From Blautia liquoris (GTDB lineage: Bacteria; Bacillota; Clostridia; Lachnospirales; Lachnospiraceae): a stretch of 64,000 nucleotides of DNA. Below the pieces are notes generated by a model that had not been told where the DNA came from, did no database searches, and worked only from the letters and a program-made list of their open reading frames with translations. This document shows positions 1 to 64,000 of this stretch, piece after piece. The stretch spans positions 806,001-870,000 of the forward strand of contig NZ_CP063304.1 of the NCBI RefSeq assembly GCF_015159595.1, in the 5' to 3' direction. Position numbers and translations under genes: made by a program. The stretch's first letter is position 1, and every line of letters starts with the position of its first letter.

Positions 1-1002
1 TATCGGCAGTATATTCAGCTGATATTGAAATTTATATTGGCATTCATAATATTCCTCACAATTAACCAGCAGCTGGGATATATGCATTTGATCAACAACA
101 TGTTTGTTGTCCTGATAGTATCTTTGCTGTGCGCAATTCTTCCGACCTCGGCTATCGTAGTTTTCGGCGGGATTATGATATTATTACATACGTTTGCACT
201 TGGATTGGAGGCGGGAGTTCTTACTTTTGTATTCCTGCTGCTTATATACCTCCTGTTTTTTCGGTTTACTCCGAAAGATGCTCTGGCGGTGGTCATTACA
301 CCGGCTGCCTGCTCAATTGGCATACCAGGAGTTGTCCCCCTTGTTGCCGGCCTCCTTGGCGGACCTGTTTCATCCATATCAGTGTGCATTGGAATTTTCT
401 GCTTTTATTATCTCCAGGTTATCAAAAAAGTGATCAAACCTGTGAAGAGTGCAGGAACCAGCGATATGTTGGAAAACCTTCAGAAGATGATTCAAGGAGT
501 TTTGAATAATAAAGCGTTGCTTATATTCATGATATCTGGTGCAGCAGCTGCAATAATTGTCTACGCAATTCGCAGGATGAGTATAAAATATGCCTGGTAT
601 CTGGCGATTGGGATCGGATGTGCAAGTTATATCATCATCACGGCTGTCTTTAGTGGGGTGATGGATGCAGGGATATCAATTTTCAGTCTTTTCTTTGGAA
701 CAATCGTATCCGGAGCAATCGCACTGGTTGTTGATTTCTTCAATTTCAATGCAGACTATCGAAGTATTGAGAATCTGCAGTACGAAGACGATTCCTACTT
801 TTACTATGTAAAGGCAGTGCCAAAGAAACGAAGCGATGCGAAGAATAAGCAATGGAAAAGAAATCTTTCGAAGATGAATGCTGACAAACCGATAAACATA
901 GAAAGACACAATGACCAAGATACGGATACAGATGCATCAGAAAAATATATGGATGTAGACTTTGAAGAAAAGCTGGAAAAATCCCTAGACGAGTTAAAAT
1001 AG
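1..1002 (+). CDS. Polytopic membrane protein of unknown function upstream of cdaA (5' partial)
   Basis: The reading frame is open back to the first base of the window, so the real start is probably upstream; the first usable in-frame start inside the window is a TTG at 25, which has no clear ribosome binding site. The visible protein has about eight hydrophobic segments over residues 1-240 and then a charged, hydrophilic cytoplasmic tail of about 80 residues rich in K, D and E. I do not recognise a named domain. It ends 31 bases before cdaA, which has its own good ribosome site, so it is probably co-transcribed with the c-di-AMP synthesis genes. A role in c-di-AMP physiology is only a guess from position. 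Confidence 0.75.
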   Translation, partial: YRQYIQLILKFILAFIIFLTINQQLGYMHLINNMFVVLIVSLLCAILPTSAIVVFGGIMILLHTFALGLEAGVLTFVFLLLIYLLFFRFTPKDALAVVITPAACSIGIPGVVPLVAGLLGGPVSSISVCIGIFCFYYLQVIKKVIKPVKSAGTSDMLENLQKMIQGVLNNKALLIFMISGAAAAIIVYAIRRMSIKYAWYLAIGIGCASYIIITAVFSGVMDAGISIFSLFFGTIVSGAIALVVDFFNFNADYRSIENLQYEDDSYFYYVKAVPKKRSDAKNKQWKRNLSKMNADKPINIERHNDQDTDTDASEKYMDVDFEEKLEKSLDELK

Positions 1003-1033
1003 ATAACAGATTCGGAAGAAAGGAAGTGACTAC

Positions 1034-1945
1034 ATGGATCGTATCATCATCTGGTTTAAAACACAAGCCGCAAATTTTTCATTTCCTCAAATACCGAAAT
1101 CAATTGAAATTATTGATATTGTTCAGATTCTGATGATTGCATATTTTGTATATCACCTGATTTTGTGGGTAAAAAATACGAGAGCATATGTCCTGTTTAA
1201 AGGCATTACGTTAATTGCTGCATTTGTCCTAATCGCGAAAATTTTTCAGATGAACGTGATTCTGCAGATCTTCAGAGGAGTCAGCGTTGCTGCGATTACG
1301 GCAGTTGTCATTATCTTTCAGCCTGAACTTCGAAGGGTGCTGGAGCAGCTGGGAGATAAGAGTATTTTTGATTTTGCCTTTCTTGGAACGTCCAATGCTC
1401 AAAGTGACAAGAGATTCAGCGATAAAACGCTCAATGAGATGGTCAGAGCATGTTATGAGATGGGTGAGGTGAAGACGGGCGCCCTGATTGTAATTGAACA
1501 GAATATATCGCTTACAGATTATGAAAAAACAGGAATTCCTGTCGATGCGATATTGACAGGTCAGCTCTTGATCAATATTTTTGAAAAAAATACACCTCTG
1601 CATGATGGTGCTGTGATTGTCAGAGGGGACAGGGTGACATCGGCCACCTGTTATCTGCCATTGTCGGAGAGTATGGCACTCAGTAAAGATCTGGGGACCA
1701 GACATCGTGCAGCTGTTGGAATCAGTGAAGTAAGCGATTCCTTTACGGTTGTCGTCTCAGAAGAGACGGGAAATGTTTCTTATGCATTGAATGGAGAGAT
1801 TACGACTGCAGTGAATCCCAACGAACTCCGTGAACAGCTTCATAAGATCCAAAAGCTATCTGTTGCGCCGGAGAGTTCCAGAATTCAACATTGGAAGGAG
1901 CGGGTAAAGCATGAAAAAAAATATGACAAAAAACCTGACAAATAA
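1034..1945 (+). CDS. cdaA: Diadenylate cyclase CdaA (c-di-AMP synthase)
   Basis: CdaA condenses two ATP into the second messenger c-di-AMP, which controls potassium, osmolyte and cell-wall homeostasis in Firmicutes. The 303-residue protein has three N-terminal membrane segments (roughly residues 28-46, 52-72 and 78-96) followed by a cytoplasmic DisA_N domain. The two catalytic signatures are present: DGA at residues 191-193 and RHR at 223-225. The ATG at 1034 follows a GAAAGGAAGTG ribosome site. The next gene, the CdaR regulator, overlaps its end by 35 bases, the standard cdaA-cdaR arrangement. The third usual partner, glmM, is not next door here; HPr and a carboxypeptidase follow instead. 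Confidence 0.96.
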   Translation: MDRIIIWFKTQAANFSFPQIPKSIEIIDIVQILMIAYFVYHLILWVKNTRAYVLFKGITLIAAFVLIAKIFQMNVILQIFRGVSVAAITAVVIIFQPELRRVLEQLGDKSIFDFAFLGTSNAQSDKRFSDKTLNEMVRACYEMGEVKTGALIVIEQNISLTDYEKTGIPVDAILTGQLLINIFEKNTPLHDGAVIVRGDRVTSATCYLPLSESMALSKDLGTRHRAAVGISEVSDSFTVVVSEETGNVSYALNGEITTAVNPNELREQLHKIQKLSVAPESSRIQHWKERVKHEKKYDKKPDK

Positions 1946-3233
1946 CCTTGCTCTGAAAATTGTATCACTTTTTTTTGCAGTGCTGATCTGGGGCATTGTA
2001 GTCGGAGTCAGTAATCCGATTGAACCGAAGACCTATGATGTTCCTGTGACGATTACACATGCGAATTATATTCAGACAGGAAAAAAGACCTATCTGATTG
2101 ATGATCAATATCGAACCATACGTGTGAAGATAAGAGATAACAGGCAGAAGCTGGGTACGATTAAGGATTCAGATATTGTCGTCGAAGCAGATCTTACGCA
2201 GATTGTCGATATGGACACTGATCCGGTGTTCGTTCCCCTGACGGTTTCGTGTCCCGGGGTGGAGGATAAGAATATCACACTTTCTAGAACAACGATTCCA
2301 ATTAAGATCGAGGATATCGAGCAGGAGACTTATAATATAGAAGCAGATACCGGAGATACGATACCGGGCGACGATTATGAGGTGGGAAAAGTTGCGCTGG
2401 ATCCGGAAAATATCAGTATATCGGGACCGAAATCTATTATCAGTAAGATAGACCGCGTAAAAGCATTGCTGGATGTAAGCGGTATGACCGCAGATGGGGA
2501 CAGATCGACTGAGCTTGTGATCTATGATAAGAACGGCGAAGAGCTCACAGATGATACCATGAGTTATCTGAGATATGATATTGGAAGTACGAAGGTGAAG
2601 GCGTCTGTTGATCTGTGGAAACGCAAAGAGAATGTTAAGATGAACATCCACCTTGAGGGAGGACCTGCGAGCGGATATCAGCTTGGCGAGATCATTACCT
2701 CTCCCTCAGAGATTACAATGGTTGGAACTGATAATGCTCTTTCTGATCTTGCTGCGAATGACAATACAATAGATATCCCGGTTCCAAGGGACGTCATTGA
2801 TCTGAAGAATAAAAAGTCGGATGTAAGGGGAACTTTGGATCTTACGACTGTTTTTGACAAGGATAGCTCGATTCGTCCAAGTTCCAGAACATCGGCAATT
2901 GTGATCAAGGCAACGATACTTCCGAACGGGAGCAAAGAGTTCGACCTCGATGTGGAGGCGATCCAGAAAAATGGACTGGATCCTAGCCTAAGTCTCACCT
3001 ACGATCAGCCTACGATTTCCATCCGGGTTAAGGCATCAGACAAAAAATTGGATGCATTCAATCCGGCGCAGATGATTCAAGCATCCATAGATCTAACAGG
3101 TAAAGTTGACGGAGATTACCCTGTACCTGTGACTGTCAAACTGCCGGAAGGATATGAGATGGTCGATGACGTACAGACTACGGTGCATTTGAAAAAGGCA
3201 GAAAAGGCAGCTGCGGCTTCCGCCGCAGACTGA
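1911..3233 (+). CDS. cdaR: YbbR-domain protein CdaR, regulator of CdaA
   Basis: CdaR is a membrane-anchored extracytoplasmic protein that binds and modulates CdaA. The 440-residue product has a single N-terminal membrane anchor (about residues 12-33), then a series of YbbR beta-domains rich in 'DV', 'VTV' and 'V.L.G' strands, and a short Ala-rich C-terminus. It starts with ATG 1911 inside the end of cdaA, behind AAGGAG at 1895-1900, which points to translational coupling. Length and architecture fit the family. The exact number of YbbR repeats (three or four) cannot be settled by eye. Confidence 0.93.
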   Translation: MKKNMTKNLTNNLALKIVSLFFAVLIWGIVVGVSNPIEPKTYDVPVTITHANYIQTGKKTYLIDDQYRTIRVKIRDNRQKLGTIKDSDIVVEADLTQIVDMDTDPVFVPLTVSCPGVEDKNITLSRTTIPIKIEDIEQETYNIEADTGDTIPGDDYEVGKVALDPENISISGPKSIISKIDRVKALLDVSGMTADGDRSTELVIYDKNGEELTDDTMSYLRYDIGSTKVKASVDLWKRKENVKMNIHLEGGPASGYQLGEIITSPSEITMVGTDNALSDLAANDNTIDIPVPRDVIDLKNKKSDVRGTLDLTTVFDKDSSIRPSSRTSAIVIKATILPNGSKEFDLDVEAIQKNGLDPSLSLTYDQPTISIRVKASDKKLDAFNPAQMIQASIDLTGKVDGDYPVPVTVKLPEGYEMVDDVQTTVHLKKAEKAAAASAAD

Positions 3234-3270
3234 AGTTTCGCATCTGGGGAAAGCCAGGAGGAAAATATAT

Positions 3271-3546
3271 ATGGTCAGCAAAAAAGTGAAAGTGATCAAC
3301 CCATCAGGTCTTCATCTGAGGCCTGCAGGAATATTGTGTAACAAAGCGATGAATTACAAGTCTTCCATTACATTCGACTACCAGGATAAGGTGAAGACCG
3401 GTACGGCTAATGCAAAGAGCGTTTTAAGCGTTCTCGGTGCATGTGTGAAAACCGGTGATGAGATTGAGATACACTGTGACGGCGAAGATGAAGAGGAAGC
3501 CCTCAAAGATTTGACAGAGGCAATTGAAAGTGGATTAGGAGAGTAA
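3271..3546 (+). CDS. HPr-family phosphocarrier protein
   Basis: This is a 91-residue HPr-fold protein. The phosphoacceptor site GLHLRPA carries His15, the residue phosphorylated by PTS Enzyme I. The regulatory-serine region NAKSVL places Ser50 where classical HPr has Ser46, the target of HPr kinase in Firmicutes. Because His15 is retained it is not a Crh-type protein. It could be the general PTS HPr or a specialised paralogue; no other PTS gene is visible here. ATG 3271 lies behind an AGGAGG site, and the stop is 6 bases before the next gene, so it shares the cdaA-cdaR transcript. Confidence 0.9.
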   Translation: MVSKKVKVINPSGLHLRPAGILCNKAMNYKSSITFDYQDKVKTGTANAKSVLSVLGACVKTGDEIEIHCDGEDEEEALKDLTEAIESGLGE

Positions 3547-3552
3547 TTACAG

Positions 3553-4794
3553 ATGCGTTTAAGAGCAAAAATTAAGAAGGCAGCAGTCTGCGCGGCAGCA
3601 ATTCTGACGATCAGTACGACGATGACAGTGCCGTCTGTGGCAGCGGTGAATAACGCAAACCAATTTTCGGTCGATACAAACAGCTGGACGGGATGGCCGC
3701 AAGCCCCCGACATCTTGTGCAGTACCGGAATTCTCATGGATGCAGACACCGGACAGATTTTGTTTAATAAGGGTATGGATGATCAGAGATTTCCTGCAAG
3801 TATCACGAAGATTATGACAGCCCTGCTTGCCATTGAAGATTCGACACCCGATCAGCAGGTTACTTTCACAGCTACAGGAATGGCGGATGCCTACTCTGGT
3901 GTCTCGAATATTAATCCGCAGTTGGGAGAGTCCTTCACGATGGAACAGTGTCTCTACATGATGATGCTGAAATCGGCCAATGATGTCGCCACACAGGTGG
4001 CAGAGACCATTGCCGGAAGTGTTCCCGCATTTGTAGATAAGATGAATCAAAAGGCACAGCAGCTGGGATGCACCAATACACATTTTAATAATGCCAATGG
4101 GCTGCCGGATGACAATCATTATACATCGGCACGTGATATGGCGCTTATCACCCGAGAAGCATTTAAAAATGAGACATTTCGTAAGATTGTAAGTACACAG
4201 AGATATGAAGTCCCTGCGACAGCGATGTCAGGTCCGCGCGTCTATGATAATCATCATCAGATGCTGCTTTCAGGAACCAGATGGACCTATGAGGGTTGTC
4301 TTGGCGGAAAGACTGGGTATACAGATTCGGCACAGAGCACGCTTGCGACCTATTCAGAGAAAAACGGTATGAATCTGATCGCGGTCGTCTTACACGGACC
4401 AGGAGATGATGCCGTCTATATGGATACGATCAGCCTTATGGATTATGGCTTTGAAAACTTTAAGCCGAAAGATAGCGGTCTTGTGACAGCCGATGGTAAG
4501 ATTATCTTCGAAGATCAGGCATTGACGCAGCAGGAATATGACAAAAAGATGGCGCCAGAACCGACAGGGAAGGAAAAGGAACCTCAAAACTTTGGCGGTA
4601 ATAGCAGTACATCAACATCCAAGGCAGCCCTATCAAAAAAGAAGAAACAGCAGCCCGCACGCGGAAAAGCGGATATGGGTGCGTACATAGCGATTGCAGT
4701 ACTGGGCGTACTTATCTTGACCGGAATCATCCTGATAATCGGGATATTGCATAAAAGGAAAAAAGAAAGAAAAGACGAATATGAGGAATCATAA
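3553..4794 (+). CDS. D-alanyl-D-alanine carboxypeptidase, peptidase family S11
   Basis: This penicillin-binding protein removes the terminal D-Ala from peptidoglycan stem peptides outside the membrane. All three catalytic motifs are visible: SxxK with Ser83-Lys86 (PASITK), SxN at Ser141-Asn143, and KTG at 254-256. An N-terminal signal peptide covers about residues 1-31. The C-terminus departs from PBP5 types: after the catalytic domain comes a low-complexity Ser/Lys stretch, then a membrane span (about 377-397) with a positively charged tail. The enzyme is therefore held as a type I membrane protein rather than by an amphipathic helix. It closes the cdaA operon; a perfect hairpin follows the stop codon. 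Confidence 0.94.
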   Translation: MRLRAKIKKAAVCAAAILTISTTMTVPSVAAVNNANQFSVDTNSWTGWPQAPDILCSTGILMDADTGQILFNKGMDDQRFPASITKIMTALLAIEDSTPDQQVTFTATGMADAYSGVSNINPQLGESFTMEQCLYMMMLKSANDVATQVAETIAGSVPAFVDKMNQKAQQLGCTNTHFNNANGLPDDNHYTSARDMALITREAFKNETFRKIVSTQRYEVPATAMSGPRVYDNHHQMLLSGTRWTYEGCLGGKTGYTDSAQSTLATYSEKNGMNLIAVVLHGPGDDAVYMDTISLMDYGFENFKPKDSGLVTADGKIIFEDQALTQQEYDKKMAPEPTGKEKEPQNFGGNSSTSTSKAALSKKKKQQPARGKADMGAYIAIAVLGVLILTGIILIIGILHKRKKERKDEYEES

Positions 4795-4796
4795 GA

Positions 4797-4820
4797 AAAG
4801 GCCGCGGACAGCGGCCTTTA
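4797..4820 (+). terminator. Rho-independent terminator after the cdaA operon
   Basis: A perfect 9-bp stem (AAAGGCCGC / GCGGCCTTT) with a 5-base loop starts two bases after the carboxypeptidase stop. The T-tract is short on the plus strand. The reverse strand reads CCTTTTCTTA after the same stem, so it may also serve the convergent gene at 4903. Confidence 0.8.
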
Positions 4821-4902
4821 TGACATCATTTAGGATGATTGTAGCAGTATCAGCAAGTCTTACTCTTTGATAGTTCGTAGAAGCGCGTCCTCTGACAACA
4901 AC

Positions 4903-7647
4903 CTAATGTTCATCTTTCTTTGTGAGAAAGGTGATAGCCAAGAATATTCCCAGCGAGACAGCGCTTAATATGATGCCCTCCCGCAGAAGTGGCGCCTGAT
5001 AATTAAGCGTGAATTCGTGTTCTCCGGCTTGCACATAGAAGCCTGTGAACCCATAGTCTGTTCGGACAAGCTCCACGGGTTTGCCGTCTACTGTGGCATG
5101 CCAGCCTTTCTCGAAGGGAATGGCAAGAAAAGCGAGACTGTAGGAGCCGGCATGTATCTTTCCGGACAGGTGGCTGTCATTCCCGGTATTATTGATCGTC
5201 ACTCCTGAATCTTCTGGAAAATCTGATGCCGCACTTTGTGCCATAAACGAGATATCTGTCAGAGTATGTGCGATGCCCTGATATCTGCTCTCACAGCGGA
5301 TAGATGTTGTATCTTCCGGAATGGTGAGAGTGTAGGTGTAAGTTGGCTGTACATCAAACTTGGTAAGCTCAATCCTGCCAGTATCGGTGATTCCATTATT
5401 CGTGATAAAAGTAAGTGCCGGCGGCCGTATGGCAGTGATGTTAAAGTTCATGGTGACTGGTGCTTTTTCTTCTTGCAGGGCGGAGTCAAGGGGGATTGTC
5501 ACGCCATCCACGAAACTTACTGCGTGGCTTTCGGGATTGATGTGCTCTGTGAGTTCTGACGCATTGTATCGTGTGTAATCAGGAAGGGGCTGCTTGGCAT
5601 AAGAGGCAAGCTCCTCGGCAGACATTGTCAAATTGTCCGGTTCGTCTGTTACCACTGCCTGAGATATGAGACCGGAGAGATCATAAGCACCGGGATTTGC
5701 CTCAAAGGTGCTCTTATCCAGAGTATTCTGATACAGACGGCCGACGGAGGCGTCATTTTGATTCTGATATAAATACAGGGATCCAAATTGCCTGAGCAGA
5801 CGATACGCGTCGCTGCTGTAATTTTCATCCGTTGTCACAAGATATTTAATTCCGAACAGTGTGGCAAACGCGTCATCATGTGCGATATGGCGATAGGTAG
5901 TTCTCGCAAAATTATATAAGTTCAGGTTCGGGATCATTTTTTCGGTAAATTGGATCAGGTTCCGATTCAGTGTCGAGTTATAAGTTCCGATCCCGCGGTA
6001 ATCCTGAGCGCAGGATTCCATAGACCAAGAAGCCTGTGCGAATGTCTTCTCTATGCGGCAGAACTCAGGATCAGTGTCCTCTACATATCGAAGTAGGTTG
6101 TCCATATCCGGACTGTATAGATAGTTGAAATAATTCGGATCACCTTTTACCACCGATGAACGTCCCCGGGCGGTGATATGGGAATCACTCATCACGTTCA
6201 CAGCGGTCACACATGCAAGAAGAGCAAAGACTGCGGAAGTGCTGTAGCTGCGGACTGGATTCCTGTGAGCTGCCATATACAAGAGACAGATCATGAGCAA
6301 AGTGCTTCCCCACAGAAGAAGGACATTCAGTTTCACGGACGGGGTCAGGGCGGTTTTTCGGTAACTGAAGCCGTAAAGTATCGTGGCACAGATCAGAGTC
6401 AGGATGCCGCCGGTGATGCTGAAATATCTCCGATCGAAGATGACGTCTGTCATGTTTGCAACAAGCAGAGCAAATACTGGCATGAGTACGAAAGTATGTC
6501 TGGAAAATGGTGCGGCGAATCCGTTGAAGACCAGACTTCCGGCCATGAGCAGCAGCGCCACAGCAGATAACAGGATCAAAGTCCACTGTGTAACCTTTTT
6601 TCTGGTGCATTCTTTTGAACGTGCCAGATAGAAAAGGTACTGTACAAGCAAAATCACGAATAAGGTTGAGAAGAAAACATTCGGATCTTCATAAAAATTG
6701 GAATATCCCCGGTATGGCATGTGAATCGTGTCATTTCCAATTCCCTCAAGATTCGAGGAGAAGAAACGAAACAGCAAGGTGAAGTAGTAGCGAAGAGGGT
6801 AAGGTGCAATACTTGTCCAGATCTTCTCCCAAAATCCCATGTTGCTCTCCAGACGGGAAGAGACATTTGTCACGAGAGCAAATGCCGGAAGCAGTGAGAA
6901 GAGTCCCATACAGACGCCTAAGATCATGGATGCACAACCTCGAAAAAAACGCCTATACCGCGTCTTCCAGAGGAGATCTTCCATGAAAAAAAGACGGATA
7001 ATCAGATAAATCCCACCTGTCAGCATTGTCATGTATCCCGTGTAGTAACTGTAGATGATAATACAGGTTGTGATCAGAGAAATTGACGGTGAAAAGCGAT
7101 CTCTGTGAAGTGACTTCTCCAGAAGATACAAAAAGAGCGGCAGATACACAGCGATCATGGAAAACTGGTAATGCTGTCCCCAGACAATTAAAAACCCATT
7201 AAATGCATAGAGATAAGACGCCAGCAATTTTGCCTTGTCTGAAAAGGAAAAGCAAGTCAGAAACTGGTAGCATGCAATTCCAGCTAGGATCATCTTGCCA
7301 ATATGAAGATAGATCAAAAGATATGGCATCAATGCCGGTCCAAAGATAACACCCGCGAGATACAAGATCATCAGAGATGGATCGAACAGGTTCAGCTGCA
7401 GCATACTGGTGCCGAAACCGTTCGTGAAGTCCCAGACGGAGAGATTTCCGTCGCGGATATGGTTTACGATGGAATTGAACTGCATGATATATTGCTGCTG
7501 CGTGTCGGCACCAATGTCATTGAAGATAAAGATGGAGTTTCCAAAAACATACTGGTAATATACGAGACATGAAGACAGCAGGATTGTGATGGCGAGAACC
7601 ATTCTTGGATGTTGCTTCAAGGTCCGCAGTTTATCAGAAAAATTCAT
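4903..7647 (-). CDS. YfhO-family polytopic membrane protein (GT-C-like glycosyltransferase)
   Basis: This is a 914-residue protein with about a dozen N-terminal membrane segments and a large extracytoplasmic C-terminal region that ends in one more membrane span. The N-terminal pattern (FNDIGADTQQQ, FTNGFG) and the C-terminal pattern (FEKGWHATVDG, GFTGFYV, followed by GEHEFTLNY) are those of the Bacillus YfhO family. Bacillus YfhO is implicated in glycosylating lipoteichoic acid from an undecaprenyl-phosphate-linked sugar. It faces the opposite way to the neighbouring glycan genes and has its own promoter at 7684-7712. The sugar and acceptor cannot be read from the sequence, but a wall- or lipoteichoic-acid-type glycan fits the neighbourhood. 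Confidence 0.88.
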   Translation of the reverse strand: MNFSDKLRTLKQHPRMVLAITILLSSCLVYYQYVFGNSIFIFNDIGADTQQQYIMQFNSIVNHIRDGNLSVWDFTNGFGTSMLQLNLFDPSLMILYLAGVIFGPALMPYLLIYLHIGKMILAGIACYQFLTCFSFSDKAKLLASYLYAFNGFLIVWGQHYQFSMIAVYLPLFLYLLEKSLHRDRFSPSISLITTCIIIYSYYTGYMTMLTGGIYLIIRLFFMEDLLWKTRYRRFFRGCASMILGVCMGLFSLLPAFALVTNVSSRLESNMGFWEKIWTSIAPYPLRYYFTLLFRFFSSNLEGIGNDTIHMPYRGYSNFYEDPNVFFSTLFVILLVQYLFYLARSKECTRKKVTQWTLILLSAVALLLMAGSLVFNGFAAPFSRHTFVLMPVFALLVANMTDVIFDRRYFSITGGILTLICATILYGFSYRKTALTPSVKLNVLLLWGSTLLMICLLYMAAHRNPVRSYSTSAVFALLACVTAVNVMSDSHITARGRSSVVKGDPNYFNYLYSPDMDNLLRYVEDTDPEFCRIEKTFAQASWSMESCAQDYRGIGTYNSTLNRNLIQFTEKMIPNLNLYNFARTTYRHIAHDDAFATLFGIKYLVTTDENYSSDAYRLLRQFGSLYLYQNQNDASVGRLYQNTLDKSTFEANPGAYDLSGLISQAVVTDEPDNLTMSAEELASYAKQPLPDYTRYNASELTEHINPESHAVSFVDGVTIPLDSALQEEKAPVTMNFNITAIRPPALTFITNNGITDTGRIELTKFDVQPTYTYTLTIPEDTTSIRCESRYQGIAHTLTDISFMAQSAASDFPEDSGVTINNTGNDSHLSGKIHAGSYSLAFLAIPFEKGWHATVDGKPVELVRTDYGFTGFYVQAGEHEFTLNYQAPLLREGIILSAVSLGIFLAITFLTKKDEH

Positions 7648-7683
7648 AATACAAATACCTCAATTCTCAAGTCATTCTTAAGT

Positions 7684-7712
7684 AGTATACCACTACTAGA
7701 AAGGAGTGTCGA
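7684..7712 (-). promoter_or_regulatory. Promoter of the yfhO-like gene
   Basis: On the minus strand TCGACA (7712-7707) and TATACT (7689-7684) are separated by 17 bases, about 40 bases upstream of the ATG. The -10 lies in a short inverted repeat, AGTAGT/ACTACT, at 7681-7697. Confidence 0.6.
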
Positions 7713-7716
7713 TAAT

Positions 7717-8460
7717 TTAACCGAATTCATGCCCCGGAATTTGGTTATAGACAAGGGTGACACCATTCAAAGGTGCAAACCCGGATATCTGCATATCCGC
7801 AATATCTGGATGAGCTCCATGCAAGTCGGGGAAAGTAAAATTAAGTGTGTATTTTTCGCCGTTATATGCAGCGGTTGTACCATCGCCGGTAAAGACAGCG
7901 GTATGTTTTTTAAAGATTAAGGACCTGTCTTCTGTCTTTCCATCCACCTTATATATGGTAAAATCAAAGGCGGTATCTGTCACATTCGAGATATCTACAT
8001 TATAATAGTCGTCTGGCTGATAGACACCGTCGATGATCTTTTCGTCTTCAACGCCATATACAGACTCGTCGAAATATGTTGCTTCATATAATTTCAATGC
8101 CGCTTTTACCGATTCGGATCCGGTACTGGATGTCGATGTATTATCCTTGGCAGTGTTTTCATCAGTCATATTCTTAGATTCGGATGATGGCTTCGACGAA
8201 GTTTTTGCAGTAGAAGAGGATTCGGTATTCGAGGGTGGTTTTACATTCGAGGAAGAATCATTCTCTGCAGAAGGCGTGCTCTCTGAAGCCAAATGACTGT
8301 CGGATTGAGAATTTGTTAAAGCATTTGTCGGGGCGGATTCGGAAATGGCAGATGACGATGTCTCTTTCTTTGAGGTTGCTTTTGCATTTCCACAGCCAGT
8401 TAATAATGATGATAACAGCATCGATGACGATGCGAGTACGATAATAAATTTTTTATTCAT
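7717..8460 (-). CDS. Lipoprotein with Ser/Thr-rich linker, unknown function
   Basis: The 247-residue protein starts with a lipoprotein signal peptide ending in the lipobox LLTGC, so it should be lipidated and anchored outside. A low-complexity linker rich in Ser, Thr and Asn covers about residues 27-120 and probably spans the wall. The C-terminal ~125 residues form a compact, aromatic-rich beta domain (VDISNVTDTAFDF, YTLNFTFPD). I do not recognise that domain. ATG 8460 follows a strong CAGGAGG ribosome site. It lies directly upstream of the yfhO-like gene on the same strand; the 69-base gap contains that gene's promoter. Confidence 0.85.
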   Translation of the reverse strand: MNKKFIIVLASSSMLLSSLLTGCGNAKATSKKETSSSAISESAPTNALTNSQSDSHLASESTPSAENDSSSNVKPPSNTESSSTAKTSSKPSSESKNMTDENTAKDNTSTSSTGSESVKAALKLYEATYFDESVYGVEDEKIIDGVYQPDDYYNVDISNVTDTAFDFTIYKVDGKTEDRSLIFKKHTAVFTGDGTTAAYNGEKYTLNFTFPDLHGAHPDIADMQISGFAPLNGVTLVYNQIPGHEFG

Positions 8461-8947
8461 AATTTCCTCCTGTTTGTTTCTGTATTTACTTATCCTACTA
8501 TAGAATTGTTACTATTTTTCGTGTGAACTTGTTAACTATTATTCATGATTCTTTTATACTAATATGAATATTGTTTGAAGTTGGCGATGCTATGAATGTA
8601 ATATTCTTAATCTTCTGCTTGATTGTCCGATCTGAAACTATTATGACACAGCTTTTTCATACAGGGTATGTAATATACAAATAAGAAAAAAAGAGTGCAA
8701 ATCTCCCGGATGATGCACTACGTGGAGATGTGATCGGAAAAATATTTTTTGAATGGGACCAGTGTTACATTAGATAATAGAATTGTGATAGTAAAGTTGT
8801 CGAACTTGTGATAATTACATTATGCAATATGCTGAAGAAAATTAGCGAAAAGAATTGGAAATCATAAGAAAACCAAAAGATTACAGTTGTTACAACTGAT
8901 AATCTTTGATATAATACAATTATTATATTCTGTTAGGAGCGACAAGA
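8461..8947. other. AT-rich intergenic region between divergent genes
   Basis: This 487-base gap holds the leader of the lipoprotein (minus; possible -10 TATAGT at 8502-8497 with no good -35) and the promoter of the phosphoglycerol transferase (plus, see separate entry). The middle, about 8560-8880, is AT-rich and I see no convincing gene, RNA or repeat there. Confidence 0.7.
8884..8915 (+). promoter_or_regulatory. Promoter with overlapping palindromic operator candidate
   Basis: TTGTTA (8887-8892) and TATAAT (8910-8915) are 17 bases apart, upstream of the gene at 8948. The -35 sits inside a perfect 7-bp palindrome, CAGTTGT-T-ACAACTG (8884-8898). The symmetry continues outward with one bulged base (GATTA ... 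TAATC, 8879-8904). A dimeric repressor bound there would block the -35. Confidence 0.65.
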
Positions 8948-10894
8948 ATGAATTTCAAAGGTCATAAAAAAAGAAAATCGTCGAAACTTAATCTTCATTT
9001 TCATAAAAATCTATCAAAAATATCATTTCATAAAACAAGGACTACAAACTATTTTTTTAGAATTATGTCAGGTTTGGGCATAACCGTGACTGTTATCATT
9101 GGATTTTTGGCCGTACTGATTCTGCGAAGTTCTTCATGGATGCTAAAAACGTGGAACAACTTATCAATGGAGGAGTTAGTATTTCATATCAAGTCACCAC
9201 TGCAGGGAACAAATGAGGGAATGATTAGAGACTATATTGTATCCTGCCTTATCATTTCACTGGTTATTGCAGTTGTATTGGCGGCAATTTTTATTATAAC
9301 CAAAAAAAACAGAATGGCTCATCGTATTAGTATATTGACTACATTAGTGATTTCTGGTTTGACTATTGTATTATCTGTCCGCCATGTATGGACAATGCTT
9401 GATATTACAGCTTTTAGCAACAATCATAATACATATTCAACTTTTATCGATGATAATTATGTTGATCCATCTGATGTTTCTATAAAATTTCCGGAGAAGA
9501 AAAGAAATTTGGTTTACATATACCTTGAATCAATGGAGATGACTTATGCTGACAAGAACAATGGAGGAGCTTTTAAAGAAAATGTTATTCCTGAGCTTAC
9601 TCAGCTATCATTAGATAATGAGAATTTTTCAGGAACTGAAAATATTTTAAACGGAGGTACTTCACTGACTGGAACAGGTTGGACTGTGGCAGCCATGTTC
9701 GGTCAGACATCAGGCCTTCCTCTTCTAATTCCAATTGAAGATAATTCTATGAACACACAAGAACATTTTTTCCCTGGGATTACTTCACTCGGTGATATAT
9801 TAAAATCTGCTGGATATCAACAGAGCTTGTTGATTGGATCAGAAGCAGAATTTGGCGGAAGAAAACTGTATTTTACTGAGCATGGGGATTATAATATGTG
9901 GGATTATAATTACTTTAAGAACATTGGGGGAATACCACAGGACTATCGAGTGTGGTGGGGATTTGAAGACAATTACCTATTTAAATTTGCAAAGAAAAAG
10001 CTTACCGAATTAAGTTCTTCAGATGAGCCCTTTAATCTTACTATGCTTACAGTAGATACACACTTTGAAGATGGCTATTTGTGCCCTGACTGCTCTGATA
10101 CGTTTGGTGATCAGTACTCTGATGTTATGGCATGTTCCAGCAAAAAGGTAACAGAATTTGTTGATTGGATAAAACAACAAGATTTTTATGATAATACAAC
10201 CATAATTATTTCTGGTGATCATCCGACCATGGACAGTGATTTCTGTGATTCTGTTGATGAAGATTATCAACGTAAAGTGTATACTACATATATTAACTCC
10301 GCAGTCGAACCGGAGAATACTGCATATCGTGATTATGCTACGTTGGATGCTTTCCCGACTACGTTAGCAGCAATGGGTGTAAATATAGATGGAAATCGTC
10401 TTGGCCTGGGAACAAATCTATTCTCCAATACACCAACTCTGATAGAAAGATTTGGGATAGATTCTATTAATGCAGAATTTGCGAAAAATTCAAGATTAAT
10501 GGAAAATCTTACATCGGATATAAAAACAGATGATGATTTAAATATCTCTGAACAAGAAACCGTAGAAGAAGTGCAGACACCGGTTGTTACTGCTGATCTT
10601 TCGGTAATACCTTATGATTATCGCACTGGGAGATTTCAGGTGAACATAAATAATCTGGTGACAAATGGCACTGTAGATTTGCAGGCAGTTCGCTGTGCGG
10701 TTTGGGCAGCCGAAGATCAGAGTGATCTTCAGTGGTATGAGGCTGAACAACGGGAGGACGGATCTTATGTTGTAAATGTTATGGCAAGAGATTTCGGCTA
10801 TGTGCAGGCAGTTTATAATATTGATGTGTATGTATCTGATACTATGGGCGAAAATCAGTTAGTTGGAAGAGTGAATGGAGAAATAGTAGGATAG
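8948..10894 (+). CDS. LtaS/OpgB-like phosphoglycerol transferase with C-terminal GBS-Bsp-like domain
   Basis: The 648-residue protein has three N-terminal membrane segments (about 38-61, 94-116, 123-143) and an extracytoplasmic sulfatase-fold domain (about 185-500). The core motifs YIYLESMEMTY, GTGWTVAAMFGQ and SGDHPTM match phosphoglycerol transferase I (OpgB/MdoB), a relative of lipoteichoic acid synthase. It should move glycerol-phosphate, or a similar group, onto a surface glycan or lipid. The last ~105 residues (WAAEDQSDLQWYEA, DGSYVVNV, YNIDVYVSD) match the GBS-Bsp-like repeat pattern of streptococcal surface proteins, which is unusual on this enzyme. Its own promoter and a downstream terminator make it a single-gene unit. 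Confidence 0.87.
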   Translation: MNFKGHKKRKSSKLNLHFHKNLSKISFHKTRTTNYFFRIMSGLGITVTVIIGFLAVLILRSSSWMLKTWNNLSMEELVFHIKSPLQGTNEGMIRDYIVSCLIISLVIAVVLAAIFIITKKNRMAHRISILTTLVISGLTIVLSVRHVWTMLDITAFSNNHNTYSTFIDDNYVDPSDVSIKFPEKKRNLVYIYLESMEMTYADKNNGGAFKENVIPELTQLSLDNENFSGTENILNGGTSLTGTGWTVAAMFGQTSGLPLLIPIEDNSMNTQEHFFPGITSLGDILKSAGYQQSLLIGSEAEFGGRKLYFTEHGDYNMWDYNYFKNIGGIPQDYRVWWGFEDNYLFKFAKKKLTELSSSDEPFNLTMLTVDTHFEDGYLCPDCSDTFGDQYSDVMACSSKKVTEFVDWIKQQDFYDNTTIIISGDHPTMDSDFCDSVDEDYQRKVYTTYINSAVEPENTAYRDYATLDAFPTTLAAMGVNIDGNRLGLGTNLFSNTPTLIERFGIDSINAEFAKNSRLMENLTSDIKTDDDLNISEQETVEEVQTPVVTADLSVIPYDYRTGRFQVNINNLVTNGTVDLQAVRCAVWAAEDQSDLQWYEAEQREDGSYVVNVMARDFGYVQAVYNIDVYVSDTMGENQLVGRVNGEIVG

Positions 10895-10909
10895 TTATTA
10901 ATAATTTTG

Positions 10910-10953
10910 AAAAGAGCAGGAAGACAGTTCATAATTTGGCTCCTGCTTTTTTT
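10910..10953 (+). terminator. Rho-independent terminator
   Basis: A 12-bp stem with one G-U pair (AAAAGAGCAGGA at 10910-10921, TCCTGCTTTTTT at 10941-10952) is followed by T residues. Confidence 0.88.
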
Positions 10954-11091
10954 ATATTCAAATTACGGGATCTTCTATTATCTAAATCTTTTTGAAGTAT
11001 GAAACTCAGACGGATATAGACTGGTAAGCGTGTACGAAATTTGTTATAATATAAGGAAATATTTTTGATCAGTGAAAGGATCAGATTAATA

Positions 11092-12042
11092 ATGAAAAAA
11101 ATATCACTAATTGTGCCATGTTACAATGAAGAAGCGGCCTTACCTCTTTTTTATGAAGCAGTAAATAAAGTAACAAACAAAATGGATGAATATGAATTTG
11201 AACTGCTATTTATTGATGATGGATCAAAAGATAATACGCTTGCCGAACTGCATAATTTATCGGGAAAGGACAATCGCATTACTTATATTTCCTTTTCACG
11301 AAATTTTGGGAAGGAGGCAGCAATGTATGCGGGCTTTATCAATGCCAAGGGAGATTACGTTGCTGTTATGGATGCTGACTTGCAGGATCCGCCGGAATTA
11401 CTACCACAAATGGTAGCTTACCTGGAAAGCGGAGAGTATGACAGTGTTGCTACAAGACGAGTAACTCGTGAAGGTGAGCCAAAAATACGTTCCTTTTTTG
11501 CCCGTGCTTTTTACAAGATAATCAACAAAATCTCTGATGCTGATATTGTAGATGGAGCCAGGGACTATCGTCTAATGAAAAGGGAGATGGTGGATGCTAT
11601 CGTTGAGATGGGTGAACATAATCGCTTTTCAAAGGGAATTTATGGATGGATTGGATTTAAAACAAAATGGCTCCCATATCAAAACACAGAACGTGTAGCA
11701 GGAGAAACAAAATGGAATTTTTGGAAACTTTTAAAATATAGTGTTGATGGAATTGTTAATTTTTCTCAGGTGCCTCTTTCTCTGGCATCATGGAGTGGTG
11801 TCTTTTTTACAATCATTGCTTTTATAATGATTTTGGTAATTTGTATAAAGAAACTGGCATTTGGTGACCCAGTGAATGGATGGCCATCAATGGTATGTAT
11901 AGTTATGTTTATTGGTGGTGTCCAATTGTTTTGTATCGGAATCATGGGACAATACATCTCCAAGATGTATTTAGAAACCAAAAAACGTCCTCACTATATT
12001 GTTGGAGAAACGAATAGTGATGACGTAAAGAAAATTCAATAA
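11092..12042 (+). CDS. GtrB/CsbB-like polyprenyl-phosphate glycosyltransferase (GT2)
   Basis: A 316-residue family 2 glycosyltransferase of the dolichol-phosphate-mannose-synthase type. It has the N-terminal pattern LIVPCYNEE, the nucleotide-sugar site DDGSKD, the catalytic DADLQDPP and two C-terminal membrane spans (about 225-250 and 262-285). Such enzymes transfer a sugar from UDP or GDP to undecaprenyl phosphate on the inner leaflet. I chose ATG 11092: it has GAAAGGA at 11074-11080, and a TATAAT at 11045-11050 leaves a leader of about 35 bases. The in-frame TTG at 11065 would sit almost on the transcription start. No GtrA-type flippase is adjacent; possible users are the YfhO-like protein (4903) and the GtrII-like protein (23122). 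Confidence 0.9.
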   Translation: MKKISLIVPCYNEEAALPLFYEAVNKVTNKMDEYEFELLFIDDGSKDNTLAELHNLSGKDNRITYISFSRNFGKEAAMYAGFINAKGDYVAVMDADLQDPPELLPQMVAYLESGEYDSVATRRVTREGEPKIRSFFARAFYKIINKISDADIVDGARDYRLMKREMVDAIVEMGEHNRFSKGIYGWIGFKTKWLPYQNTERVAGETKWNFWKLLKYSVDGIVNFSQVPLSLASWSGVFFTIIAFIMILVICIKKLAFGDPVNGWPSMVCIVMFIGGVQLFCIGIMGQYISKMYLETKKRPHYIVGETNSDDVKKIQ

Positions 12043-12056
12043 AGAAAGGCCTGGCT

Positions 12057-13145
12057 TTGAGTATGAAAAAGGGAAGAGTATTTCTTATAGTGAGTTTATG
12101 TATGACACTCATAGTAATCTCTGGATGCGGAAAAAGTAGAAAATCTCATTCGGATATTCCAAAATCAGATGATGAAGAGTATGGAATGGAGATTGTAGAC
12201 GATACAAATAAGAATGTTAATATCTTAGACATTGTTGATCTGGGAGATTATAAAAATCTGAAATTAAATCATCAAGAAAAGAAAGTGACTAATTCCGATG
12301 TGGAAAGGGCAGTTGCAGATGCTTTACAAAACACACAAATCGTTGATGAGGGTGCTGAAAGTGGGGATTGGGTTTTTGCCAGTTTTACCGGACAGGTTGA
12401 TGGAACCATAATATCTGATGAATCAAATGAAGGAATGCAGTTTAAAATTGGAGAAAGTGGCATGCCTTTTGGATTTGATGAATCTATTATTGGGTTGAAA
12501 CCTGGTGAATCAAAAGATATAGACTTACAATTACCTGATGAATATAAGAAAAACCCTGATTTATCCGGAAAGAAGATAACGTATTCCATTATAGTGAATT
12601 CTATTACAAGATCGTATCCTGAGCTTACCGAAGATTGGATTCACAAGTACACAGAATATAGTTCAAAGGATGAATACAAGAGTTCGGTCAGAGAAAATTT
12701 GATACAGGAGGCGTCATTAAATCAGAATGACATTGACGAGGAGGAGTTTTGGGAAAAGATTAAAAAGACCTGTATTATTGAGAAATACATAAAAACGGAT
12801 ATTGATTCAGCAAAGAAACAATTTGATTTAAATATGAATAATAATTTGCAAATGTCCGGCATTGATCTGGACACTTATAAAAGTCAAATGAAGTTAAATG
12901 ATAAAGAATATGAGAAACAAAAGATTAATGATATAAAAAGAATTGTAGAACAGGATATGATAATCCGTGCCATTTCTAAAAAAGAAGGATTTAAAATTGA
13001 TGATGAAAAATCAAAAGAGGTTATTATGGACATGGCTAATGAGTACCAGATGACGGAGCAGAGTTTCCGATCGCTGTTCAAAAAGAAGGATCTTGAAAAG
13101 CAAGTCATGAGAAGAAGGGTTATTGATTTGATTGCTGAAAATTAA
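12057..13145 (+). CDS. Trigger-factor-like peptidyl-prolyl isomerase lipoprotein
   Basis: The 362-residue protein begins with a lipoprotein signal ending in VISGC and continues with an acidic linker. Next is an FKBP-type domain (about residues 85-185; SGDWVFASFTG, FGFDESIIGLKPGES) and then a helical region like the trigger factor C-terminal domain. It looks like a trigger factor without the ribosome-binding part, exported and lipid-anchored, so probably a folding catalyst for secreted proteins in the wall space. The TTG at 12057 is 8 bases from AAAGG; ATG 12063 is 14 bases away, so TTG is somewhat favoured. It lies 14 bases after the glycosyltransferase and is likely co-transcribed. Confidence 0.86.
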   Translation: MSMKKGRVFLIVSLCMTLIVISGCGKSRKSHSDIPKSDDEEYGMEIVDDTNKNVNILDIVDLGDYKNLKLNHQEKKVTNSDVERAVADALQNTQIVDEGAESGDWVFASFTGQVDGTIISDESNEGMQFKIGESGMPFGFDESIIGLKPGESKDIDLQLPDEYKKNPDLSGKKITYSIIVNSITRSYPELTEDWIHKYTEYSSKDEYKSSVRENLIQEASLNQNDIDEEEFWEKIKKTCIIEKYIKTDIDSAKKQFDLNMNNNLQMSGIDLDTYKSQMKLNDKEYEKQKINDIKRIVEQDMIIRAISKKEGFKIDDEKSKEVIMDMANEYQMTEQSFRSLFKKKDLEKQVMRRRVIDLIAEN

Positions 13146-13151
13146 ACTTGC

Positions 13152-13180
13152 TTGCACTGACCTAGATTTGATGATATAAT
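13152..13180 (+). promoter_or_regulatory. Promoter of the rfb gene block
   Basis: TTGCAC (13152-13157) and TATAAT (13175-13180) are separated by exactly 17 bases, about 48 bases before the rfbB start. Confidence 0.8.
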
Positions 13181-13227
13181 TACCGAAGTCAAAAGTCATT
13201 TTTGAATGAAAATTGGAGGATAAAAAG

Positions 13228-14310
13228 ATGCGTACCTACTTGGTGACTGGTGGAGCCGGATTTATCGGTTCAAACTATATACATTATATGTTTAAAAAGT
13301 ATGATAATGAAATTAAAATAATTAATGTGGACAAGCTAACTTATGCAGGAAATCTCGAGAATCTGAAAGATCTCGAGAATCGAGATAACTACACATTCAT
13401 TAAGGCTGATATTTGCGACAGAGATTCCATTAACAAAGTTTTTGAGCAAAATGATGTTCAAAGAGTTGTCCATTTTGCTGCAGAAAGTCATGTTGATAGG
13501 AGTATCAAAGATCCGGAAGTGTTTGTAAGATCGAATGTATTGGGTACTATGGTCATGCTTAATGCAGCGAAAGATTCATGGGAACTTCCAGATGGAACAT
13601 TTAAGCCGGATCATAAGTTCCTTCACGTGTCGACGGACGAGGTATATGGCTCGTTAGAAAATGAGGGGGAATACTTTTATGAGACAACACCCTATGATCC
13701 TCACAGCCCCTATTCCGCCAGCAAGGCATCATCAGATATGCTTGTAAAGGCATATATGGATACCTACCAGTTTCCGGCAAACATTACTAACTGCAGCAAC
13801 AATTATGGTCCCTATCAGTTTCCTGAAAAACTGATCCCTCTTATTATCAATAATGCACTTCAGGGAAAGAAACTTCCCGTCTATGGTGATGGTAAAAATG
13901 TACGAGATTGGTTATATGTTGAAGATCACTGCAAGGGTATTGACATGGTTCAGGAAAAGGGCAGATTGTTTGAAACTTATAATATCGGTGGGCATAATGA
14001 AAAGCAGAATATTCAGATTATTAAAATTATTATTGAATGTCTGCAGAAAATGCTCCCTGATAACGATCCAAGGAAAGCCCTGGTGAGTGATCAGCTAATT
14101 ACTTATGTTGAGGATCGAAAAGGGCATGATCGCCGCTATGCGATATCACCAGATAAAATTAAAAAGGAGATAGGATGGTATCCGGAAACAAAATTCGAAG
14201 ACGGAATTCGAAAAACAATTGCATGGTTCTTCGATCATGAAGATTGGATGAAGAATGTTACAAGTGGTGACTATCAAAAGTACTATGAAGATATGTACAG
14301 CGACAGATAA
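13228..14310 (+). CDS. rfbB: dTDP-glucose 4,6-dehydratase
   Basis: RfbB converts dTDP-glucose to dTDP-4-keto-6-deoxy-glucose, the common precursor of dTDP-L-rhamnose and of dTDP-4-amino sugars. The 360-residue protein shows the NAD-binding GGAGFIGSN, the STDEVYG motif with the catalytic Asp-Glu pair, and YSASK with the catalytic Tyr and Lys. ATG 13228 is chosen because GGAGGA lies 7 bases upstream at 13215-13220; the longer frame from TTG 13213 would start inside that ribosome site. It is first in the rfb block and is driven by the promoter at 13152-13180. A hairpin with a T-run follows it. Confidence 0.97.
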   Translation: MRTYLVTGGAGFIGSNYIHYMFKKYDNEIKIINVDKLTYAGNLENLKDLENRDNYTFIKADICDRDSINKVFEQNDVQRVVHFAAESHVDRSIKDPEVFVRSNVLGTMVMLNAAKDSWELPDGTFKPDHKFLHVSTDEVYGSLENEGEYFYETTPYDPHSPYSASKASSDMLVKAYMDTYQFPANITNCSNNYGPYQFPEKLIPLIINNALQGKKLPVYGDGKNVRDWLYVEDHCKGIDMVQEKGRLFETYNIGGHNEKQNIQIIKIIIECLQKMLPDNDPRKALVSDQLITYVEDRKGHDRRYAISPDKIKKEIGWYPETKFEDGIRKTIAWFFDHEDWMKNVTSGDYQKYYEDMYSDR

Positions 14311-14324
14311 TATTTGCATGTACT

Positions 14325-14373
14325 TGCCAAAAATGCAGTGAGGGTGTTCCACACTGCTTTTTGGCATCTTTTT
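14325..14373 (+). terminator. Intra-operon hairpin with T-run between rfbB and rfbA
   Basis: A long stem (14325-14340 with 14352-14366), 15 paired bases with one bulged T, is followed by TCTTTTT. It has terminator form but lies between two genes of one pathway, with no clear new promoter before rfbA. It is best read as a partial terminator that lowers expression of downstream genes relative to rfbB. Confidence 0.75.
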
Positions 14374-14396
14374 GATGAAAAACGGAGGAATATAAG

Positions 14397-15266
14397 ATGA
14401 AAGGTATTATATTGGCAGGGGGATCGGGCACGCGTCTATATCCACTGACTAAAGCCATATCAAAACAGATCATGCCGGTTTATGACAAACCTATGATCTA
14501 CTATCCATTGTCTACACTGATGCTTGCAGGCATTAGACAAATTTTAATTATTTCAACACCGAGGGACTTGCCTGTCTTTAAGGAACTTTTTGGTACTGGC
14601 GAACAACTAGGGCTTTCTTTTGAGTATGCGGTACAGGAGAAACCCAGAGGGCTCGCAGATGCATTTCTCGTAGGAGAAAAGTTTATCGGAAATGATAATG
14701 TTGCACTGGTTCTGGGAGATAATATTTTTTATGGACAGAGTTTTTCCAAGGTTTTAAAATCTGCATCGGAAAGAGAAAAAGGCGCTACTATTTTTGGATA
14801 TTATGTGCGTGATCCCAGAGATTACGGGGTAGTTGAATTTGATAAAAGCGGAAGAGCTTTATCAATTGAAGAAAAACCGGAGATACCAAAGTCTAATTAT
14901 GCCGTTCCAGGATTATATTTTTACGACAATGATGTTGTAGAGATTGCTAAAAATGTAAAACCTTCTGCTCGTGGAGAGATTGAGATTACGAGTGTGAACA
15001 ATGAGTATCTCAGACGAGGTACCTTGCAGGTAGAAACGCTTGGTCGTGGTTTCGCCTGGTTAGATACCGGAAATCATGATTCGCTTTTAGAGGCAGCAGA
15101 TTTTGTTTCGGCATTTCAGAATCGACAAGGTCTTTATATCTCATGCATAGAAGAGATAGCATATAAGAAAGGATATATCTCAAAAGAACAATTGATAAAA
15201 CTTGCCCAGCCACTCCTAAAGACAGAATATGGTAAATACTTGATGGAAATCGCTGAGGGACTTTAA
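14397..15266 (+). CDS. rfbA: Glucose-1-phosphate thymidylyltransferase
   Basis: RfbA couples dTTP to glucose-1-phosphate and gives dTDP-glucose, the first step of the dTDP-rhamnose pathway and normally its feedback-controlled step. The 289-residue protein begins [16 protein letters not shown], the nucleotidyltransferase signature, and continues with [16 protein letters not shown] and VLGDNIFYG, typical of the short RmlA type. ATG 14397 sits behind GGAGGA. It lies between rfbB and rfbC, separated from rfbB by the hairpin at 14325-14373. Confidence 0.97.
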
Positions 15267-15285
15267 GTGAAAAGAGGAACTAATA

Positions 15286-15846
15286 ATGGGAAAAATTAAT
15301 GTTGAAACATGTAATATTGAAGGATTAAAGGTTATATCGCCAACTGTATTTGGTGACAAACGAGGATATTTCATGGAGACATATAATCGTAAGGATTTTG
15401 AAGCAGTTGGAATAGATATGGAGTTCGTACAAGATAATCAGTCGGCTTCAAAAAAGGGAGTATTAAGAGGGCTGCATTTTCAGATTAAATACCCACAGGA
15501 TAAGCTTGTCCGTGTTGTCAGCGGAGAAGTTTATGATGTGGCGGTGGATCTAAGACCAGAGTCTGAAACATATGGAAAGTGGTATGGAGTACTGTTGTCA
15601 GCAGAGAATAAAAAGCAATTCTTCATCCCTAAAAACTTTGCACATGGTTTTATAGTACTTTCTGAGAATGCCGAGTTTGCTTACAAATGCACGGATTTTT
15701 ATCATCCGAATGACGAAGGTGGAATCTTGTGGTCAGATCCCGATATAGGTGTTGAGTGGCCAGTACCTGAGGGAATGACAAAAGGGGATTTAATCATATC
15801 AGATAAAGATACAAAGTGGTTGGGAATCAAGAATCTGAAGAGATAA
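15286..15846 (+). CDS. rfbC: dTDP-4-dehydrorhamnose 3,5-epimerase
   Basis: RfbC epimerises dTDP-4-keto-6-deoxyglucose at C3 and C5 on the way to dTDP-L-rhamnose. The 186-residue cupin has the family signatures DNQSASKKGVLRGLHFQ (with the catalytic His in RGLHFQ), VVSGEVYDVAVDLR and the C-terminal Y/WSDPD region. It is 19 bases downstream of rfbA and runs to within 15 bases of the export permease start. The fourth pathway gene, rfbD, is not here but near 34.3 kb. Confidence 0.97.
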   Translation: MGKINVETCNIEGLKVISPTVFGDKRGYFMETYNRKDFEAVGIDMEFVQDNQSASKKGVLRGLHFQIKYPQDKLVRVVSGEVYDVAVDLRPESETYGKWYGVLLSAENKKQFFIPKNFAHGFIVLSENAEFAYKCTDFYHPNDEGGILWSDPDIGVEWPVPEGMTKGDLIISDKDTKWLGIKNLKR

Positions 15847-15860
15847 CTGGAGGTTTAAAT

Positions 15861-16637
15861 TTGTCAACTTATTTTAACAATTTTTTAAAGTATAAACCTC
15901 TGCTGAGTGAGCTTACGATGAGAGATATTAAGACAAGATATAGGCGTTCTGTGTTGGGAGTGTTTTGGTCTTTGCTTAATCCACTTTGTCAGATGATCGT
16001 TTTAAGTGTTGTATTCTCCAGCCTTTTTAGGAACGATATTGAAAATTTCCCATTATACATTTTAAGCGGTCAGGTAATATTCAATTTCTTTACTGAGTCT
16101 ACAAGCACTGCGATGAGTTCTATTATAGGGAGTTCCTCGTTGATTAAAAAGGCATATATTCCTAAGTATTTATTTGTCCTTTCGCGTATTTTATCAAGTG
16201 GAGTCAATGTGTTGGCTTCCTTTGCTGCGCTTATAGTAGTGATGCTTGCAACACATCAGGAATTTCATATTACGATTATCCTTGCGATAATCCCAATAAT
16301 ATTTGTAGTCGTTTTTTCCAGTGGAGTAGGCTTGATATTGGCTTCATATGCTGTCAAGTTCAGGGATATCATACATCTGTATGGAGTTTTTATCACTGCC
16401 CTGATGTATATGACGCCTATTATTTATCCAATGTCCATGCTTCCGGAAACAGTGAAAAAAATTGTAATGCTTAATCCTCTGACAAACATGGTTATTATGT
16501 TTAGAAACCTTGCACTGGATGGAATTTTACCGAGTATGGCCTCAATTTTACTTGCGCTGGCCGAGTGTATCATAGTTGTCGTTGTAGGATTATATGTGTT
16601 CTATAAAAAGCAGGATTCTTTCATCCTGAACTTGTAA
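15861..16637 (+). CDS. ABC-2 type polysaccharide/teichoic acid exporter permease (Wzm/TagG family)
   Basis: A 258-residue membrane protein with about six spans and the ABC-2 permease pattern (TMRDIKTRYRRSVLGVFWSLLNP near the N-terminus). With the ATPase that follows it forms a Wzm-Wzt or TagGH-type exporter that moves a finished undecaprenyl-linked polysaccharide across the membrane. I place the start at TTG 15861, seven bases after TGGAGG (15848-15853). A longer frame from GTG 15816 overlaps rfbC and adds a hydrophilic stretch with no ribosome site. Confidence 0.92.
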   Translation: MSTYFNNFLKYKPLLSELTMRDIKTRYRRSVLGVFWSLLNPLCQMIVLSVVFSSLFRNDIENFPLYILSGQVIFNFFTESTSTAMSSIIGSSSLIKKAYIPKYLFVLSRILSSGVNVLASFAALIVVMLATHQEFHITIILAIIPIIFVVVFSSGVGLILASYAVKFRDIIHLYGVFITALMYMTPIIYPMSMLPETVKKIVMLNPLTNMVIMFRNLALDGILPSMASILLALAECIIVVVVGLYVFYKKQDSFILNL

Positions 16638-16647
16638 GGAGATAATT

Positions 16648-17379
16648 ATGAGTAATGTAATGATAGATGTAAGTGATGTCTCCATACGTTTTAACTTAGA
16701 GCGGGAGCGAGTTAATAGTCTGAAAGAATATCTGATAAGAACGATAAAAGGTACAATACAATATGATGAGTTCTGGGCACTGCAGCACATATCCTTTCGG
16801 GTTGAAAAAGGTGGATCATTAGGACTGGTGGGCTTAAACGGAAGCGGTAAAAGCACATTGCTTAAGGTGATTGCAGGTGTGTTAAAACCAACGGAAGGTT
16901 CAGTAAAAGTGAATGGAACTATTGCTCCACTGATAGAATTAGGGGCAGGTTTTGATTTTGATCTTACTGCGCGTGAGAACGTATTTTTGAATGGTGCAAT
17001 ATTAGGTTATTCAAGAAAGATGATGCTTGAGTACTATGATGATATTGTTGATTTTTCAGAACTGGTAGATTTTATGGATGTTCCTGTGAAAAACTTTTCC
17101 TCAGGAATGTTGTCCAGGCTGGCGTTTGCAATCGCTACAATTGGAAAACCAGATATCTTGATTGTCGATGAGGTTTTATCTGTCGGTGATTTCCGTTTCC
17201 AGCAAAAGTGTGAAGCACGAATACAGAATATGATCGGGTCAGACACCACAGTGTTGTTTGTATCACACAGCATTGAACAGGTGAAAAAGATCTGTAAAAA
17301 TGCCCTTTGGCTTGATAAAGGTCATATGAAAATGTATGGAACAGCAGAAGAAGTGGGAAATCAGTATGAAATATCGTGA
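16648..17379 (+). CDS. Polysaccharide exporter ATPase (Wzt/TagH family)
   Basis: ATP-binding partner of the preceding permease. The 243-residue protein has Walker A (GLNGSGKST), the signature motif (NFSSGMLSRLAFA), Walker B (ILIVDEVLSVGD) and the switch His (FVSHS). It ends directly after the nucleotide-binding domain. It therefore lacks the C-terminal carbohydrate-binding domain of those Wzt proteins that read a capping group on the glycan, and resembles cap-independent exporters. ATG 16648 follows AAGGAG, 10 bases after the permease stop. Confidence 0.94.
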   Translation: MSNVMIDVSDVSIRFNLERERVNSLKEYLIRTIKGTIQYDEFWALQHISFRVEKGGSLGLVGLNGSGKSTLLKVIAGVLKPTEGSVKVNGTIAPLIELGAGFDFDLTARENVFLNGAILGYSRKMMLEYYDDIVDFSELVDFMDVPVKNFSSGMLSRLAFAIATIGKPDILIVDEVLSVGDFRFQQKCEARIQNMIGSDTTVLFVSHSIEQVKKICKNALWLDKGHMKMYGTAEEVGNQYEIS

Positions 17380-17393
17380 GATTGAGGTATAAG

Positions 17394-18002
17394 ATGAAAA
17401 AAGCAATAAAATATATCATAGCAGCGTTTGTCATTATAGGATTTTCTTCACTTTATGCAAATATAGATAAGGAAATTCCAATTTATGATAAAACTGTTGA
17501 TACAGCACTCTATGGAAATATGGGAGAACTTCATCAGGGGATTTATATACAGCAGGAGTTTATCTCAAAAAAATCTGTTTTGGATGGAATCAGTATTAAA
17601 TTTGGTACTTATGGTATTGATTTGACATCTACCTATGATTATCAGATTCTTGACGGAGATTCCGGAAAGATAATAAGAAATGGGATATTAAAAGGTGCAG
17701 ATGTTGAAAATGGAAAATTTCATGTAATCCGCTTTAAACAAATTAAGGGCTGTAAAAATCAAAATTTTGTTTTTCGATTCGGCTCCTCTAATGCCCAGGT
17801 TGGCAATGCACTGACTGTTTTTAATGTACCCAAGGGCAAAGAGAGGGTAAAATTAACATTAAATACCGATAGTTTTGATCACAATACACTGGCAATGCGT
17901 ACAGTGAGCCATCAGTTTGATGTTGAGACATTCATTAGCGTTATATTTGCATTGACCTATCTGTATGTGTTTATTATTATTTTATTTAAGTTCTTTAATT
18001 AA
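17394..18002 (+). CDS. Membrane-tethered extracytoplasmic protein of unknown function
   Basis: A 202-residue protein with an N-terminal membrane anchor or signal (about residues 4-22), about 150 residues of beta-rich sequence, and a C-terminal membrane span (about 180-200). The central domain would lie outside the cell, attached at both ends. I do not recognise it; the alternating strands (GISIKFGTYG, YQILDGDSGK, HVIRFKQIKG) suggest a jelly-roll or carbohydrate-binding-like fold. ATG 17394 is chosen because GAGG lies six bases upstream; the longer frame from GTG 17376 overlaps the ATPase gene. Its position between the exporter and a glycosyltransferase suggests a role at the exit of the glycan. 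Confidence 0.75.
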   Translation: MKKAIKYIIAAFVIIGFSSLYANIDKEIPIYDKTVDTALYGNMGELHQGIYIQQEFISKKSVLDGISIKFGTYGIDLTSTYDYQILDGDSGKIIRNGILKGADVENGKFHVIRFKQIKGCKNQNFVFRFGSSNAQVGNALTVFNVPKGKERVKLTLNTDSFDHNTLAMRTVSHQFDVETFISVIFALTYLYVFIIILFKFFN

Positions 18003-18012
18003 AGGATAAATT

Positions 18013-20457
18013 ATGCAAAACGATATATATGAAGTTAAAAGAGAACGCTTTGATCTGGTAGATGACAGTATCTATATTTTACAGGGAATGTTTCCGAAAA
18101 AATATGATGTCAGGGCTAAAATTGGCAAACAAAAACTTGAATCCTCAGTAAAATTGTGGGATAATACAAGTGTATTGGAAAGATTTGCCGATCTGGATGC
18201 AGCTGTCGGAGAAAAAGTAACAATACAAGTAAAGATTCCTGAGAAAATTCCTACACATGAAAAACTGACGATTGAGGCAGTGAAAGATAGTGACCATATT
18301 ATGTGGTTTACAATTACGACGCGGGAATTAGTGAGAAAACAAAAAAGAATTCAATATTTTATTGAAGAGGAGCACGTTAGTTTTGCAGATAAAACCTGTA
18401 AAATAAGGGGTTGGGCAGTGAGCACTGATCCATTGGATATTTCCGTATGGGATGCAAACAGAGAAAAGGTTAACTGCAATATCCAGAGGCTGAACAGACC
18501 AGATGTCGTTGAATTATTTAAAGAGTATCAGGTCGAAGAAAAGTGCGGTTTTTATATCGAATTGGATCATATTTCAGGTAAACAATATGGTTTAGTGATG
18601 TCGGCTGGAGATGAAGATATGATCTATAATATCTCCTTGAGTAAGAGCCGAATCTTATCTCACAAAATTGTAAAGTATTCGAAAAAAGGTTTAAGATATT
18701 TGCAGAATCATGGATTCAAGGCATTCATTAATAAAGCATTAATTAAGATTCGCCAAAAAAAACAAGGTCCTGTGGATTACCAGAAATGGCTGCCAAAACA
18801 TCTTCCCACAAAAGAAGAACTTGACAGACAGAGAAAAGAAGTATTTAAGGTTCAACCCAAATTTAGTATTGTTGTTCCGTTGTATAAAACACCAGAGCGA
18901 TATCTTGCTGCACTTATTGAATCTATTGAAAAACAGACATATACAAATTGGGAACTTTGTTTTTCTGATGGAAGTGGAGCGGGGTCTCCACTGAAACAAT
19001 ATTTGGATGAATTGGTAAAAAAAGATTCCAGGATTAAAGTGATTAAATCAGATGTGCCAAAAAAAATTTCGGAAAACACAAATCGTGCAATTTCGATAGC
19101 AACAGGTGATTATATTGTTTTTGCTGATCATGATGATGTTTTAACAGAGCATGCACTTTATGAATGTGCCAGAGCTGTAAATAATAATTCTGATATAGAT
19201 GTAATTTATTCGGATGAAGATAAGATGTCTATGGATGGAAATAAGTTTTTTCAGCCTCATTTTAAACCTGATTTTAATATTGACCTTTTATGTTCTGTTA
19301 ACTATATCTGTCATCTGTTTGTGGTGAAAAACAATCTGCAGAAAAAAGTTGGTTTACTTAGAGAAGAATTTGATGGTGCGCAGGATCATGATTTTATTTT
19401 CAGATGTGTGGAAAAAGCCAAACAGGTTTACCATATACCAAAGATATTATATCACTGGAGAAGTCATGAAAATTCTACGTCTGAAAATCCGGAGAGCAAG
19501 CTATATGCCTTTGACGCCGGGAAACGTGCTGTCCAGTCACATTATGACAGAATGAAATTTCCGGCAATAGTATCAGAAGGCGAGTATCTTGGGCTATATC
19601 GTACAACGTATATCATGGATATAAAGCCATTGGTTTCGATTGTTATACCTAATAAAGATCATATTGATGACTTGAACCGTTGCATAAGCAGCATAGAACA
19701 GAAGTCTGAATATGAAAACTATGAATATATAATCGTTGAAAACAATAGCGAGGAACAAGAGACATTTGAATACTATAAGCAATTGGAAAAGGAAAATTCT
19801 AAAGTCAGAGTCGTATATTATAAGGGAAAATTTAATTTCTCTTCGATAAACAATTTCGGTGCGAAGTTTGCAAAGGGTAAATATTTATGGCTACTGAATA
19901 ATGATACCGAGATTATTAATAATAACTGCATTGAGGAGCTGGTGGGATACTGTACGAGAGAAGATGTGGGTGTCGTTGGGGCAAGGCTTTACTATGAGGA
20001 CGATACAATCCAGCATGCAGGAGTTGTTGTGGGATTTGGTGGAATTGCAGGGCATTGTTTTGTACAACAGCCAAGGGGTTCTACTGGTTATTTCCATAGA
20101 ATTATATGTGCTCAGGATTATAGTGCAGTAACGGCTGCCTGTATGATGGTGAAAAAGTCGGTATATGATGCAGTCGGTGGAATGACTGAGGAGTTGGAAG
20201 TGGCTTTCAATGACATAGATTTTTGCCTGAAGGTACGATCTCTTGGTAAACTGGTGGTCTATAATCCATATGCTGAGTTATATCATTATGAATCGAAATC
20301 TAGGGGATTGGAAGATACACCAGAGAAGATTAGACGGTTTCAGGGTGAGATTGCCATTTTTGAAAAAAGATGGCCTGAAATATTAAGAGATGGAGATCCG
20401 TACTATAATCCTAATTTAACATTAGAAAGTCAGGATTTTTCATTGAAACGTATATAA
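18013..20457 (+). CDS. Tandem-domain GT2 glycosyltransferase with N-terminal beta domains
   Basis: An 814-residue soluble protein. Residues 1 to about 215 form beta-sandwich-like segments (IRGWAVSTDP, CGFYIELDH). Two GT-A family 2 domains follow: one from about residue 283 (FSIVVPLYKTPE, with FADHDDV as the DxD-type motif) and one from about 539 (VSIVIPNKDHID, with LLNNDTE). Tandem GT2 proteins of this kind usually add two different sugars in alternation. The second half closely matches the protein at 41382 in this window (AFNDIDFCL, YHYESKSRGLED, GDPYYNPNLTL). It lies in the rfb-exporter operon and probably builds the rhamnose-containing backbone. Confidence 0.9.
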   Translation: MQNDIYEVKRERFDLVDDSIYILQGMFPKKYDVRAKIGKQKLESSVKLWDNTSVLERFADLDAAVGEKVTIQVKIPEKIPTHEKLTIEAVKDSDHIMWFTITTRELVRKQKRIQYFIEEEHVSFADKTCKIRGWAVSTDPLDISVWDANREKVNCNIQRLNRPDVVELFKEYQVEEKCGFYIELDHISGKQYGLVMSAGDEDMIYNISLSKSRILSHKIVKYSKKGLRYLQNHGFKAFINKALIKIRQKKQGPVDYQKWLPKHLPTKEELDRQRKEVFKVQPKFSIVVPLYKTPERYLAALIESIEKQTYTNWELCFSDGSGAGSPLKQYLDELVKKDSRIKVIKSDVPKKISENTNRAISIATGDYIVFADHDDVLTEHALYECARAVNNNSDIDVIYSDEDKMSMDGNKFFQPHFKPDFNIDLLCSVNYICHLFVVKNNLQKKVGLLREEFDGAQDHDFIFRCVEKAKQVYHIPKILYHWRSHENSTSENPESKLYAFDAGKRAVQSHYDRMKFPAIVSEGEYLGLYRTTYIMDIKPLVSIVIPNKDHIDDLNRCISSIEQKSEYENYEYIIVENNSEEQETFEYYKQLEKENSKVRVVYYKGKFNFSSINNFGAKFAKGKYLWLLNNDTEIINNNCIEELVGYCTREDVGVVGARLYYEDDTIQHAGVVVGFGGIAGHCFVQQPRGSTGYFHRIICAQDYSAVTAACMMVKKSVYDAVGGMTEELEVAFNDIDFCLKVRSLGKLVVYNPYAELYHYESKSRGLEDTPEKIRRFQGEIAIFEKRWPEILRDGDPYYNPNLTLESQDFSLKRI

Positions 20458-20486
20458 GTTTGAGTTGGGGATGAGGAGGTTTACAG

Positions 20487-23024
20487 ATGAAAAAGAAAAA
20501 AATTTTAATTGTTACAATAGCTTTGACAATGTCACTTGGAACCCAGGTAATATGGGCGGATAACGCGCCATCGACATATGAAGCATCAGGCATCAGTAAT
20601 AGTTCAGAAGAGAAGGATAAACCAGCAGATGGATTCGAAGATCCAGATGAAAACAAAAAGGATGAAGTTTTTTCTGACGATTCTTTAGAAAACAAAACTC
20701 CATCCCCTGAAAATGAGTCGGATTCTGAGCTTTTGCCTCAGAATGCTGTGCAGGAATACTCAAATACAATCACGCCTGAAGATCAGAAAAAAATTGAGTT
20801 TCATATGAGAGGTATTGATGCAAAACTTAGCAAGGACGGATCAAATGTCACAGTTACACCACAATATACTTCAAATGTAGATAGTACCCATATTAATTTC
20901 CGATATCTGATTTATGATCTTCAGAAATTAATATGGACAGAAATTCCTGCTGGTGAATCAGATGATTCAAGTTGCGTCTGGCAGCCTTCTCAACCGGGAA
21001 CGTATTGGATCCATGTGATTGCTGATCCTGGTAATGGTACAGAATATACAAGTACGATTGGCTATGTTATTCAGGGAGCAAGGCTTGGGGATTTTTCCAT
21101 GGACCACAGTAGTTCACAGCCATGGGATACTGCGATTACCTTACACGGATCAATAGTCAATCCATTATCTGAAGAACTTACCTATGAGTATCTGGTGTAC
21201 GATGGAAGGTACTGGATGAGCCTGTATAAGTCTGAAGAACTGAAAGATTTTACATATACAGCTGACAAACCAGGCAGTTACTTGATCTGCTATCAGGTTT
21301 ACAATGCGGAAGGGGTTGTTATAGGACAGAAATTTTTGGGATATGATGCACAGGAATTATCTGTCAGGATCAATGCGATACATGCAAATATAAGCGTATC
21401 AGGGGGAGTGGATCTCAGCATAGATGGCGGAACAAATGATTCTCAGACGGAATTTAAATGGGTAAGCTATGATCTAACAAAGAAGCAATGGATACTGATA
21501 CAGGATTGGTCGACGAAGGTGAATGCACATTGGTCACCGAAGAGCGCGGGTCCTTATTGGATACAAGTAGAGGGGAAGACCAGAACGGGTCAGACCGACA
21601 ATATGCTGATCGGATATAATGTAAAAGACATTAAGATTACCTCCTTTACAAGTGATATCAGTTCTCCAAAGGCGATTGGTACGACGATCGGATTATCCGG
21701 AACTGTGGAAAATCCAATGAACCAGAAGCTGCAGTATCGTTATATAGTTTATGATGGGACAACCTGGAGAGAGTTGTATTCTTCTGATAATCTGCAGAAA
21801 GTGTATTACTGGAAACCGGAACAAAAGGGAAATTATCTTTTATGCCTGGAGGTGACAGGGCCTGACGGTAAAGTTTATCAGTCATTTATGTCATACCAGA
21901 TACAAGCTCTTTCGACAAAATTAAAAAATTTGCAGGTATATACGCCTGATTATCGGACATATTATATCATGCAAAATGTTGATTCTAATGATGGGAATTT
22001 GAAATACAAGTATCAGATCTATGATCTGAGAACGAAACAATGGCATATGCTTTCGTCTGGCGGAGTAAATACATATTGGCAGCCGAAGACCAGTGGGGAC
22101 TATTGGATTCACGCATCCATTGTCGGAAGTGATGGCAAAGAATATACACAAACGATAGGGTACCACATTAAAGGATATTCTATTGGCAGTTTTGGCTTTT
22201 CGGGTAATTTGGAAGCCGGAAAAACTGCTAAGCTTTCTGCGAGTGGATATAATTATCTGGGTGAGAACTATACTTTTACTTATCTGCAATGGAACGGATC
22301 TGGATGGAATATCTTATATCGTGGAAATTCTCCTTCTGCTGTCAACTGGACGCCGCCTGTCAGCGGTGACTATGCCTTTTGCTGTCAGGTATCGAATCCG
22401 TATGGAGTAGTTGATACCAAAACAATTCACATTTCCAACAGAGACTTTACGAAAACGGGATGGTATTACGAAAACGGTTATAAGTTTTATTATATTAACA
22501 ATCAAAAACAATTAGACCTCGATGGTATTTTACCAAGGCAGTCATCTTATATTGCCAGAGTCAACCGAACAACCTGCACTGTCACGATTTATGCAGCAGA
22601 CGGAGGTAATGGGTATATTATACCTGTAAAGCGTTTTGCATGCTCTGTCGGACTTCCGGGAACACCTACTCCAACTGGGACTTATCGAACGTCTGTAAAG
22701 TATCGTTGGCATGAGCTGATGGGACCATCGTTCGGTCAATACTGTACTCGAATTGTAGGCGGGATCCTTTTTCATTCGGTAGCAGGTTCAAACACGACAA
22801 GTTTTAACCTAAACCCATCCGAATATAATAAGTTGGGGAAACCGGCATCCCACGGATGCGTAAGGCTGAGCGTCAGAGATGCAAAATGGATCTATGATAA
22901 TTGCAAGATAGGTATGCAGGTCACGATCTATGACAGTTCAAATGCGGGGCCTTTGGGACAGGGACCCGTATACCGAATAACGAATCCCGGACAAAATTGG
23001 GATCCGACAGATCCTAATGTTTGA
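20487..23024 (+). CDS. Secreted L,D-transpeptidase (YkuD) with six alternating Tyr/Trp-rich repeats
   Basis: The 845-residue protein has a signal peptide (residues 1-25) and an acidic, disordered region to about residue 90. Six beta repeats of about 95 residues follow, to about 655. A C-terminal YkuD domain contains SHGCVRL with His789 and the nucleophile Cys791, so it should form 3-3 peptidoglycan crosslinks or attach proteins to the wall. The repeats resemble triple-tyrosine (Y_Y_Y) modules and alternate between two types: odd ones carry YDL...W...GxYWIH...GY.I, even ones YDG..W..LY...YLLC..V. They may bind glycan or act as a spacer. ATG 20487 follows GAGGAGG. A terminator lies 36 bases after the stop. 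Confidence 0.9.
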   Translation: MKKKKILIVTIALTMSLGTQVIWADNAPSTYEASGISNSSEEKDKPADGFEDPDENKKDEVFSDDSLENKTPSPENESDSELLPQNAVQEYSNTITPEDQKKIEFHMRGIDAKLSKDGSNVTVTPQYTSNVDSTHINFRYLIYDLQKLIWTEIPAGESDDSSCVWQPSQPGTYWIHVIADPGNGTEYTSTIGYVIQGARLGDFSMDHSSSQPWDTAITLHGSIVNPLSEELTYEYLVYDGRYWMSLYKSEELKDFTYTADKPGSYLICYQVYNAEGVVIGQKFLGYDAQELSVRINAIHANISVSGGVDLSIDGGTNDSQTEFKWVSYDLTKKQWILIQDWSTKVNAHWSPKSAGPYWIQVEGKTRTGQTDNMLIGYNVKDIKITSFTSDISSPKAIGTTIGLSGTVENPMNQKLQYRYIVYDGTTWRELYSSDNLQKVYYWKPEQKGNYLLCLEVTGPDGKVYQSFMSYQIQALSTKLKNLQVYTPDYRTYYIMQNVDSNDGNLKYKYQIYDLRTKQWHMLSSGGVNTYWQPKTSGDYWIHASIVGSDGKEYTQTIGYHIKGYSIGSFGFSGNLEAGKTAKLSASGYNYLGENYTFTYLQWNGSGWNILYRGNSPSAVNWTPPVSGDYAFCCQVSNPYGVVDTKTIHISNRDFTKTGWYYENGYKFYYINNQKQLDLDGILPRQSSYIARVNRTTCTVTIYAADGGNGYIIPVKRFACSVGLPGTPTPTGTYRTSVKYRWHELMGPSFGQYCTRIVGGILFHSVAGSNTTSFNLNPSEYNKLGKPASHGCVRLSVRDAKWIYDNCKIGMQVTIYDSSNAGPLGQGPVYRITNPGQNWDPTDPNV

Positions 23025-23060
23025 TACAAAGAGAAAGTAATATAATTATCTAACTTATAG

Positions 23061-23108
23061 CTGTTGCTCCAGAAGATTTGTGGTGTATCCTCTGGAGCAA
23101 CAGTTGTT
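23061..23108 (+). terminator. Rho-independent terminator
   Basis: A perfect 13-bp stem, CTGTTGCTCCAGA at 23061-23073 with its complement at 23091-23103, has a 17-base loop and is followed by TTGTT. The ribosome site of the next gene lies just beyond, so read-through may feed that gene. Confidence 0.8.
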
Positions 23109-23121
23109 CTAAAGGAGCAGA

Positions 23122-24720
23122 GTGACAGATATGATGAAAAAATTTGATACCATTGATGAATTTATAAAAAAAAGCCGATGGTCCATCGTGATATACTTTT
23201 TCTTTATTCTGTTTTCATATGGAATAAAGCTATTTCATGTTATAGTTTCAATTGATACAGAGAGTATCATAAGTGTACCGGAAGCTTTGTATAAGGCATG
23301 GTTTGGTATGGGACGCTTTGGAGCAGTGCTGCTTAAAAAGATTTTGGGGACATATTGGTTTAATCCATATGTAGCGTCTTTTATGATGGTTGTGATGCTG
23401 CTAGTAGGTGGTCTTATATGGATGTACTTATTTTCAAACCTGAATGATTCTCTGAGTAAAATTGGTTGGATTTTCCCTACTGTGTTTTTTACATCACCTA
23501 TAATGGCTGAGCAGTCCAGCTTCTTGCTGCAGGCATATGAAGGTGCTTTCTGTATTGCACTGGTAGGAGTATCTTTGATATTTTTTTTCAAAGCTATTTA
23601 TTATAGCAAAGGTTACTATTATATTCTTTCAACGATTTGTATTTTCTTTAGTTTTTCGACATATCAGTCAACTGTAATCTTATTTATAACAGGTGCAATT
23701 TCATCATTTTTACTTTTTTATGATGATATTGACAGAATTCAAGTAAAAGAAGACAAAACTTTTAAACAGGTAAAACACGGAGAAGATTCGAGAACAGTTA
23801 TATGTTGGAGGACAATTGGGGGATTGATTCTAGAGTTTGTATTAGCATATTTCATATATTCTGTTGTAAACAAAATCGTGTTGTCTGTTCTGAATATACA
23901 AACGCACCCCTATATCACAGATCAAGTCAGATGGGGTAAGGATTCATTGAACGAATGTTTGAGAAACATAGTAAAGCAGGCTAAAAACATCTTGTTTGGA
24001 AAATCTGTCTATTATAATTTTGCCCTTGTTGTTTTAATAGTTGTATTCTTAATATATATTAGTTTACAGTTCGTACAGAAAAAGAAGGCTTATTATATTT
24101 ATTTTCTTGCTTCTCTCGCTCTATGTATTTGCCCGTTTATTATGATCCTGTTGCTGGGCGGCACTGCAAGCGTCAGAACAGAATGGACGATTCCATTTGT
24201 AACAGCTTTTTTAAGTATGTACCTTGCAGGACACATTATTTGTTTTGACCGTGATATAATTCCATTGTCGCTCAAAAGGGCTGCTTTGCTGGGATTCTTT
24301 GCTTTGAGTATGCAGCAGGCCTCGGTAACTGCAAGAATATATTACACGGAATATGCAAAGTTTCAGCAGGACATGGTACTTGCCATAAAGATATCGGATC
24401 GCATTGATCAATTAAATTTAGGAGATCCACCGGAAAATCCGGTAGTATTTATTGGGGCAAGACCAACACATATAACCCCATCCATGTATACCGAGAAAGA
24501 GATAGAGTTAAGCGGGAGATCCTTGTTTTCTATGTCTTTTTATACCCAGCATGGAACATATGTGATGCGTAATTTTATGAAGAGTATAGGCTATGAATAT
24601 GCGTTTCCGAGCGAAGAGCAGATACAAAAAGCAGAAGAAATTTCAAAAACTATGAATTCTTGGCCGGACACAAACAGTGTAAAAAATGAAGAGGGGATTA
24701 TTGTGGTTAGATTATCATGA
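23122..24720 (+). CDS. GtrII-like membrane glucosyltransferase
   Basis: A 532-residue protein with about eleven membrane segments and the pattern of the glucosyltransferase GtrII family: a first loop with DTES and WFGMGRFGAVLLKK, then ETAF-like and FFTSPI segments. These GT-C enzymes take a sugar from an undecaprenyl-phosphate donor and add it to a polysaccharide outside the membrane. A GtrB-like donor synthase is encoded at 11092 and a second, ArnC-like one at 39296; which of them it uses cannot be told. ATG 23122 is preceded by AAAGGAGCAG. It ends 21 bases before the SLH protein. Confidence 0.82.
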   Translation: MTDMMKKFDTIDEFIKKSRWSIVIYFFFILFSYGIKLFHVIVSIDTESIISVPEALYKAWFGMGRFGAVLLKKILGTYWFNPYVASFMMVVMLLVGGLIWMYLFSNLNDSLSKIGWIFPTVFFTSPIMAEQSSFLLQAYEGAFCIALVGVSLIFFFKAIYYSKGYYYILSTICIFFSFSTYQSTVILFITGAISSFLLFYDDIDRIQVKEDKTFKQVKHGEDSRTVICWRTIGGLILEFVLAYFIYSVVNKIVLSVLNIQTHPYITDQVRWGKDSLNECLRNIVKQAKNILFGKSVYYNFALVVLIVVFLIYISLQFVQKKKAYYIYFLASLALCICPFIMILLLGGTASVRTEWTIPFVTAFLSMYLAGHIICFDRDIIPLSLKRAALLGFFALSMQQASVTARIYYTEYAKFQQDMVLAIKISDRIDQLNLGDPPENPVVFIGARPTHITPSMYTEKEIELSGRSLFSMSFYTQHGTYVMRNFMKSIGYEYAFPSEEQIQKAEEISKTMNSWPDTNSVKNEEGIIVVRLS

Positions 24721-24741
24721 ATACAGTTAGGAGAGAATGAT

Positions 24742-26733
24742 ATGCATACAAAGCAAATGATAAAAGCGTTGATGATTACAATTTCTATCGCGCTGAATGT
24801 ATCCGTGGGAATTTCGATTAAAGCGGATTCAATAGCAGGAGAACGTTGTGATGAACAAGAACACGTTACAGGGATGGACGAGAATGGTAACGTTTCTGAT
24901 TTGTCTGTTGAGAACGGAAGTTTTGAAAATCATCCGTCCTTATTTTCAACGGATAATGTTCAAATCGTAAACTTTAACATATCCGGCAGCAAGGTTACCG
25001 AATATGTAAATTCTGAAGACAGTAAGTTGGTAGGCTATTTAAATGGTGCCTATGCAGCGGACGGAGCTTATCTGGGAACGACAGGTAATGGCAAAGTGAA
25101 ATTCATGATTGCTGGTGAAATAGGTGTTGTGGATTCAGAGGATGTTCAGGTGGTGAATTATAAAGATGCAAAATCTGTAAGCTATTATACAGTGTCGGGG
25201 GGGAGATTAATACACAAAATAACTACAAATATGACCAAGGCATCTTATGCAAGTTCTCTTGACAATGGACAAGCGCCCACATATTTAAAAGATGGTGCAA
25301 AATACTATAGCTATGATGGTCATTATTTCTACAGTGAGAATCAATATGCACAGATGCTGGAAGATTATAAAAATAACAATCGAGATCATTCAGTGAATAA
25401 TAATAGCCCCTTTTACAATTATTATCAATTTCTTCCGCTAAGGAGCACTACTCGCTATTCTGAAGATGAGTTAAACAATATTATCAGGAATCGACCGATT
25501 AATGTAAATTCAAAGATGCAGAACATTGCATCATCTCTGATTGAGAATCAGAATAAGTATGGGGTTAACGCATTGTTGGTTGCCGGAATTGCAGGAAATG
25601 AAAGTGCATGGGGAACAAGCAATATATCGCAGACAAAGAATAATCTGTTCGGACTAAATGCAGTAGACAGTAGTCCGGGTGCAAGCGCAAATACATTTTC
25701 CAGTGTTGATCAGTGTATCAAAGAGTTTACGGAAACCTGGATGTCAAAACAATATATGAATCCGTCAAATTGGAAACATGCGGGTAGTTTTCTGGGAAAT
25801 AAGGAAAGCGGGTTTAACGTACGGTATGCCTCGGATCCGTATTGGGGAGAAAAGGCTGCTGCCGGTGCATATGTTCTTGACAAGAATGGCGGAAACAGGG
25901 ACATGTATTCATTCAGGGTAGGTATTAAAAACGCATTTACACAGGTAAATGTCAGGCGTGGCAGTTCAACAAGTACAAAAGCAGTGTATCAGACCCCAAA
26001 GCAGAGAAATACAACTTTTATTGTACGCAGGAAGAATCCGATAAATAATTTTTATGAGATTCAAAGTGATGGCGTCCTTAATGCAGATCGAACAAATCTT
26101 GATGAGTCAGGCGAATACAATAAAAGCAATATGTTGGTCAATATATCTTCAAACTACATAAAAGTAATATCAGATTCCAATATGAACTTTCGGGATGTTA
26201 ATTCCGGAGATTGGTACTATGACGAGGTGGATTATGTATCAAAGATTGGAATTATGACAGGAATGAAGACTGATATCTTTGGACCTATGGATTCAATTGC
26301 CAGAGCACAGTTTGCTGTAATGCTGTGGAGAATAGGCGGTGAGGAACCGATACCTTATAATGGAAAATTTCCGGATGTGGGCAATAATATATGGTATACA
26401 GACGCAATAGCCTGGGCCAGTAAATATAACATTATTACGGGTTATCAGGATACAGGAAAATTTATGCCGGCCAGTCCGATAACAAGACAGGAGTTGGCTG
26501 TAATGCTCTACAGATATGCGAATTATAGGAAGATGGACACGAATAAAAAAGCTGATTTATCTAAATTTAAGGATTCTACAATGGTTATTGATTATGCAAA
26601 AGATGCAATGCGATGGGCCGTAGGCAGCGGAATCATAACAGGAAAATATCAGGGGACTCAGTTAGATCCGTTAGGAGTGACCTCAAGAGCAGAATGTGCC
26701 ATTATGATAGACCGTTTCCTTAAGTTAATATAG
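24742..26733 (+). CDS. Secreted glucosaminidase with three C-terminal SLH domains
   Basis: The 663-residue protein has a signal peptide (about 1-29) and a region of unknown fold to about 245. A lysozyme-like N-acetylglucosaminidase domain follows (about 255-400; the NESAWGTS segment carries the expected catalytic Glu). After a short SH3-like linker come three S-layer-homology domains (about 485-540, 545-600 and 605-663; DVNSGDWYYDEVDYV, FPDVGNNIWYTDAI, RAECAIMIDRF). SLH triplets bind secondary cell wall polysaccharide, so this is a cell-wall hydrolase held on the glycan. A pyruvyl transferase, the modification SLH domains usually need, lies nearby at 28445. A strong terminator follows. Confidence 0.92.
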   Translation: MHTKQMIKALMITISIALNVSVGISIKADSIAGERCDEQEHVTGMDENGNVSDLSVENGSFENHPSLFSTDNVQIVNFNISGSKVTEYVNSEDSKLVGYLNGAYAADGAYLGTTGNGKVKFMIAGEIGVVDSEDVQVVNYKDAKSVSYYTVSGGRLIHKITTNMTKASYASSLDNGQAPTYLKDGAKYYSYDGHYFYSENQYAQMLEDYKNNNRDHSVNNNSPFYNYYQFLPLRSTTRYSEDELNNIIRNRPINVNSKMQNIASSLIENQNKYGVNALLVAGIAGNESAWGTSNISQTKNNLFGLNAVDSSPGASANTFSSVDQCIKEFTETWMSKQYMNPSNWKHAGSFLGNKESGFNVRYASDPYWGEKAAAGAYVLDKNGGNRDMYSFRVGIKNAFTQVNVRRGSSTSTKAVYQTPKQRNTTFIVRRKNPINNFYEIQSDGVLNADRTNLDESGEYNKSNMLVNISSNYIKVISDSNMNFRDVNSGDWYYDEVDYVSKIGIMTGMKTDIFGPMDSIARAQFAVMLWRIGGEEPIPYNGKFPDVGNNIWYTDAIAWASKYNIITGYQDTGKFMPASPITRQELAVMLYRYANYRKMDTNKKADLSKFKDSTMVIDYAKDAMRWAVGSGIITGKYQGTQLDPLGVTSRAECAIMIDRFLKLI

Positions 26734-26748
26734 CAGGACTAATGATAG

Positions 26749-26794
26749 AAGTAACAGAGAAGCAGCTTGGGATGCTGTTCTCTGTTACTTTTTT
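26749..26794 (+). terminator. Terminator between convergent genes
   Basis: A perfect 13-bp stem (AAGTAACAGAGAA at 26749-26761, complement at 26778-26790), with a further GCAGC/GCTG pairing in the loop, is followed by TTTT. The AA-rich 5' flank lets it work for the convergent gene at 26879 as well. Confidence 0.9.
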
Positions 26795-26878
26795 AAAAAT
26801 TAGACTATTTGTGAAGCCCTCTCAGTTTACCGTTGAACTTAAAGCCAGATATTTCTTTACTCATCCCAAGCACTTACA

Positions 26879-28195
26879 CTATTTATTGTTGCTGTCTCTA
26901 AACTTAGCCTTCAGTTTACGAAATGGTGAAGTAATTTTCCATGAGGTAGAGTTCTCAATCATATTTAGCGTATTCAATAGATCGAAATTACTTTTTTCAA
27001 GTTCTTTGCTTTGTTGTGTAAGAGATAGTATAACATTTTCCTTTTCAACTAAAGCCATATTGAGTTTTTTAATCTCCTGATTTTGATGATTTATTTCTCC
27101 GTCTAACTTGTTGATATGAAGTCTACATAAGTTAATACTGCTTTTTAAACTGTCATATTCAGCCTGACAACCTTGAAGATAGGGATCGTTATAAAGATGA
27201 GTCCCGGTGTATTTGCCAACTTCAATTGTTGAAAAATTATACTTCTCCTTGAGAAGCGCAGCAGTTTCCGGATTATTAAGAAGCCCTTCGATTTTTAACA
27301 AACCTAAAGCAGAATATGCAGTGGATTGATTAAAAGATCTGCAGATTAAAAATGCTTTCTCACATGAGAGTTCTTGTGGTGTACTTGCATTTTGGTTTAT
27401 AAAAAAGTCTTTGAAAGTGTGTATAAATAGTTCATCTTCCATATGATCAAAAAAGTGGTATCGTATATGCATTTGTTCATTATAAAAACGTGTGTCATGT
27501 GTTTCCGAGTAACTACTCACATTTTTGTCATCATTTAATATACGTCGGCATTTCATCAGTGGTTCTTCTATAACCCCAAAAGTGTACTTCTGAGTAAATC
27601 GGACCCACCATTCCATGTCTGTCGCCTGAATGTAGAATAGATTATGACCGCCGATCGATGAAATCGTTTCTGCTTCAACCATAGATGAAGGATTTGGAAG
27701 CCTATTTCCGTGAAAGAAAAAGAAACGAAGCCAGTATTTCTGATCCTCAGTGTTGGCAGACAACAGCTCTTTTAATTGTGATAATTCTTCATTTACAAGT
27801 TTTCCATCTTGATCAATCAGGTCAACCCAGGTGAAACAACCCTTGTGTTCAGGGTGTTCCTTTAAATAATTAAGCTGAATCTCAAGTTTATTGTCATTCC
27901 AGACATCATCGCTGTCCATGATAGCTAAATACTTGCCATTCACCTTAGAAAAACCGTAGTTTGTAGCATAAGAGATATGTCGATTTTCTGAAAGTGTGTA
28001 TATTTCTACCCGCTTGTCGGTTATTTTATTTAAGAGCTGCGGAGTGCTGTCGGTTGATCCGTCATCTACGATAATAAATTGCAAGTTACGATAGGATTGA
28101 TTTAGTACACTATTTACGCTTTCAAGTAAATAGTCTTCGGAATTATGGACGGTCATAACTACACTGATTAAAGGAAGATCCATTTTTTTAACCAC
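26879..28195 (-). CDS. GT2 glycosyltransferase with C-terminal coiled coil
   Basis: A 438-residue protein with an N-terminal GT-A family 2 domain (ISVVMTVHNSEDYL, IIVDDGSTD, IMDSDDVW). Residues about 350-420 form a predicted coiled coil with heptad-like L/I spacing, and the tail NSTSWKITSPFRKLK is common on glycosyltransferases of surface glycan clusters. The start is GTG 28195: AGAAAGG lies six bases upstream, whereas the in-frame ATG (28183) would be 18 bases away. It is the only gene of the island on the minus strand, with its own promoter at 28297-28325. Sugar specificity is unknown. Confidence 0.88.
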   Translation of the reverse strand: MVKKMDLPLISVVMTVHNSEDYLLESVNSVLNQSYRNLQFIIVDDGSTDSTPQLLNKITDKRVEIYTLSENRHISYATNYGFSKVNGKYLAIMDSDDVWNDNKLEIQLNYLKEHPEHKGCFTWVDLIDQDGKLVNEELSQLKELLSANTEDQKYWLRFFFFHGNRLPNPSSMVEAETISSIGGHNLFYIQATDMEWWVRFTQKYTFGVIEEPLMKCRRILNDDKNVSSYSETHDTRFYNEQMHIRYHFFDHMEDELFIHTFKDFFINQNASTPQELSCEKAFLICRSFNQSTAYSALGLLKIEGLLNNPETAALLKEKYNFSTIEVGKYTGTHLYNDPYLQGCQAEYDSLKSSINLCRLHINKLDGEINHQNQEIKKLNMALVEKENVILSLTQQSKELEKSNFDLLNTLNMIENSTSWKITSPFRKLKAKFRDSNNK

Positions 28196-28296
28196 TCAAA
28201 GCCTTTCTTTTTTATATTAATAAGATTGTGAGAGCTCGAAGAGCGTAACAATCTGTGTATCATTAGAGTCAAAACACCTTTTAACGCTTTCATTAT

Positions 28297-28325
28297 ATTA
28301 TACGTTACCGTTAGTTACATTTCAA
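28297..28325 (-). promoter_or_regulatory. Promoter of the minus-strand glycosyltransferase
   Basis: On the minus strand TTGAAA (28325-28320) and TATAAT (28302-28297) have a 17-base spacer, about 100 bases upstream of the GTG start. A weaker plus-strand promoter for the pyruvyl transferase may be TTGATT (28383-28388) with TATGTT (28405-28410), spacer 16. Confidence 0.72.
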
Positions 28326-28444
28326 TACGAGCAATAAGATTCCTACGTTTTTTCAACTCAAAATTCTTCGATTTTGGACCTTTTGATTGTGCTGTTCTGT
28401 TTTTTATGTTAGTCTATACAGAGACTTAATTGGAAGGTGTATAG

Positions 28445-29566
28445 ATGAAAAGAGTATATATACATGCATATCTGCAGGAAAATCTTGGTGACGACTTGTT
28501 TGTAGAGACATTATGCAGAAGATATCCTATGGTTCGGTTCTATATCATAGCTGATAAATCTTACAAGACAAGGTTCAGAGATTTACACAATTGTAAGGTA
28601 AGGGATCCGAAAGAAAAAAAGGTCCTTTTGGCGAATAAGATACTTAAGCATTTTAAAAATGTGAATTCATATCTCCAAGTATTGATTAGACGTTCTGAAG
28701 CAGTTATTCATATTGGCGGATCATCTTTCGTACAGCATCATGATGATTGGTCGGAATTCTATAATTTTGATAAGATGCTGGTTGAGAACAGCAAAAACCT
28801 TTTCCTGATTGGAGCAAATTTCGGCCCCTATAAAGATCAAAGATATCTTAAAGCATATCACGAGTTGTTTAAAAAATATAAAGGTATCTGTTTAAGAGAC
28901 GAATATTCTTGGAATCTCTTTAGAGATGTTCCGCAGGTTTCTTATGCACCAGATGTTCTGTTTGGACTAAAATCAAATATTACATCGACCGTTAATAACA
29001 AGGAGAAAATAGTTATTTTCTCCCTCATTGATCTTCAGAACAGACAAGGAAACTATGACATAAGTGTCTATGAAGCGGATTATATTAGGTTTCAGGTCGA
29101 TCTGGTTCGATATTTTATCAGTGAGCAGTATAAAATCATCCTTATATCGTTTTGCCGGAATGAAGGAGATGAGGTCATGATTCAAAAAATCCGTGAAAAC
29201 TTTAATGAATTGGAAAGACAGAGAATTCAAAATATGAGTTATCAAACGGATACAGAGCCCATACTACATGAATTTGAAAAAGCTGAGATTGTAATTGGAA
29301 CCAGATTTCACAGTATAGTTTTGGGGTTTGTCTATGAGTGTAAGGTGCTCCCTATTATATATAACCAAAAGACAGAAAAAATGCTAGACGATTTAAAGTA
29401 TACATTATCTATAAAGCTTCCGGAATTAAACAATACTGACGCTACTGAATTAGGGAGAAAAGTTACTCTAAGGAAGCCATTAGATATAAGTGAGCAGGTT
29501 AAGCTGTCAAAGAGACAGTTTTATTATACGGATATGCAGTTTGCATCGGCCGATGAAAATGATTGA
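28445..29566 (+). CDS. Polysaccharide pyruvyl transferase family protein
   Basis: A 373-residue protein of the polysaccharide pyruvyl transferase family. It has the N-terminal ENLGDDLF motif, IHIGGSSF, the LRDEYSW motif and the C-terminal IGTRFHSIVLGFV with the conserved Arg-Phe-His. Such enzymes place a ketal pyruvate from phosphoenolpyruvate on a glycan sugar. Pyruvylated secondary wall polysaccharide is the classic ligand of SLH domains (CsaB role), and an SLH protein is encoded just upstream at 24742. Whether this is the CsaB equivalent or modifies another residue is inference. ATG 28445 follows TTGGAAGG. Confidence 0.88.
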   Translation: MKRVYIHAYLQENLGDDLFVETLCRRYPMVRFYIIADKSYKTRFRDLHNCKVRDPKEKKVLLANKILKHFKNVNSYLQVLIRRSEAVIHIGGSSFVQHHDDWSEFYNFDKMLVENSKNLFLIGANFGPYKDQRYLKAYHELFKKYKGICLRDEYSWNLFRDVPQVSYAPDVLFGLKSNITSTVNNKEKIVIFSLIDLQNRQGNYDISVYEADYIRFQVDLVRYFISEQYKIILISFCRNEGDEVMIQKIRENFNELERQRIQNMSYQTDTEPILHEFEKAEIVIGTRFHSIVLGFVYECKVLPIIYNQKTEKMLDDLKYTLSIKLPELNNTDATELGRKVTLRKPLDISEQVKLSKRQFYYTDMQFASADEND

Positions 29567-29591
29567 TTTCCATAATGAAAAGGCTTATAAT
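29563..29591 (+). promoter_or_regulatory. Promoter upstream of the RgpF-like gene
   Basis: TTGATT (29563-29568) and TATAAT (29586-29591) with a 17-base spacer. The -35 overlaps the stop of the pyruvyl transferase; the downstream ATG is at 29629. Confidence 0.7.
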
Positions 29592-29628
29592 TTAACATTG
29601 AGTACAAAGATAGTGAGGTAGTACCAGA

Positions 29629-32346
29629 ATGAATATTGACAACAGGCTTTTAATATATTTTTTCTTTGATGCAGATGGTGTGGTAGATGATTATAACATA
29701 TATATGCTACAAGATATGATGAAAAGCTGCCAGCATCTGTTTGTAATCAGTAATGGAAAACTGACAAAAGAAGGTTATGAAAAGTTTTCAAAACTTGCTG
29801 ATTGTATTGTGGAACGTAATAATACAGGTTTTGATGTGGGGGCTTATAAAGAAGCTCTTCAGACGATTGGTTGGGAAGAATTATCAAAATATGACGAAGT
29901 AATACTAATGAATTATACTATTATGGGGCCGGTTTATCCGTTTGAAGAGATGTTTGAAACTATGGATAATAAACAGGATCTTGACTTCTGGGGAATAACG
30001 AAATATCACGAGGTCCGAGTTGATCCATATGGTAAAATCAAATGTGGATATTTGAGAGAACATATACAGTCCCATTTTATTGCGGTGAGGAATAAGATGC
30101 TGACAAGCGATGACTTTTATGAATATTGGGAAAAGATGCCCCCTATTAAAAGTTATGGTGATTCTGTTGCATACCACGAATCTTACTTTACGCATCATTT
30201 TGCAAAAAAAGGATTTAAGTGGGATGTCTATGTAAATACAGATGATATGAAAAAATTCACAGAATATCCGCTGCTAAAAGCCCCGAAGAAATTGATTGAA
30301 GAAAAACGTTGTCCTATATTCAAAAGGAGAAGTTTTAATCATGATTATATCGATTTTATAAATACAACGATTGGTGAGCCAACATATGAATTGATGGAAT
30401 ATCTGAAAAATTCTACGAATTATGATGTGAATTTAATCTGGAATAATATACTTCGATGTTGTAACCAGGCAAAGATCAAAGAGTGTCTGCAGCTAAACTA
30501 TGTAATTCCTTCTAAAATTTCCCCTGATATTTCAGGAATCCTTGAGAAACGAAGAATCGCATTAGTTTTACATCTGTATTATGAAGAACTGTTGGAAGAG
30601 AGTTTTCAGTACGCAAGCTCCATGCCGGCAGAAGCGGATGTATATATTACCGTTGGAAATAAAAGAATGAAAGAACTTGTTGAAAAACGTTTTGACTCTT
30701 TAGAGTGTAGAAATCTGAAGGTAATGCAGATACCAAACAGAGGCAGGGATGTAGGATCTGTGTTGGTGGCAGTGAATCCGGATATTTTGCAATACGATTA
30801 TGTTTGTTTTGCACACGATAAAAAGGTTACACAGCTAAAACCGGAATGTAAAGGTGCTTCCTGGGCATATTTGTGTTTCGAGAGTGTATTAAAGAATAAA
30901 GACCATGTGAATAATGTGATTCAGCTTTTCGAAGATAATCCGAGACTTGGATTACTTACTCCGACACCACCGAATCATGCTGAATATTTTCCGACAATGG
31001 GGAATGAATGGGCAGGTAATTTTAAAAATACGAAAAAGCTTGCAGAACAATTGGACATACACGTACCTATGTCAAGTGATCAACCGCCGATATCTGCTTT
31101 GGGATGCTTTTTTTGGTATCGTCCTAAAGCAATGATAAAACTGTATGCGAGAAATTTTTCCTATGAAGATTTTCCAGAAGAACCAATGAAAAAGACAGAT
31201 GGGACAATCCTTCATGCTGTAGAGAGGCTATATTCATTTGCAGTACAGGATGCCGGATATTATCCAGCATGGTGTTTCAGTGATAATGTTGCATCAATGG
31301 AGATAACAAACCTATATTATATGCTTCGTGGAATGAATATGGCAATGATGAATGGGGGGCTGGCAGGTACATTTGTCGACGTGGTGAATGAAATGAAAAG
31401 AAGAGGGCCGGCTATGAGATCACTCTCCGATCTGCATAATGAGTTGATGGGGCTGTATGGATCCGGTGCATCAGCAAAAAGTTCGTTTGACGGCATGATG
31501 CATCTGTATTATAGTGAGGGAGAAGGATTTAATGAAAGATCTTCGGAAATATGTCGAGCTTCATTCAGAAAGAACCGTTTTGAAGTGGAATTTGAGATTC
31601 CTGATGATAATTCTATCATAGAGCAGCTGAGATTTGATCCTGGTGAGGAAGGCATGATCATTCTGAAAAAAATGTATGCTTTCATCGAATATGAGGATGG
31701 ACATCATGATATCATTGAGATGGAGACTTGTGACTCCAACGGGTTCTCTTTTGATAATAAGATATTATTTATCAATCAAGATCCACAGGTATATATACAA
31801 TGTGGCACAGAATCAAGGGCTATTTCAATCATGATTAAAGGGGAATTGGACAAAGATGTTACTCCTGACATAGTGGAGAGGGCAATTAACCAGAGACTTC
31901 CCATGATGACTCCGAAGTTATATTTTGATACTGGAAACGGAATCAATGAAACCGATGCGCTTCATGTGGTAAACAGGGGAAATGCAGAAAGAATTGAGGC
32001 ATCATTTACATTTAATCAGCCAATTGCAATTAAGATGTTTCGCTTTGATCCTTGCGAACAAGGTATGTTTATAGTACAGGATCCGGAGATTAATATCATT
32101 TACTCAGATGATTCGAGTGAAAATTTGCAGCTATCTGATCTTTCCACAAATGGATATAGGATCGAAAACAATATATTCTATTTAAATGAGGATCCACAGA
32201 TGAGTTGGACAAACAGAAAAGGACAGGCTGTGAAACAGGTTTGGGTTAGTATGAATGTAAGCCAGGAATTTGATGCGTCTGTTATGGATGAAATCCTTTC
32301 CAGAAAAGAGTCCTTGGTCTCATTTGCAAAAAAGCACTTAAAATAG
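29629..32346 (+). CDS. RgpF-like rhamnan synthesis protein with two extra C-terminal beta domains
   Basis: A 905-residue protein. Residues 1 to about 600 match the rhamnan synthesis protein F family (ISNGKL, NNTGFDVGAYKEAL, YDEVILMNYTIMGP; later NRGRDVGSVL, FAHDKKV, PTMGNEWAGN). The region holds two related GT-like halves and is linked to building rhamnose-rich wall polysaccharides. The last ~270 residues are additional: two copies of a ~110-residue beta module with shared LRFDP-E-GM / FRFDP-E-GM, Y-D, NG--I-N and N-DPQ motifs (DNA about 31550-31850 and 31980-32270). These look like accessory sugar-binding or scaffold domains. It fits the dTDP-rhamnose genes around it. Confidence 0.9.
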   Translation: MNIDNRLLIYFFFDADGVVDDYNIYMLQDMMKSCQHLFVISNGKLTKEGYEKFSKLADCIVERNNTGFDVGAYKEALQTIGWEELSKYDEVILMNYTIMGPVYPFEEMFETMDNKQDLDFWGITKYHEVRVDPYGKIKCGYLREHIQSHFIAVRNKMLTSDDFYEYWEKMPPIKSYGDSVAYHESYFTHHFAKKGFKWDVYVNTDDMKKFTEYPLLKAPKKLIEEKRCPIFKRRSFNHDYIDFINTTIGEPTYELMEYLKNSTNYDVNLIWNNILRCCNQAKIKECLQLNYVIPSKISPDISGILEKRRIALVLHLYYEELLEESFQYASSMPAEADVYITVGNKRMKELVEKRFDSLECRNLKVMQIPNRGRDVGSVLVAVNPDILQYDYVCFAHDKKVTQLKPECKGASWAYLCFESVLKNKDHVNNVIQLFEDNPRLGLLTPTPPNHAEYFPTMGNEWAGNFKNTKKLAEQLDIHVPMSSDQPPISALGCFFWYRPKAMIKLYARNFSYEDFPEEPMKKTDGTILHAVERLYSFAVQDAGYYPAWCFSDNVASMEITNLYYMLRGMNMAMMNGGLAGTFVDVVNEMKRRGPAMRSLSDLHNELMGLYGSGASAKSSFDGMMHLYYSEGEGFNERSSEICRASFRKNRFEVEFEIPDDNSIIEQLRFDPGEEGMIILKKMYAFIEYEDGHHDIIEMETCDSNGFSFDNKILFINQDPQVYIQCGTESRAISIMIKGELDKDVTPDIVERAINQRLPMMTPKLYFDTGNGINETDALHVVNRGNAERIEASFTFNQPIAIKMFRFDPCEQGMFIVQDPEINIIYSDDSSENLQLSDLSTNGYRIENNIFYLNEDPQMSWTNRKGQAVKQVWVSMNVSQEFDASVMDEILSRKESLVSFAKKHLK

Positions 32347-32368
32347 TTCCAGACAGAAAGGGACACTT

Positions 32369-33388
32369 ATGAAAAAAGAGCGGTTATTTTATCTGGATTT
32401 TGTGAGAGCTGTCGCAACGATAATCATAGTTCTCACACATTATAATGCGATTTTCCTGTACACAAATCCTCCTATGCCTGAGAAAGCTGTTTTAGGAATT
32501 TCATTTGCAAATGTGTATATTGGTGATTTTGGTGTCTCCCTGTTTTTGACGATCTCTGGGGCTGCATTGATGTACGTTTATCAGGAAGAACTAAAATGTA
32601 GGGATTTTTACAGGAAACGTTTCTTAAATATTTATCCTATGTATTGGATAGGATTTATACTGGCTTTTTTGATCGAGTTTTACAAAAATCGTGGATTTAA
32701 TCCCGATATTCCCCGATATAAAATTATCTATAGTTTTTTGGGAATAGATAAGTATATGTCGAACTTTGGAGACATCAATTTTTCACTCGTAGGTGAATGG
32801 TTTTTAGGACTCATTATAGTATTTTACCTGCTGTTTCCACTGATCAGAAAATGGATGAATACATCTTCGATTAGTCTGGGAGTTATTGCTACAATTGTAT
32901 TCATTGTGTTTCTTGTCATGAATTTTGATCAAAACTCCATTTTACTTCCGGTACTTCTTCCAAGAATACTGTTTGGTATGTACTTTGTGAAGAGCAAACG
33001 AAAAGTGAATTTGCCTGTTGCGGTTGTTTCGTTAGCGATTCTCGTGATTAATTACTTAGCTGCCCCAAGTATAAACAGAGATTTACAGGCGACATACGTT
33101 GGAATTTGTGGCTTTTTGGTATTGGTTTATATTGCCGATTATTTAAGATGGGTTCCATTCAGAAGATTGTGCTCGTTAATCTGCAAGTACTCGTATGCGA
33201 TCTTTATAGTCCATCATATGGTTATTTTACAGATCGTATCCAGAATGGATTTAAATGCACTGACAAGAACCTATAGTTATTTATTGTTCATGACTTGCTG
33301 CATTGCAGTTTTTGCAGTGGCTTATTTGCTGCAGAGGATATATGACAGCATCATGGAATTGTTTAAAAAAGATGAAAGGAGCGTATGA
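32369..33388 (+). CDS. Acyltransferase 3 family membrane protein
   Basis: A 339-residue protein with about ten membrane spans. It matches the acyltransferase 3 family of integral membrane O-acyltransferases: an N-terminal LDFVRAVATIIIVLTH with the conserved His, SLFLTISGA, and a late HHMVILQ. It probably O-acetylates the wall polysaccharide at the membrane. It starts 22 bases after the RgpF-like gene, and its TGA overlaps the ATG of the next gene, so the genes are co-transcribed. Confidence 0.92.
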   Translation: MKKERLFYLDFVRAVATIIIVLTHYNAIFLYTNPPMPEKAVLGISFANVYIGDFGVSLFLTISGAALMYVYQEELKCRDFYRKRFLNIYPMYWIGFILAFLIEFYKNRGFNPDIPRYKIIYSFLGIDKYMSNFGDINFSLVGEWFLGLIIVFYLLFPLIRKWMNTSSISLGVIATIVFIVFLVMNFDQNSILLPVLLPRILFGMYFVKSKRKVNLPVAVVSLAILVINYLAAPSINRDLQATYVGICGFLVLVYIADYLRWVPFRRLCSLICKYSYAIFIVHHMVILQIVSRMDLNALTRTYSYLLFMTCCIAVFAVAYLLQRIYDSIMELFKKDERSV

Positions 33389-34260
33389 CTGCTTTTGGGC
33401 ATCATACAAATTTTAAGATGGAGAAAGTATTAGTTACAGGTTCTGGCGGATATATTGGAAGACATGTAGTAAGGACATTGCTGGACATGAATTATACTGT
33501 AATTGCTGCAGATATACACAATACTGAAGTTGATGACAGAGCTACAAAAATAAACATATCAATTTTTGATGATGATCCGGATATTTATAAACACCTGGGC
33601 AGCCCGGACATATGTATTCACTTGGCATGGAGAAATGGGTTTGTACACAATGCCTGCACTCATATGGAGGATCTGTCAGCTCACTGCAGATTCTTAAGAC
33701 GAATGATAGAGTCTGGTCTTAAAAATCTGGCTGTAATGGGTACGATGCATGAAGTGGGGTATTGGGAAGGTGCGATTGATGAGAACACACCATGCAATCC
33801 TTTATCTCAATATGGAGTGGCAAAAAATGCTCTTCGCCAGTCATTGATGCAATTGACAAAAACACAAGATTTTAATCTATACTGGCTGAGAGCCTATTAT
33901 ATACTTGGGGATGATATGAAGAACCACTCCGTCTTTACAAAGATTCTGCAAAAGGCAGAGGAAGGAGAAAAAACATTTCCGTTTAATTCTGGAAAAAATC
34001 TTTACGATTTTATCAGTGTTGATCAGCTTGCAGAATATATATCGAAAGCAGCCACACAAAAAGAAATTACAGGTATCATTAACGTTTGCACTGGAAAACC
34101 CGTTTCACTGGCAGATAAAGTAGAAGAGTTCATTAAAAGAAAAAGGTTATCAATCAAATTGAATTATGGAGCTTTTCCCGACAGATCATATGATTCACCC
34201 GGAGTGTGGGGAAATCCTGAAAAAATGAAAAAAATATTAGAAATGTTTGAGGGGAGATAA
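33385..34260 (+). CDS. NAD-dependent nucleotide-sugar epimerase/dehydratase (extended SDR)
   Basis: A 291-residue extended short-chain dehydrogenase. The Rossmann motif is VTGSGGYIGRHVV, the catalytic pair is YGVAK, and a conserved WLRAYY follows. It is shorter than RfbB and GalE (about 330-360 residues), close to RfbD and to small 4-reductases. The likely role is epimerising or reducing an activated sugar for the glycan; the substrate is not readable. ATG 33385 overlaps the previous stop (ATGA) and has AAAGGAG five bases upstream. ATG 33418, directly before the Rossmann strand, is an alternative. Confidence 0.85.
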   Translation: MTAFGHHTNFKMEKVLVTGSGGYIGRHVVRTLLDMNYTVIAADIHNTEVDDRATKINISIFDDDPDIYKHLGSPDICIHLAWRNGFVHNACTHMEDLSAHCRFLRRMIESGLKNLAVMGTMHEVGYWEGAIDENTPCNPLSQYGVAKNALRQSLMQLTKTQDFNLYWLRAYYILGDDMKNHSVFTKILQKAEEGEKTFPFNSGKNLYDFISVDQLAEYISKAATQKEITGIINVCTGKPVSLADKVEEFIKRKRLSIKLNYGAFPDRSYDSPGVWGNPEKMKKILEMFEGR

Positions 34261-34263
34261 CTT

Positions 34264-35109
34264 ATGAAGGTTTTAGTTACGGGTGTTAAAGGACAGCTTG
34301 GCTACAGTGTTGTTCGGGAGTTGGAAAAGAGAAATCATCAAGCTATAGGGGTAGACATTAACGATATGGATATTACCGATGCAGATCAGACAAAAAAAGT
34401 GATAATGGATATAGCACCTGATGCAGTAATTCATTGTGCTGCATATACTGCTGTAGATGCTTCTGAAGATAATATGGCTTTGTGCAGAAATGTTAATGTT
34501 AATGGAACTGAAAATGTTGCCAGAGCCTGCCAAGAGCTAAACATCAAGATGATGTACATCAGCACAGACTATGTCTTCGGAGGTGAGGGAACACATGCAT
34601 GGGAACCAGATGATGAATGTCATCCGCTCGGAGTTTACGGACAGACAAAATACGAGGGAGAACTGGCTCTTCAGAAATATGTGAAAAAGTTCTTTCTGGT
34701 TAGAACGGCCTGGGTTTTCGGCCGAAATGGCAAGAATTTTATCAAAACCATGTTGAATCTTGCTAAGACTCATGATACATTGACAGTAGTTGATGATCAG
34801 ATTGGCTCTCCGACGTATACGTATGATTTGGCCAGACTGCTTGTCGACTTGATTGAAACCGAAAAATACGGTACCTATCATGCAACTAATGAGGGCTTTT
34901 GCTCCTGGTATGATTTTGCCTGCGAGATATTCCGGCAGGCCAGTTTGGATGTGAAAGTGATACCTGTTACCAGTGAAGAATATGGATCAAAGGCAAAGCG
35001 GCCTTTTAACAGCCGCTTGAGTAAGGATAAGTTAGATGAACAAGGATTTAAACGCCTTCCGCCCTGGCAGGATGCTTTATCGAGATATTTAAAGGAGATT
35101 AACGACTGA
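34264..35109 (+). CDS. rfbD: dTDP-4-dehydrorhamnose reductase
   Basis: RfbD performs the final step to dTDP-L-rhamnose. The 281-residue protein begins MKVLVTGVKGQLGYSV and shows MYISTDYVFGG, YGQTKYEGE (catalytic Tyr and Lys) and VRTAWVFG, all standard for the family. ATG 34264 is seven bases after GGGGAG and three bases after the preceding stop. It is separated from rfbB-rfbA-rfbC by about 18 kb but lies in the same glycan island. The next gene, an ATP-grasp enzyme, starts four bases later. Confidence 0.95.
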   Translation: MKVLVTGVKGQLGYSVVRELEKRNHQAIGVDINDMDITDADQTKKVIMDIAPDAVIHCAAYTAVDASEDNMALCRNVNVNGTENVARACQELNIKMMYISTDYVFGGEGTHAWEPDDECHPLGVYGQTKYEGELALQKYVKKFFLVRTAWVFGRNGKNFIKTMLNLAKTHDTLTVVDDQIGSPTYTYDLARLLVDLIETEKYGTYHATNEGFCSWYDFACEIFRQASLDVKVIPVTSEEYGSKAKRPFNSRLSKDKLDEQGFKRLPPWQDALSRYLKEIND

Positions 35110-35113
35110 GGCT

Positions 35114-36307
35114 ATGAAAAAAGTTTTGTTACTCGGAGGTAATTATTTCCAGCAGACTGCGACGATAGCCGCGAAAGAGTTGGGCTATTATGTGATCAGT
35201 GTTGATTATCTGCCGGATAATCCCGCACATAAGTATGCGGATGAATATCACAATATCAGTACGATTGATAAGGAGGCAGTGCTTGCATTGGCACGTGAGA
35301 AGCAGATTGACGGAATTGTATCCTATGCTTCCGATGTGTCCGCGCCGACTGCAGCTTATGTGGCCGAAAAGATGGGACTTCCCACGAATCCGTACGAGTC
35401 AGTTATGACGCTTACGCATAAAGATCGTTTCCGTGCATTTATGCGTGAACATGGATTTCGGATGCCACGGGGAGATAGCTTTGCGGATGAATCAAAAGCA
35501 CTTGATTTTTTTAAGAAGCTTTCGAAACCGGTCATGGTAAAACCTGTGGATTCTTCAGGCAGCAAGGGAGTTACAAAGATTTTTACCGACGAGGAATTTC
35601 ACGACGCCTATGAGGAGGCGTTGTCGTATTCGATCATAAAACAGGTAATCATCGAAGAGTTCATATCGAAAAAAGGTTATCAGATCGATGGAGACGGATT
35701 TATCGTGGATGGAAAGATTGCATTCTTTGGCGTGATGGATCAGCATCATGATATTGAATGCAGTCTGTATACGCCGGTTGGTCTAAGTTGTCCATCGAAA
35801 CAGAAACAAAAGTATCAGGATGAGGCAAAAGAGCAGATTCAGAAGATCTTTGATCTGTTGGACATGAAGATGGGCGAGTTTAACTTTGAGTATATCATCG
35901 GTGAAGACGATCAGGTGTATATTCTGGAGATCGGCCCGAGAAGTGGTGGTAATCTAATTCCAGACACTATCAAGGTGGCAAGAGAAGTCGATCTGGCATC
36001 CTATGTGATCAAAAGTGCCGTGGGTGATGACTGCTCCGATTTGTCTGAGAGACCAATACATAGCTGCACTTCTTCATATATTGTTCATGCTACAAAAGAT
36101 GGTATATTCAAGAAGATTGAGATTGATGAAACTCTTGAAGAACAGATTGAAAGACAGGAGATTTTCGTCAAGCCAGGTGATCCGGTGAAGAAATTTAAAA
36201 ATGCTGGCTATGGGATAGGAGCTATGATTATCACCTTTCGGAATGTGGAAGAGATGTGTGAGCGCATCGACCATATGAATGATTATATCAAGGTAATTGT
36301 GGAATAG
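35114..36307 (+). CDS. ATP-grasp carboxylate-amine ligase
   Basis: A 397-residue ATP-grasp enzyme. The N-terminal pre-ATP-grasp part is Rossmann-like (VLLLGGNYFQQTA). The central ATP-binding part has VMVKPVDSSGSKGV, and the metal-binding end ILEIGPRSGGN has the expected Glu and Asn. Family members activate a carboxylate as acyl-phosphate and join it to an amine or other nucleophile. Its neighbours (a second ATP-grasp fused to a PLP enzyme, ArnE/F-like transporters, an ArnC-like transferase and a 4-aminosugar transaminase) suggest it attaches an amino acid or other carboxylic acid to an aminosugar. The substrate is inference; a role in making a small peptide is an alternative. Confidence 0.9.
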   Translation: MKKVLLLGGNYFQQTATIAAKELGYYVISVDYLPDNPAHKYADEYHNISTIDKEAVLALAREKQIDGIVSYASDVSAPTAAYVAEKMGLPTNPYESVMTLTHKDRFRAFMREHGFRMPRGDSFADESKALDFFKKLSKPVMVKPVDSSGSKGVTKIFTDEEFHDAYEEALSYSIIKQVIIEEFISKKGYQIDGDGFIVDGKIAFFGVMDQHHDIECSLYTPVGLSCPSKQKQKYQDEAKEQIQKIFDLLDMKMGEFNFEYIIGEDDQVYILEIGPRSGGNLIPDTIKVAREVDLASYVIKSAVGDDCSDLSERPIHSCTSSYIVHATKDGIFKKIEIDETLEEQIERQEIFVKPGDPVKKFKNAGYGIGAMIITFRNVEEMCERIDHMNDYIKVIVE

Positions 36308-36330
36308 CTTCACAAAAGGAGGATGGTATC

Positions 36331-36372
36331 TTGACACCCTTTACTGAAGGCGATAGACAGGTGCCTAGATGA
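36331..36372 (+). CDS. Candidate 13-codon leader peptide upstream of the ATP-grasp/PLP fusion
   Basis: A very strong ribosome site (AAAAGGAGG, 36314-36322) is followed eight bases later by TTG 36331. This opens a 13-codon frame (MTPFTEGDRQVPR) that stops at TGA 36370-36372, four bases before the ATG of the fusion gene. The fusion gene itself has only a poor site directly upstream. This looks like a translationally coupled leader. It could also be chance, with the strong site left from an earlier arrangement. Confidence 0.35.
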   Translation: MTPFTEGDRQVPR

Positions 36373-36376
36373 TTTT

Positions 36377-38548
36377 ATGAAAAAACTTATGATTATGGGA
36401 GCCGGGTATACCCAGATCCCTTTGATAGAAGCTGCAAAACGTCTGGGTTGTCATACGATTGCAGCCAGTATTCCCGGGGATTATCCAGGGTTTGCGGCCG
36501 CAGATGAGGTGGCTTTGGCAGATATTGCCGATCCCGACGCTGTCGTTAAAAAAGCAAAAGAACTCAATATTGATGCGGTTACAACCTGCGGATTAGATCT
36601 TGGTATGGCTGCAATTGGTGCTGTGGCGGAAGCTTTACATCTTTCGGGGCCATCCAAAAGGGCGGCAGCACTGGCCTCGAATAAATTGCAGATGAAGACT
36701 GCTCTTGTAAAACAAGGGGTGCAGACTGCTCGGTTTGTCTGTATTCATACGAAAGAGGAGCTGGTTCATGCACTGGATCAGTTCCCTTTTCCTGTTATTT
36801 TAAAAGCTGTGGATCAGATGGGAAGCAGAGGAATCTTTCGGTGTGATACTGCGGAGGAGACTTTTGAAAATTATGAAAAGACCATGGCAGCTACGAAGAA
36901 AGACTACTGTCTTCTGGAAGAGTTTATCGAAGGCGAGATCTTTGGCGTGGAGGCTATGATTCAGCATGGGAAGATCCTATATATGCTTCCGAACAACATT
37001 GAGGCATTCATTAGTACAACTCCTACACCGATCGGACATTCTGTACCATTTAAGGAATTGGATATACTGGGAAGTCAGATTGAAGAGCAGACGAGAAAGG
37101 CAATCTTTGCGCTCGGACTCGACAATTGTCCTGTAAACTGTGATTTTATAAAAAAGGACGGAAAAGTATATGTGATAGAACTCACTGGAAGGTCAGGTGC
37201 AACGGGCCTGTCTGAAATGGTGAGTATTTATTATGGAATCGATTATTATGAGACTATCGTAAGACTGGCGCTTGGAGAATCAGTAGAGGGATACTTTATG
37301 GGAAAGACTCCCCATACTGCGAACCTGACACGGACATTGATGTCTGACCGAAGAGGGATCTTAAGAAAAGTTTATAACTATAATCTTCCATCAGATGATA
37401 TCATAGATCTTTCTTTTAATGTACATCCGGGTGAAGAAGTGCGCACCTATAAAAACGGCAGAGACCGGATCGGACAGCTGATCCTAAAGGGCGATTCCCT
37501 GCCCTTATGTGAGATGCGAAAGGGGGAGATCCTTTCTCATATCAGTCTGGATCTTGAGGGAGACATTCCCCTGTATGATACAGTGATTCATCCGATCTCC
37601 GACATCGGCGGGAATCATGTGTATGTAAAGCGTGAGGACACACTTCCATTCTCTTTCGGCGGCAATAAGGTACGTTTTGCAAAGTATTATCTAGATGACA
37701 TGGAACGGCAGGGAGCCGATGCACTGATCATATATGGCAATTATCATTCGAATCTCTGCCGGATTCTCTCTCTTGCGGCACATCAAAGAGGGATTCCCTG
37801 TAGTATGGTATATAACGTGGATGATGTGGATGACTCTCAGACAAGCTATAACTCTTATCTGATTCAGGCAATGGATGTCAGAGAATTTACCTGTCATAAG
37901 ACAGAGATCAGCCGAGCGGTCGAACAGGCAAAGGAAGATCTTACCGGGAGAGGGTTTCACCCTTATTATATCTATGGAGATTCTCTTGGAAAGGGACATG
38001 AATGGGTTCCGATGCAGGCGTATGCAGATACTTACCAGGAAATACGAGCTTACGAAATTCGTGAAAATCGAAGATTTGACTATATTTTTCTTGCATCCAG
38101 CACAAATATGACACAATCTGGTCTTCTGGCGGGCCTTCTGACCGACCGAGACACTGACAAAAAAAGACGCCAGATCATCGGCATTTCGGTTTCCAGAAAC
38201 AAAAAACGTGCCGAAGAAGTGATTTTAGAAAACCTGCGTGCTTACAGTGAGAAGATGGATATTACATTTCCTGTGGATCCAAAGGCTTGGATTACCATAT
38301 CTGATGAATATCTGGATGGCGGATATGGGCGCTTTCATGAGAAGGTTAGCCAGACCATCCGAAGTGTCTATGAAGAGGACGGTCTGAACCTGGACGGGAT
38401 CTACACGGGAAAGGCCTTTTATGGAATGAAGGAATATCTGAAAACTCATCAGATACGAGGCAAAAATGTTTTGTTTTTGCATACGGGTGGTGCGCCCCTG
38501 TTCTTTGACGAGCTGACAGATTTGTATTCCGGGAAAGGTAAAGGTTGA
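36377..38548 (+). CDS. Fusion of ATP-grasp ligase and fold-type-II PLP enzyme (D-cysteine desulfhydrase/ACC deaminase-like)
   Basis: A 723-residue two-enzyme protein. Residues 1 to about 375 are an ATP-grasp ligase: MIMGAGYTQIPL, FPVILKAVDQMGSRGIF, a LLEEFIEGE segment and VIELTGRSG with the metal-binding Glu268. Residues about 395-723 are a tryptophan-synthase-beta-fold PLP enzyme of the ACC deaminase/D-cysteine desulfhydrase group. FSFGGNKVR holds the Schiff-base Lys431, GNYHSNLCR (454-462) replaces the usual G-x-QSN-TR, and HTGGAP lies near the end. The phosphate-binding loop (SSTNMTQSGLLAGL) differs from the family's GSGGT, so the reaction may differ. A likely logic is that the PLP half makes or converts an unusual amino acid and the ATP-grasp half ligates it. 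It lies between the first ATP-grasp gene and the ArnE/F-like pair. Confidence 0.88.
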   Translation: MKKLMIMGAGYTQIPLIEAAKRLGCHTIAASIPGDYPGFAAADEVALADIADPDAVVKKAKELNIDAVTTCGLDLGMAAIGAVAEALHLSGPSKRAAALASNKLQMKTALVKQGVQTARFVCIHTKEELVHALDQFPFPVILKAVDQMGSRGIFRCDTAEETFENYEKTMAATKKDYCLLEEFIEGEIFGVEAMIQHGKILYMLPNNIEAFISTTPTPIGHSVPFKELDILGSQIEEQTRKAIFALGLDNCPVNCDFIKKDGKVYVIELTGRSGATGLSEMVSIYYGIDYYETIVRLALGESVEGYFMGKTPHTANLTRTLMSDRRGILRKVYNYNLPSDDIIDLSFNVHPGEEVRTYKNGRDRIGQLILKGDSLPLCEMRKGEILSHISLDLEGDIPLYDTVIHPISDIGGNHVYVKREDTLPFSFGGNKVRFAKYYLDDMERQGADALIIYGNYHSNLCRILSLAAHQRGIPCSMVYNVDDVDDSQTSYNSYLIQAMDVREFTCHKTEISRAVEQAKEDLTGRGFHPYYIYGDSLGKGHEWVPMQAYADTYQEIRAYEIRENRRFDYIFLASSTNMTQSGLLAGLLTDRDTDKKRRQIIGISVSRNKKRAEEVILENLRAYSEKMDITFPVDPKAWITISDEYLDGGYGRFHEKVSQTIRSVYEEDGLNLDGIYTGKAFYGMKEYLKTHQIRGKNVLFLHTGGAPLFFDELTDLYSGKGKG

Positions 38549-38553
38549 AAGTT

Positions 38554-38931
38554 ATGGATCGTTGTGAGAAAATGGATAAAACAGCAAGATATGATGTGAG
38601 GTGGTTTCTCTTGCTCCATATCAGTCTGCTTTTCAGTTCGCTCAGCGGTGTGTGCTCGAAACTGGCAGCAGGTCAGAAATTTTTGTCTTTGCGGTTTTTC
38701 TTCTATTACGGACTGGTTCTTGTGATTATGTTTGGATATGCCGTTATCTGGCAGCAGATTCTGAAGCGGATGCCGCTGACTGTGGCTTATTCCAACAAAC
38801 CAATCTCTCTGATCTGGGGAATGGTCTGGGGAGCACTGATATTCAAGGAAAGGATTACATGGAAGATGATTTTGGGAGCGGCGATAATATTTGCCGGCAT
38901 TTACCTAGTGGTGACAGATGATGAGTCGTGA
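38554..38931 (+). CDS. Small EamA/SMR-type transporter, first of an ArnE/ArnF-like pair
   Basis: A 125-residue protein with four membrane spans of the small multidrug resistance/EamA half-transporter type; MPLTVAYSNKP and LIFKERITW are typical. Such proteins work as pairs. In the Arn system ArnE-ArnF flips undecaprenyl-phosphate-aminoarabinose, which is the best analogy because an ArnC-like enzyme follows. I prefer ATG 38554, which is nine bases after AAAGG; the in-frame TTG at 38545 overlaps the previous stop. It overlaps the second half-transporter by 14 bases. Confidence 0.83.
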   Translation: MDRCEKMDKTARYDVRWFLLLHISLLFSSLSGVCSKLAAGQKFLSLRFFFYYGLVLVIMFGYAVIWQQILKRMPLTVAYSNKPISLIWGMVWGALIFKERITWKMILGAAIIFAGIYLVVTDDES

Positions 38932-39268
38932 AACGATTGCAGTTTTAATACTTTTAAGTTCCGTGTTGATTTCTTCTATCTCGCAGATTATGCTGAAAAT
39001 TTCGGCGAATAAGAGCTACGGGACCAGACTTTTGGAGTACCTAAATCCTCTGGTTATCACAGCATATGGAATGTTTTTTGTATCTACGATACTTACGATG
39101 TTGGCTCTTCGCTATCTTCCGCTGTCGATGTCTCCGATATTGGAGTCTGCGAGTTATATTTTTGTCAGTATTATGGGATACTTCTTACTAAAAGAAAAAT
39201 TTTCCAGACGTAAGATCGCAGGGCTGGCGCTGATTCTGTTGGGGATACTGGTATTCTCGGCACTGTAG
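38918..39268 (+). CDS. Small EamA/SMR-type transporter, second of an ArnE/ArnF-like pair
   Basis: A 116-residue protein with four membrane spans. SSISQIMLKISA in the first span and LPLSMSPILESASYIFVSIMGYFLLKE-type sequence are EmrE/ArnE-like. It differs enough from the upstream half-transporter to form a heterodimer. The overlap of the two genes (ATG 38918 inside the end of the first) suggests coupled synthesis in equal amounts. Predicted role: flipping the undecaprenyl-phosphate aminosugar made by the next gene. Confidence 0.85.
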   Translation: MMSRETIAVLILLSSVLISSISQIMLKISANKSYGTRLLEYLNPLVITAYGMFFVSTILTMLALRYLPLSMSPILESASYIFVSIMGYFLLKEKFSRRKIAGLALILLGILVFSAL

Positions 39269-39295
39269 ATGATGTCTGGAAGTTGGAGGAAATAT

Positions 39296-40243
39296 ATGTT
39301 AGTGTCAATTGTGGTGCCTTGTTATAATTCAGAGGGATCTGTCGGAGAACTGGTAGATCTTTGTGAAGAGGAATTCGACCGGTTGGATGGTTATGAGTGT
39401 GAAATCATCCTTGTAAATGATTATTCGAAAGACCGTACTTTCGAGACGATCCGCATGTGTGCCGAAAAATATTCCAATGTAAAGGGAATTAATCTGGCCA
39501 AAAATTTCGGACAGCACGCGGCAATTATGGCAGGTCTTCACTATGTAAGCGGTGAACTTGTCGTGGGGATGGATGATGACTTGCAAAATCATCCTTCGCA
39601 GATACTTCAATTCATCGAAAAGTTGAATGAAGGATATGATGTCGTATTCGGAGTTTTCAAAGAGCGGAAGTTCTCTTGGTTTAAGAATCTGACGGGGGCG
39701 GTGAGCCGCTTTTTCCTGTGGCATCTGTTGGAACGTCCGAAGGATATCCAGATGAGCAGCTTCTGGCTTGCCAGACGATTCGTGATTGATAAAGTAAAAG
39801 AATATGAAGGTGAGCAGGTATTCATACAGATCCTGTTTTTCCGCACGACACATAATATTGCGAATATCGAGATAGATCACTATGAACGAGAGTATGGAAA
39901 ATCGAATTATACATTCGGAAAGGGACTGAAATTGTTTCTGTCCTGCATTAATTTCACGGCACTTCCGCTGCGTTTGTCCACACTGTTCGGGATGGCATTT
40001 TCGAGTATAGGACTGATTGGTGCACTGGTTGTATTGATCAGAAAACTTCTTCACCCCTCGATTGCGATGGGATGGGCATCGGTGATGTGTGCCATGCTGG
40101 TCTTTTTCGGTATCATGTTTTTTATGGTAGGAATTCTCGGCGAATATGTGGGGAAGATTATCCTGAATGTGAATAAAACACCACAGTTTGTAGTGAGGGA
40201 GACGTTAAATATTGCAGAAGAGAAAAGGGAGAAAGACCATTGA
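39296..40243 (+). CDS. ArnC-like undecaprenyl-phosphate aminosugar transferase (GT2)
   Basis: A 315-residue family 2 glycosyltransferase with two C-terminal membrane spans. LVSIVVPCYNSE, LVNDYSKD, NLAKNFGQHAAIMAGL, GMDDDLQNHP, YGKSNYTF and GILGEYVGKI follow the ArnC (undecaprenyl-phosphate 4-deoxy-4-formamido-L-arabinose transferase) pattern more closely than the GtrB-like gene at 11092 does. It should load a sugar from a nucleotide donor onto undecaprenyl phosphate. ATG 39296 is six bases after GGAGG (39285-39289); the upstream in-frame ATG 39269 lies before that site and lacks one. Its end overlaps the aminotransferase gene by four bases, which suggests the donor is that enzyme's product. 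Confidence 0.9.
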   Translation: MLVSIVVPCYNSEGSVGELVDLCEEEFDRLDGYECEIILVNDYSKDRTFETIRMCAEKYSNVKGINLAKNFGQHAAIMAGLHYVSGELVVGMDDDLQNHPSQILQFIEKLNEGYDVVFGVFKERKFSWFKNLTGAVSRFFLWHLLERPKDIQMSSFWLARRFVIDKVKEYEGEQVFIQILFFRTTHNIANIEIDHYEREYGKSNYTFGKGLKLFLSCINFTALPLRLSTLFGMAFSSIGLIGALVVLIRKLLHPSIAMGWASVMCAMLVFFGIMFFMVGILGEYVGKIILNVNKTPQFVVRETLNIAEEKREKDH

Positions 40244-41385
40244 TCGATTTTAACAGGCCGGCATTCGTCGGAAAAGAACTGGATTATATCAAAGAAGCAG
40301 TGGACAATAAAAAACTCTGTGGAGACGGTGTATTTACAAAGAAATGCGCTGCCTGGATGCGGGAGCATTTTCATTCGAAATACGTGATGCTGACGACTTC
40401 TTGTACAAGTGCACTTGAGATGGCGGCTTATTTGTCCGGAATTGGTCCGGGGGATGAAGTTATCATGCCTTCCTATACCTTTGTCTCATCGGCAGATGCA
40501 TTCGTGCTGCGGGGAGCGAAGATCGTCTTTGTGGATATTCGGCCGGATACCATGAATATTGATGAGAATAAGATTGAGGCAGCAATCACAGATAAGACGA
40601 AGGCGATTGTGCCGGTTCACTATGCGGGTGTCGCCTGCGAGATGGACAAGATCATGGAACTGGCGGAGAAATATCATCTGAAGGTCATTGAGGATGCCGC
40701 ACAGGGAGTCAATGCTTTCTATAAGGGGAAAGCACTCGGCACCATCGGAGATTTTGGATGCTACAGTTTTCATGAAACCAAAAATTATACCATGGGTGAG
40801 GGCGGTGCACTCCTGTTTCAGGATGATTCTTATCTGGAAAAGGCGGAGATTCTCCGCGAAAAGGGGACGAACCGAAGTAAATTCTTCCGGGGACAGATTG
40901 ATAAATATACTTGGATCGACTACGGATCTTCTTATCTTCCCAGTGATATGAATGCCGCTTATCTCTATGCTCAGCTGGAAGAACACGACAAGATAGATAA
41001 AAAGCGTATGGATATCTATAAACACTATGAGAAAGCTTTAAAGCCGTTAAAGGACAAAGGTCTGATTGATCAGCCCTGTGTCCCAAAAGAAGCCGTACAT
41101 AATGCCCATATGTATTACATAAAGGTGAAAGATCTGAATGTCAGGACAAATCTGATTCGTTATATGAAAGAACGTGATATGATGTGTGTATTTCACTATG
41201 TCCCGCTGCACTCTTCCCCGGCCGGAATCAAATATGGCAGATTCTCCGGTGAGGATTGCTATACGACAAAAGAGAGTGAGAGACTGGTGCGTCTGCCGAT
41301 GTATTATGCGCTCACGAAAAAGGATCAAGATCGCGTGATTTCCTGTCTGTTATCTTTTCCTGGTTATGAAGGGCAGGTTGTATGA
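40240..41385 (+). CDS. dTDP-4-amino-4,6-dideoxygalactose transaminase (WecE/RffA-like)
   Basis: A 381-residue DegT/DnrJ/EryC1/StrS aminotransferase. Its similarity to E. coli WecE/RffA runs along the whole length: FNRPAFVGKELDY, KLCGDGVFTKKC, GDEVIMPSYTFVSSADAFVLRGAKI, HYAGVACEMDKI, and FHETKNYT with the PLP-binding Lys181. WecE converts dTDP-4-keto-6-deoxy-D-glucose plus glutamate to dTDP-4-amino-4,6-dideoxy-D-galactose (dTDP-Fuc4N). The substrate is the product of RfbB, encoded at 13228. No acetyltransferase (WecD) follows, so the amine may be modified otherwise, for example by the ATP-grasp enzymes upstream. Overlaps of four bases on both sides show tight operon packing. Confidence 0.93.
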   Translation: MIDFNRPAFVGKELDYIKEAVDNKKLCGDGVFTKKCAAWMREHFHSKYVMLTTSCTSALEMAAYLSGIGPGDEVIMPSYTFVSSADAFVLRGAKIVFVDIRPDTMNIDENKIEAAITDKTKAIVPVHYAGVACEMDKIMELAEKYHLKVIEDAAQGVNAFYKGKALGTIGDFGCYSFHETKNYTMGEGGALLFQDDSYLEKAEILREKGTNRSKFFRGQIDKYTWIDYGSSYLPSDMNAAYLYAQLEEHDKIDKKRMDIYKHYEKALKPLKDKGLIDQPCVPKEAVHNAHMYYIKVKDLNVRTNLIRYMKERDMMCVFHYVPLHSSPAGIKYGRFSGEDCYTTKESERLVRLPMYYALTKKDQDRVISCLLSFPGYEGQVV

Positions 41386-43199
41386 ATCTTTCGAAAATGC
41401 TTTATTTTATAAAGAAATTAAAACCTTATAATATTGTAAAAGGTCTGCGTTATCTGAACCATTATGGACCAAAGGAATTTTTTAATCGCCTTTTTGAACG
41501 TCTGGAACCGGATGAAGTGCCTTACGGACCATGGTATGAGTCTCACAGGGCCACCCCGGAGGAATTGAAGCGGCAGAGCAGGCATACTTTTGCATATGCG
41601 CCTCTGATCAGCGTGGTGGTTCCGGCATACCACACACCAGAGGCTTTTTTGCGTGAGATGATTGAATCCGTGAAATCTCAGTCGTATGAAAACTGGCAGC
41701 TTGTCATAGCAGATGCCAGTCCGGATGACGAGAGGATGAATCAGGTGCTGAAAGTCTATGCAGATGATGACAGACGAATTGTCGTGAGAACACTAAAAGA
41801 AAATCTGGGGATCGCCGAGAACACGAATGCCGGTTTTTCGGCAGCTGCGGGTGATTATGTTGGGCTTTTGGATCACGACGATCTGCTTGCACCCGATGCC
41901 TTATATGAAGTTGTTGACCTCTTGAATAAAGATAGACACACAGATGTTGTCTATACGGATGAAGACAAGGTGACTACAGATCTTTCTGAACATTTTCAGC
42001 CGCATATGAAACCGGACTTTAATCTGGATCTTTTAAGATCGAATAATTATATCTGTCATTTTTTCGTTGTGAAGAGATCTTTGATTGAACGGGTCGGGGG
42101 CTTCAGACGGGAGTTTGATGGGGCACAGGACTACGACTTTATCTTTCGCTGCGTAGAGCAGGCAAAAAAGATTGGCCATATTCCCCGAATTCTTTATCAC
42201 TGGAGAACACATAAAACTTCCACGGCAGATAATCCTGCAAGCAAGATGTATGCGTTTGAGGCCGGAAAACGGGCGATCGAAGGGAATCTGATGCGTATGG
42301 GAGTCACAGGAGCGTGTGTGTCTCACACATCAGATTACGGATTTTACAATGTCACTTATCCGGTGAAAGGCAGTCCGCTGATCTCAATCATTATCCCGAA
42401 TAAAGATCACATCGATCTGTTAAAGCAGTGTATTGACTCAGTCACAGAGCTTTCTACTTATCAGAATTATGAACTTCTGATCGTGGAGAACAACAGCAAA
42501 GAGCCTTCTACTTTTGAATATTATCAGGAGCTTGAAAAACGCAGCAAGGTACGGGTGATCACATATCAGGGTGAATTTAACTTTTCAGCAATCAATAATT
42601 TTGCCGTATCAAGGGCAAAAGGAGATTTCCTGATCTTCTTAAATAATGATATTAAGGTGATCACACCAGGTTGGATGGAGAGCCTTTTGGCAAATGTACA
42701 ACGACCGGAAGTGGGTGTCGTGGGAAGTAAGCTGTATTATCCGGATGACACAATTCAACATGCTGGAATCATCATCGGAATCGGGGGTATCGCAGGACAT
42801 GCTTTTCTGGGAATGAAGAGAAGCAGAACCGGATATCTTCACAAGGCTTCACTGCAGATGGACTACAGTGCAGTGACGGCGGCGTGTATGATGATGAAAC
42901 GAGAAGTGTTCGACCAGGTCGAAGGCTTTGACGAAAAGCTGAAAGTGGCCTTCAATGATGTCGATCTCTGTCTCAGAGTCTGCCAGGAAGGGTATCTTTG
43001 TGTGTATGACCCGCATGTAGAGATGTACCATTATGAATCAAAATCACGCGGATTGGAAGACAGCAAAGAAAAAGTACGCAGATTTCAGACAGAGATTGAA
43101 TATATGCGCACGAGATGGATTGACTTGCTGAAAAAAGGAGATCCCTATTATAATAAGAATCTCACTCTTGGCAAATGGAATTATTCACTTCGACCTTAA
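41382..43199 (+). CDS. Tandem-domain GT2 glycosyltransferase
   Basis: A 605-residue protein with two family 2 GT-A domains: one from about residue 74 (ISVVVPAYHTPE, LLDHDDLL) and one from about 332 (ISIIIPNKDHID, FLNNDIK). It is a paralogue of the protein at 18013 and shares FDGAQD-DFIFRCVE, YSAVTAACMM, YHYESKSRGLED and GDPYYN-NLTL. It lacks that protein's long N-terminal beta domains and has a short lysine-rich start instead. ATG 41382 overlaps the aminotransferase stop by four bases. It probably adds two sugars in sequence to the wall glycan, perhaps including the aminosugar or rhamnose. Confidence 0.92.
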   Translation: MNLSKMLYFIKKLKPYNIVKGLRYLNHYGPKEFFNRLFERLEPDEVPYGPWYESHRATPEELKRQSRHTFAYAPLISVVVPAYHTPEAFLREMIESVKSQSYENWQLVIADASPDDERMNQVLKVYADDDRRIVVRTLKENLGIAENTNAGFSAAAGDYVGLLDHDDLLAPDALYEVVDLLNKDRHTDVVYTDEDKVTTDLSEHFQPHMKPDFNLDLLRSNNYICHFFVVKRSLIERVGGFRREFDGAQDYDFIFRCVEQAKKIGHIPRILYHWRTHKTSTADNPASKMYAFEAGKRAIEGNLMRMGVTGACVSHTSDYGFYNVTYPVKGSPLISIIIPNKDHIDLLKQCIDSVTELSTYQNYELLIVENNSKEPSTFEYYQELEKRSKVRVITYQGEFNFSAINNFAVSRAKGDFLIFLNNDIKVITPGWMESLLANVQRPEVGVVGSKLYYPDDTIQHAGIIIGIGGIAGHAFLGMKRSRTGYLHKASLQMDYSAVTAACMMMKREVFDQVEGFDEKLKVAFNDVDLCLRVCQEGYLCVYDPHVEMYHYESKSRGLEDSKEKVRRFQTEIEYMRTRWIDLLKKGDPYYNKNLTLGKWNYSLRP

Positions 43200-43212
43200 A
43201 AGGAGACTTAGT

Positions 43213-44178
43213 ATGAATGAAGTATCCGTTGTGATACCAAACTATAATGGAATCGATTATCTTAAGACCTGTCTGAACTCTGTGCTGGATCAGAGCTATA
43301 CGGATGCCGCCGTCATTGTGGTGGATAACGGTTCTACAGATGGAAGTCAGGAGCTGATTCTTTCGGCATATCCGCAGATCCGGCTGATATCACTGTCTAA
43401 GAACACTGGATTTTGTCATGCCGTGAATGTGGGAATACAGGCAGTGGACAGCACTTATGTCATCCTGCTCAATAATGACACCGAGGTGGAGCATGATTTT
43501 GTGAAGAATCTGCTTTTGGGAATCAAAAGACATAAGAAGGCTTTTTCTTGTGCCGCCAGGATGATCTCATACCACGACAGAGATAAACTTGACGATGCCG
43601 GAAACTTCTATAATGCGTTTGGGTGGGCATTTGCCAGAGGCAGGGGAAAAAGTGTTTCGCTGTACAAGAAAGAAGACCAGATTTTCGCATCCTGCGGCGG
43701 AGCTGCGATCTACCAAAAGGAGATTATAGAAGAAATCGGATCTTTTGATGAGGAACACTTTGCTTATCTTGAGGATATTGATATCGGATACCGTGCCCGT
43801 ATTCTGGGATATCAGAACTGGTATATACCGGATGCACAGGTCTGGCATATCGGCAGCGGCACCAGCGGTTCTCAGTACAATCGTTTCAAAATCAGGTATT
43901 CTTCAAGAAATAACATCTACATGATATACAAGAATATGCCCTTATTGCAGATCCTTGTCAATCTTCCTTTTCTGTTAGTCGGTTTCCTCTTGAAAATCCT
44001 TTTTTTTGCCGGGAAAGGGTATGCAAAAGAGTATCTTGCCGGTATAAAGAATGGATTTTCCCTATCTTTTACGGCGAAAAAGAGAGGTAAAAAAGTAAAG
44101 TACCAACAACAAAATTTCAGACATTATCTGAGAATCCAGTGGGAGCTTTGGATAAATATATTCCGAAGGCTGGCATAG
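43213..44178 (+). CDS. GT2 glycosyltransferase, rhamnosyltransferase-like
   Basis: A 321-residue GT-A family 2 enzyme with VSVVIPNYNGIDYLKTCL, VVDNGSTDGS, LLNNDTEVE and YLEDIDIGYRARILGY. The C-terminal SRNNIYMIYKNMP with a weak membrane segment matches WbbL-type rhamnosyltransferases. ATG 43213 is chosen because AAAAGGAG lies eight bases upstream; an in-frame ATG at 43168 lies within the preceding gene and has no site. It starts 13 bases after that gene. Linkage and acceptor are unknown. Confidence 0.9.
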   Translation: MNEVSVVIPNYNGIDYLKTCLNSVLDQSYTDAAVIVVDNGSTDGSQELILSAYPQIRLISLSKNTGFCHAVNVGIQAVDSTYVILLNNDTEVEHDFVKNLLLGIKRHKKAFSCAARMISYHDRDKLDDAGNFYNAFGWAFARGRGKSVSLYKKEDQIFASCGGAAIYQKEIIEEIGSFDEEHFAYLEDIDIGYRARILGYQNWYIPDAQVWHIGSGTSGSQYNRFKIRYSSRNNIYMIYKNMPLLQILVNLPFLLVGFLLKILFFAGKGYAKEYLAGIKNGFSLSFTAKKRGKKVKYQQQNFRHYLRIQWELWINIFRRLA

Positions 44179-44284
44179 GACAGTCTGCATTTTTTTATTG
44201 CTCTTTTTTGTGATTTGTTGTATAGTAATTCTATTGGTTACGAAGTAGCATAGTATTTTGAATTTGAAAGGCGTAAATCGTATC

Positions 44285-45691
44285 ATGATTAAGGATAATC
44301 AGAGGTACTTTAACCGGCTCCATGTAGTGATTGACGGATGTGTGATTGCTTTTAATTACTGGATGGCATGGGTGCTGAAATTTAAAACCCCGATATTGGG
44401 TGCGGCAAAGGGCGGAGCACTGCCCTTTGCCGAGTATATGGAGCTTTTGATCCTGATTGTACCTTTGTTTTTGATTTTGTATTATGGATTTAGTCTGTAT
44501 ACGCCAAAACGGGTACAGGGCAGACGTCTGGAGTTTGCGAATATCATCAAGGCAAATACTCTTGGGATTATGATTCTGATTCTCGTTTTGTATATGCTAA
44601 AAGAGATTCATATTGCCCGGTCGGTATTGTGGATTTTCTATCTGCTGAACTGCTTTTTTGAGACGCTTGTCCGAAATCTGATCCGCATGACTTTGAAAAA
44701 GATGCGGAAGATGGGGTATAATCAGAAACATATATTGTTAGTCGGCTATAGCCGTGCGGCAGAACAGTACATCGACCGTATCATAGGGAATCCCGAATGG
44801 GGATATACCGTGAGAGGAATTCTGGATGATCATGTGGAAGCCGGAACAACCTATAAGGGAGTCAAGGTCTTAGGCCGAATTGCCAACTTGATGGTCATCC
44901 TGCCGGAGAACCGGCTCGATGAGATCGCCATCACTTTAGGGCTGAATGAATATCACCGTCTGGAGAAGATTGTGGCGATGTGTGAGAAGTCCGGTGTACA
45001 CACGAAGTTTATTCCGGATTATCATAATATTATACCGACAAGGCCTTATACCGAAGATCTGATCGGACTTCCGGTGATTAATATCCGATATGTACCGCTT
45101 ACAAACACATTCAATGCGATGTGCAAGCGGATTATGGATATTGTCGGTTCGATTGTGGCGATTATTCTCTTCTCGCCGGTGATGTCGATTGCGGCGATTG
45201 GTATCAAGCTGACATCACCTGGTCCGCTGATCTATAAACAGACCCGCGTCGGACTGCATAACAGAAGTTTTGAGATGTATAAATTTCGTTCTATGGAGAT
45301 ACAGCCCGCCGGCGAAGAGAAGAAAGCGTGGACAGTGAGAGATGATCCGCGCGTCACGAAGATAGGGAAATTTATGAGGAAGACAAGTATAGATGAGCTT
45401 CCTCAACTCTTTAATGTTTTGAAAGGCAACATGAGTCTGGTAGGGCCAAGACCGGAAAGACCATTTTATGTAGAAAAATTCAGGGAAGAGATCCCTAGAT
45501 ATATGGTGAAACATCAGGTGCGTCCCGGTATGACCGGATGGGCACAGGTCAATGGTTACCGCGGGGACACTTCGATCAAAAAGAGGATTGACTATGATCT
45601 TTATTATATTGAGAACTGGAGCTTAGGACTGGATGTCAAGATTTTACTCCTGACGATATTCCGGGGCTTTGTAAATAAAAACGCATATTAA
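44285..45691 (+). CDS. Undecaprenyl-phosphate sugar phosphotransferase (WbaP/WcaJ type priming enzyme)
   Basis: This polyprenyl-phosphate phosphoglycosyltransferase starts the glycan by moving sugar-1-phosphate from UDP-sugar to undecaprenyl phosphate. The 468-residue protein has four N-terminal membrane spans and a Rossmann-like middle (HILLVGYSRAAEQYI). The C-terminal catalytic domain begins at a re-entrant helix (about 290-315) and has YKFRSM, TKIGKFMRKTSIDELPQ, SLVGPRPE and PGMTGWAQVNGYRG. The donor is probably UDP-glucose or UDP-galactose, but this group also uses other sugars. ATG 44285 is 13 bases after GAAAGG, a little far; the upstream in-frame TTG 44258 has no site. It follows a 100-base gap and may have its own weak promoter. 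Confidence 0.93.
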   Translation: MIKDNQRYFNRLHVVIDGCVIAFNYWMAWVLKFKTPILGAAKGGALPFAEYMELLILIVPLFLILYYGFSLYTPKRVQGRRLEFANIIKANTLGIMILILVLYMLKEIHIARSVLWIFYLLNCFFETLVRNLIRMTLKKMRKMGYNQKHILLVGYSRAAEQYIDRIIGNPEWGYTVRGILDDHVEAGTTYKGVKVLGRIANLMVILPENRLDEIAITLGLNEYHRLEKIVAMCEKSGVHTKFIPDYHNIIPTRPYTEDLIGLPVINIRYVPLTNTFNAMCKRIMDIVGSIVAIILFSPVMSIAAIGIKLTSPGPLIYKQTRVGLHNRSFEMYKFRSMEIQPAGEEKKAWTVRDDPRVTKIGKFMRKTSIDELPQLFNVLKGNMSLVGPRPERPFYVEKFREEIPRYMVKHQVRPGMTGWAQVNGYRGDTSIKKRIDYDLYYIENWSLGLDVKILLLTIFRGFVNKNAY

Positions 45692-45749
45692 GACGTTGGG
45701 GTATAAAGTTTCTTCCCCACGATACCAAAGAAGTACGAGGACAAAAAAC

Positions 45750-46946
45750 ATGTCAAAAAAAAAGGTCAACAAAAAAAGCAAGGCATATAAGCGGCGCAGA
45801 CGAAGAAGAGTGGTTTTTGGACTGGAACTTGTGGTGCTGCTGATTTTGGGTGCTGCCCTTTTCGGCTTTGCTTACTTTAACTCAAAGCTTGACAAGATGC
45901 AGGATGGCAAACTGGATTTCAGTAAGATCGGTGTGAACAAGGATGTACAAAAGGCCGACAAGAACCAGAAGACCGGTACAGAACTTATCGCTCTGGCCGG
46001 ACTGGACACGCGGGATAATTCTCTCGGTGCCGGAAGCAGAAGCGATACAATGATGATAGCCTGTGTCAATCATGATGAGAAGACAATCCGGCTGGTGTCT
46101 CTTTACCGTGACACCTGGCTAAACGTATTCGCAAGAGATGGCGGGGACAAGTTCACTAAGTGCAATGCTGCTTATGAGATTGGCGGTCCCGAGCAGATGA
46201 TCACGATGATGAACAAGAATCTGGATCTTGATATCACAGATTATGCAACGGTGGACTTTAAAGCACTCTCAACGGCAATCGAAGATCTCGGAGGTCTTGA
46301 TATTGATCTGACTCGAGCAGAGATTGTACATGTGAATAACTATAACAAAGAGACTTCTAAGGTTTCGGGTGTTCCATATAAGGAGATAGAGCTTCCGAGC
46401 AAATCGGAACTTGACGGTGCCCAGACCAAGACTTTTCATCTGAACGGTACACAGTCTGTGTCCTATGCCCGAATCCGAAAGGGAGATGGAGCAGACTTTC
46501 GAAGAGCCGCCCGTCAGCGTCTTGTCTTGAGTAAACTGATGGACAAGGCAAAAGGCGCAAGTCTGCCACAGCTGAACTCTTTGATGGATTCTATCTTTCC
46601 GCTGGTGAAGACTTCTCTTACGAAGCAGGAGATTATCAAGCTTGGCCAAGCACTTCTCACCTATAATTTGGACATGGAGAATGGACAGCTTGGATTCCCG
46701 ATCGACCATATGTGGGGCGAGCCTGTAAAAAAGGCTATGAATGGCAACGACTGTGTTGTTCCCGTCACTTTAGAGACGAATGTAGAGAAATTACATGACT
46801 TTATCTATCCAGGGATAAACTATGAGCCGTCGGCTGAGGTAAAAGAATATAGTGATCATATCATAAAGGAAAGTGGATACGGCGAGAACGATATCCCGAA
46901 AACTTCTGAAAATGGTGCACTTCCAGTGAGTCCGGAGAGTAATTAA
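45750..46946 (+). CDS. LytR-CpsA-Psr (LCP) family glycopolymer ligase
   Basis: LCP proteins transfer undecaprenyl-pyrophosphate-linked glycopolymers onto peptidoglycan. The 398-residue protein has a very basic cytoplasmic N-terminus (KAYKRRRRRR), one membrane span (about 22-43) and the extracytoplasmic LCP domain. That domain has SRSDTMMIACVNHDEKTIRLVSLYRDTW with the conserved Asp and Arg residues, KCNAAYEIGG, and ARIRKGDGADFRRAARQR. The tail is short and disordered. ATG 45750 is nine bases after GAGG; an in-frame TTG at 45696 lacks a site. Next to the priming transferase and the glycosyltransferases it should be the enzyme that fixes this glycan to the wall. Confidence 0.94.
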   Translation: MSKKKVNKKSKAYKRRRRRRVVFGLELVVLLILGAALFGFAYFNSKLDKMQDGKLDFSKIGVNKDVQKADKNQKTGTELIALAGLDTRDNSLGAGSRSDTMMIACVNHDEKTIRLVSLYRDTWLNVFARDGGDKFTKCNAAYEIGGPEQMITMMNKNLDLDITDYATVDFKALSTAIEDLGGLDIDLTRAEIVHVNNYNKETSKVSGVPYKEIELPSKSELDGAQTKTFHLNGTQSVSYARIRKGDGADFRRAARQRLVLSKLMDKAKGASLPQLNSLMDSIFPLVKTSLTKQEIIKLGQALLTYNLDMENGQLGFPIDHMWGEPVKKAMNGNDCVVPVTLETNVEKLHDFIYPGINYEPSAEVKEYSDHIIKESGYGENDIPKTSENGALPVSPESN

Positions 46947-46949
46947 ACA

Positions 46950-47876
46950 ATGAGATCATATAAAGTAGATGTTTTAATACCGACATATAAACCTGATAAG
47001 GATTTTGCAAAGCTGCTGCGCCAATTAGCGCAGCAGTCTTATCATATAAGGAATATAATAATTGTAAATACCGATGAAAGGTACTGGAATCCCGGGTGGG
47101 AAGATATCAGAGAGCGCATATTTGTGTCCCATATTACACCAGAGGAATTTGACCATGGCGGCACGAGAAGGCTGCTGGCACAGTCTACGGATGCGGATAT
47201 CATGGTATACATGACTCAGGATGCTATTCCGGCCGATGATCGTCTGATCGAGAAACTGGTCGAATGCTTTGCTATGCCCCGGATCAAGGCTGTCTATGCG
47301 AGGCAGCTTCCGAAAGACGGATGCAGTACGCTGGAGCGTTATACGAGAGCTTATAACTACCCATCTGAATCTGATATTAAAGACAAGGATGATCTTTCAA
47401 AGTTCGGAATCAAGACATTTTTCTGCTCCAATGTCTGTGCGGCATATGAGAGAAAAACTTATGAAAAATTAGGCGGTTTCGTGGAGAAGGCTGTCTTTAA
47501 CGAAGACATGATCTACGGAGCCAGGCTGATTCAAGATGGGTATGCGATCGCCTACGCTGCAGATGCGAAGGTTTACCATTCACATAACTATTCCTGCATC
47601 AGGCAGTTCCAGAGAAATTTCGATCTGGGTGTTTCCCAGTCTGATCATCCGGAGATCTTCTCGAAATATCCCTCTGAGGGGGAGGGCTTTCGTCTCGTGA
47701 AGAAGACTGCTTCTCATGTGATACAGATTCATAAGCCATGGCTGCTTTTTCAGCTTGCAGCCATAAGTGGGGCAAAATATATGGGGTATTTTTTCGGCAA
47801 ACATTACCGTGCCCTGCCCAACTGGTTGATCTTGCGATTTACGATGAATAAAAACTATTGGAAGGAAGGGGTATAG
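46950..47876 (+). CDS. GT2 rhamnosyltransferase-like glycosyltransferase
   Basis: A 308-residue family 2 enzyme. VDVLIPTYKPDKDF, EEFDHGGTRRLLAQ, MTQDAIPAD and FNEDMIYGARLIQDGY are the hallmarks of rhamnosyltransferases such as RgpB/WbbL relatives; the FDHG-TR motif is characteristic of this branch. It begins three bases after the LCP stop and ends four bases before glmS, so it is the last glycan-specific gene of the operon. Its target is not readable. Confidence 0.9.
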   Translation: MRSYKVDVLIPTYKPDKDFAKLLRQLAQQSYHIRNIIIVNTDERYWNPGWEDIRERIFVSHITPEEFDHGGTRRLLAQSTDADIMVYMTQDAIPADDRLIEKLVECFAMPRIKAVYARQLPKDGCSTLERYTRAYNYPSESDIKDKDDLSKFGIKTFFCSNVCAAYERKTYEKLGGFVEKAVFNEDMIYGARLIQDGYAIAYAADAKVYHSHNYSCIRQFQRNFDLGVSQSDHPEIFSKYPSEGEGFRLVKKTASHVIQIHKPWLLFQLAAISGAKYMGYFFGKHYRALPNWLILRFTMNKNYWKEGV

Positions 47877-47880
47877 AGGT

Positions 47881-49707
47881 ATGTGTGGTATTGTTGGATA
47901 TATAGGTGAGAAACAGGCGGCGCCAATTCTCTTGGATGGCTTGTCGAAATTGGAATATCGGGGATATGATTCAGCGGGAATTGCCGTCTTTGATGGAGAA
48001 GCGATTCATATGACAAAATCGACCGGACGCTTGAAAGTGTTGGAGGATCTCACACATGGCGGTGCTCTGCTTTATGGAACTGCAGGAATTGGTCACACAA
48101 GATGGGCCACTCACGGGGAACCCACGGATGCGAATGCACATCCTCAGATCAACAAAGACGGATCCATCGCAGTGGTTCACAATGGAATTATAGAGAACTA
48201 TATCAAATTAAAGAAGAAGCTTGAAAAAAAAGGTTACGAATTCCGTTCACAGACAGATACAGAAGTCATAGCCCATATGCTCGATTATTACTATACCGGA
48301 GATCCTATCGAAACGATCGCGAAGATCATGCATCGCATGGAGGGCTCTTATGCTCTGGGAATCATGTTTCAGGATCACCCCGGCGAAATTTATGCAGTGC
48401 GAAAAGACAGTCCACTGATTGTGGCTGAAAGTGACCAGGGTAATTTCATGGCTTCCGATGCACCGGCAATATTGAAATACACACGTAAGGTTTATTTTAT
48501 TGAGAATGAAGAAATCGTCAGGCTTGGCAGGGATTCGCTGAACTTCTACAACATCGATGAGGAGGAGCTGACAAAAGAACCCACTATGATCGAATGGGAT
48601 ATCAAAGCTGCGGAAAAAGGCGGATATGATCACTTTATGCTAAAAGAGATCTATGAACAGCCAAAAGCCGTCTCAGATACTCTGATCCCTCGTCTGAAAG
48701 ATAAAGATATCATCATCGATGAACTTGGCATGACAGATGAAGAGATTAAGAGGATCCGAAAGATCTATATCATTGCCTGTGGATCTGCATATCATACAGG
48801 GGTCACCGCCAAGTATGTGTTTGAAGGACTTGCCAGGATTCCCGTCGAGGTTGACCTTGCTTCTGAATTTCGTTATCGGAATCCGATCTTTGAACCGGAT
48901 ACATTTGCCATTATTGTCAGTCAGTCCGGTGAAACTGCGGATTCTCTCGCAGCACTCCGCGAGGCGAAAGCGCATCATATCAAGACACTTGGAATTGTCA
49001 ATGTTGTGGGAAGCTCGATCGCAAGGGAGGCAGATAACGTGATGTATACCTGGGCCGGCCCGGAAATCGCTGTGGCTACGACGAAAGCATACAGCACGCA
49101 GCTGATCGCACAGTATCTTCTGGCACTGAAGTTTGCAAAAGTGAGAGAAACCATTGATGAAACTACATTTTCATCGATGATTGATTCCTTAAAACAGCTT
49201 CCAGAGCAGATCTCTTTCCTTTTAAGCCATAAGGAAAATGTTCAGAAATTTGCGAATCGATATCTGGCTTCCGATCATGTATTTTTCATCGGCAGGGGTA
49301 TTGACTATGCGATCTCTTTGGAGGGATCTTTAAAATTAAAGGAGATATCCTATATTCATTCGGAGGCTTATGCGGCAGGAGAACTAAAGCACGGAACAAT
49401 ATCACTGATCGAGGACGGAAGACTGGTTGTAGCAGTTCTCACGCAGCCGGATCTGTATAAAAAGACGATCAGCAATATTTTGGAGGTAAAGACAAGGGGA
49501 GCGTTTGTCATGGCGGTGACAACCGTGGGCAATACACAAGTGGAAAAAGTCGCAGATTACTGCATCTATATTCCTGAGACGAATCCATATTTTACCAATT
49601 CTCTGGCTGTGATTCCGCTTCAGCTTTTTGGTTATTACGTTGCTCTCGGAAAAGGGCTGGATGTTGACAAACCTCGTAATCTGGCAAAGTCAGTCACTGT
49701 GGAATAA
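47881..49707 (+). CDS. glmS: Glutamine-fructose-6-phosphate aminotransferase (isomerizing)
   Basis: GlmS makes glucosamine-6-phosphate from fructose-6-phosphate and glutamine and so supplies UDP-GlcNAc for peptidoglycan and wall glycans. The 608-residue protein has the N-terminal glutaminase with Cys2 (MCGIVGYIG) and two SIS domains (SQSGETADSL, the TTKAYSTQ segment). It ends in KPRNLAKSVTVE, the invariant GlmS C-terminus. It starts only four bases after the glycosyltransferase, so there is no room for a glmS ribozyme. Its expression is probably tied to the glycan operon. Confidence 0.98.
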   Translation: MCGIVGYIGEKQAAPILLDGLSKLEYRGYDSAGIAVFDGEAIHMTKSTGRLKVLEDLTHGGALLYGTAGIGHTRWATHGEPTDANAHPQINKDGSIAVVHNGIIENYIKLKKKLEKKGYEFRSQTDTEVIAHMLDYYYTGDPIETIAKIMHRMEGSYALGIMFQDHPGEIYAVRKDSPLIVAESDQGNFMASDAPAILKYTRKVYFIENEEIVRLGRDSLNFYNIDEEELTKEPTMIEWDIKAAEKGGYDHFMLKEIYEQPKAVSDTLIPRLKDKDIIIDELGMTDEEIKRIRKIYIIACGSAYHTGVTAKYVFEGLARIPVEVDLASEFRYRNPIFEPDTFAIIVSQSGETADSLAALREAKAHHIKTLGIVNVVGSSIAREADNVMYTWAGPEIAVATTKAYSTQLIAQYLLALKFAKVRETIDETTFSSMIDSLKQLPEQISFLLSHKENVQKFANRYLASDHVFFIGRGIDYAISLEGSLKLKEISYIHSEAYAAGELKHGTISLIEDGRLVVAVLTQPDLYKKTISNILEVKTRGAFVMAVTTVGNTQVEKVADYCIYIPETNPYFTNSLAVIPLQLFGYYVALGKGLDVDKPRNLAKSVTVE

Positions 49708-49779
49708 AAATATTTGTTCTTTTCACGATTTTTTAAAATGTTTTTCACATATTAAACACATATTTCACGTATTATAAGA

Positions 49780-49810
49780 CTTGTAAGATACAAGGATAAG
49801 AAATTATACA
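49780..49810 (+). promoter_or_regulatory. Probable htrA promoter with overlapping inverted repeat
   Basis: TTGTAA (49781-49786) and TATACA (49805-49810) have an 18-base spacer, about 90 bases before the htrA ATG. The -35 lies in CTTGTA-aga-TACAAG (49780-49794), a candidate operator for stress control. Confidence 0.5.
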
Positions 49811-49899
49811 CACGAAGTGCAAAACAGCCTGTGTATCGTGATATGTATGATACTTTAGATAAAGTCTTTTTAATAGATCAAGAAGAGAGGTAAAGGATT

Positions 49900-51513
49900 A
49901 TGAGTGACGAGTATAATAACAGTGAAAAAGATAATCTGAATCAGGATAATCTGAATCAAGAGAATCTGAATCAGGAGAATACGAACGGCAATACAGATAC
50001 GAATGATACGGATTCCACCTATAGTTGGGTGAATCCAAAGATCAGCGGCAGCGCAGGGAAAAGTGAAACTGCAAATGATGATATGGCAAAGTATGCTTCC
50101 GAAGATGTGGGCGGTGCCGCATCTGACAATAATCAGAGGGAATATTATCATATTAATAAACCAAAGCAGCCGGAACATAATGAAAAGAGTCCGGATAAGA
50201 AATCAAAAAAAGCAAAGAAGGCAGAGCATATGACTTCGAATGGTAACAGAAAACCAAATACAGGGAAACGCTGGGCGACGAATATATCTATGGCGCTGGT
50301 ATTTGGACTTGTGGCCGGTTCCGTGATGTATGGGGTCAATTATGTAGGCGGCCGCATAAACGGCACCGATTCACAGCAGACGATTCAAAATACCGCAGTG
50401 GCGACGGAGAAGTCAGATGGAGTAACAACCACTTCCTCCACTACAAAGCAGGGCACATTTACCGTGGCAGAGGTTGCCAACAGTGCAATGCCTTCCATGG
50501 TTGCCATCTCCACAGAGACTGTAGAGAATATACAAAGTTTCTTTGGAACCTATTCTCAGACTGTTCCGGCCAGTGGCAGTGGTGTGATCGTAGGAAAAAA
50601 TGACAAGGAGCTTTTGATTGCAACAAACAATCACGTTGTAAAGGGCGCACAGAAGGTATCTGTGGCATTTATCGATGACAATGCAGTGGAAGCCCAGATT
50701 AAAGGAACAGATACCGACAATGATCTGGCGGTTGTGGCCGTAAAGCTTTCAGATGTTCCGGAGGAGACGAAGAGCGAGATTAAGGTGGCTTCGCTTGGCA
50801 ATTCCGATGAGCTGCAGATCGGTGAAAGTGTGGTTGCCATCGGAAATGCACTTGGCTATGGTCAGTCTGTGACTAACGGTATTGTCAGTGCGAAAGAGCG
50901 CACTGTTCAGGCACAAGACGATGCGGGAAATCCGGAAGAGTCTCAGGGACTGATCCAGACAAATGCAGCGATTAATCCGGGCAACAGCGGCGGTGCACTG
51001 CTGAACATGAAGGGCGAACTGATCGGTATCAATGAAGCAAAATACTCGGATACCAGCGTTGAAGGTATGGGATTTGCAATTCCGCTTTCAAAAGCTGAGC
51101 CAATCTTAAAAGACCTTATGAATATGCAGACTCGTGACAAAGTCGATGAGAACAACGCCTCCTATCTGGGAATCACAGGAACGGATGTCAGTGCCGATGC
51201 CAATCAGGCATATGGAGTTCCGGTTGGAGTTGTGGTGCAGGATGTTGAAGAAAATGGACCTGCGGACAAAGCCGGCATTAAGAGCAAAGATGTAATCGTA
51301 GGTTTTGATGACAGAAAGATCACCTCGATGGCCGATCTGTTGTCTGCACTTGAATATTATGGAAAAGGCGAAAAAGTCGAAGTCAAGATTAAGAGAATGG
51401 GTGAAGGAGACTACAAAGAGCAAAAAGTCACCGTGACACTCGGAGCAAAATCCGACCAGAAACAGACAACACAAAATCCCCAGACCCAGCAGGTAAATCC
51501 ATTTGGAAGATAA
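49900..51513 (+). CDS. htrA: HtrA/DegP-like membrane-anchored serine protease
   Basis: A 537-residue quality-control protease of the wall space. The N-terminal ~125 residues are cytoplasmic, Asn/Gln/Lys-rich and disordered, with a tandem repeat (see 49930). One membrane span lies at about 128-150, followed by a Ser/Thr linker. The trypsin-like domain has the catalytic His in NNHVV, Asp in DNDLAVV and Ser in GNSGGALL. A single PDZ domain follows (PVGVVVQDVEENGPADKAGIKSKD). It ends in a Gln-rich tail. ATG 49900 follows GAGAGG. It forms a single-gene unit between its own promoter and a strong terminator. Such proteases clear misfolded exported proteins. Confidence 0.95.
   Translation: MSDEYNNSEKDNLNQDNLNQENLNQENTNGNTDTNDTDSTYSWVNPKISGSAGKSETANDDMAKYASEDVGGAASDNNQREYYHINKPKQPEHNEKSPDKKSKKAKKAEHMTSNGNRKPNTGKRWATNISMALVFGLVAGSVMYGVNYVGGRINGTDSQQTIQNTAVATEKSDGVTTTSSTTKQGTFTVAEVANSAMPSMVAISTETVENIQSFFGTYSQTVPASGSGVIVGKNDKELLIATNNHVVKGAQKVSVAFIDDNAVEAQIKGTDTDNDLAVVAVKLSDVPEETKSEIKVASLGNSDELQIGESVVAIGNALGYGQSVTNGIVSAKERTVQAQDDAGNPEESQGLIQTNAAINPGNSGGALLNMKGELIGINEAKYSDTSVEGMGFAIPLSKAEPILKDLMNMQTRDKVDENNASYLGITGTDVSADANQAYGVPVGVVVQDVEENGPADKAGIKSKDVIVGFDDRKITSMADLLSALEYYGKGEKVEVKIKRMGEGDYKEQKVTVTLGAKSDQKQTTQNPQTQQVNPFGR
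49930..49980 (+). repeat. In-frame 15-bp tandem repeat in htrA
   Basis: About 3.4 copies of a 15-base unit (GATAATCTGAATCAG and close variants) encode repeated (D/E)NLNQ in the cytoplasmic N-terminus of HtrA. Because the unit is a multiple of three, copy number can vary without a frameshift. Confidence 0.85.
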
Positions 51514-51552
51514 ACAGATAAGCGCAGAGTTTTATCTCTCTGTGGCTGTGAG

Positions 51553-51593
51553 AATAAAAGACAGGTTTTATCAGGCCCTGTCTTTTATTATAT
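51553..51593 (+). terminator. Rho-independent terminator after htrA
   Basis: A perfect 13-bp stem, AATAAAAGACAGG (51553-51565) with its complement at 51577-51589. The A/T-rich ends of the stem supply the U-tract on either strand. Confidence 0.9.
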
Positions 51594-51600
51594 ATATAGG

Positions 51601-51629
51601 TTGCACACTCAAACCGTTTCAGATATAAT
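51601..51629 (+). promoter_or_regulatory. Promoter of the clpX-like operon
   Basis: TTGCAC (51601-51606) and TATAAT (51624-51629) with a 17-base spacer, the same -35 sequence as the rfb promoter at 13152. The leader to the ATG at 51706 is about 70 bases. Confidence 0.8.
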
Positions 51630-51705
51630 AAACTTACCGGAAGGAATACAAGCGGATTTTCAAAAGCCGAAGTGTGACTGATCGGAAGGAAAGAGAGGAT
51701 AGTAT

Positions 51706-53148
51706 ATGTCAGAGGACAAGGATAAGATAAACCTGCCCGCGGATGAAGATCCAAAGGCCGAAGAGACTGACAGTGATCATAAAAAAGACGACGAATATGA
51801 AGAAGTCTGCTTTATGTGCAGGCGGCCGGAGAGTAAAGCAGGAAAGATGTTCGAGCTTCCCGGAAATATTCATATTTGCTCCGATTGCATGCAGAAGAGT
51901 TTTGATACCATGAATAATGGGAACATGAACTATAGCGACCTGCTAAGTCAACTGCCTCCGAATGTCAGTATGATTGATTTAAGTTCTATCCAAAAGCAGG
52001 TTCCGCCTAGGCAGCGTCCGAAGAAGAAAAGCCAAGACAAGACAAAGGAGACAAAGAAACAGTTTTCTATGGAGAATATTCCGGCTCCGCACAGACTGAA
52101 GGAGATGCTGGATGACTATGTGATCGGACAGGAATATGCGAAAAAAGTGATGTCGGTTGCAGTTTATAATCATTATAAACGTGTTTTCTCTTCCCGGGAA
52201 GACGGAGTTGAGATTGAGAAATCAAATATGCTTATGATCGGGCCTACAGGTTCCGGCAAGACTTATCTGGTTCAGACACTGGCAAAACTTCTGGATGTGC
52301 CGCTGGCGCTTACAGACGCAACATCTCTTACGGAGGCTGGTTATATCGGAGATGATATCGAAAGTGTTGTCAGCAAACTTCTTGCGGCGGCCGACAATGA
52401 TGTAGAACGCGCAGAACATGGAATTATCTTTATCGATGAGATTGATAAAATTGCAAAGAAGAAAAATACGAATCAGCGAGACGTGAGCGGTGAAGCTGTT
52501 CAGCAGGGTATGCTAAAACTGCTTGAGGGCAGTGATGTTGAGGTTCCGGTTGGAGCTAATTCGAAAAATGCCATGGTTCCGCTTGAGACAGTAAATACGA
52601 GGAATATTCTCTTTATCTGTGGCGGAGCATTTCCGGATCTGACAGATATCATCAAGGAAAGGCTGACCAAGACATCATCGGTAGGATTTCAGGCAGATCT
52701 GAAGGATAAGTATGACGATGAACCGAATCTGGTATCAAAGGTTACAACCGATGATTTGAGAAATTATGGAATGATTCCAGAATTCATCGGACGTCTCCCA
52801 ATTATATTCACCTTAGATGCACTCTCGGAGGATATGATGGTTGAGATCTTACATGAACCGAAAAATGCAATATTAAAGCAGTATAAGAAACTGCTTTCCA
52901 TGGACGAGGTAAAGCTGACTTTCAGTGAGGATGCACTTCATGCGATTGCAAAAAAGGCGATGGAAAGACATACGGGTGCCAGAGCATTGCGCTCGATTAT
53001 AGAGGATTTTATGTTGGATATCATGTATGAAATACCAAAAGATGACAGTATTGGAGAGGTTGTTATTACAAAAGAATATATAGAACGCACAGGCGGCCCG
53101 CGTATTGTTCTTCGGGGACAAGAAGTCCCGAAGATTGGGATGCAATAA
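51706..53148 (+). CDS. Divergent ClpX paralogue lacking the RKH loop
   Basis: A 480-residue AAA+ unfoldase of the ClpX family. It has a 30-residue acidic N-terminal extension, a zinc-binding domain with Cys35, Cys38, Cys58 and Cys61, Walker A GPTGSGKT (179-186), the pore loop GYIGDD (212-217; GYVG in classical ClpX), Walker B IIFIDEID (240-247) and a ClpX-type C-terminus. Two features differ. The segment after LEGS reads VPVGANSKNAMVPLE, so the RKH substrate-entry loop is missing. The ClpP-docking loop reads SVGF rather than the usual IGF form. No clpP is adjacent. It may have its own substrates or weak ClpP coupling; the housekeeping clpX is presumably elsewhere. Confidence 0.9.
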   Translation: MSEDKDKINLPADEDPKAEETDSDHKKDDEYEEVCFMCRRPESKAGKMFELPGNIHICSDCMQKSFDTMNNGNMNYSDLLSQLPPNVSMIDLSSIQKQVPPRQRPKKKSQDKTKETKKQFSMENIPAPHRLKEMLDDYVIGQEYAKKVMSVAVYNHYKRVFSSREDGVEIEKSNMLMIGPTGSGKTYLVQTLAKLLDVPLALTDATSLTEAGYIGDDIESVVSKLLAAADNDVERAEHGIIFIDEIDKIAKKKNTNQRDVSGEAVQQGMLKLLEGSDVEVPVGANSKNAMVPLETVNTRNILFICGGAFPDLTDIIKERLTKTSSVGFQADLKDKYDDEPNLVSKVTTDDLRNYGMIPEFIGRLPIIFTLDALSEDMMVEILHEPKNAILKQYKKLLSMDEVKLTFSEDALHAIAKKAMERHTGARALRSIIEDFMLDIMYEIPKDDSIGEVVITKEYIERTGGPRIVLRGQEVPKIGMQ

Positions 53149-53177
53149 TTCAGGTGATTGTTAGAAAGGAGTACATT

Positions 53178-53693
53178 ATGGCAAATGATTTTTTCAGCCA
53201 TCTGGGCAAAACATTGACAGATACCGCAAAAAATGTCGGAGAGAAGACAGATGAGTTTATTTCGGTGCAGAAACTGCGCAGTCAGCAGTCTTCTCTTGAA
53301 AGTAAGATAAATAAAGACTATAAGCTGATCGGCGAGCTTGTATACCAAAAGTATGTGAATGGAGAGCCATACAGCGAAGATCTTGCGGCTCTTTGCAGAG
53401 AAATCATGCAAACCCAGAGCGACATTACAGATCTGAAAGATAAAATTGCAGATCGAAAAGGACAGACGATCTGCCCGGTCTGCGGAGCGGCTGTTCCAAA
53501 AGATGCCGATTACTGTATGAAATGCGGTTCCCCGATTCCGATGCAGGATGCGGAATACGCCCACTATGAAGAGGCTTTTTCCGAGGAGCCGGATGAAAAA
53601 GAGGAATCAGCCGACACCACTTTCGATGAAAAAAGCGATGCCGGCGAAGTGAAATTAGATGACAAGGCAGAAGAAACCGGCAAAGAAGAGTAA
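53178..53693 (+). CDS. Zinc-ribbon protein with N-terminal helical domain
   Basis: A 171-residue cytoplasmic protein. Residues 1-95 are helical and probably coiled coil (FISVQKLRSQQSSLESKI and on). A rubredoxin-like zinc ribbon with two CxxC pairs (CPVCGAAVPKDADYCMKCG) follows, then a very acidic tail rich in Glu and Asp. No enzymatic motif is visible. Many clostridial genomes carry similar zinc-ribbon proteins of unknown role. ATG 53178 lies behind GAAAGGAG; the upstream in-frame ATT/GTG region before it lacks a site. It sits 29 bases after the clpX-like gene and 9 bases before the LspA-like gene, so it belongs to that operon. Confidence 0.82.
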   Translation: MANDFFSHLGKTLTDTAKNVGEKTDEFISVQKLRSQQSSLESKINKDYKLIGELVYQKYVNGEPYSEDLAALCREIMQTQSDITDLKDKIADRKGQTICPVCGAAVPKDADYCMKCGSPIPMQDAEYAHYEEAFSEEPDEKEESADTTFDEKSDAGEVKLDDKAEETGKEE

Positions 53694-53702
53694 GAGGTTC
53701 TT

Positions 53703-54167
53703 ATGGTTTACATTGCAGTTCTTTTCGGCGTATTCTTTGGAGACCTGATCATCAAGAGGCAGGCGGAACAAAAGATTGGGATGGGGGAAGAATACCCCAT
53801 TTTGAATGGAAGATTCATCATTCGTAAACTTCATAATGATGGGCTTGCTTTCGGCAGACTCTCGGATTACCCCAGACTGATAAAGTGGGGAAATCTGGGA
53901 ATGCTGGGAAGCATAAGCCTTTATTTTATCTGGCTTTTGATGCATCCCGGGCAGCGGCTGAAAAAGGTAGGTCTTGGTATGGTGATTGGCGGAGGTCTTT
54001 CCAATGAGGCTGACCGCATAAACGCAGGTTATGTAACTGATTATGTCAGCATACAGAGCCGTTTTGAAAAAATCAGGAGAATTGTGTTTAATATATCAGA
54101 TTTCTTCATTTTTATTGGAAGTATCCTATACATACTTGGAAGCTTTAAAAGAAATACGGGAAAATAG
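53703..54167 (+). CDS. Signal peptidase II (LspA)-like membrane protein
   Basis: A 154-residue protein with four predicted membrane segments and the key residues of lipoprotein signal peptidase: LHNDGLAFG (Asn45), SNEADRI with Asp104, and FNISDFF with Asp133. Asp104 and Asp133 are the predicted catalytic aspartates. It is a divergent member: the usual GNLIDR is SNEADR and the first loop is short. The genome may have a canonical LspA elsewhere, so this could be a paralogue for particular lipoproteins. It lies in the clpX-zinc-ribbon-DUF368 operon. Confidence 0.75.
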   Translation: MVYIAVLFGVFFGDLIIKRQAEQKIGMGEEYPILNGRFIIRKLHNDGLAFGRLSDYPRLIKWGNLGMLGSISLYFIWLLMHPGQRLKKVGLGMVIGGGLSNEADRINAGYVTDYVSIQSRFEKIRRIVFNISDFFIFIGSILYILGSFKRNTGK

Positions 54168-54181
54168 AAGGAGAATGAGTT

Positions 54182-55054
54182 TTGAAAGATAATAAAAAAG
54201 GTATTGTGACAGCAGTGAAGGGTCTGGTCGTAGGATCCACTATGATGGTGCCCGGAGTTTCAGGGGGATCCATGGCTATGATTCTGGGTGTTTATGACAG
54301 GCTGATTCACTCGGTCAGCTCCTTTTTCGAAGACATTCGGGAAAATATCAAGTTTCTTTTTACGTTTTGCATTCCGGCACTTTTTGGAATACTTTTATTT
54401 GCCAGACCGCTGGAATCACTGATCAATGCATATGAGAAACCTATGATGTTTTTCTTTATTGGTATTGTACTCGGAGGATGTCCCCTGATATTTAAAGAAG
54501 CGGGAATTCAAAAAGTCAGCTGGAGGGAAGTCATAAATCTGGCAATTGGAGCTATGATCGTGGTGGCGATATCCTTTCTCCCCGAGAACCTGTTTGCAGG
54601 TACGTCCGGCGGAATTGGAGGATTTATGGTTTTGTTTATTGGCGGAATTATCGTATCAATTGCTCTGATCCTGCCCGGAATCAGTGTAAGCTACATGCTT
54701 TTGGTTCTTGGCATCTATCAAGGTGTACTGCAGGCAGTAGGAAAGCTGGACATTCCCTATCTGCTTCCATTGGCGATCGGACTGATCGCCGGAATTATCT
54801 TCCTGACAAGGTTCCTTGAAATCGCCATGAAACGCTTTCCGAAACCGACCTATATGATTATTCTGGGATTTGTTCTCGGATCAGTTGGACAGGTATTTCC
54901 GGGAATGCCTACTGGGATTGAGATCTTGATCTGTCTTGTGCTTGGTGTTACTGGATTTGTTTTGATCTACTTTCTCTCAAAATTGGAAGAGCAAAAGACG
55001 AAAGAATCAGTGAATGAACCGAAGACTCCGAAGACCTCAGATGTTTCGTTTTGA
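54182..55054 (+). CDS. DUF368 (PopT-type) undecaprenyl-phosphate translocase
   Basis: A 290-residue protein with about nine membrane spans. The DUF368 signatures are present twice: GSTMMVPGVSGGSMAMILGVYDRL near the start and ALILPGISVSYMLLVLGIYQ in the second half, showing the inverted-repeat build of the family. Members (PopT) return undecaprenyl phosphate from the outer to the inner leaflet for reuse. That fits the large demand for carrier lipid in this region and the uppP gene at 59936. The start is TTG 54182, eight bases after AAGGAG (54168-54173); no ATG is better placed. The cytoplasmic tail is Lys/Glu-rich. Confidence 0.9.
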   Translation: MKDNKKGIVTAVKGLVVGSTMMVPGVSGGSMAMILGVYDRLIHSVSSFFEDIRENIKFLFTFCIPALFGILLFARPLESLINAYEKPMMFFFIGIVLGGCPLIFKEAGIQKVSWREVINLAIGAMIVVAISFLPENLFAGTSGGIGGFMVLFIGGIIVSIALILPGISVSYMLLVLGIYQGVLQAVGKLDIPYLLPLAIGLIAGIIFLTRFLEIAMKRFPKPTYMIILGFVLGSVGQVFPGMPTGIEILICLVLGVTGFVLIYFLSKLEEQKTKESVNEPKTPKTSDVSF

Positions 55055-55088
55055 CTTTATAAGAGATAGGATATCTTCGTTTCGGTCG

Positions 55089-55169
55089 GTGCTGAACATT
55101 CATTGGATGTTCAGCACTGAACAAACATTCGAAATACATCCTAATCGGGTTGCTTTCTCATGTTTGTTC
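55089..55169. repeat. Two consecutive inverted repeats downstream of the DUF368 gene
   Basis: The first is a perfect 11-bp stem with a 7-base loop (GTGCTGAACAT at 55089-55099, complement at 55107-55117) and no T-tract. The second begins one base later: GAACAAACAT (55119-55128) pairs with ATGTTTGTTC (55160-55169) across a 31-base loop. They may end or protect the upstream message; a protein-binding role is possible. Confidence 0.7.
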
Positions 55170-55204
55170 GGGTGAAAATGTCAGGATCAAGATAAAAAAA
55201 GATG

Positions 55205-55233
55205 TTGACTTTTATCTTGTATTCTGGTATTAT
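55205..55233 (+). promoter_or_regulatory. Promoter of tRNA-Leu
   Basis: TTGACT (55205-55210) and TATTAT (55228-55233) with a 17-base spacer, about 30 bases before the mature tRNA. Confidence 0.78.
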
Positions 55234-55270
55234 ACTTCTTGCGGGTACAAACACCCCAATATAATAATGA

Positions 55271-55354
55271 GCAGGAATGGCGGAATTGGCAGACGCGCAG
55301 GCTTCAGGTGCCTGTGGTAGCAATACTGTGAGGGTTCAAGTCCCTTTTCCTGCA
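55271..55354 (+). tRNA. tRNA-Leu (anticodon CAG)
   Basis: A complete cloverleaf of 84 bases with a long variable arm (class II). The acceptor stem pairs GCAGGAA (55271-55277) with TTCCTGC (55347-55353), with discriminator A at 55354. The anticodon stem CAGGC/GCCTG encloses TTCAGGT, giving anticodon CAG for codon CUG. The T arm contains GGGTTCAAGTCCC. The next bases are TCC, so CCA is added after transcription. Confidence 0.96.
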
Positions 55355-55365
55355 TCCTTTGAAAT

Positions 55366-55388
55366 CACCGTATCTGCGGTGCTTTTTT
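55366..55388 (+). terminator. Terminator of tRNA-Leu
   Basis: A short GC-rich stem CACCG/CGGTG (55366-55370, 55377-55381) is followed by C and seven T residues. Confidence 0.82.
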
Positions 55389-55440
55389 TATACCTATATT
55401 TCTCCTAACAGATTTTGTTCGGATCAAATTAATATTTATC

Positions 55441-55470
55441 TTGCATTCACTCTGCGATGTATGATAGAAT
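55441..55470 (+). promoter_or_regulatory. Promoter of carAB
   Basis: TTGCAT (55441-55446) and TAGAAT (55465-55470) with an 18-base spacer and an extended -10 TG at 55462-55463. The leader to carA ATG 55547 is about 70 bases. I see no PyrR-type attenuator in it. Confidence 0.68.
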
Positions 55471-55546
55471 CTCAAAGATTAGTAGGATGTACGTACAAAT
55501 CTATTTCCAACAATATTTCAGCCACAGAAAGGACGAAAGCAGAGAC

Positions 55547-56632
55547 ATGAAAACAAAAACATTTCTGATTTTGGAAGACGGACATATATTTTCCGGCATA
55601 GGAATAGGCTCCCCAAGGGAGGTGATCAGTGAGATTGTTTTCAACACATCGATGACGGGCTATCCGGAAATTCTGACGGATCCCTCGTATGCGGGCCAGG
55701 CGGTGTGTATGACGTATCCTCTGATTGGCAATTATGGTATCTGTTACGAGGATCGACAGTCGAATCAGGTATGGCCGGACGCATTGATTGCGAGGGAGTT
55801 TTCCAGAACTTTCAGTAACTTTCGATCGCAGGATTCGATTCAAAATTATCTAAAGAGTTATGATATCCCGGCAATTGAAGGAATTGATACACGGGCATTG
55901 GCGAAGGTCCTCCGGGAACATGGTACAATGAACGGCATGGTTACAACCAATTCTAATTATGATCTAAGTCAAATTATTCCCAAATTAAAAAAACATAAAA
56001 ATCAATATCCAGTACGAAAAGTGACATGTTCCAAAAAACAAATTTTTGAGGGAACAGGTTTTAAAGTCGCGCTTATGGATTTTGGAGCAAAAAAGAATAT
56101 TGTGGATTCACTTAGGCAACTAGGCTGTGAAGTGACGATTTATCCTGCATTTACAAAGGCCGAGGAGATTTTTTCGGATAAACCGGATGGGATTATACTC
56201 TCAAACGGTCCGGGGGATCCGAGAGAATATACCGATATTGTCCGAGAAGTAAGAAAGATATATGATTTTGATATACCTGTATTTGCAATCTGCCTTGGCC
56301 ACCAGCTTATGGCACTGGCGGCAGGCCTTCGTGTGCGCAAGATGAAATACGGGCACAGGGGAGCTAATCATCCGGTCAGAAACCAGGATACAGGCCGTGT
56401 TTCTATCACATCTCAAAATCACGGGTATGTGGTGGATTCAGCCTCCATGGATGAGAGAATTGCGGTTCCCTCATACATCAATGTAAATGACAATAGTATA
56501 GAAGGATTGAAATATGTAGACCGAAATATAGTTACAGTCCAATTTCATCCGGAAGCGAGTCCGGGTCCGCAGGATACGAGGAACTTGTTCAACAGGTTTA
56601 TAGAGATGATGGGAGGACATGTTTATGCCTAA
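55547..56632 (+). CDS. carA: Carbamoyl-phosphate synthase small (glutaminase) subunit
   Basis: CarA hydrolyses glutamine and passes ammonia to CarB for carbamoyl phosphate, used in pyrimidine and arginine synthesis. The 361-residue protein has the CarA-specific N-terminal domain (FLILEDGHIFSG, NTSMTGYPEILTDPSYAGQ) and a class I glutaminase. The latter has Cys249 in FAICLGHQ, LSNGPGDP, and the catalytic His-Glu pair in FHPEASPGP. I use ATG 55547, where family homology begins; the frame is open upstream to 55457, but that part overlaps the promoter. Its end overlaps carB. Confidence 0.96.
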   Translation: MKTKTFLILEDGHIFSGIGIGSPREVISEIVFNTSMTGYPEILTDPSYAGQAVCMTYPLIGNYGICYEDRQSNQVWPDALIAREFSRTFSNFRSQDSIQNYLKSYDIPAIEGIDTRALAKVLREHGTMNGMVTTNSNYDLSQIIPKLKKHKNQYPVRKVTCSKKQIFEGTGFKVALMDFGAKKNIVDSLRQLGCEVTIYPAFTKAEEIFSDKPDGIILSNGPGDPREYTDIVREVRKIYDFDIPVFAICLGHQLMALAAGLRVRKMKYGHRGANHPVRNQDTGRVSITSQNHGYVVDSASMDERIAVPSYINVNDNSIEGLKYVDRNIVTVQFHPEASPGPQDTRNLFNRFIEMMGGHVYA

Positions 56633-59600
56633 GCAAAAGGATATAAAAAAAGTACTTGTCATTGGTTCCGGTCCGATTGTAATTGGCCAGGCGGCGGAAT
56701 TCGATTATGCGGGAACGCAGGCCTGCCGATCTCTTCAGGAAGAGGGCGTTGAAGTTGTTTTACTGAATTCGAATCCGGCGACGATTATGACAGATGGAAG
56801 AATTGCCGACCACATATATATAGAACCCCTGACTCCTGAAGTGGTAGAGAAACTGATTATAAAAGAGAAACCGGACAGCATTCTTCCCACTCTCGGTGGA
56901 CAGGCTGGTCTGAATCTGGCGATGGAGCTTGTGGAAAAGGGCATATTAAGAAAGCATCATGTACGACTGATCGGTACCACATCTCTTACAATCAAAAAGG
57001 CGGAGGATCGTCAGGAGTTTAAGGATACGATGGAGAAGATCAACGAACCAATCGCAGCGTCACTTGTGGTCCGGGATGTTGCATCCGGAATCCAATTTGC
57101 AAAGGAGACAGGATATCCGGTTGTACTTCGTCCGGCTTATACACTGGGAGGAAGCGGGGGCGGAATTGCAGAAAATGAAGAGCAATTGATCGAAATACTG
57201 ACAAATGGATTGCGGCTCTCCCGTGTACATGAAGTTCTGGTGGAGCGTTGTATCTCAGGCTGGAAAGAGATTGAATATGAAGTGATGCGCGATGGGGCCG
57301 GAAATTGTATTACAGTTTGCAATATGGAGAATATTGATCCGGTAGGTGTGCACACCGGTGACAGTATCGTGGTGGCGCCCAGTCAGACGCTGGGGGACAA
57401 AGAATACCAGATGCTTCGAACTTCTGCGATGAATATCATCGAAGAGCTTCAGATTACGGGCGGATGTAACGTCCAGTATGCATTGAACCCTCAAAGCTTT
57501 GAATATTGTGTCATAGAGGTCAATCCAAGGGTGAGCCGCTCTTCGGCACTTGCATCAAAAGCTACGGGATATCCGATTGCAAGAGTGGCCGCTAAAATTG
57601 CTCTGGGCTATACCCTGGATGAAATCCCGAATATAATCACCCAGGTGACAAAGGCAAGTTTTGAGCCTGCACTGGATTACTGTGTGGTCAAGATGCCAAG
57701 ACTTCCCTTTGATAAATTTACCAGTGCGAAGAGGAGGCTTACAACTCAGATGAAGGCAACCGGAGAAGTTATGAGTATCTGTGATAACTTTGAAGGCGCA
57801 CTTATGAAGGCGATCCGATCGCTGGAGCAGCACGTGAATTCTTTGCTTTCCTATGATTTCTCGGCATTGACATCCGATGAAATGGAGAAGGCATTGCATA
57901 CCGTGGATGACATGCGGATCTGGAGAATCGCCGAGGCGTTGAGAAAAGGAATATCTGTTGAAAAAATTTATGAAATCACTCAAATCGATCCCTGGTTTAT
58001 CGATAAAATAGCAAAACTGGTGGAGATGGAGGATGGTCTTCGGACGCAGAGATTAGATGAAGAGTTACTGAGGGAGGCAAAAAGGCTGGAATTTCCGGAT
58101 TCAGTGATTGCAGATCTTACAGGCAGAAGTGAAACTGAAATAAAGAAACTTCGCAGACAATATCAGATTCAGGCAGCCATAAAAATTGTCGATACCTGTG
58201 CGGCAGAATTCGATGCACAGACACCCTATTACTACTCTGTATATGGAAGTGAAGATGAGGCCGTACAAACTAGGGGTAAGAAAAAGGTACTGGTTCTCGG
58301 ATCCGGGCCGATTCGTATCGGGCAGGGAATTGAGTTCGATTACTGCAGTGTACATGCCATCCGCTCCTTTCAGGAGACGGGATATGAGACGATAATCATC
58401 AACAACAATCCTGAAACGGTTAGTACAGATTTTGACATTGCAGATAAACTATATTTCGAACCTCTTACACCCGAAGATGTGGAAAATGTTGTAAACATTG
58501 AAAGGCCGGATGGTGCGGTTGTTCAGTTCGGCGGCCAGACAGCGATTAAACTTACCGAGTCGCTGATCAAGATGGGAGTGAAAATCTTAGGCACTGCGGC
58601 CTCTGATGTCGATGCCGCAGAGGATCGTGAACTTTTTGACAAGATTCTGGAAAAATGCAAAATTCCCCGTCCCGAAGGACGAACTGTATTCACCACCGAA
58701 GAGGCGAAAGAGGCAGCACATGTTCTGGGATATCCAGTTTTGGTGCGTCCCTCTTATGTCCTGGGAGGACAGGGAATGCAGATCGCCGTCCATGATGCAG
58801 ATGTTGAACAATATATCGGAGTGATTAACCAGTTCGCACAGGAACACCCGATCCTTATAGACAAATATCTTCGGGGGACGGAACTTGAGGTTGACGCCGT
58901 TTGTGATGGGACAGACGTTCTGATTCCCGGGATTATGGAACATATCGAAAGGGCGGGGGTCCATTCCGGGGACAGCATCTCTGTATATCCGGCGAAAAGT
59001 ATCAGTCAGAATACGAAGAAATTGATCGAAGAGTATACCAGACTTCTTGCACGTTCACTGCATGTGATTGGCCTGATCAATATTCAGTTTATCGCTGTCG
59101 GTGAAAAGGTATATGTCATAGAGGTGAATCCGCGTTCGTCCCGGACCGTGCCTTATATCAGCAAAGTAACTAAGATTCCGATCGTTGATCTTGCCGTCGC
59201 TGTGATAACAGGCAAAACGCTGCGGGAGATGGGGTATACCCCGGGACTTGTGCCGGATGCGAAATACTTCGCCATAAAGATGCCGGTGTTTTCTTTCGAA
59301 AAAATACGTGGAGCAGATATCGGCCTTGGTCCGGAGATGAAATCCACGGGAGAATGTTTGGGGATATCCGAAGATTTCCATGAGGCACTGTATAAGGCAT
59401 TTCTCGGGGCAGGCATGTATCTTCCCAAATACAAAAAGATGATTATGACGGTTAAAGATGAGGATAAAGAAGATCTGGTGCCGATCGCCAGACGCTTCGA
59501 AGCACTGGGATACACCATCTATGCGACGAGAAGCACTGCAGACATTCTGCAGAAAAACGGCATTCAGGCTGCAAAAATCAATAAACTGGAAAACCCCTCA

Positions 59601-59822
59601 CCGAATCTGATGGATCTGATTCTCGGACATGAGATAGATCTGATTATTGATACACCCAAAAGAGGATCAGAACATGCAAAGGACGGATTTTTGATCCGAA
59701 GAAATGCAATCGAGACGGGAGTTCATGTACTCACAACTCTTGACACTGCAAGAGCACTCGCAAGCAGCTTGGAAAATGCCGGAAAAAGAGAGCTGGAACT
59801 GATTGATTTATCTCGAAAATGA
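56625..59822 (+). CDS. carB: Carbamoyl-phosphate synthase large subunit
   Basis: CarB forms carbamoyl phosphate from bicarbonate, two ATP and ammonia from CarA. The 1065-residue protein, a normal length, has two homologous ATP-grasp halves. The first begins KKVLVIGSGPIVIGQAAEFDYAG near residue 8 and the second KKVLVLGSGPIRIGQGIEFDY near 553; both contain the RPSYVLGG/RPAYTLGG motif. The C-terminal allosteric MGS-like domain follows (from about 935). I prefer ATG 56625, eight bases after GGAGG at 56612-56616, over ATG 56619, which is only two bases from it. It overlaps the last eight bases of carA. Confidence 0.97.
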   Translation: MPKQKDIKKVLVIGSGPIVIGQAAEFDYAGTQACRSLQEEGVEVVLLNSNPATIMTDGRIADHIYIEPLTPEVVEKLIIKEKPDSILPTLGGQAGLNLAMELVEKGILRKHHVRLIGTTSLTIKKAEDRQEFKDTMEKINEPIAASLVVRDVASGIQFAKETGYPVVLRPAYTLGGSGGGIAENEEQLIEILTNGLRLSRVHEVLVERCISGWKEIEYEVMRDGAGNCITVCNMENIDPVGVHTGDSIVVAPSQTLGDKEYQMLRTSAMNIIEELQITGGCNVQYALNPQSFEYCVIEVNPRVSRSSALASKATGYPIARVAAKIALGYTLDEIPNIITQVTKASFEPALDYCVVKMPRLPFDKFTSAKRRLTTQMKATGEVMSICDNFEGALMKAIRSLEQHVNSLLSYDFSALTSDEMEKALHTVDDMRIWRIAEALRKGISVEKIYEITQIDPWFIDKIAKLVEMEDGLRTQRLDEELLREAKRLEFPDSVIADLTGRSETEIKKLRRQYQIQAAIKIVDTCAAEFDAQTPYYYSVYGSEDEAVQTRGKKKVLVLGSGPIRIGQGIEFDYCSVHAIRSFQETGYETIIINNNPETVSTDFDIADKLYFEPLTPEDVENVVNIERPDGAVVQFGGQTAIKLTESLIKMGVKILGTAASDVDAAEDRELFDKILEKCKIPRPEGRTVFTTEEAKEAAHVLGYPVLVRPSYVLGGQGMQIAVHDADVEQYIGVINQFAQEHPILIDKYLRGTELEVDAVCDGTDVLIPGIMEHIERAGVHSGDSISVYPAKSISQNTKKLIEEYTRLLARSLHVIGLINIQFIAVGEKVYVIEVNPRSSRTVPYISKVTKIPIVDLAVAVITGKTLREMGYTPGLVPDAKYFAIKMPVFSFEKIRGADIGLGPEMKSTGECLGISEDFHEALYKAFLGAGMYLPKYKKMIMTVKDEDKEDLVPIARRFEALGYTIYATRSTADILQKNGIQAAKINKLENPSPNLMDLILGHEIDLIIDTPKRGSEHAKDGFLIRRNAIETGVHVLTTLDTARALASSLENAGKRELELIDLSRK

Positions 59823-59854
59823 AACATGGGCTGTTCGATTTTCTGTGTGTCTGC

Positions 59855-59883
59855 TTGTTTTTCTACCGCAGATAGCATATAAT
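59855..59883 (+). promoter_or_regulatory. Promoter of uppP
   Basis: TTGTTT (59855-59860) and TATAAT (59878-59883) with a 17-base spacer, about 50 bases before the uppP ATG. Confidence 0.72.
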
Positions 59884-59935
59884 TATGAGAAAGCAGCCCG
59901 AACAGGGTGACAAAAAATCGAAGTGAGGTCTAGAC

Positions 59936-60838
59936 ATGGTTTTAATCGAATGGTTAAAAGTGATCCTTTTAGGGATTGTGGAGGGGATCACAGAGTGGCT
60001 CCCTATCAGCAGTACCGGACATCTGATTTTAGTAAATGAATTTGTAAAACTTAACCAGAGTCCAAAGTTTATGGAAATGTTTAATGTTGTGATTCAGCTG
60101 GGAGCGATTCTTGCCGTTGTGGTAATCTACATTGAAAGGCTCTGGCCGTTTCATACGAAGAAAAAAGCTCCGGAGAAGCCGGTTTTTGCCAGTCCAAGTG
60201 ATAATAAGGCACTTGCCGCATGCCAGAATTTTATGACAAAATACTTTTATATGGATAAGATAGTTCTCTGGCTTAAGATTGCGGTGGCGTGCCTGCCGGC
60301 GATGGTTGTCGGACTGCCGCTGGATGACTGGATGGAAGAGCATCTTCACAATTATTTTGTTGTCGCACTGATGCTGATTATCTATGGTGTATTATTCATT
60401 GTGATCGAAAACTATAATAAGAACAGGACACCGCGTATTCGCCGTGTGCGTGATATTACATTCAAAGATGCGCTGATGATTGGACTTTTCCAGGCACTGT
60501 CACTGGTTCCGGGAACTTCTCGTTCCGGCTCGACAATAATCGGGGGAATTTTAATTGGTACGTCCAGAGAGGCTGCAGCAGAGTTTACATTTTTCCTGGC
60601 CATCCCGGTTATGTTCGGTGCAAGTCTCATCAAACTTTTGAAGTTTGGACTGGCGTTTACAGGAACTGAGGCGGCAGTATTAATTGTCGGCATGGTTGTT
60701 GCCTTCCTGATCTCGGTGCTTGCGATTAAATTTCTGATGGGGTACATAAAGAAGCATGACTTTAAAGTATTTGGCTGGTATCGGATAGCACTGGGTGTGC
60801 TTGTACTTATGTACTTCGGCCTGAAAGCGAGGTTCTGA
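59936..60838 (+). CDS. uppP: Undecaprenyl-diphosphatase (UppP/BacA)
   Basis: UppP removes a phosphate from undecaprenyl pyrophosphate at the outer membrane face, regenerating the carrier for peptidoglycan and wall glycans; overproduction gives bacitracin resistance. The 300-residue polytopic protein has the family motifs [20 protein letters not shown] (catalytic Glu and Ser region) and [10 protein letters not shown] (conserved Arg). ATG 59936 follows GTGAGG. It is monocistronic or paired with the overlapping DUF6062 gene (TGATG). It complements the DUF368 translocase encoded at 54182. Confidence 0.96.
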
Positions 60839-61605
60839 TGAAAGAGACGGTTGCAACGATTCCTCTGATGGATGCCTTTTTGGCAAAGGACGAGTGCCCG
60901 TTCTGTTTTCTGGAAAGGGAAGCGGAACGGCATGCCATCTCCTTTATCATGGGATCGGCATATATGGAAGATGATATCCGGATGCAGACAGATAAGATTG
61001 GTTTCTGCCGTCATCACTATAAGATGATCTATGACTACGGAAACCGATTGGGAAGTGCACTGATATTAGATACGCATCTGAAGAAAATCAATCAGGAATT
61101 AAAGGAACAGATCGAGTCATTCAAACCAGGTAAAAAGCCATCCATCTTCGGACACAGGAGGACAGACGGGGAGCAGGAAACAGCAAAAGGAGCTCTTCCG
61201 ACATGGATTGATGAAAAGACCACTTCCTGCTATGTCTGTGATCATTTTCAGAGCAACTATCAGAGGTATCTGGATACATTTTTTGATATGTACAAGAAAA
61301 ATCCCGAATTTAAGAAAATATTTGAAAACAGCAAGGGCTTTTGCCTGCCTCATCTCGGGGATCTTGTAAAGAGAGCCCCAAACAAGCTGAATGAGAAACA
61401 GCAGCAGGAGTTTTATCCTGTCTTATTTCAGCTGATGCAGACGAATATGCAGCGCCTTCAGGAGGAAGTATCCTGGTTTGTGGATAAGAATGATTATCGG
61501 AACAAAGATGCCCACTGGGGTACATCGAGAGACAGCATACAAAGGGCAATGCAAAAACTGGCGGGAGGGTACCCGGCGGATCCCATATTTAAGCAGGATT
61601 CCTGA
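60838..61605 (+). CDS. DUF6062 family protein with duplicated CxxC...CxxH sites
   Basis: A 255-residue cytoplasmic protein of a family found mainly in Clostridia, function unknown. It contains two similar metal-binding-like sites. The first is Cys20-x2-Cys23 with Cys57-x2-His60 (ECPFC ... GFCRHH); the second is Cys131-x2-Cys134 with Cys169-x2-His172 (SCYVC ... GFCLPH). The spacing is nearly identical (34 and 35 residues between inner Cys), so the protein looks like an internal duplication that binds two zinc ions. The rest is helical. Its ATG overlaps the uppP stop by one base, so translation is coupled, but no functional link is known. Confidence 0.86.
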   Translation: MKETVATIPLMDAFLAKDECPFCFLEREAERHAISFIMGSAYMEDDIRMQTDKIGFCRHHYKMIYDYGNRLGSALILDTHLKKINQELKEQIESFKPGKKPSIFGHRRTDGEQETAKGALPTWIDEKTTSCYVCDHFQSNYQRYLDTFFDMYKKNPEFKKIFENSKGFCLPHLGDLVKRAPNKLNEKQQQEFYPVLFQLMQTNMQRLQEEVSWFVDKNDYRNKDAHWGTSRDSIQRAMQKLAGGYPADPIFKQDS

Positions 61606-61637
61606 TCATTTTCACGAAACAGGCAGCCCAATTTCTC

Positions 61638-61689
61638 TTGACTATAAATGTGATTATGATACAATGAATGTGTGCGCCAAAAAATGGCG
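61638..61689 (+). promoter_or_regulatory. ppdK promoter and leader stem-loop
   Basis: TTGACT (61638-61643) and TACAAT (61660-61665) with a 16-base spacer and extended -10 (TG at 61657-61658). The start of the message carries a small stem-loop, CGCCA/TGGCG (61675-61689), which may stabilise the 5' end. The leader is about 105 bases. Confidence 0.72.
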
Positions 61690-61777
61690 TATATGTAAAA
61701 GTAGAGGGTATATTCTGGAAAAAACAGGAAATACTTTACTATAAAATTTCACATTACATTTAGGAGGAAAAGTAAAT

Positions 61778-64000
61778 ATGGCAAAATGGGTTTATATGTT
61801 TACTGAAGGTAATGCGTCTATGAGAAACCTGCTTGGTGGAAAGGGCGCTGGCCTTGCAGAAATGACAAACCTGGGACTTCCGGTTCCACAAGGGTTTACA
61901 ATCACAACGGAAGCTTGCACGCAGTACTATGAAGACGGCGAGAAGATCAATGATGAGATCATGGGTCAGATCATGGAAGCAATCTCTAAGATGGAAGCAA
62001 TCACAGGGAAGAAGTTCGCCGATAAGGAGAATCCGCTTCTGGTTTCTGTCCGTTCAGGAGCAAGAGCTTCTATGCCGGGTATGATGGATACCATCTTAAA
62101 CCTCGGTTTAAATGAAGAAGTCGTAGAGATTCTAGGAGAAAAATCCGGAAATCCACGCTGGGCATGGGACTGCTATAGAAGATTTATTCAGATGTACTCC
62201 GATGTTGTCATGGAAGTCGGGAAAAAGTATTTTGAAGAACTGATCGACCAGATGAAAGAGAAAAAGGGAGTAAAGCAGGATGTTGAACTGACTGCCGATG
62301 ACCTGAAAGAACTGGCCGGACAGTTTAAAGACGAGTACAAGAAAGTTCTGGGCGAAGAATTCCCGTCGGATCCAAAAGATCAGCTGGTTGGAGCAATCAA
62401 AGCAGTATTTCGTTCCTGGGATAACCCGAGGGCCAATGTTTACCGCCGTGACAATGACATCCCTTATTCATGGGGAACTGCAGTCAATGTTCAGATGATG
62501 GCATTTGGAAATATGGGCGATACATCAGGTACAGGTGTTGCATTTACACGTGACCCTGCTACCGGCGAGAAAAAACTCATGGGTGAATTCCTCATGAATG
62601 CACAAGGCGAAGATGTCGTTGCAGGTGTTCGTACGCCGAATAAGATTGACCATCTGAAAGATATTATGCCAGAAGTTTATGATCAGTTTGTAGATATCTG
62701 CCATACTCTGGAAGAACACTATAGAGATATGCAGGATATGGAGTTTACCATTGAAGATAAGAAACTTTATATGCTGCAGACTCGTAATGGAAAGAGAACG
62801 GCTCAGGCGGCTCTTAAAATTGCGTGTGACCTGGTAGACGAGAAAATGATTACAGAAAAGGAAGCTGTCTCGATGATTGATCCCAGAAATCTCGATACAT
62901 TGCTTCATCCGCAGTTTGACGCAGCAGCACTGAAAACTGCCGTTCCGGTTGGAAGAGCACTTGGCGCATCACCGGGAGCTGCATGTGGTAAGATTGTGTT
63001 TACCGCAGAGGATGCAAAGGAATGGGCTGAAAGAGGAGAAAAGGTTGTTCTTGTGCGCCTTGAGACCTCTCCGGAAGATATCGAAGGAATGAAAGCTGCT
63101 CAGGGTATCCTGACAGTACGTGGCGGTATGACATCTCATGCAGCGGTTGTTGCACGTGGAATGGGTACCTGCTGTGTATCCGGCTGCGGGGATATCGCTA
63201 TGGACGAGGCGAACAAGCAGTTTACGCTTGGCGGGAAAGTATATCATGAAGGAGATCCAATTTCACTTGACGGTTCTACCGGAAACATCTATGAAGGGAT
63301 TATCCCCACAGTAGATGCCACAATTGCCGGAGAATTTGAAAGAATTATGTCTTGGGCAGATAAGTACAGAACGATGAAGGTTCGTACCAATGCCGATACA
63401 CCAAGAGATGCGAAAAAAGCACGTGAGCTTGGCGCAGAGGGAATTGGACTTTGCCGTACGGAGCACATGTTCTTTGCAGGCGACAGGATCGAAGCTTTCC
63501 GCGAGATGATCTGCTCAGATACAGTGGAAGAAAGAGAAGCCGCACTTGATAAGATCCTTCCGGTACAGCAGAAAGATTTTGAGGAACTGTATGATGCATT
63601 GGAAGGAAATCCGGTTACAATCCGTCTGCTGGATCCGCCGCTCCATGAGTTTGTTCCCACAGATGAGGCGGATATCAAGAGACTGGCTGATGCCAAGGGC
63701 AAGACCGTTGATCAGATTAAGGTGATTATCAATTCTTTGCATGAATTTAACCCGATGATGGGCCATCGTGGATGCCGTCTTACAGTCACATATCCGGAAA
63801 TCGGTGTGATGCAGACGAAAGCGATTATCCGCGCTGCAATCAATGAGAAGAAGAAACATCCGGACTGGACGATTTGCCCGGAGATCATGATTCCGCTGGT
63901 GGGGGATATCAAAGAGCTGAAATATGTCAAGAAGACAATTGTCGAGACTGCAGATGCCGAGATTAAAGCATCCGGAATTGACCTTGAGTATGAAGTGGGT
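61778..64000 (+). CDS. ppdK: Pyruvate, phosphate dikinase (3' end beyond the window)
   Basis: PpdK interconverts pyruvate, ATP and phosphate with phosphoenolpyruvate, AMP and pyrophosphate, and is a main glycolytic enzyme in many anaerobes. The visible 741 codons begin MAKWVYMFTEG. They contain the ATP-grasp-like nucleotide domain (LLGGKGAGLAEM, VRSGARASMPGMMDT), the phosphohistidine domain with GGMTSHAAVVARG, and most of the PEP/pyruvate barrel (the IRLLDPPLHEF segment, FNPMMGHRGCRL). The complete enzyme is about 875 residues, so the C-terminal part with the catalytic Cys lies outside. ATG 61778 is behind TAGGAGG. It has its own promoter. Confidence 0.97.
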   Translation, partial: MAKWVYMFTEGNASMRNLLGGKGAGLAEMTNLGLPVPQGFTITTEACTQYYEDGEKINDEIMGQIMEAISKMEAITGKKFADKENPLLVSVRSGARASMPGMMDTILNLGLNEEVVEILGEKSGNPRWAWDCYRRFIQMYSDVVMEVGKKYFEELIDQMKEKKGVKQDVELTADDLKELAGQFKDEYKKVLGEEFPSDPKDQLVGAIKAVFRSWDNPRANVYRRDNDIPYSWGTAVNVQMMAFGNMGDTSGTGVAFTRDPATGEKKLMGEFLMNAQGEDVVAGVRTPNKIDHLKDIMPEVYDQFVDICHTLEEHYRDMQDMEFTIEDKKLYMLQTRNGKRTAQAALKIACDLVDEKMITEKEAVSMIDPRNLDTLLHPQFDAAALKTAVPVGRALGASPGAACGKIVFTAEDAKEWAERGEKVVLVRLETSPEDIEGMKAAQGILTVRGGMTSHAAVVARGMGTCCVSGCGDIAMDEANKQFTLGGKVYHEGDPISLDGSTGNIYEGIIPTVDATIAGEFERIMSWADKYRTMKVRTNADTPRDAKKARELGAEGIGLCRTEHMFFAGDRIEAFREMICSDTVEEREAALDKILPVQQKDFEELYDALEGNPVTIRLLDPPLHEFVPTDEADIKRLADAKGKTVDQIKVIINSLHEFNPMMGHRGCRLTVTYPEIGVMQTKAIIRAAINEKKKHPDWTICPEIMIPLVGDIKELKYVKKTIVETADAEIKASGIDLEYEVG

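Follow-up and report, generated by a model that had tools for sequence, protein, structure and literature searches.

The 64,000-nucleotide stretch of the Blautia liquoris genome analysed here (the window) carries a gene for a second ClpX, which we call ClpX2. This protein is a family-wide paralogue found in addition to the ordinary ClpX in nearly all sampled Lachnospiraceae. We consider it fairly probable that ClpX2 is a second functional ClpX of the whole family that docks on ClpP, is blind to ssrA tags and has substrates of its own. Most likely, it would form an ATP-driven hexamer and would dock on the ClpP of the cell through an [IMV]-G-[FY] loop. It would not recognize ssrA-tagged proteins, as the gripping residues in the pore-2 and RKH loops are replaced, and it would select its own substrates through a conserved SKN loop together with its own zinc domain or adaptors.

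The genome of Blautia liquoris consists of one contig of 3.52 Mb and contains, besides clpX2, one other ClpX above the cut-off. This gene, clpX1 (C1:343016-344218), follows directly after clpP, and the clpP-clpX pair spans C1:342387-344218. A sequence-only reading of the window had presupposed a second clpX in the genome, and the ordinary clpX adjoining clpP bears this out. The same reading saw no clpP next to clpX2, and the open reading frames listed around clpX2 indeed include none. ClpX1 keeps the threonine at position 199 (E. coli numbering) and the RKH motif. With these residues it could serve the tmRNA of this genome, which encodes the tag ADEENVLCAA. Three proteins match the ClpP family (PF00574), and one of them is the ordinary ClpP. 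The second, a 232-aa protein among phage-type genes, is presumably different from ClpP, judging from its neighbours. The third, of 213 aa, we take on similar grounds to be a TepA-type protein. Since these two are judged to be different, we count one ordinary ClpP in this genome.

The features of clpX2 are listed below. Counts out of 81 refer to the protein of the window plus the best 80 of at least 581 confirmed matches (the 81 best orthologues). A second set comprises 36 further sequences, with the window protein among them once.

51706..53148, + strand: clpX2, encoding a 480-aa ClpX paralogue, an AAA+ unfoldase (open reading frame; scores above cut-off with NCBIfam ClpX models; tree position apart from the sampled housekeeping ClpX)
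51706..51807, + strand: acidic N-terminal extension, residues 1-34 (census of the 81 best orthologues)
51808..51888, + strand: core of the C4 zinc-binding domain, C35, C38, C58 and C61 (CCCC in 81/81; Pfam zf-C4_ClpX)
52240..52263, + strand: Walker A GPTGSGKT, residues 179-186 (GPTGSGKT 60/81, GPTGCGKT 21/81)
52339..52350, + strand: pore-1 loop GYIG, residues 212-215 (GYIG 81/81)
52426..52449, + strand: Walker B IFIDEIDK, residues 241-248 (IFIDEIDK 66/81, VFIDEIDK 11/81, IFVDEIDK 4/81)
52450..52485, + strand: pore-2 loop, shorter by two residues than its housekeeping counterpart, with Q257 at the T199 position (loop length; alignment with E. coli ClpX; residue census)
52543..52575, + strand: RKH-position loop VPVGANSKNAM, with SKN at 52561-52569 (SKN 80/81, NKN 1/81; equal loop length)
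52681..52689, + strand: ClpP-docking tripeptide VGF, residues 326-328 (IGF 55/81, MGF 23/81, VGF 3/81)

Pfam recognizes the ClpX C4 zinc finger (zf-C4_ClpX, 34.0 bits, cut-off 27), the AAA+ domain and the C-terminal small domain. Together with the motif census, this confirms the early description of an intact zinc domain, Walker A, Walker B and ClpX C-terminus. The HslU model reaches 214 bits, below its cut-off of 362.45. Two NCBIfam models still call the protein an ordinary ClpX (NF003745, 565.9 bits, cut-off 359; TIGR00382, 495.5 bits, cut-off 370.75), which argues against a separate role for ClpX2. An acidic extension of 30 residues had also been described. A 34-residue acidic stretch does precede the first cysteine, but its sequence is poorly conserved; across the 81 best orthologues, what recurs is net acidity (median 8, range -1 to 17) ahead of the first cysteine (median 32 residues). 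Conservation in the core is about equal for the two paralogues: mean identity over 105 pairs of 15 genomes is 0.777 for ClpX2 and 0.762 for ClpX1, with ClpX2 lower in 47/105 pairs. With motifs intact and conservation about as strong as that of ClpX1, we can rule out that clpX2 is a pseudogene.

Two structure models of ClpX2 were built. The first had a mean pLDDT of 58.2 and the second, from a more varied alignment, 78.4, with low confidence in the pore loops and the ends, the block of the SKN tip included. A Foldseek search with the second model returned, among the matches listed, exclusively ClpX or ClpXP entries, the first being an integrative model. In this model, strands 277-281 and 293-297 are predicted to flank the SKN tip, much as the RKH loop has been described as having a beta-ribbon stem (PMC7112951).

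The loop at the RKH position is one indication that ClpX2 may read other substrates. It had been reported as lost and replaced by VPVGANSKNAM. The residues have changed, but the loop is present and of the same length as in ClpX1 (25 residues between fixed columns, 81/81 best orthologues). Alignments with ClpX1 and with E. coli ClpX both place SKN in register with RKH, which means that the lysine is kept. The RKH motif itself occurs in none of the 81 best orthologues, which have SKN in 80 cases and NKN in one, and the wider context VGANSKNAMVP is found in 61 of them. The 36 further sequences have SKN (28), NKN (4), QKN (2) or SKS (2), and the lysine is retained in every protein of both sets. 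The pore-2 loop differs as well, a feature that was not listed before: it has 9 residues in ClpX2 versus 11 in ClpX1 (81/81 best orthologues). The residue preceding R200 (E. coli numbering) is threonine in 88/88 RKH-bearing ClpX reading frames, whereas 119 motif-matched ClpX2 sequences have Q (85), S (25), A (3), H (2), N (2) or T (2), with a few duplicates in each collection. The pore-1 loop GYIG was read correctly from the start; it is one conservative change, present in all 81 best orthologues.

Six residues of E. coli ClpX have been described as critical for ssrA binding and specificity, namely Y153, V154, T199, V202, R228 and H230 (PMC7652416). At these positions, the ClpX2 of the window keeps Y153 and V202, has isoleucine for V154, and replaces T199 by Q, R228 by S and H230 by N. 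In E. coli ClpX the substitutions T199A, T199V, V202A and H230A cause large KM increases; with R228A, KM rises at least 50-fold and specificity is altered (PMC7652416). Changing RKH to AAA abolishes degradation of ssrA substrates, and changing it to AKH slows it (PMC7112951). Human ClpX has leucine at both 199 and 230, and it degrades ssrA substrates only when given the E. coli loops (PMC7652416). Because three of the six ssrA-gripping residues of E. coli are replaced, we infer that ClpX2 is probably blind to ssrA tags. Some residual ssrA binding may persist, given that the lysine at the RKH position is kept, that the pore-1 contacts are kept or conservatively changed, and that 2 of 119 ClpX2 sequences have threonine at the 199 position. 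The conservation of these substrate-contact changes across orthologues supports the initial suggestion of a specialised unfoldase with different substrates.

We read the docking loop of ClpX2 as functional on the basis of its conserved G-F, of tripeptide classes that also occur in housekeeping ClpX, and of the VGF of ClpE, where this tripeptide is the ClpP-interaction motif (PMC13125188). The G-F is found in 81/81 best orthologues, all with a tripeptide of the [ILMV]-G-F type, as have 31 of the 36 further sequences (IGF 19, MGF 10, VGF 2; the other five have IGY). The 88 RKH-bearing ClpX show the same classes (IGF 49, MGF 27, LGF 8, VGF 1), with three more outside the search expression (two MGF and one IGF), and the housekeeping ClpX with VGF (L216) also has RKH. 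It was therefore misleading to call the SVGF of the window altered: VGF is a minority variant among classes shared with RKH-bearing proteins (1/88). The two censuses, of ClpX2 and of housekeeping ClpX, rule out a loss of the ClpP-docking motif. The strength of docking is a separate matter. In E. coli ClpX, binding to ClpP is severely impaired by I268L, F270L or V274A (PMC7112951). Of these positions, the first is V in the ClpX2 of the window, and the third is L there as in all 81 best orthologues. From these two substitutions, the affinity of ClpX2 for ClpP could be lower.

ClpX2 alone might act as a ClpP-independent remodelling chaperone. ClpX has chaperone roles without ClpP. The docking residue of the window protein is V and not the commoner I, five of the 36 further sequences have IGY, the available flanks seldom show clpX2 next to clpP, and I268L already weakens ClpP binding severely in E. 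coli (PMC7112951). We nevertheless regard this explanation as unlikely, in view of the invariant G-F of the 81 best orthologues, of the tripeptide classes shared with housekeeping copies and of the VGF that docks ClpP in ClpE (PMC13125188). The sequence-only reading had raised work without ClpP as one option, which gains no support from these counts or from gene order in one genome (G525, L261 3058-7437). Here glmM, tig, clpP, clpX1, engB and clpX2 lie in a row on one strand, with clpX2 downstream of tig-clpP-clpX1-engB (glmM, tig and engB were named from reading of the translations). This genome is the sole such case of 118, a count in which the window appears twice and many flanks are short; the flanks of the other ClpX2 loci contain neither clpP nor engB.

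Surveys at three taxonomic levels place ClpX2 in the Lachnospiraceae. Among 118 genomes of the order, both copies were present in 21/21 Lachnospiraceae, and a ClpX2-level match, judged by score and identity, in 0/97 others. One of these 97 had no match at the threshold (G441), and another had two equal-scoring housekeeping-level matches (G449). Within the family, 248 genomes from 242 genera were called by best E-value: 236 have a ClpX2-level match and 12 a housekeeping-level match only. Eight of the lower-scoring cases proved on re-examination to be ClpX2, three of them split across contigs. Absences were read from assemblies at least 95% complete, in which single absences may be gaps. The exact ClpX2 loop pattern occurs in 17/393 genomes of the class, all 17 of them Lachnospiraceae (the sample holds 20 genomes of this family). 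At the level of the phylum (299 genomes, E <= 1e-70), the only instances of a second ClpX beyond the Lachnospiraceae are in f124, a family of another class (10/10), and in one further genome (G910), and all these copies keep RKH. Most named orthologues among the matches listed belong to the Lachnospiraceae, with Blautia, Murimonas, Sellimonas and Faecalicatena among the genera; some that are labelled otherwise, for example Muribaculaceae (L065) and Oscillospiraceae (L069), are probably mislabelled assemblies.

Several genomes hold additional ClpX-like genes. One (G489, L169 7296-10374) has a tandem pair of ClpX-like AAA+ genes in which the RKH region is shortened and Pfam gives no zinc-finger match. 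The pair lies downstream of clpX2 at a distance of about 3.6 kb, preceded by a gene that appears to be of surface type and followed by one for an apparently GGDEF-like protein. Another genome (G509) has two ClpX-like genes (L170 3766-5028 and L171 3553-5073) lacking a Pfam zinc-finger match, RKH and a recognisable xGF docking motif; the neighbours of the former resemble conjugative-element genes. Third ClpX copies were seen in four more genomes (L172-L175; in G554, G564, G622 and G612, respectively). Of these, L173 and L174 have both RKH and the zinc domain; RKH is missing from L172 and L175.

ClpX2 is phylogenetically distinct from housekeeping ClpX. In a tree of 93 sequences it forms one clade (100/99) outside the sampled housekeeping ClpX, subject to a long-branch warning. 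When eight third copies and one long housekeeping sequence were left out, the clade persisted (100/100) and joined the second copy of f124, again with a long-branch warning. A single clade of ClpX2 with the ClpX1 of its own family was not rejected (AU p = 0.084). The grouping of ClpX2 among ordinary housekeeping ClpX, named at the outset as a check on the paralogue reading, appears in neither tree. Alternatively, ClpX2 might serve chiefly to back up ClpX1, redundantly or under particular conditions, with substrates that overlap. The two proteins are 51.5% identical across 355 residues, the NCBIfam equivalog models for ClpX accept ClpX2, and the gene was lost about 10 times on the tree of ClpX1. 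A backup is nonetheless hard to reconcile with substrate-contacting positions that changed and then became largely fixed among orthologues, or with one separate clade in place of repeated recent copies, and we hold it to be quite improbable. We assign a similarly small chance to mixed hexamers in which ClpX2 would tune the substrate choice of ClpX1. Most genomes of the family carry both copies, and a pseudohexamer in which two RKH loops are altered and four are wild-type remains able to degrade substrate, at an about 3-fold higher KM (PMC7112951). On the other side stand two genomes with ClpX2 and no ClpX1 (G522 and G713), though assembly gaps could explain these. A second ClpX with its own substrates remains the reading that we prefer.

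In the window, clpX2 comes after htrA and is followed in turn by a zinc-ribbon gene, an lspA-like gene and a PopT-like gene. Two features precede clpX2:

51545..51600, + strand: hairpin between htrA and clpX2, a possible terminator separating both genes (RNA fold)
51602..51629, + strand: promoter-like site upstream of clpX2 (10/12 consensus matches)

The hairpin has a folding energy of -17 kcal/mol (z -3.53; 0/200 shuffles as stable). Terminator-like sites number 8 versus 2.5 expected by chance (sd 1.6), and this hairpin is not among the sites listed. Promoter-like sites number 11 versus 8.0 by chance (sd 2.8), which is not clearly above chance. Among the loci of the 81 best orthologues, 79 could be anchored (not L049 and L073). 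Their flanks, many of which end at contig ends, contain an htrA-type neighbour in 39 cases, a zinc-ribbon gene in 40 and an lspA-like gene in 36. The neighbours vary among orthologues, and within these flanks we can exclude a conserved operon partner that would reveal the function of clpX2. The LspA-like protein encoded at 53703-54167, between the zinc-ribbon and PopT-like genes, scores 66.4 with the NCBIfam LspA model, below the cut-off of 73.95, and passes the Pfam Peptidase_A8 cut-off.

The pattern of loss provides a lead to function. The sporulation gene spoIVA is present in 165/236 genomes with ClpX2 versus 1/12 without it (G607; Fisher p 2.8e-5, relatedness ignored). The motility gene FliM, used as a control, shows a weaker trend (120/236 versus 3/12; Fisher p 0.14). 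On a ClpX1 tree of 55 family genomes, we count about 10 losses of ClpX2. This tree holds all 12 genomes lacking ClpX2 and 43 of the 236 bearing it, hand-picked and enriched for those lacking spoIVA. A paired test on it gave four supported independent pairs, two to three agreeing and none opposing, which is not significant. The genomes lacking ClpX2 have a median size of 2.35 Mb, and general genome reduction may lie behind the loss. Sporulation cannot be the sole role of ClpX2, since 71 genomes bear it without spoIVA. In Bacillus subtilis, ClpXP with CmpA controls the quality of the spore envelope through SpoIVA (PMC5506225), and Myxococcus deleted for its clpX2, which has K for R in RKH, sporulates at about 41% of the wild-type rate (PMC11423568). 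A part for ClpX2 in sporulation-linked proteolysis is a lead, not a result.

Taking these observations together, we venture a broader proposal, about which we have more doubt than conviction. The Lachnospiraceae might run two ClpXP proteases on one ClpP: one that reads ssrA tags, and a second, family-wide one with its own degron code set by the SKN loop and the zinc domain, which would have been lost mainly after the loss of sporulation. ClpX serves as a reference AAA+ unfoldase, and most of what is known about its degron code comes from E. coli. A natural paralogue that keeps motor and docking and replaces the tag-gripping residues offers a ready test of which residues set substrate choice. 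Moreover, the genes that curated models call plain 'ClpX' in this major family of gut bacteria comprise two groups whose roles probably differ. This split bears on annotation and on drugs aimed at ClpXP. Among the open-licence papers listed by our searches, judged by title or the start of the abstract, we found no description of a Lachnospiraceae ClpX2 paralogue.

Other cases of more than one ClpX, or of a ClpX with other tag contacts, are related to ClpX2 to different degrees. The sampled genomes of f124 all carry two ClpX (10/10), and the second joins ClpX2 in one of the two trees, under the long-branch warning given above. In contrast to ClpX2, these second copies (L219-L228) keep RKH, in the sequence GQRKHPEAPT, and have an [IM]GF docking loop (10/10). 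Their ClpX-model scores are as low as that of ClpX2 despite RKH. Myxococcus xanthus belongs to a different phylum from the Lachnospiraceae. Its ClpX2 and ClpX3 are likewise encoded by extra clpX genes away from clpP; deletion of clpX2 impairs fruiting bodies and sporulation, and deletion of clpX3 impairs growth at raised temperature (PMC11423568). The available part of this study, of one strain, does not mention an SKN loop. HslU is, like ClpX2, an AAA+ partner of a peptidase, with a weaker sequence match, and ClpX2 differs from it by the zinc domain and the ClpX-type docking tripeptide. To our knowledge, CLPX is the only mitochondrial ClpX in human. It resembles ClpX2 in lacking ssrA contacts of E. 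coli ClpX, two in its case, and it leaves ssrA substrates undegraded (PMC7652416), as ClpX2 probably would; unlike ClpX2, which has Q and N at positions 199 and 230, it has leucine at both. With the housekeeping proteins, ClpX1 and E. coli ClpX, ClpX2 shares domain order, zinc domain, Walker motifs, pore-1, docking class and fold. In contrast to them, it has SKN for RKH, a pore-2 loop shorter by two residues, mostly Q or S for T199, a longer linker after the zinc domain, an acidic N-terminus, and a locus and clade of its own.
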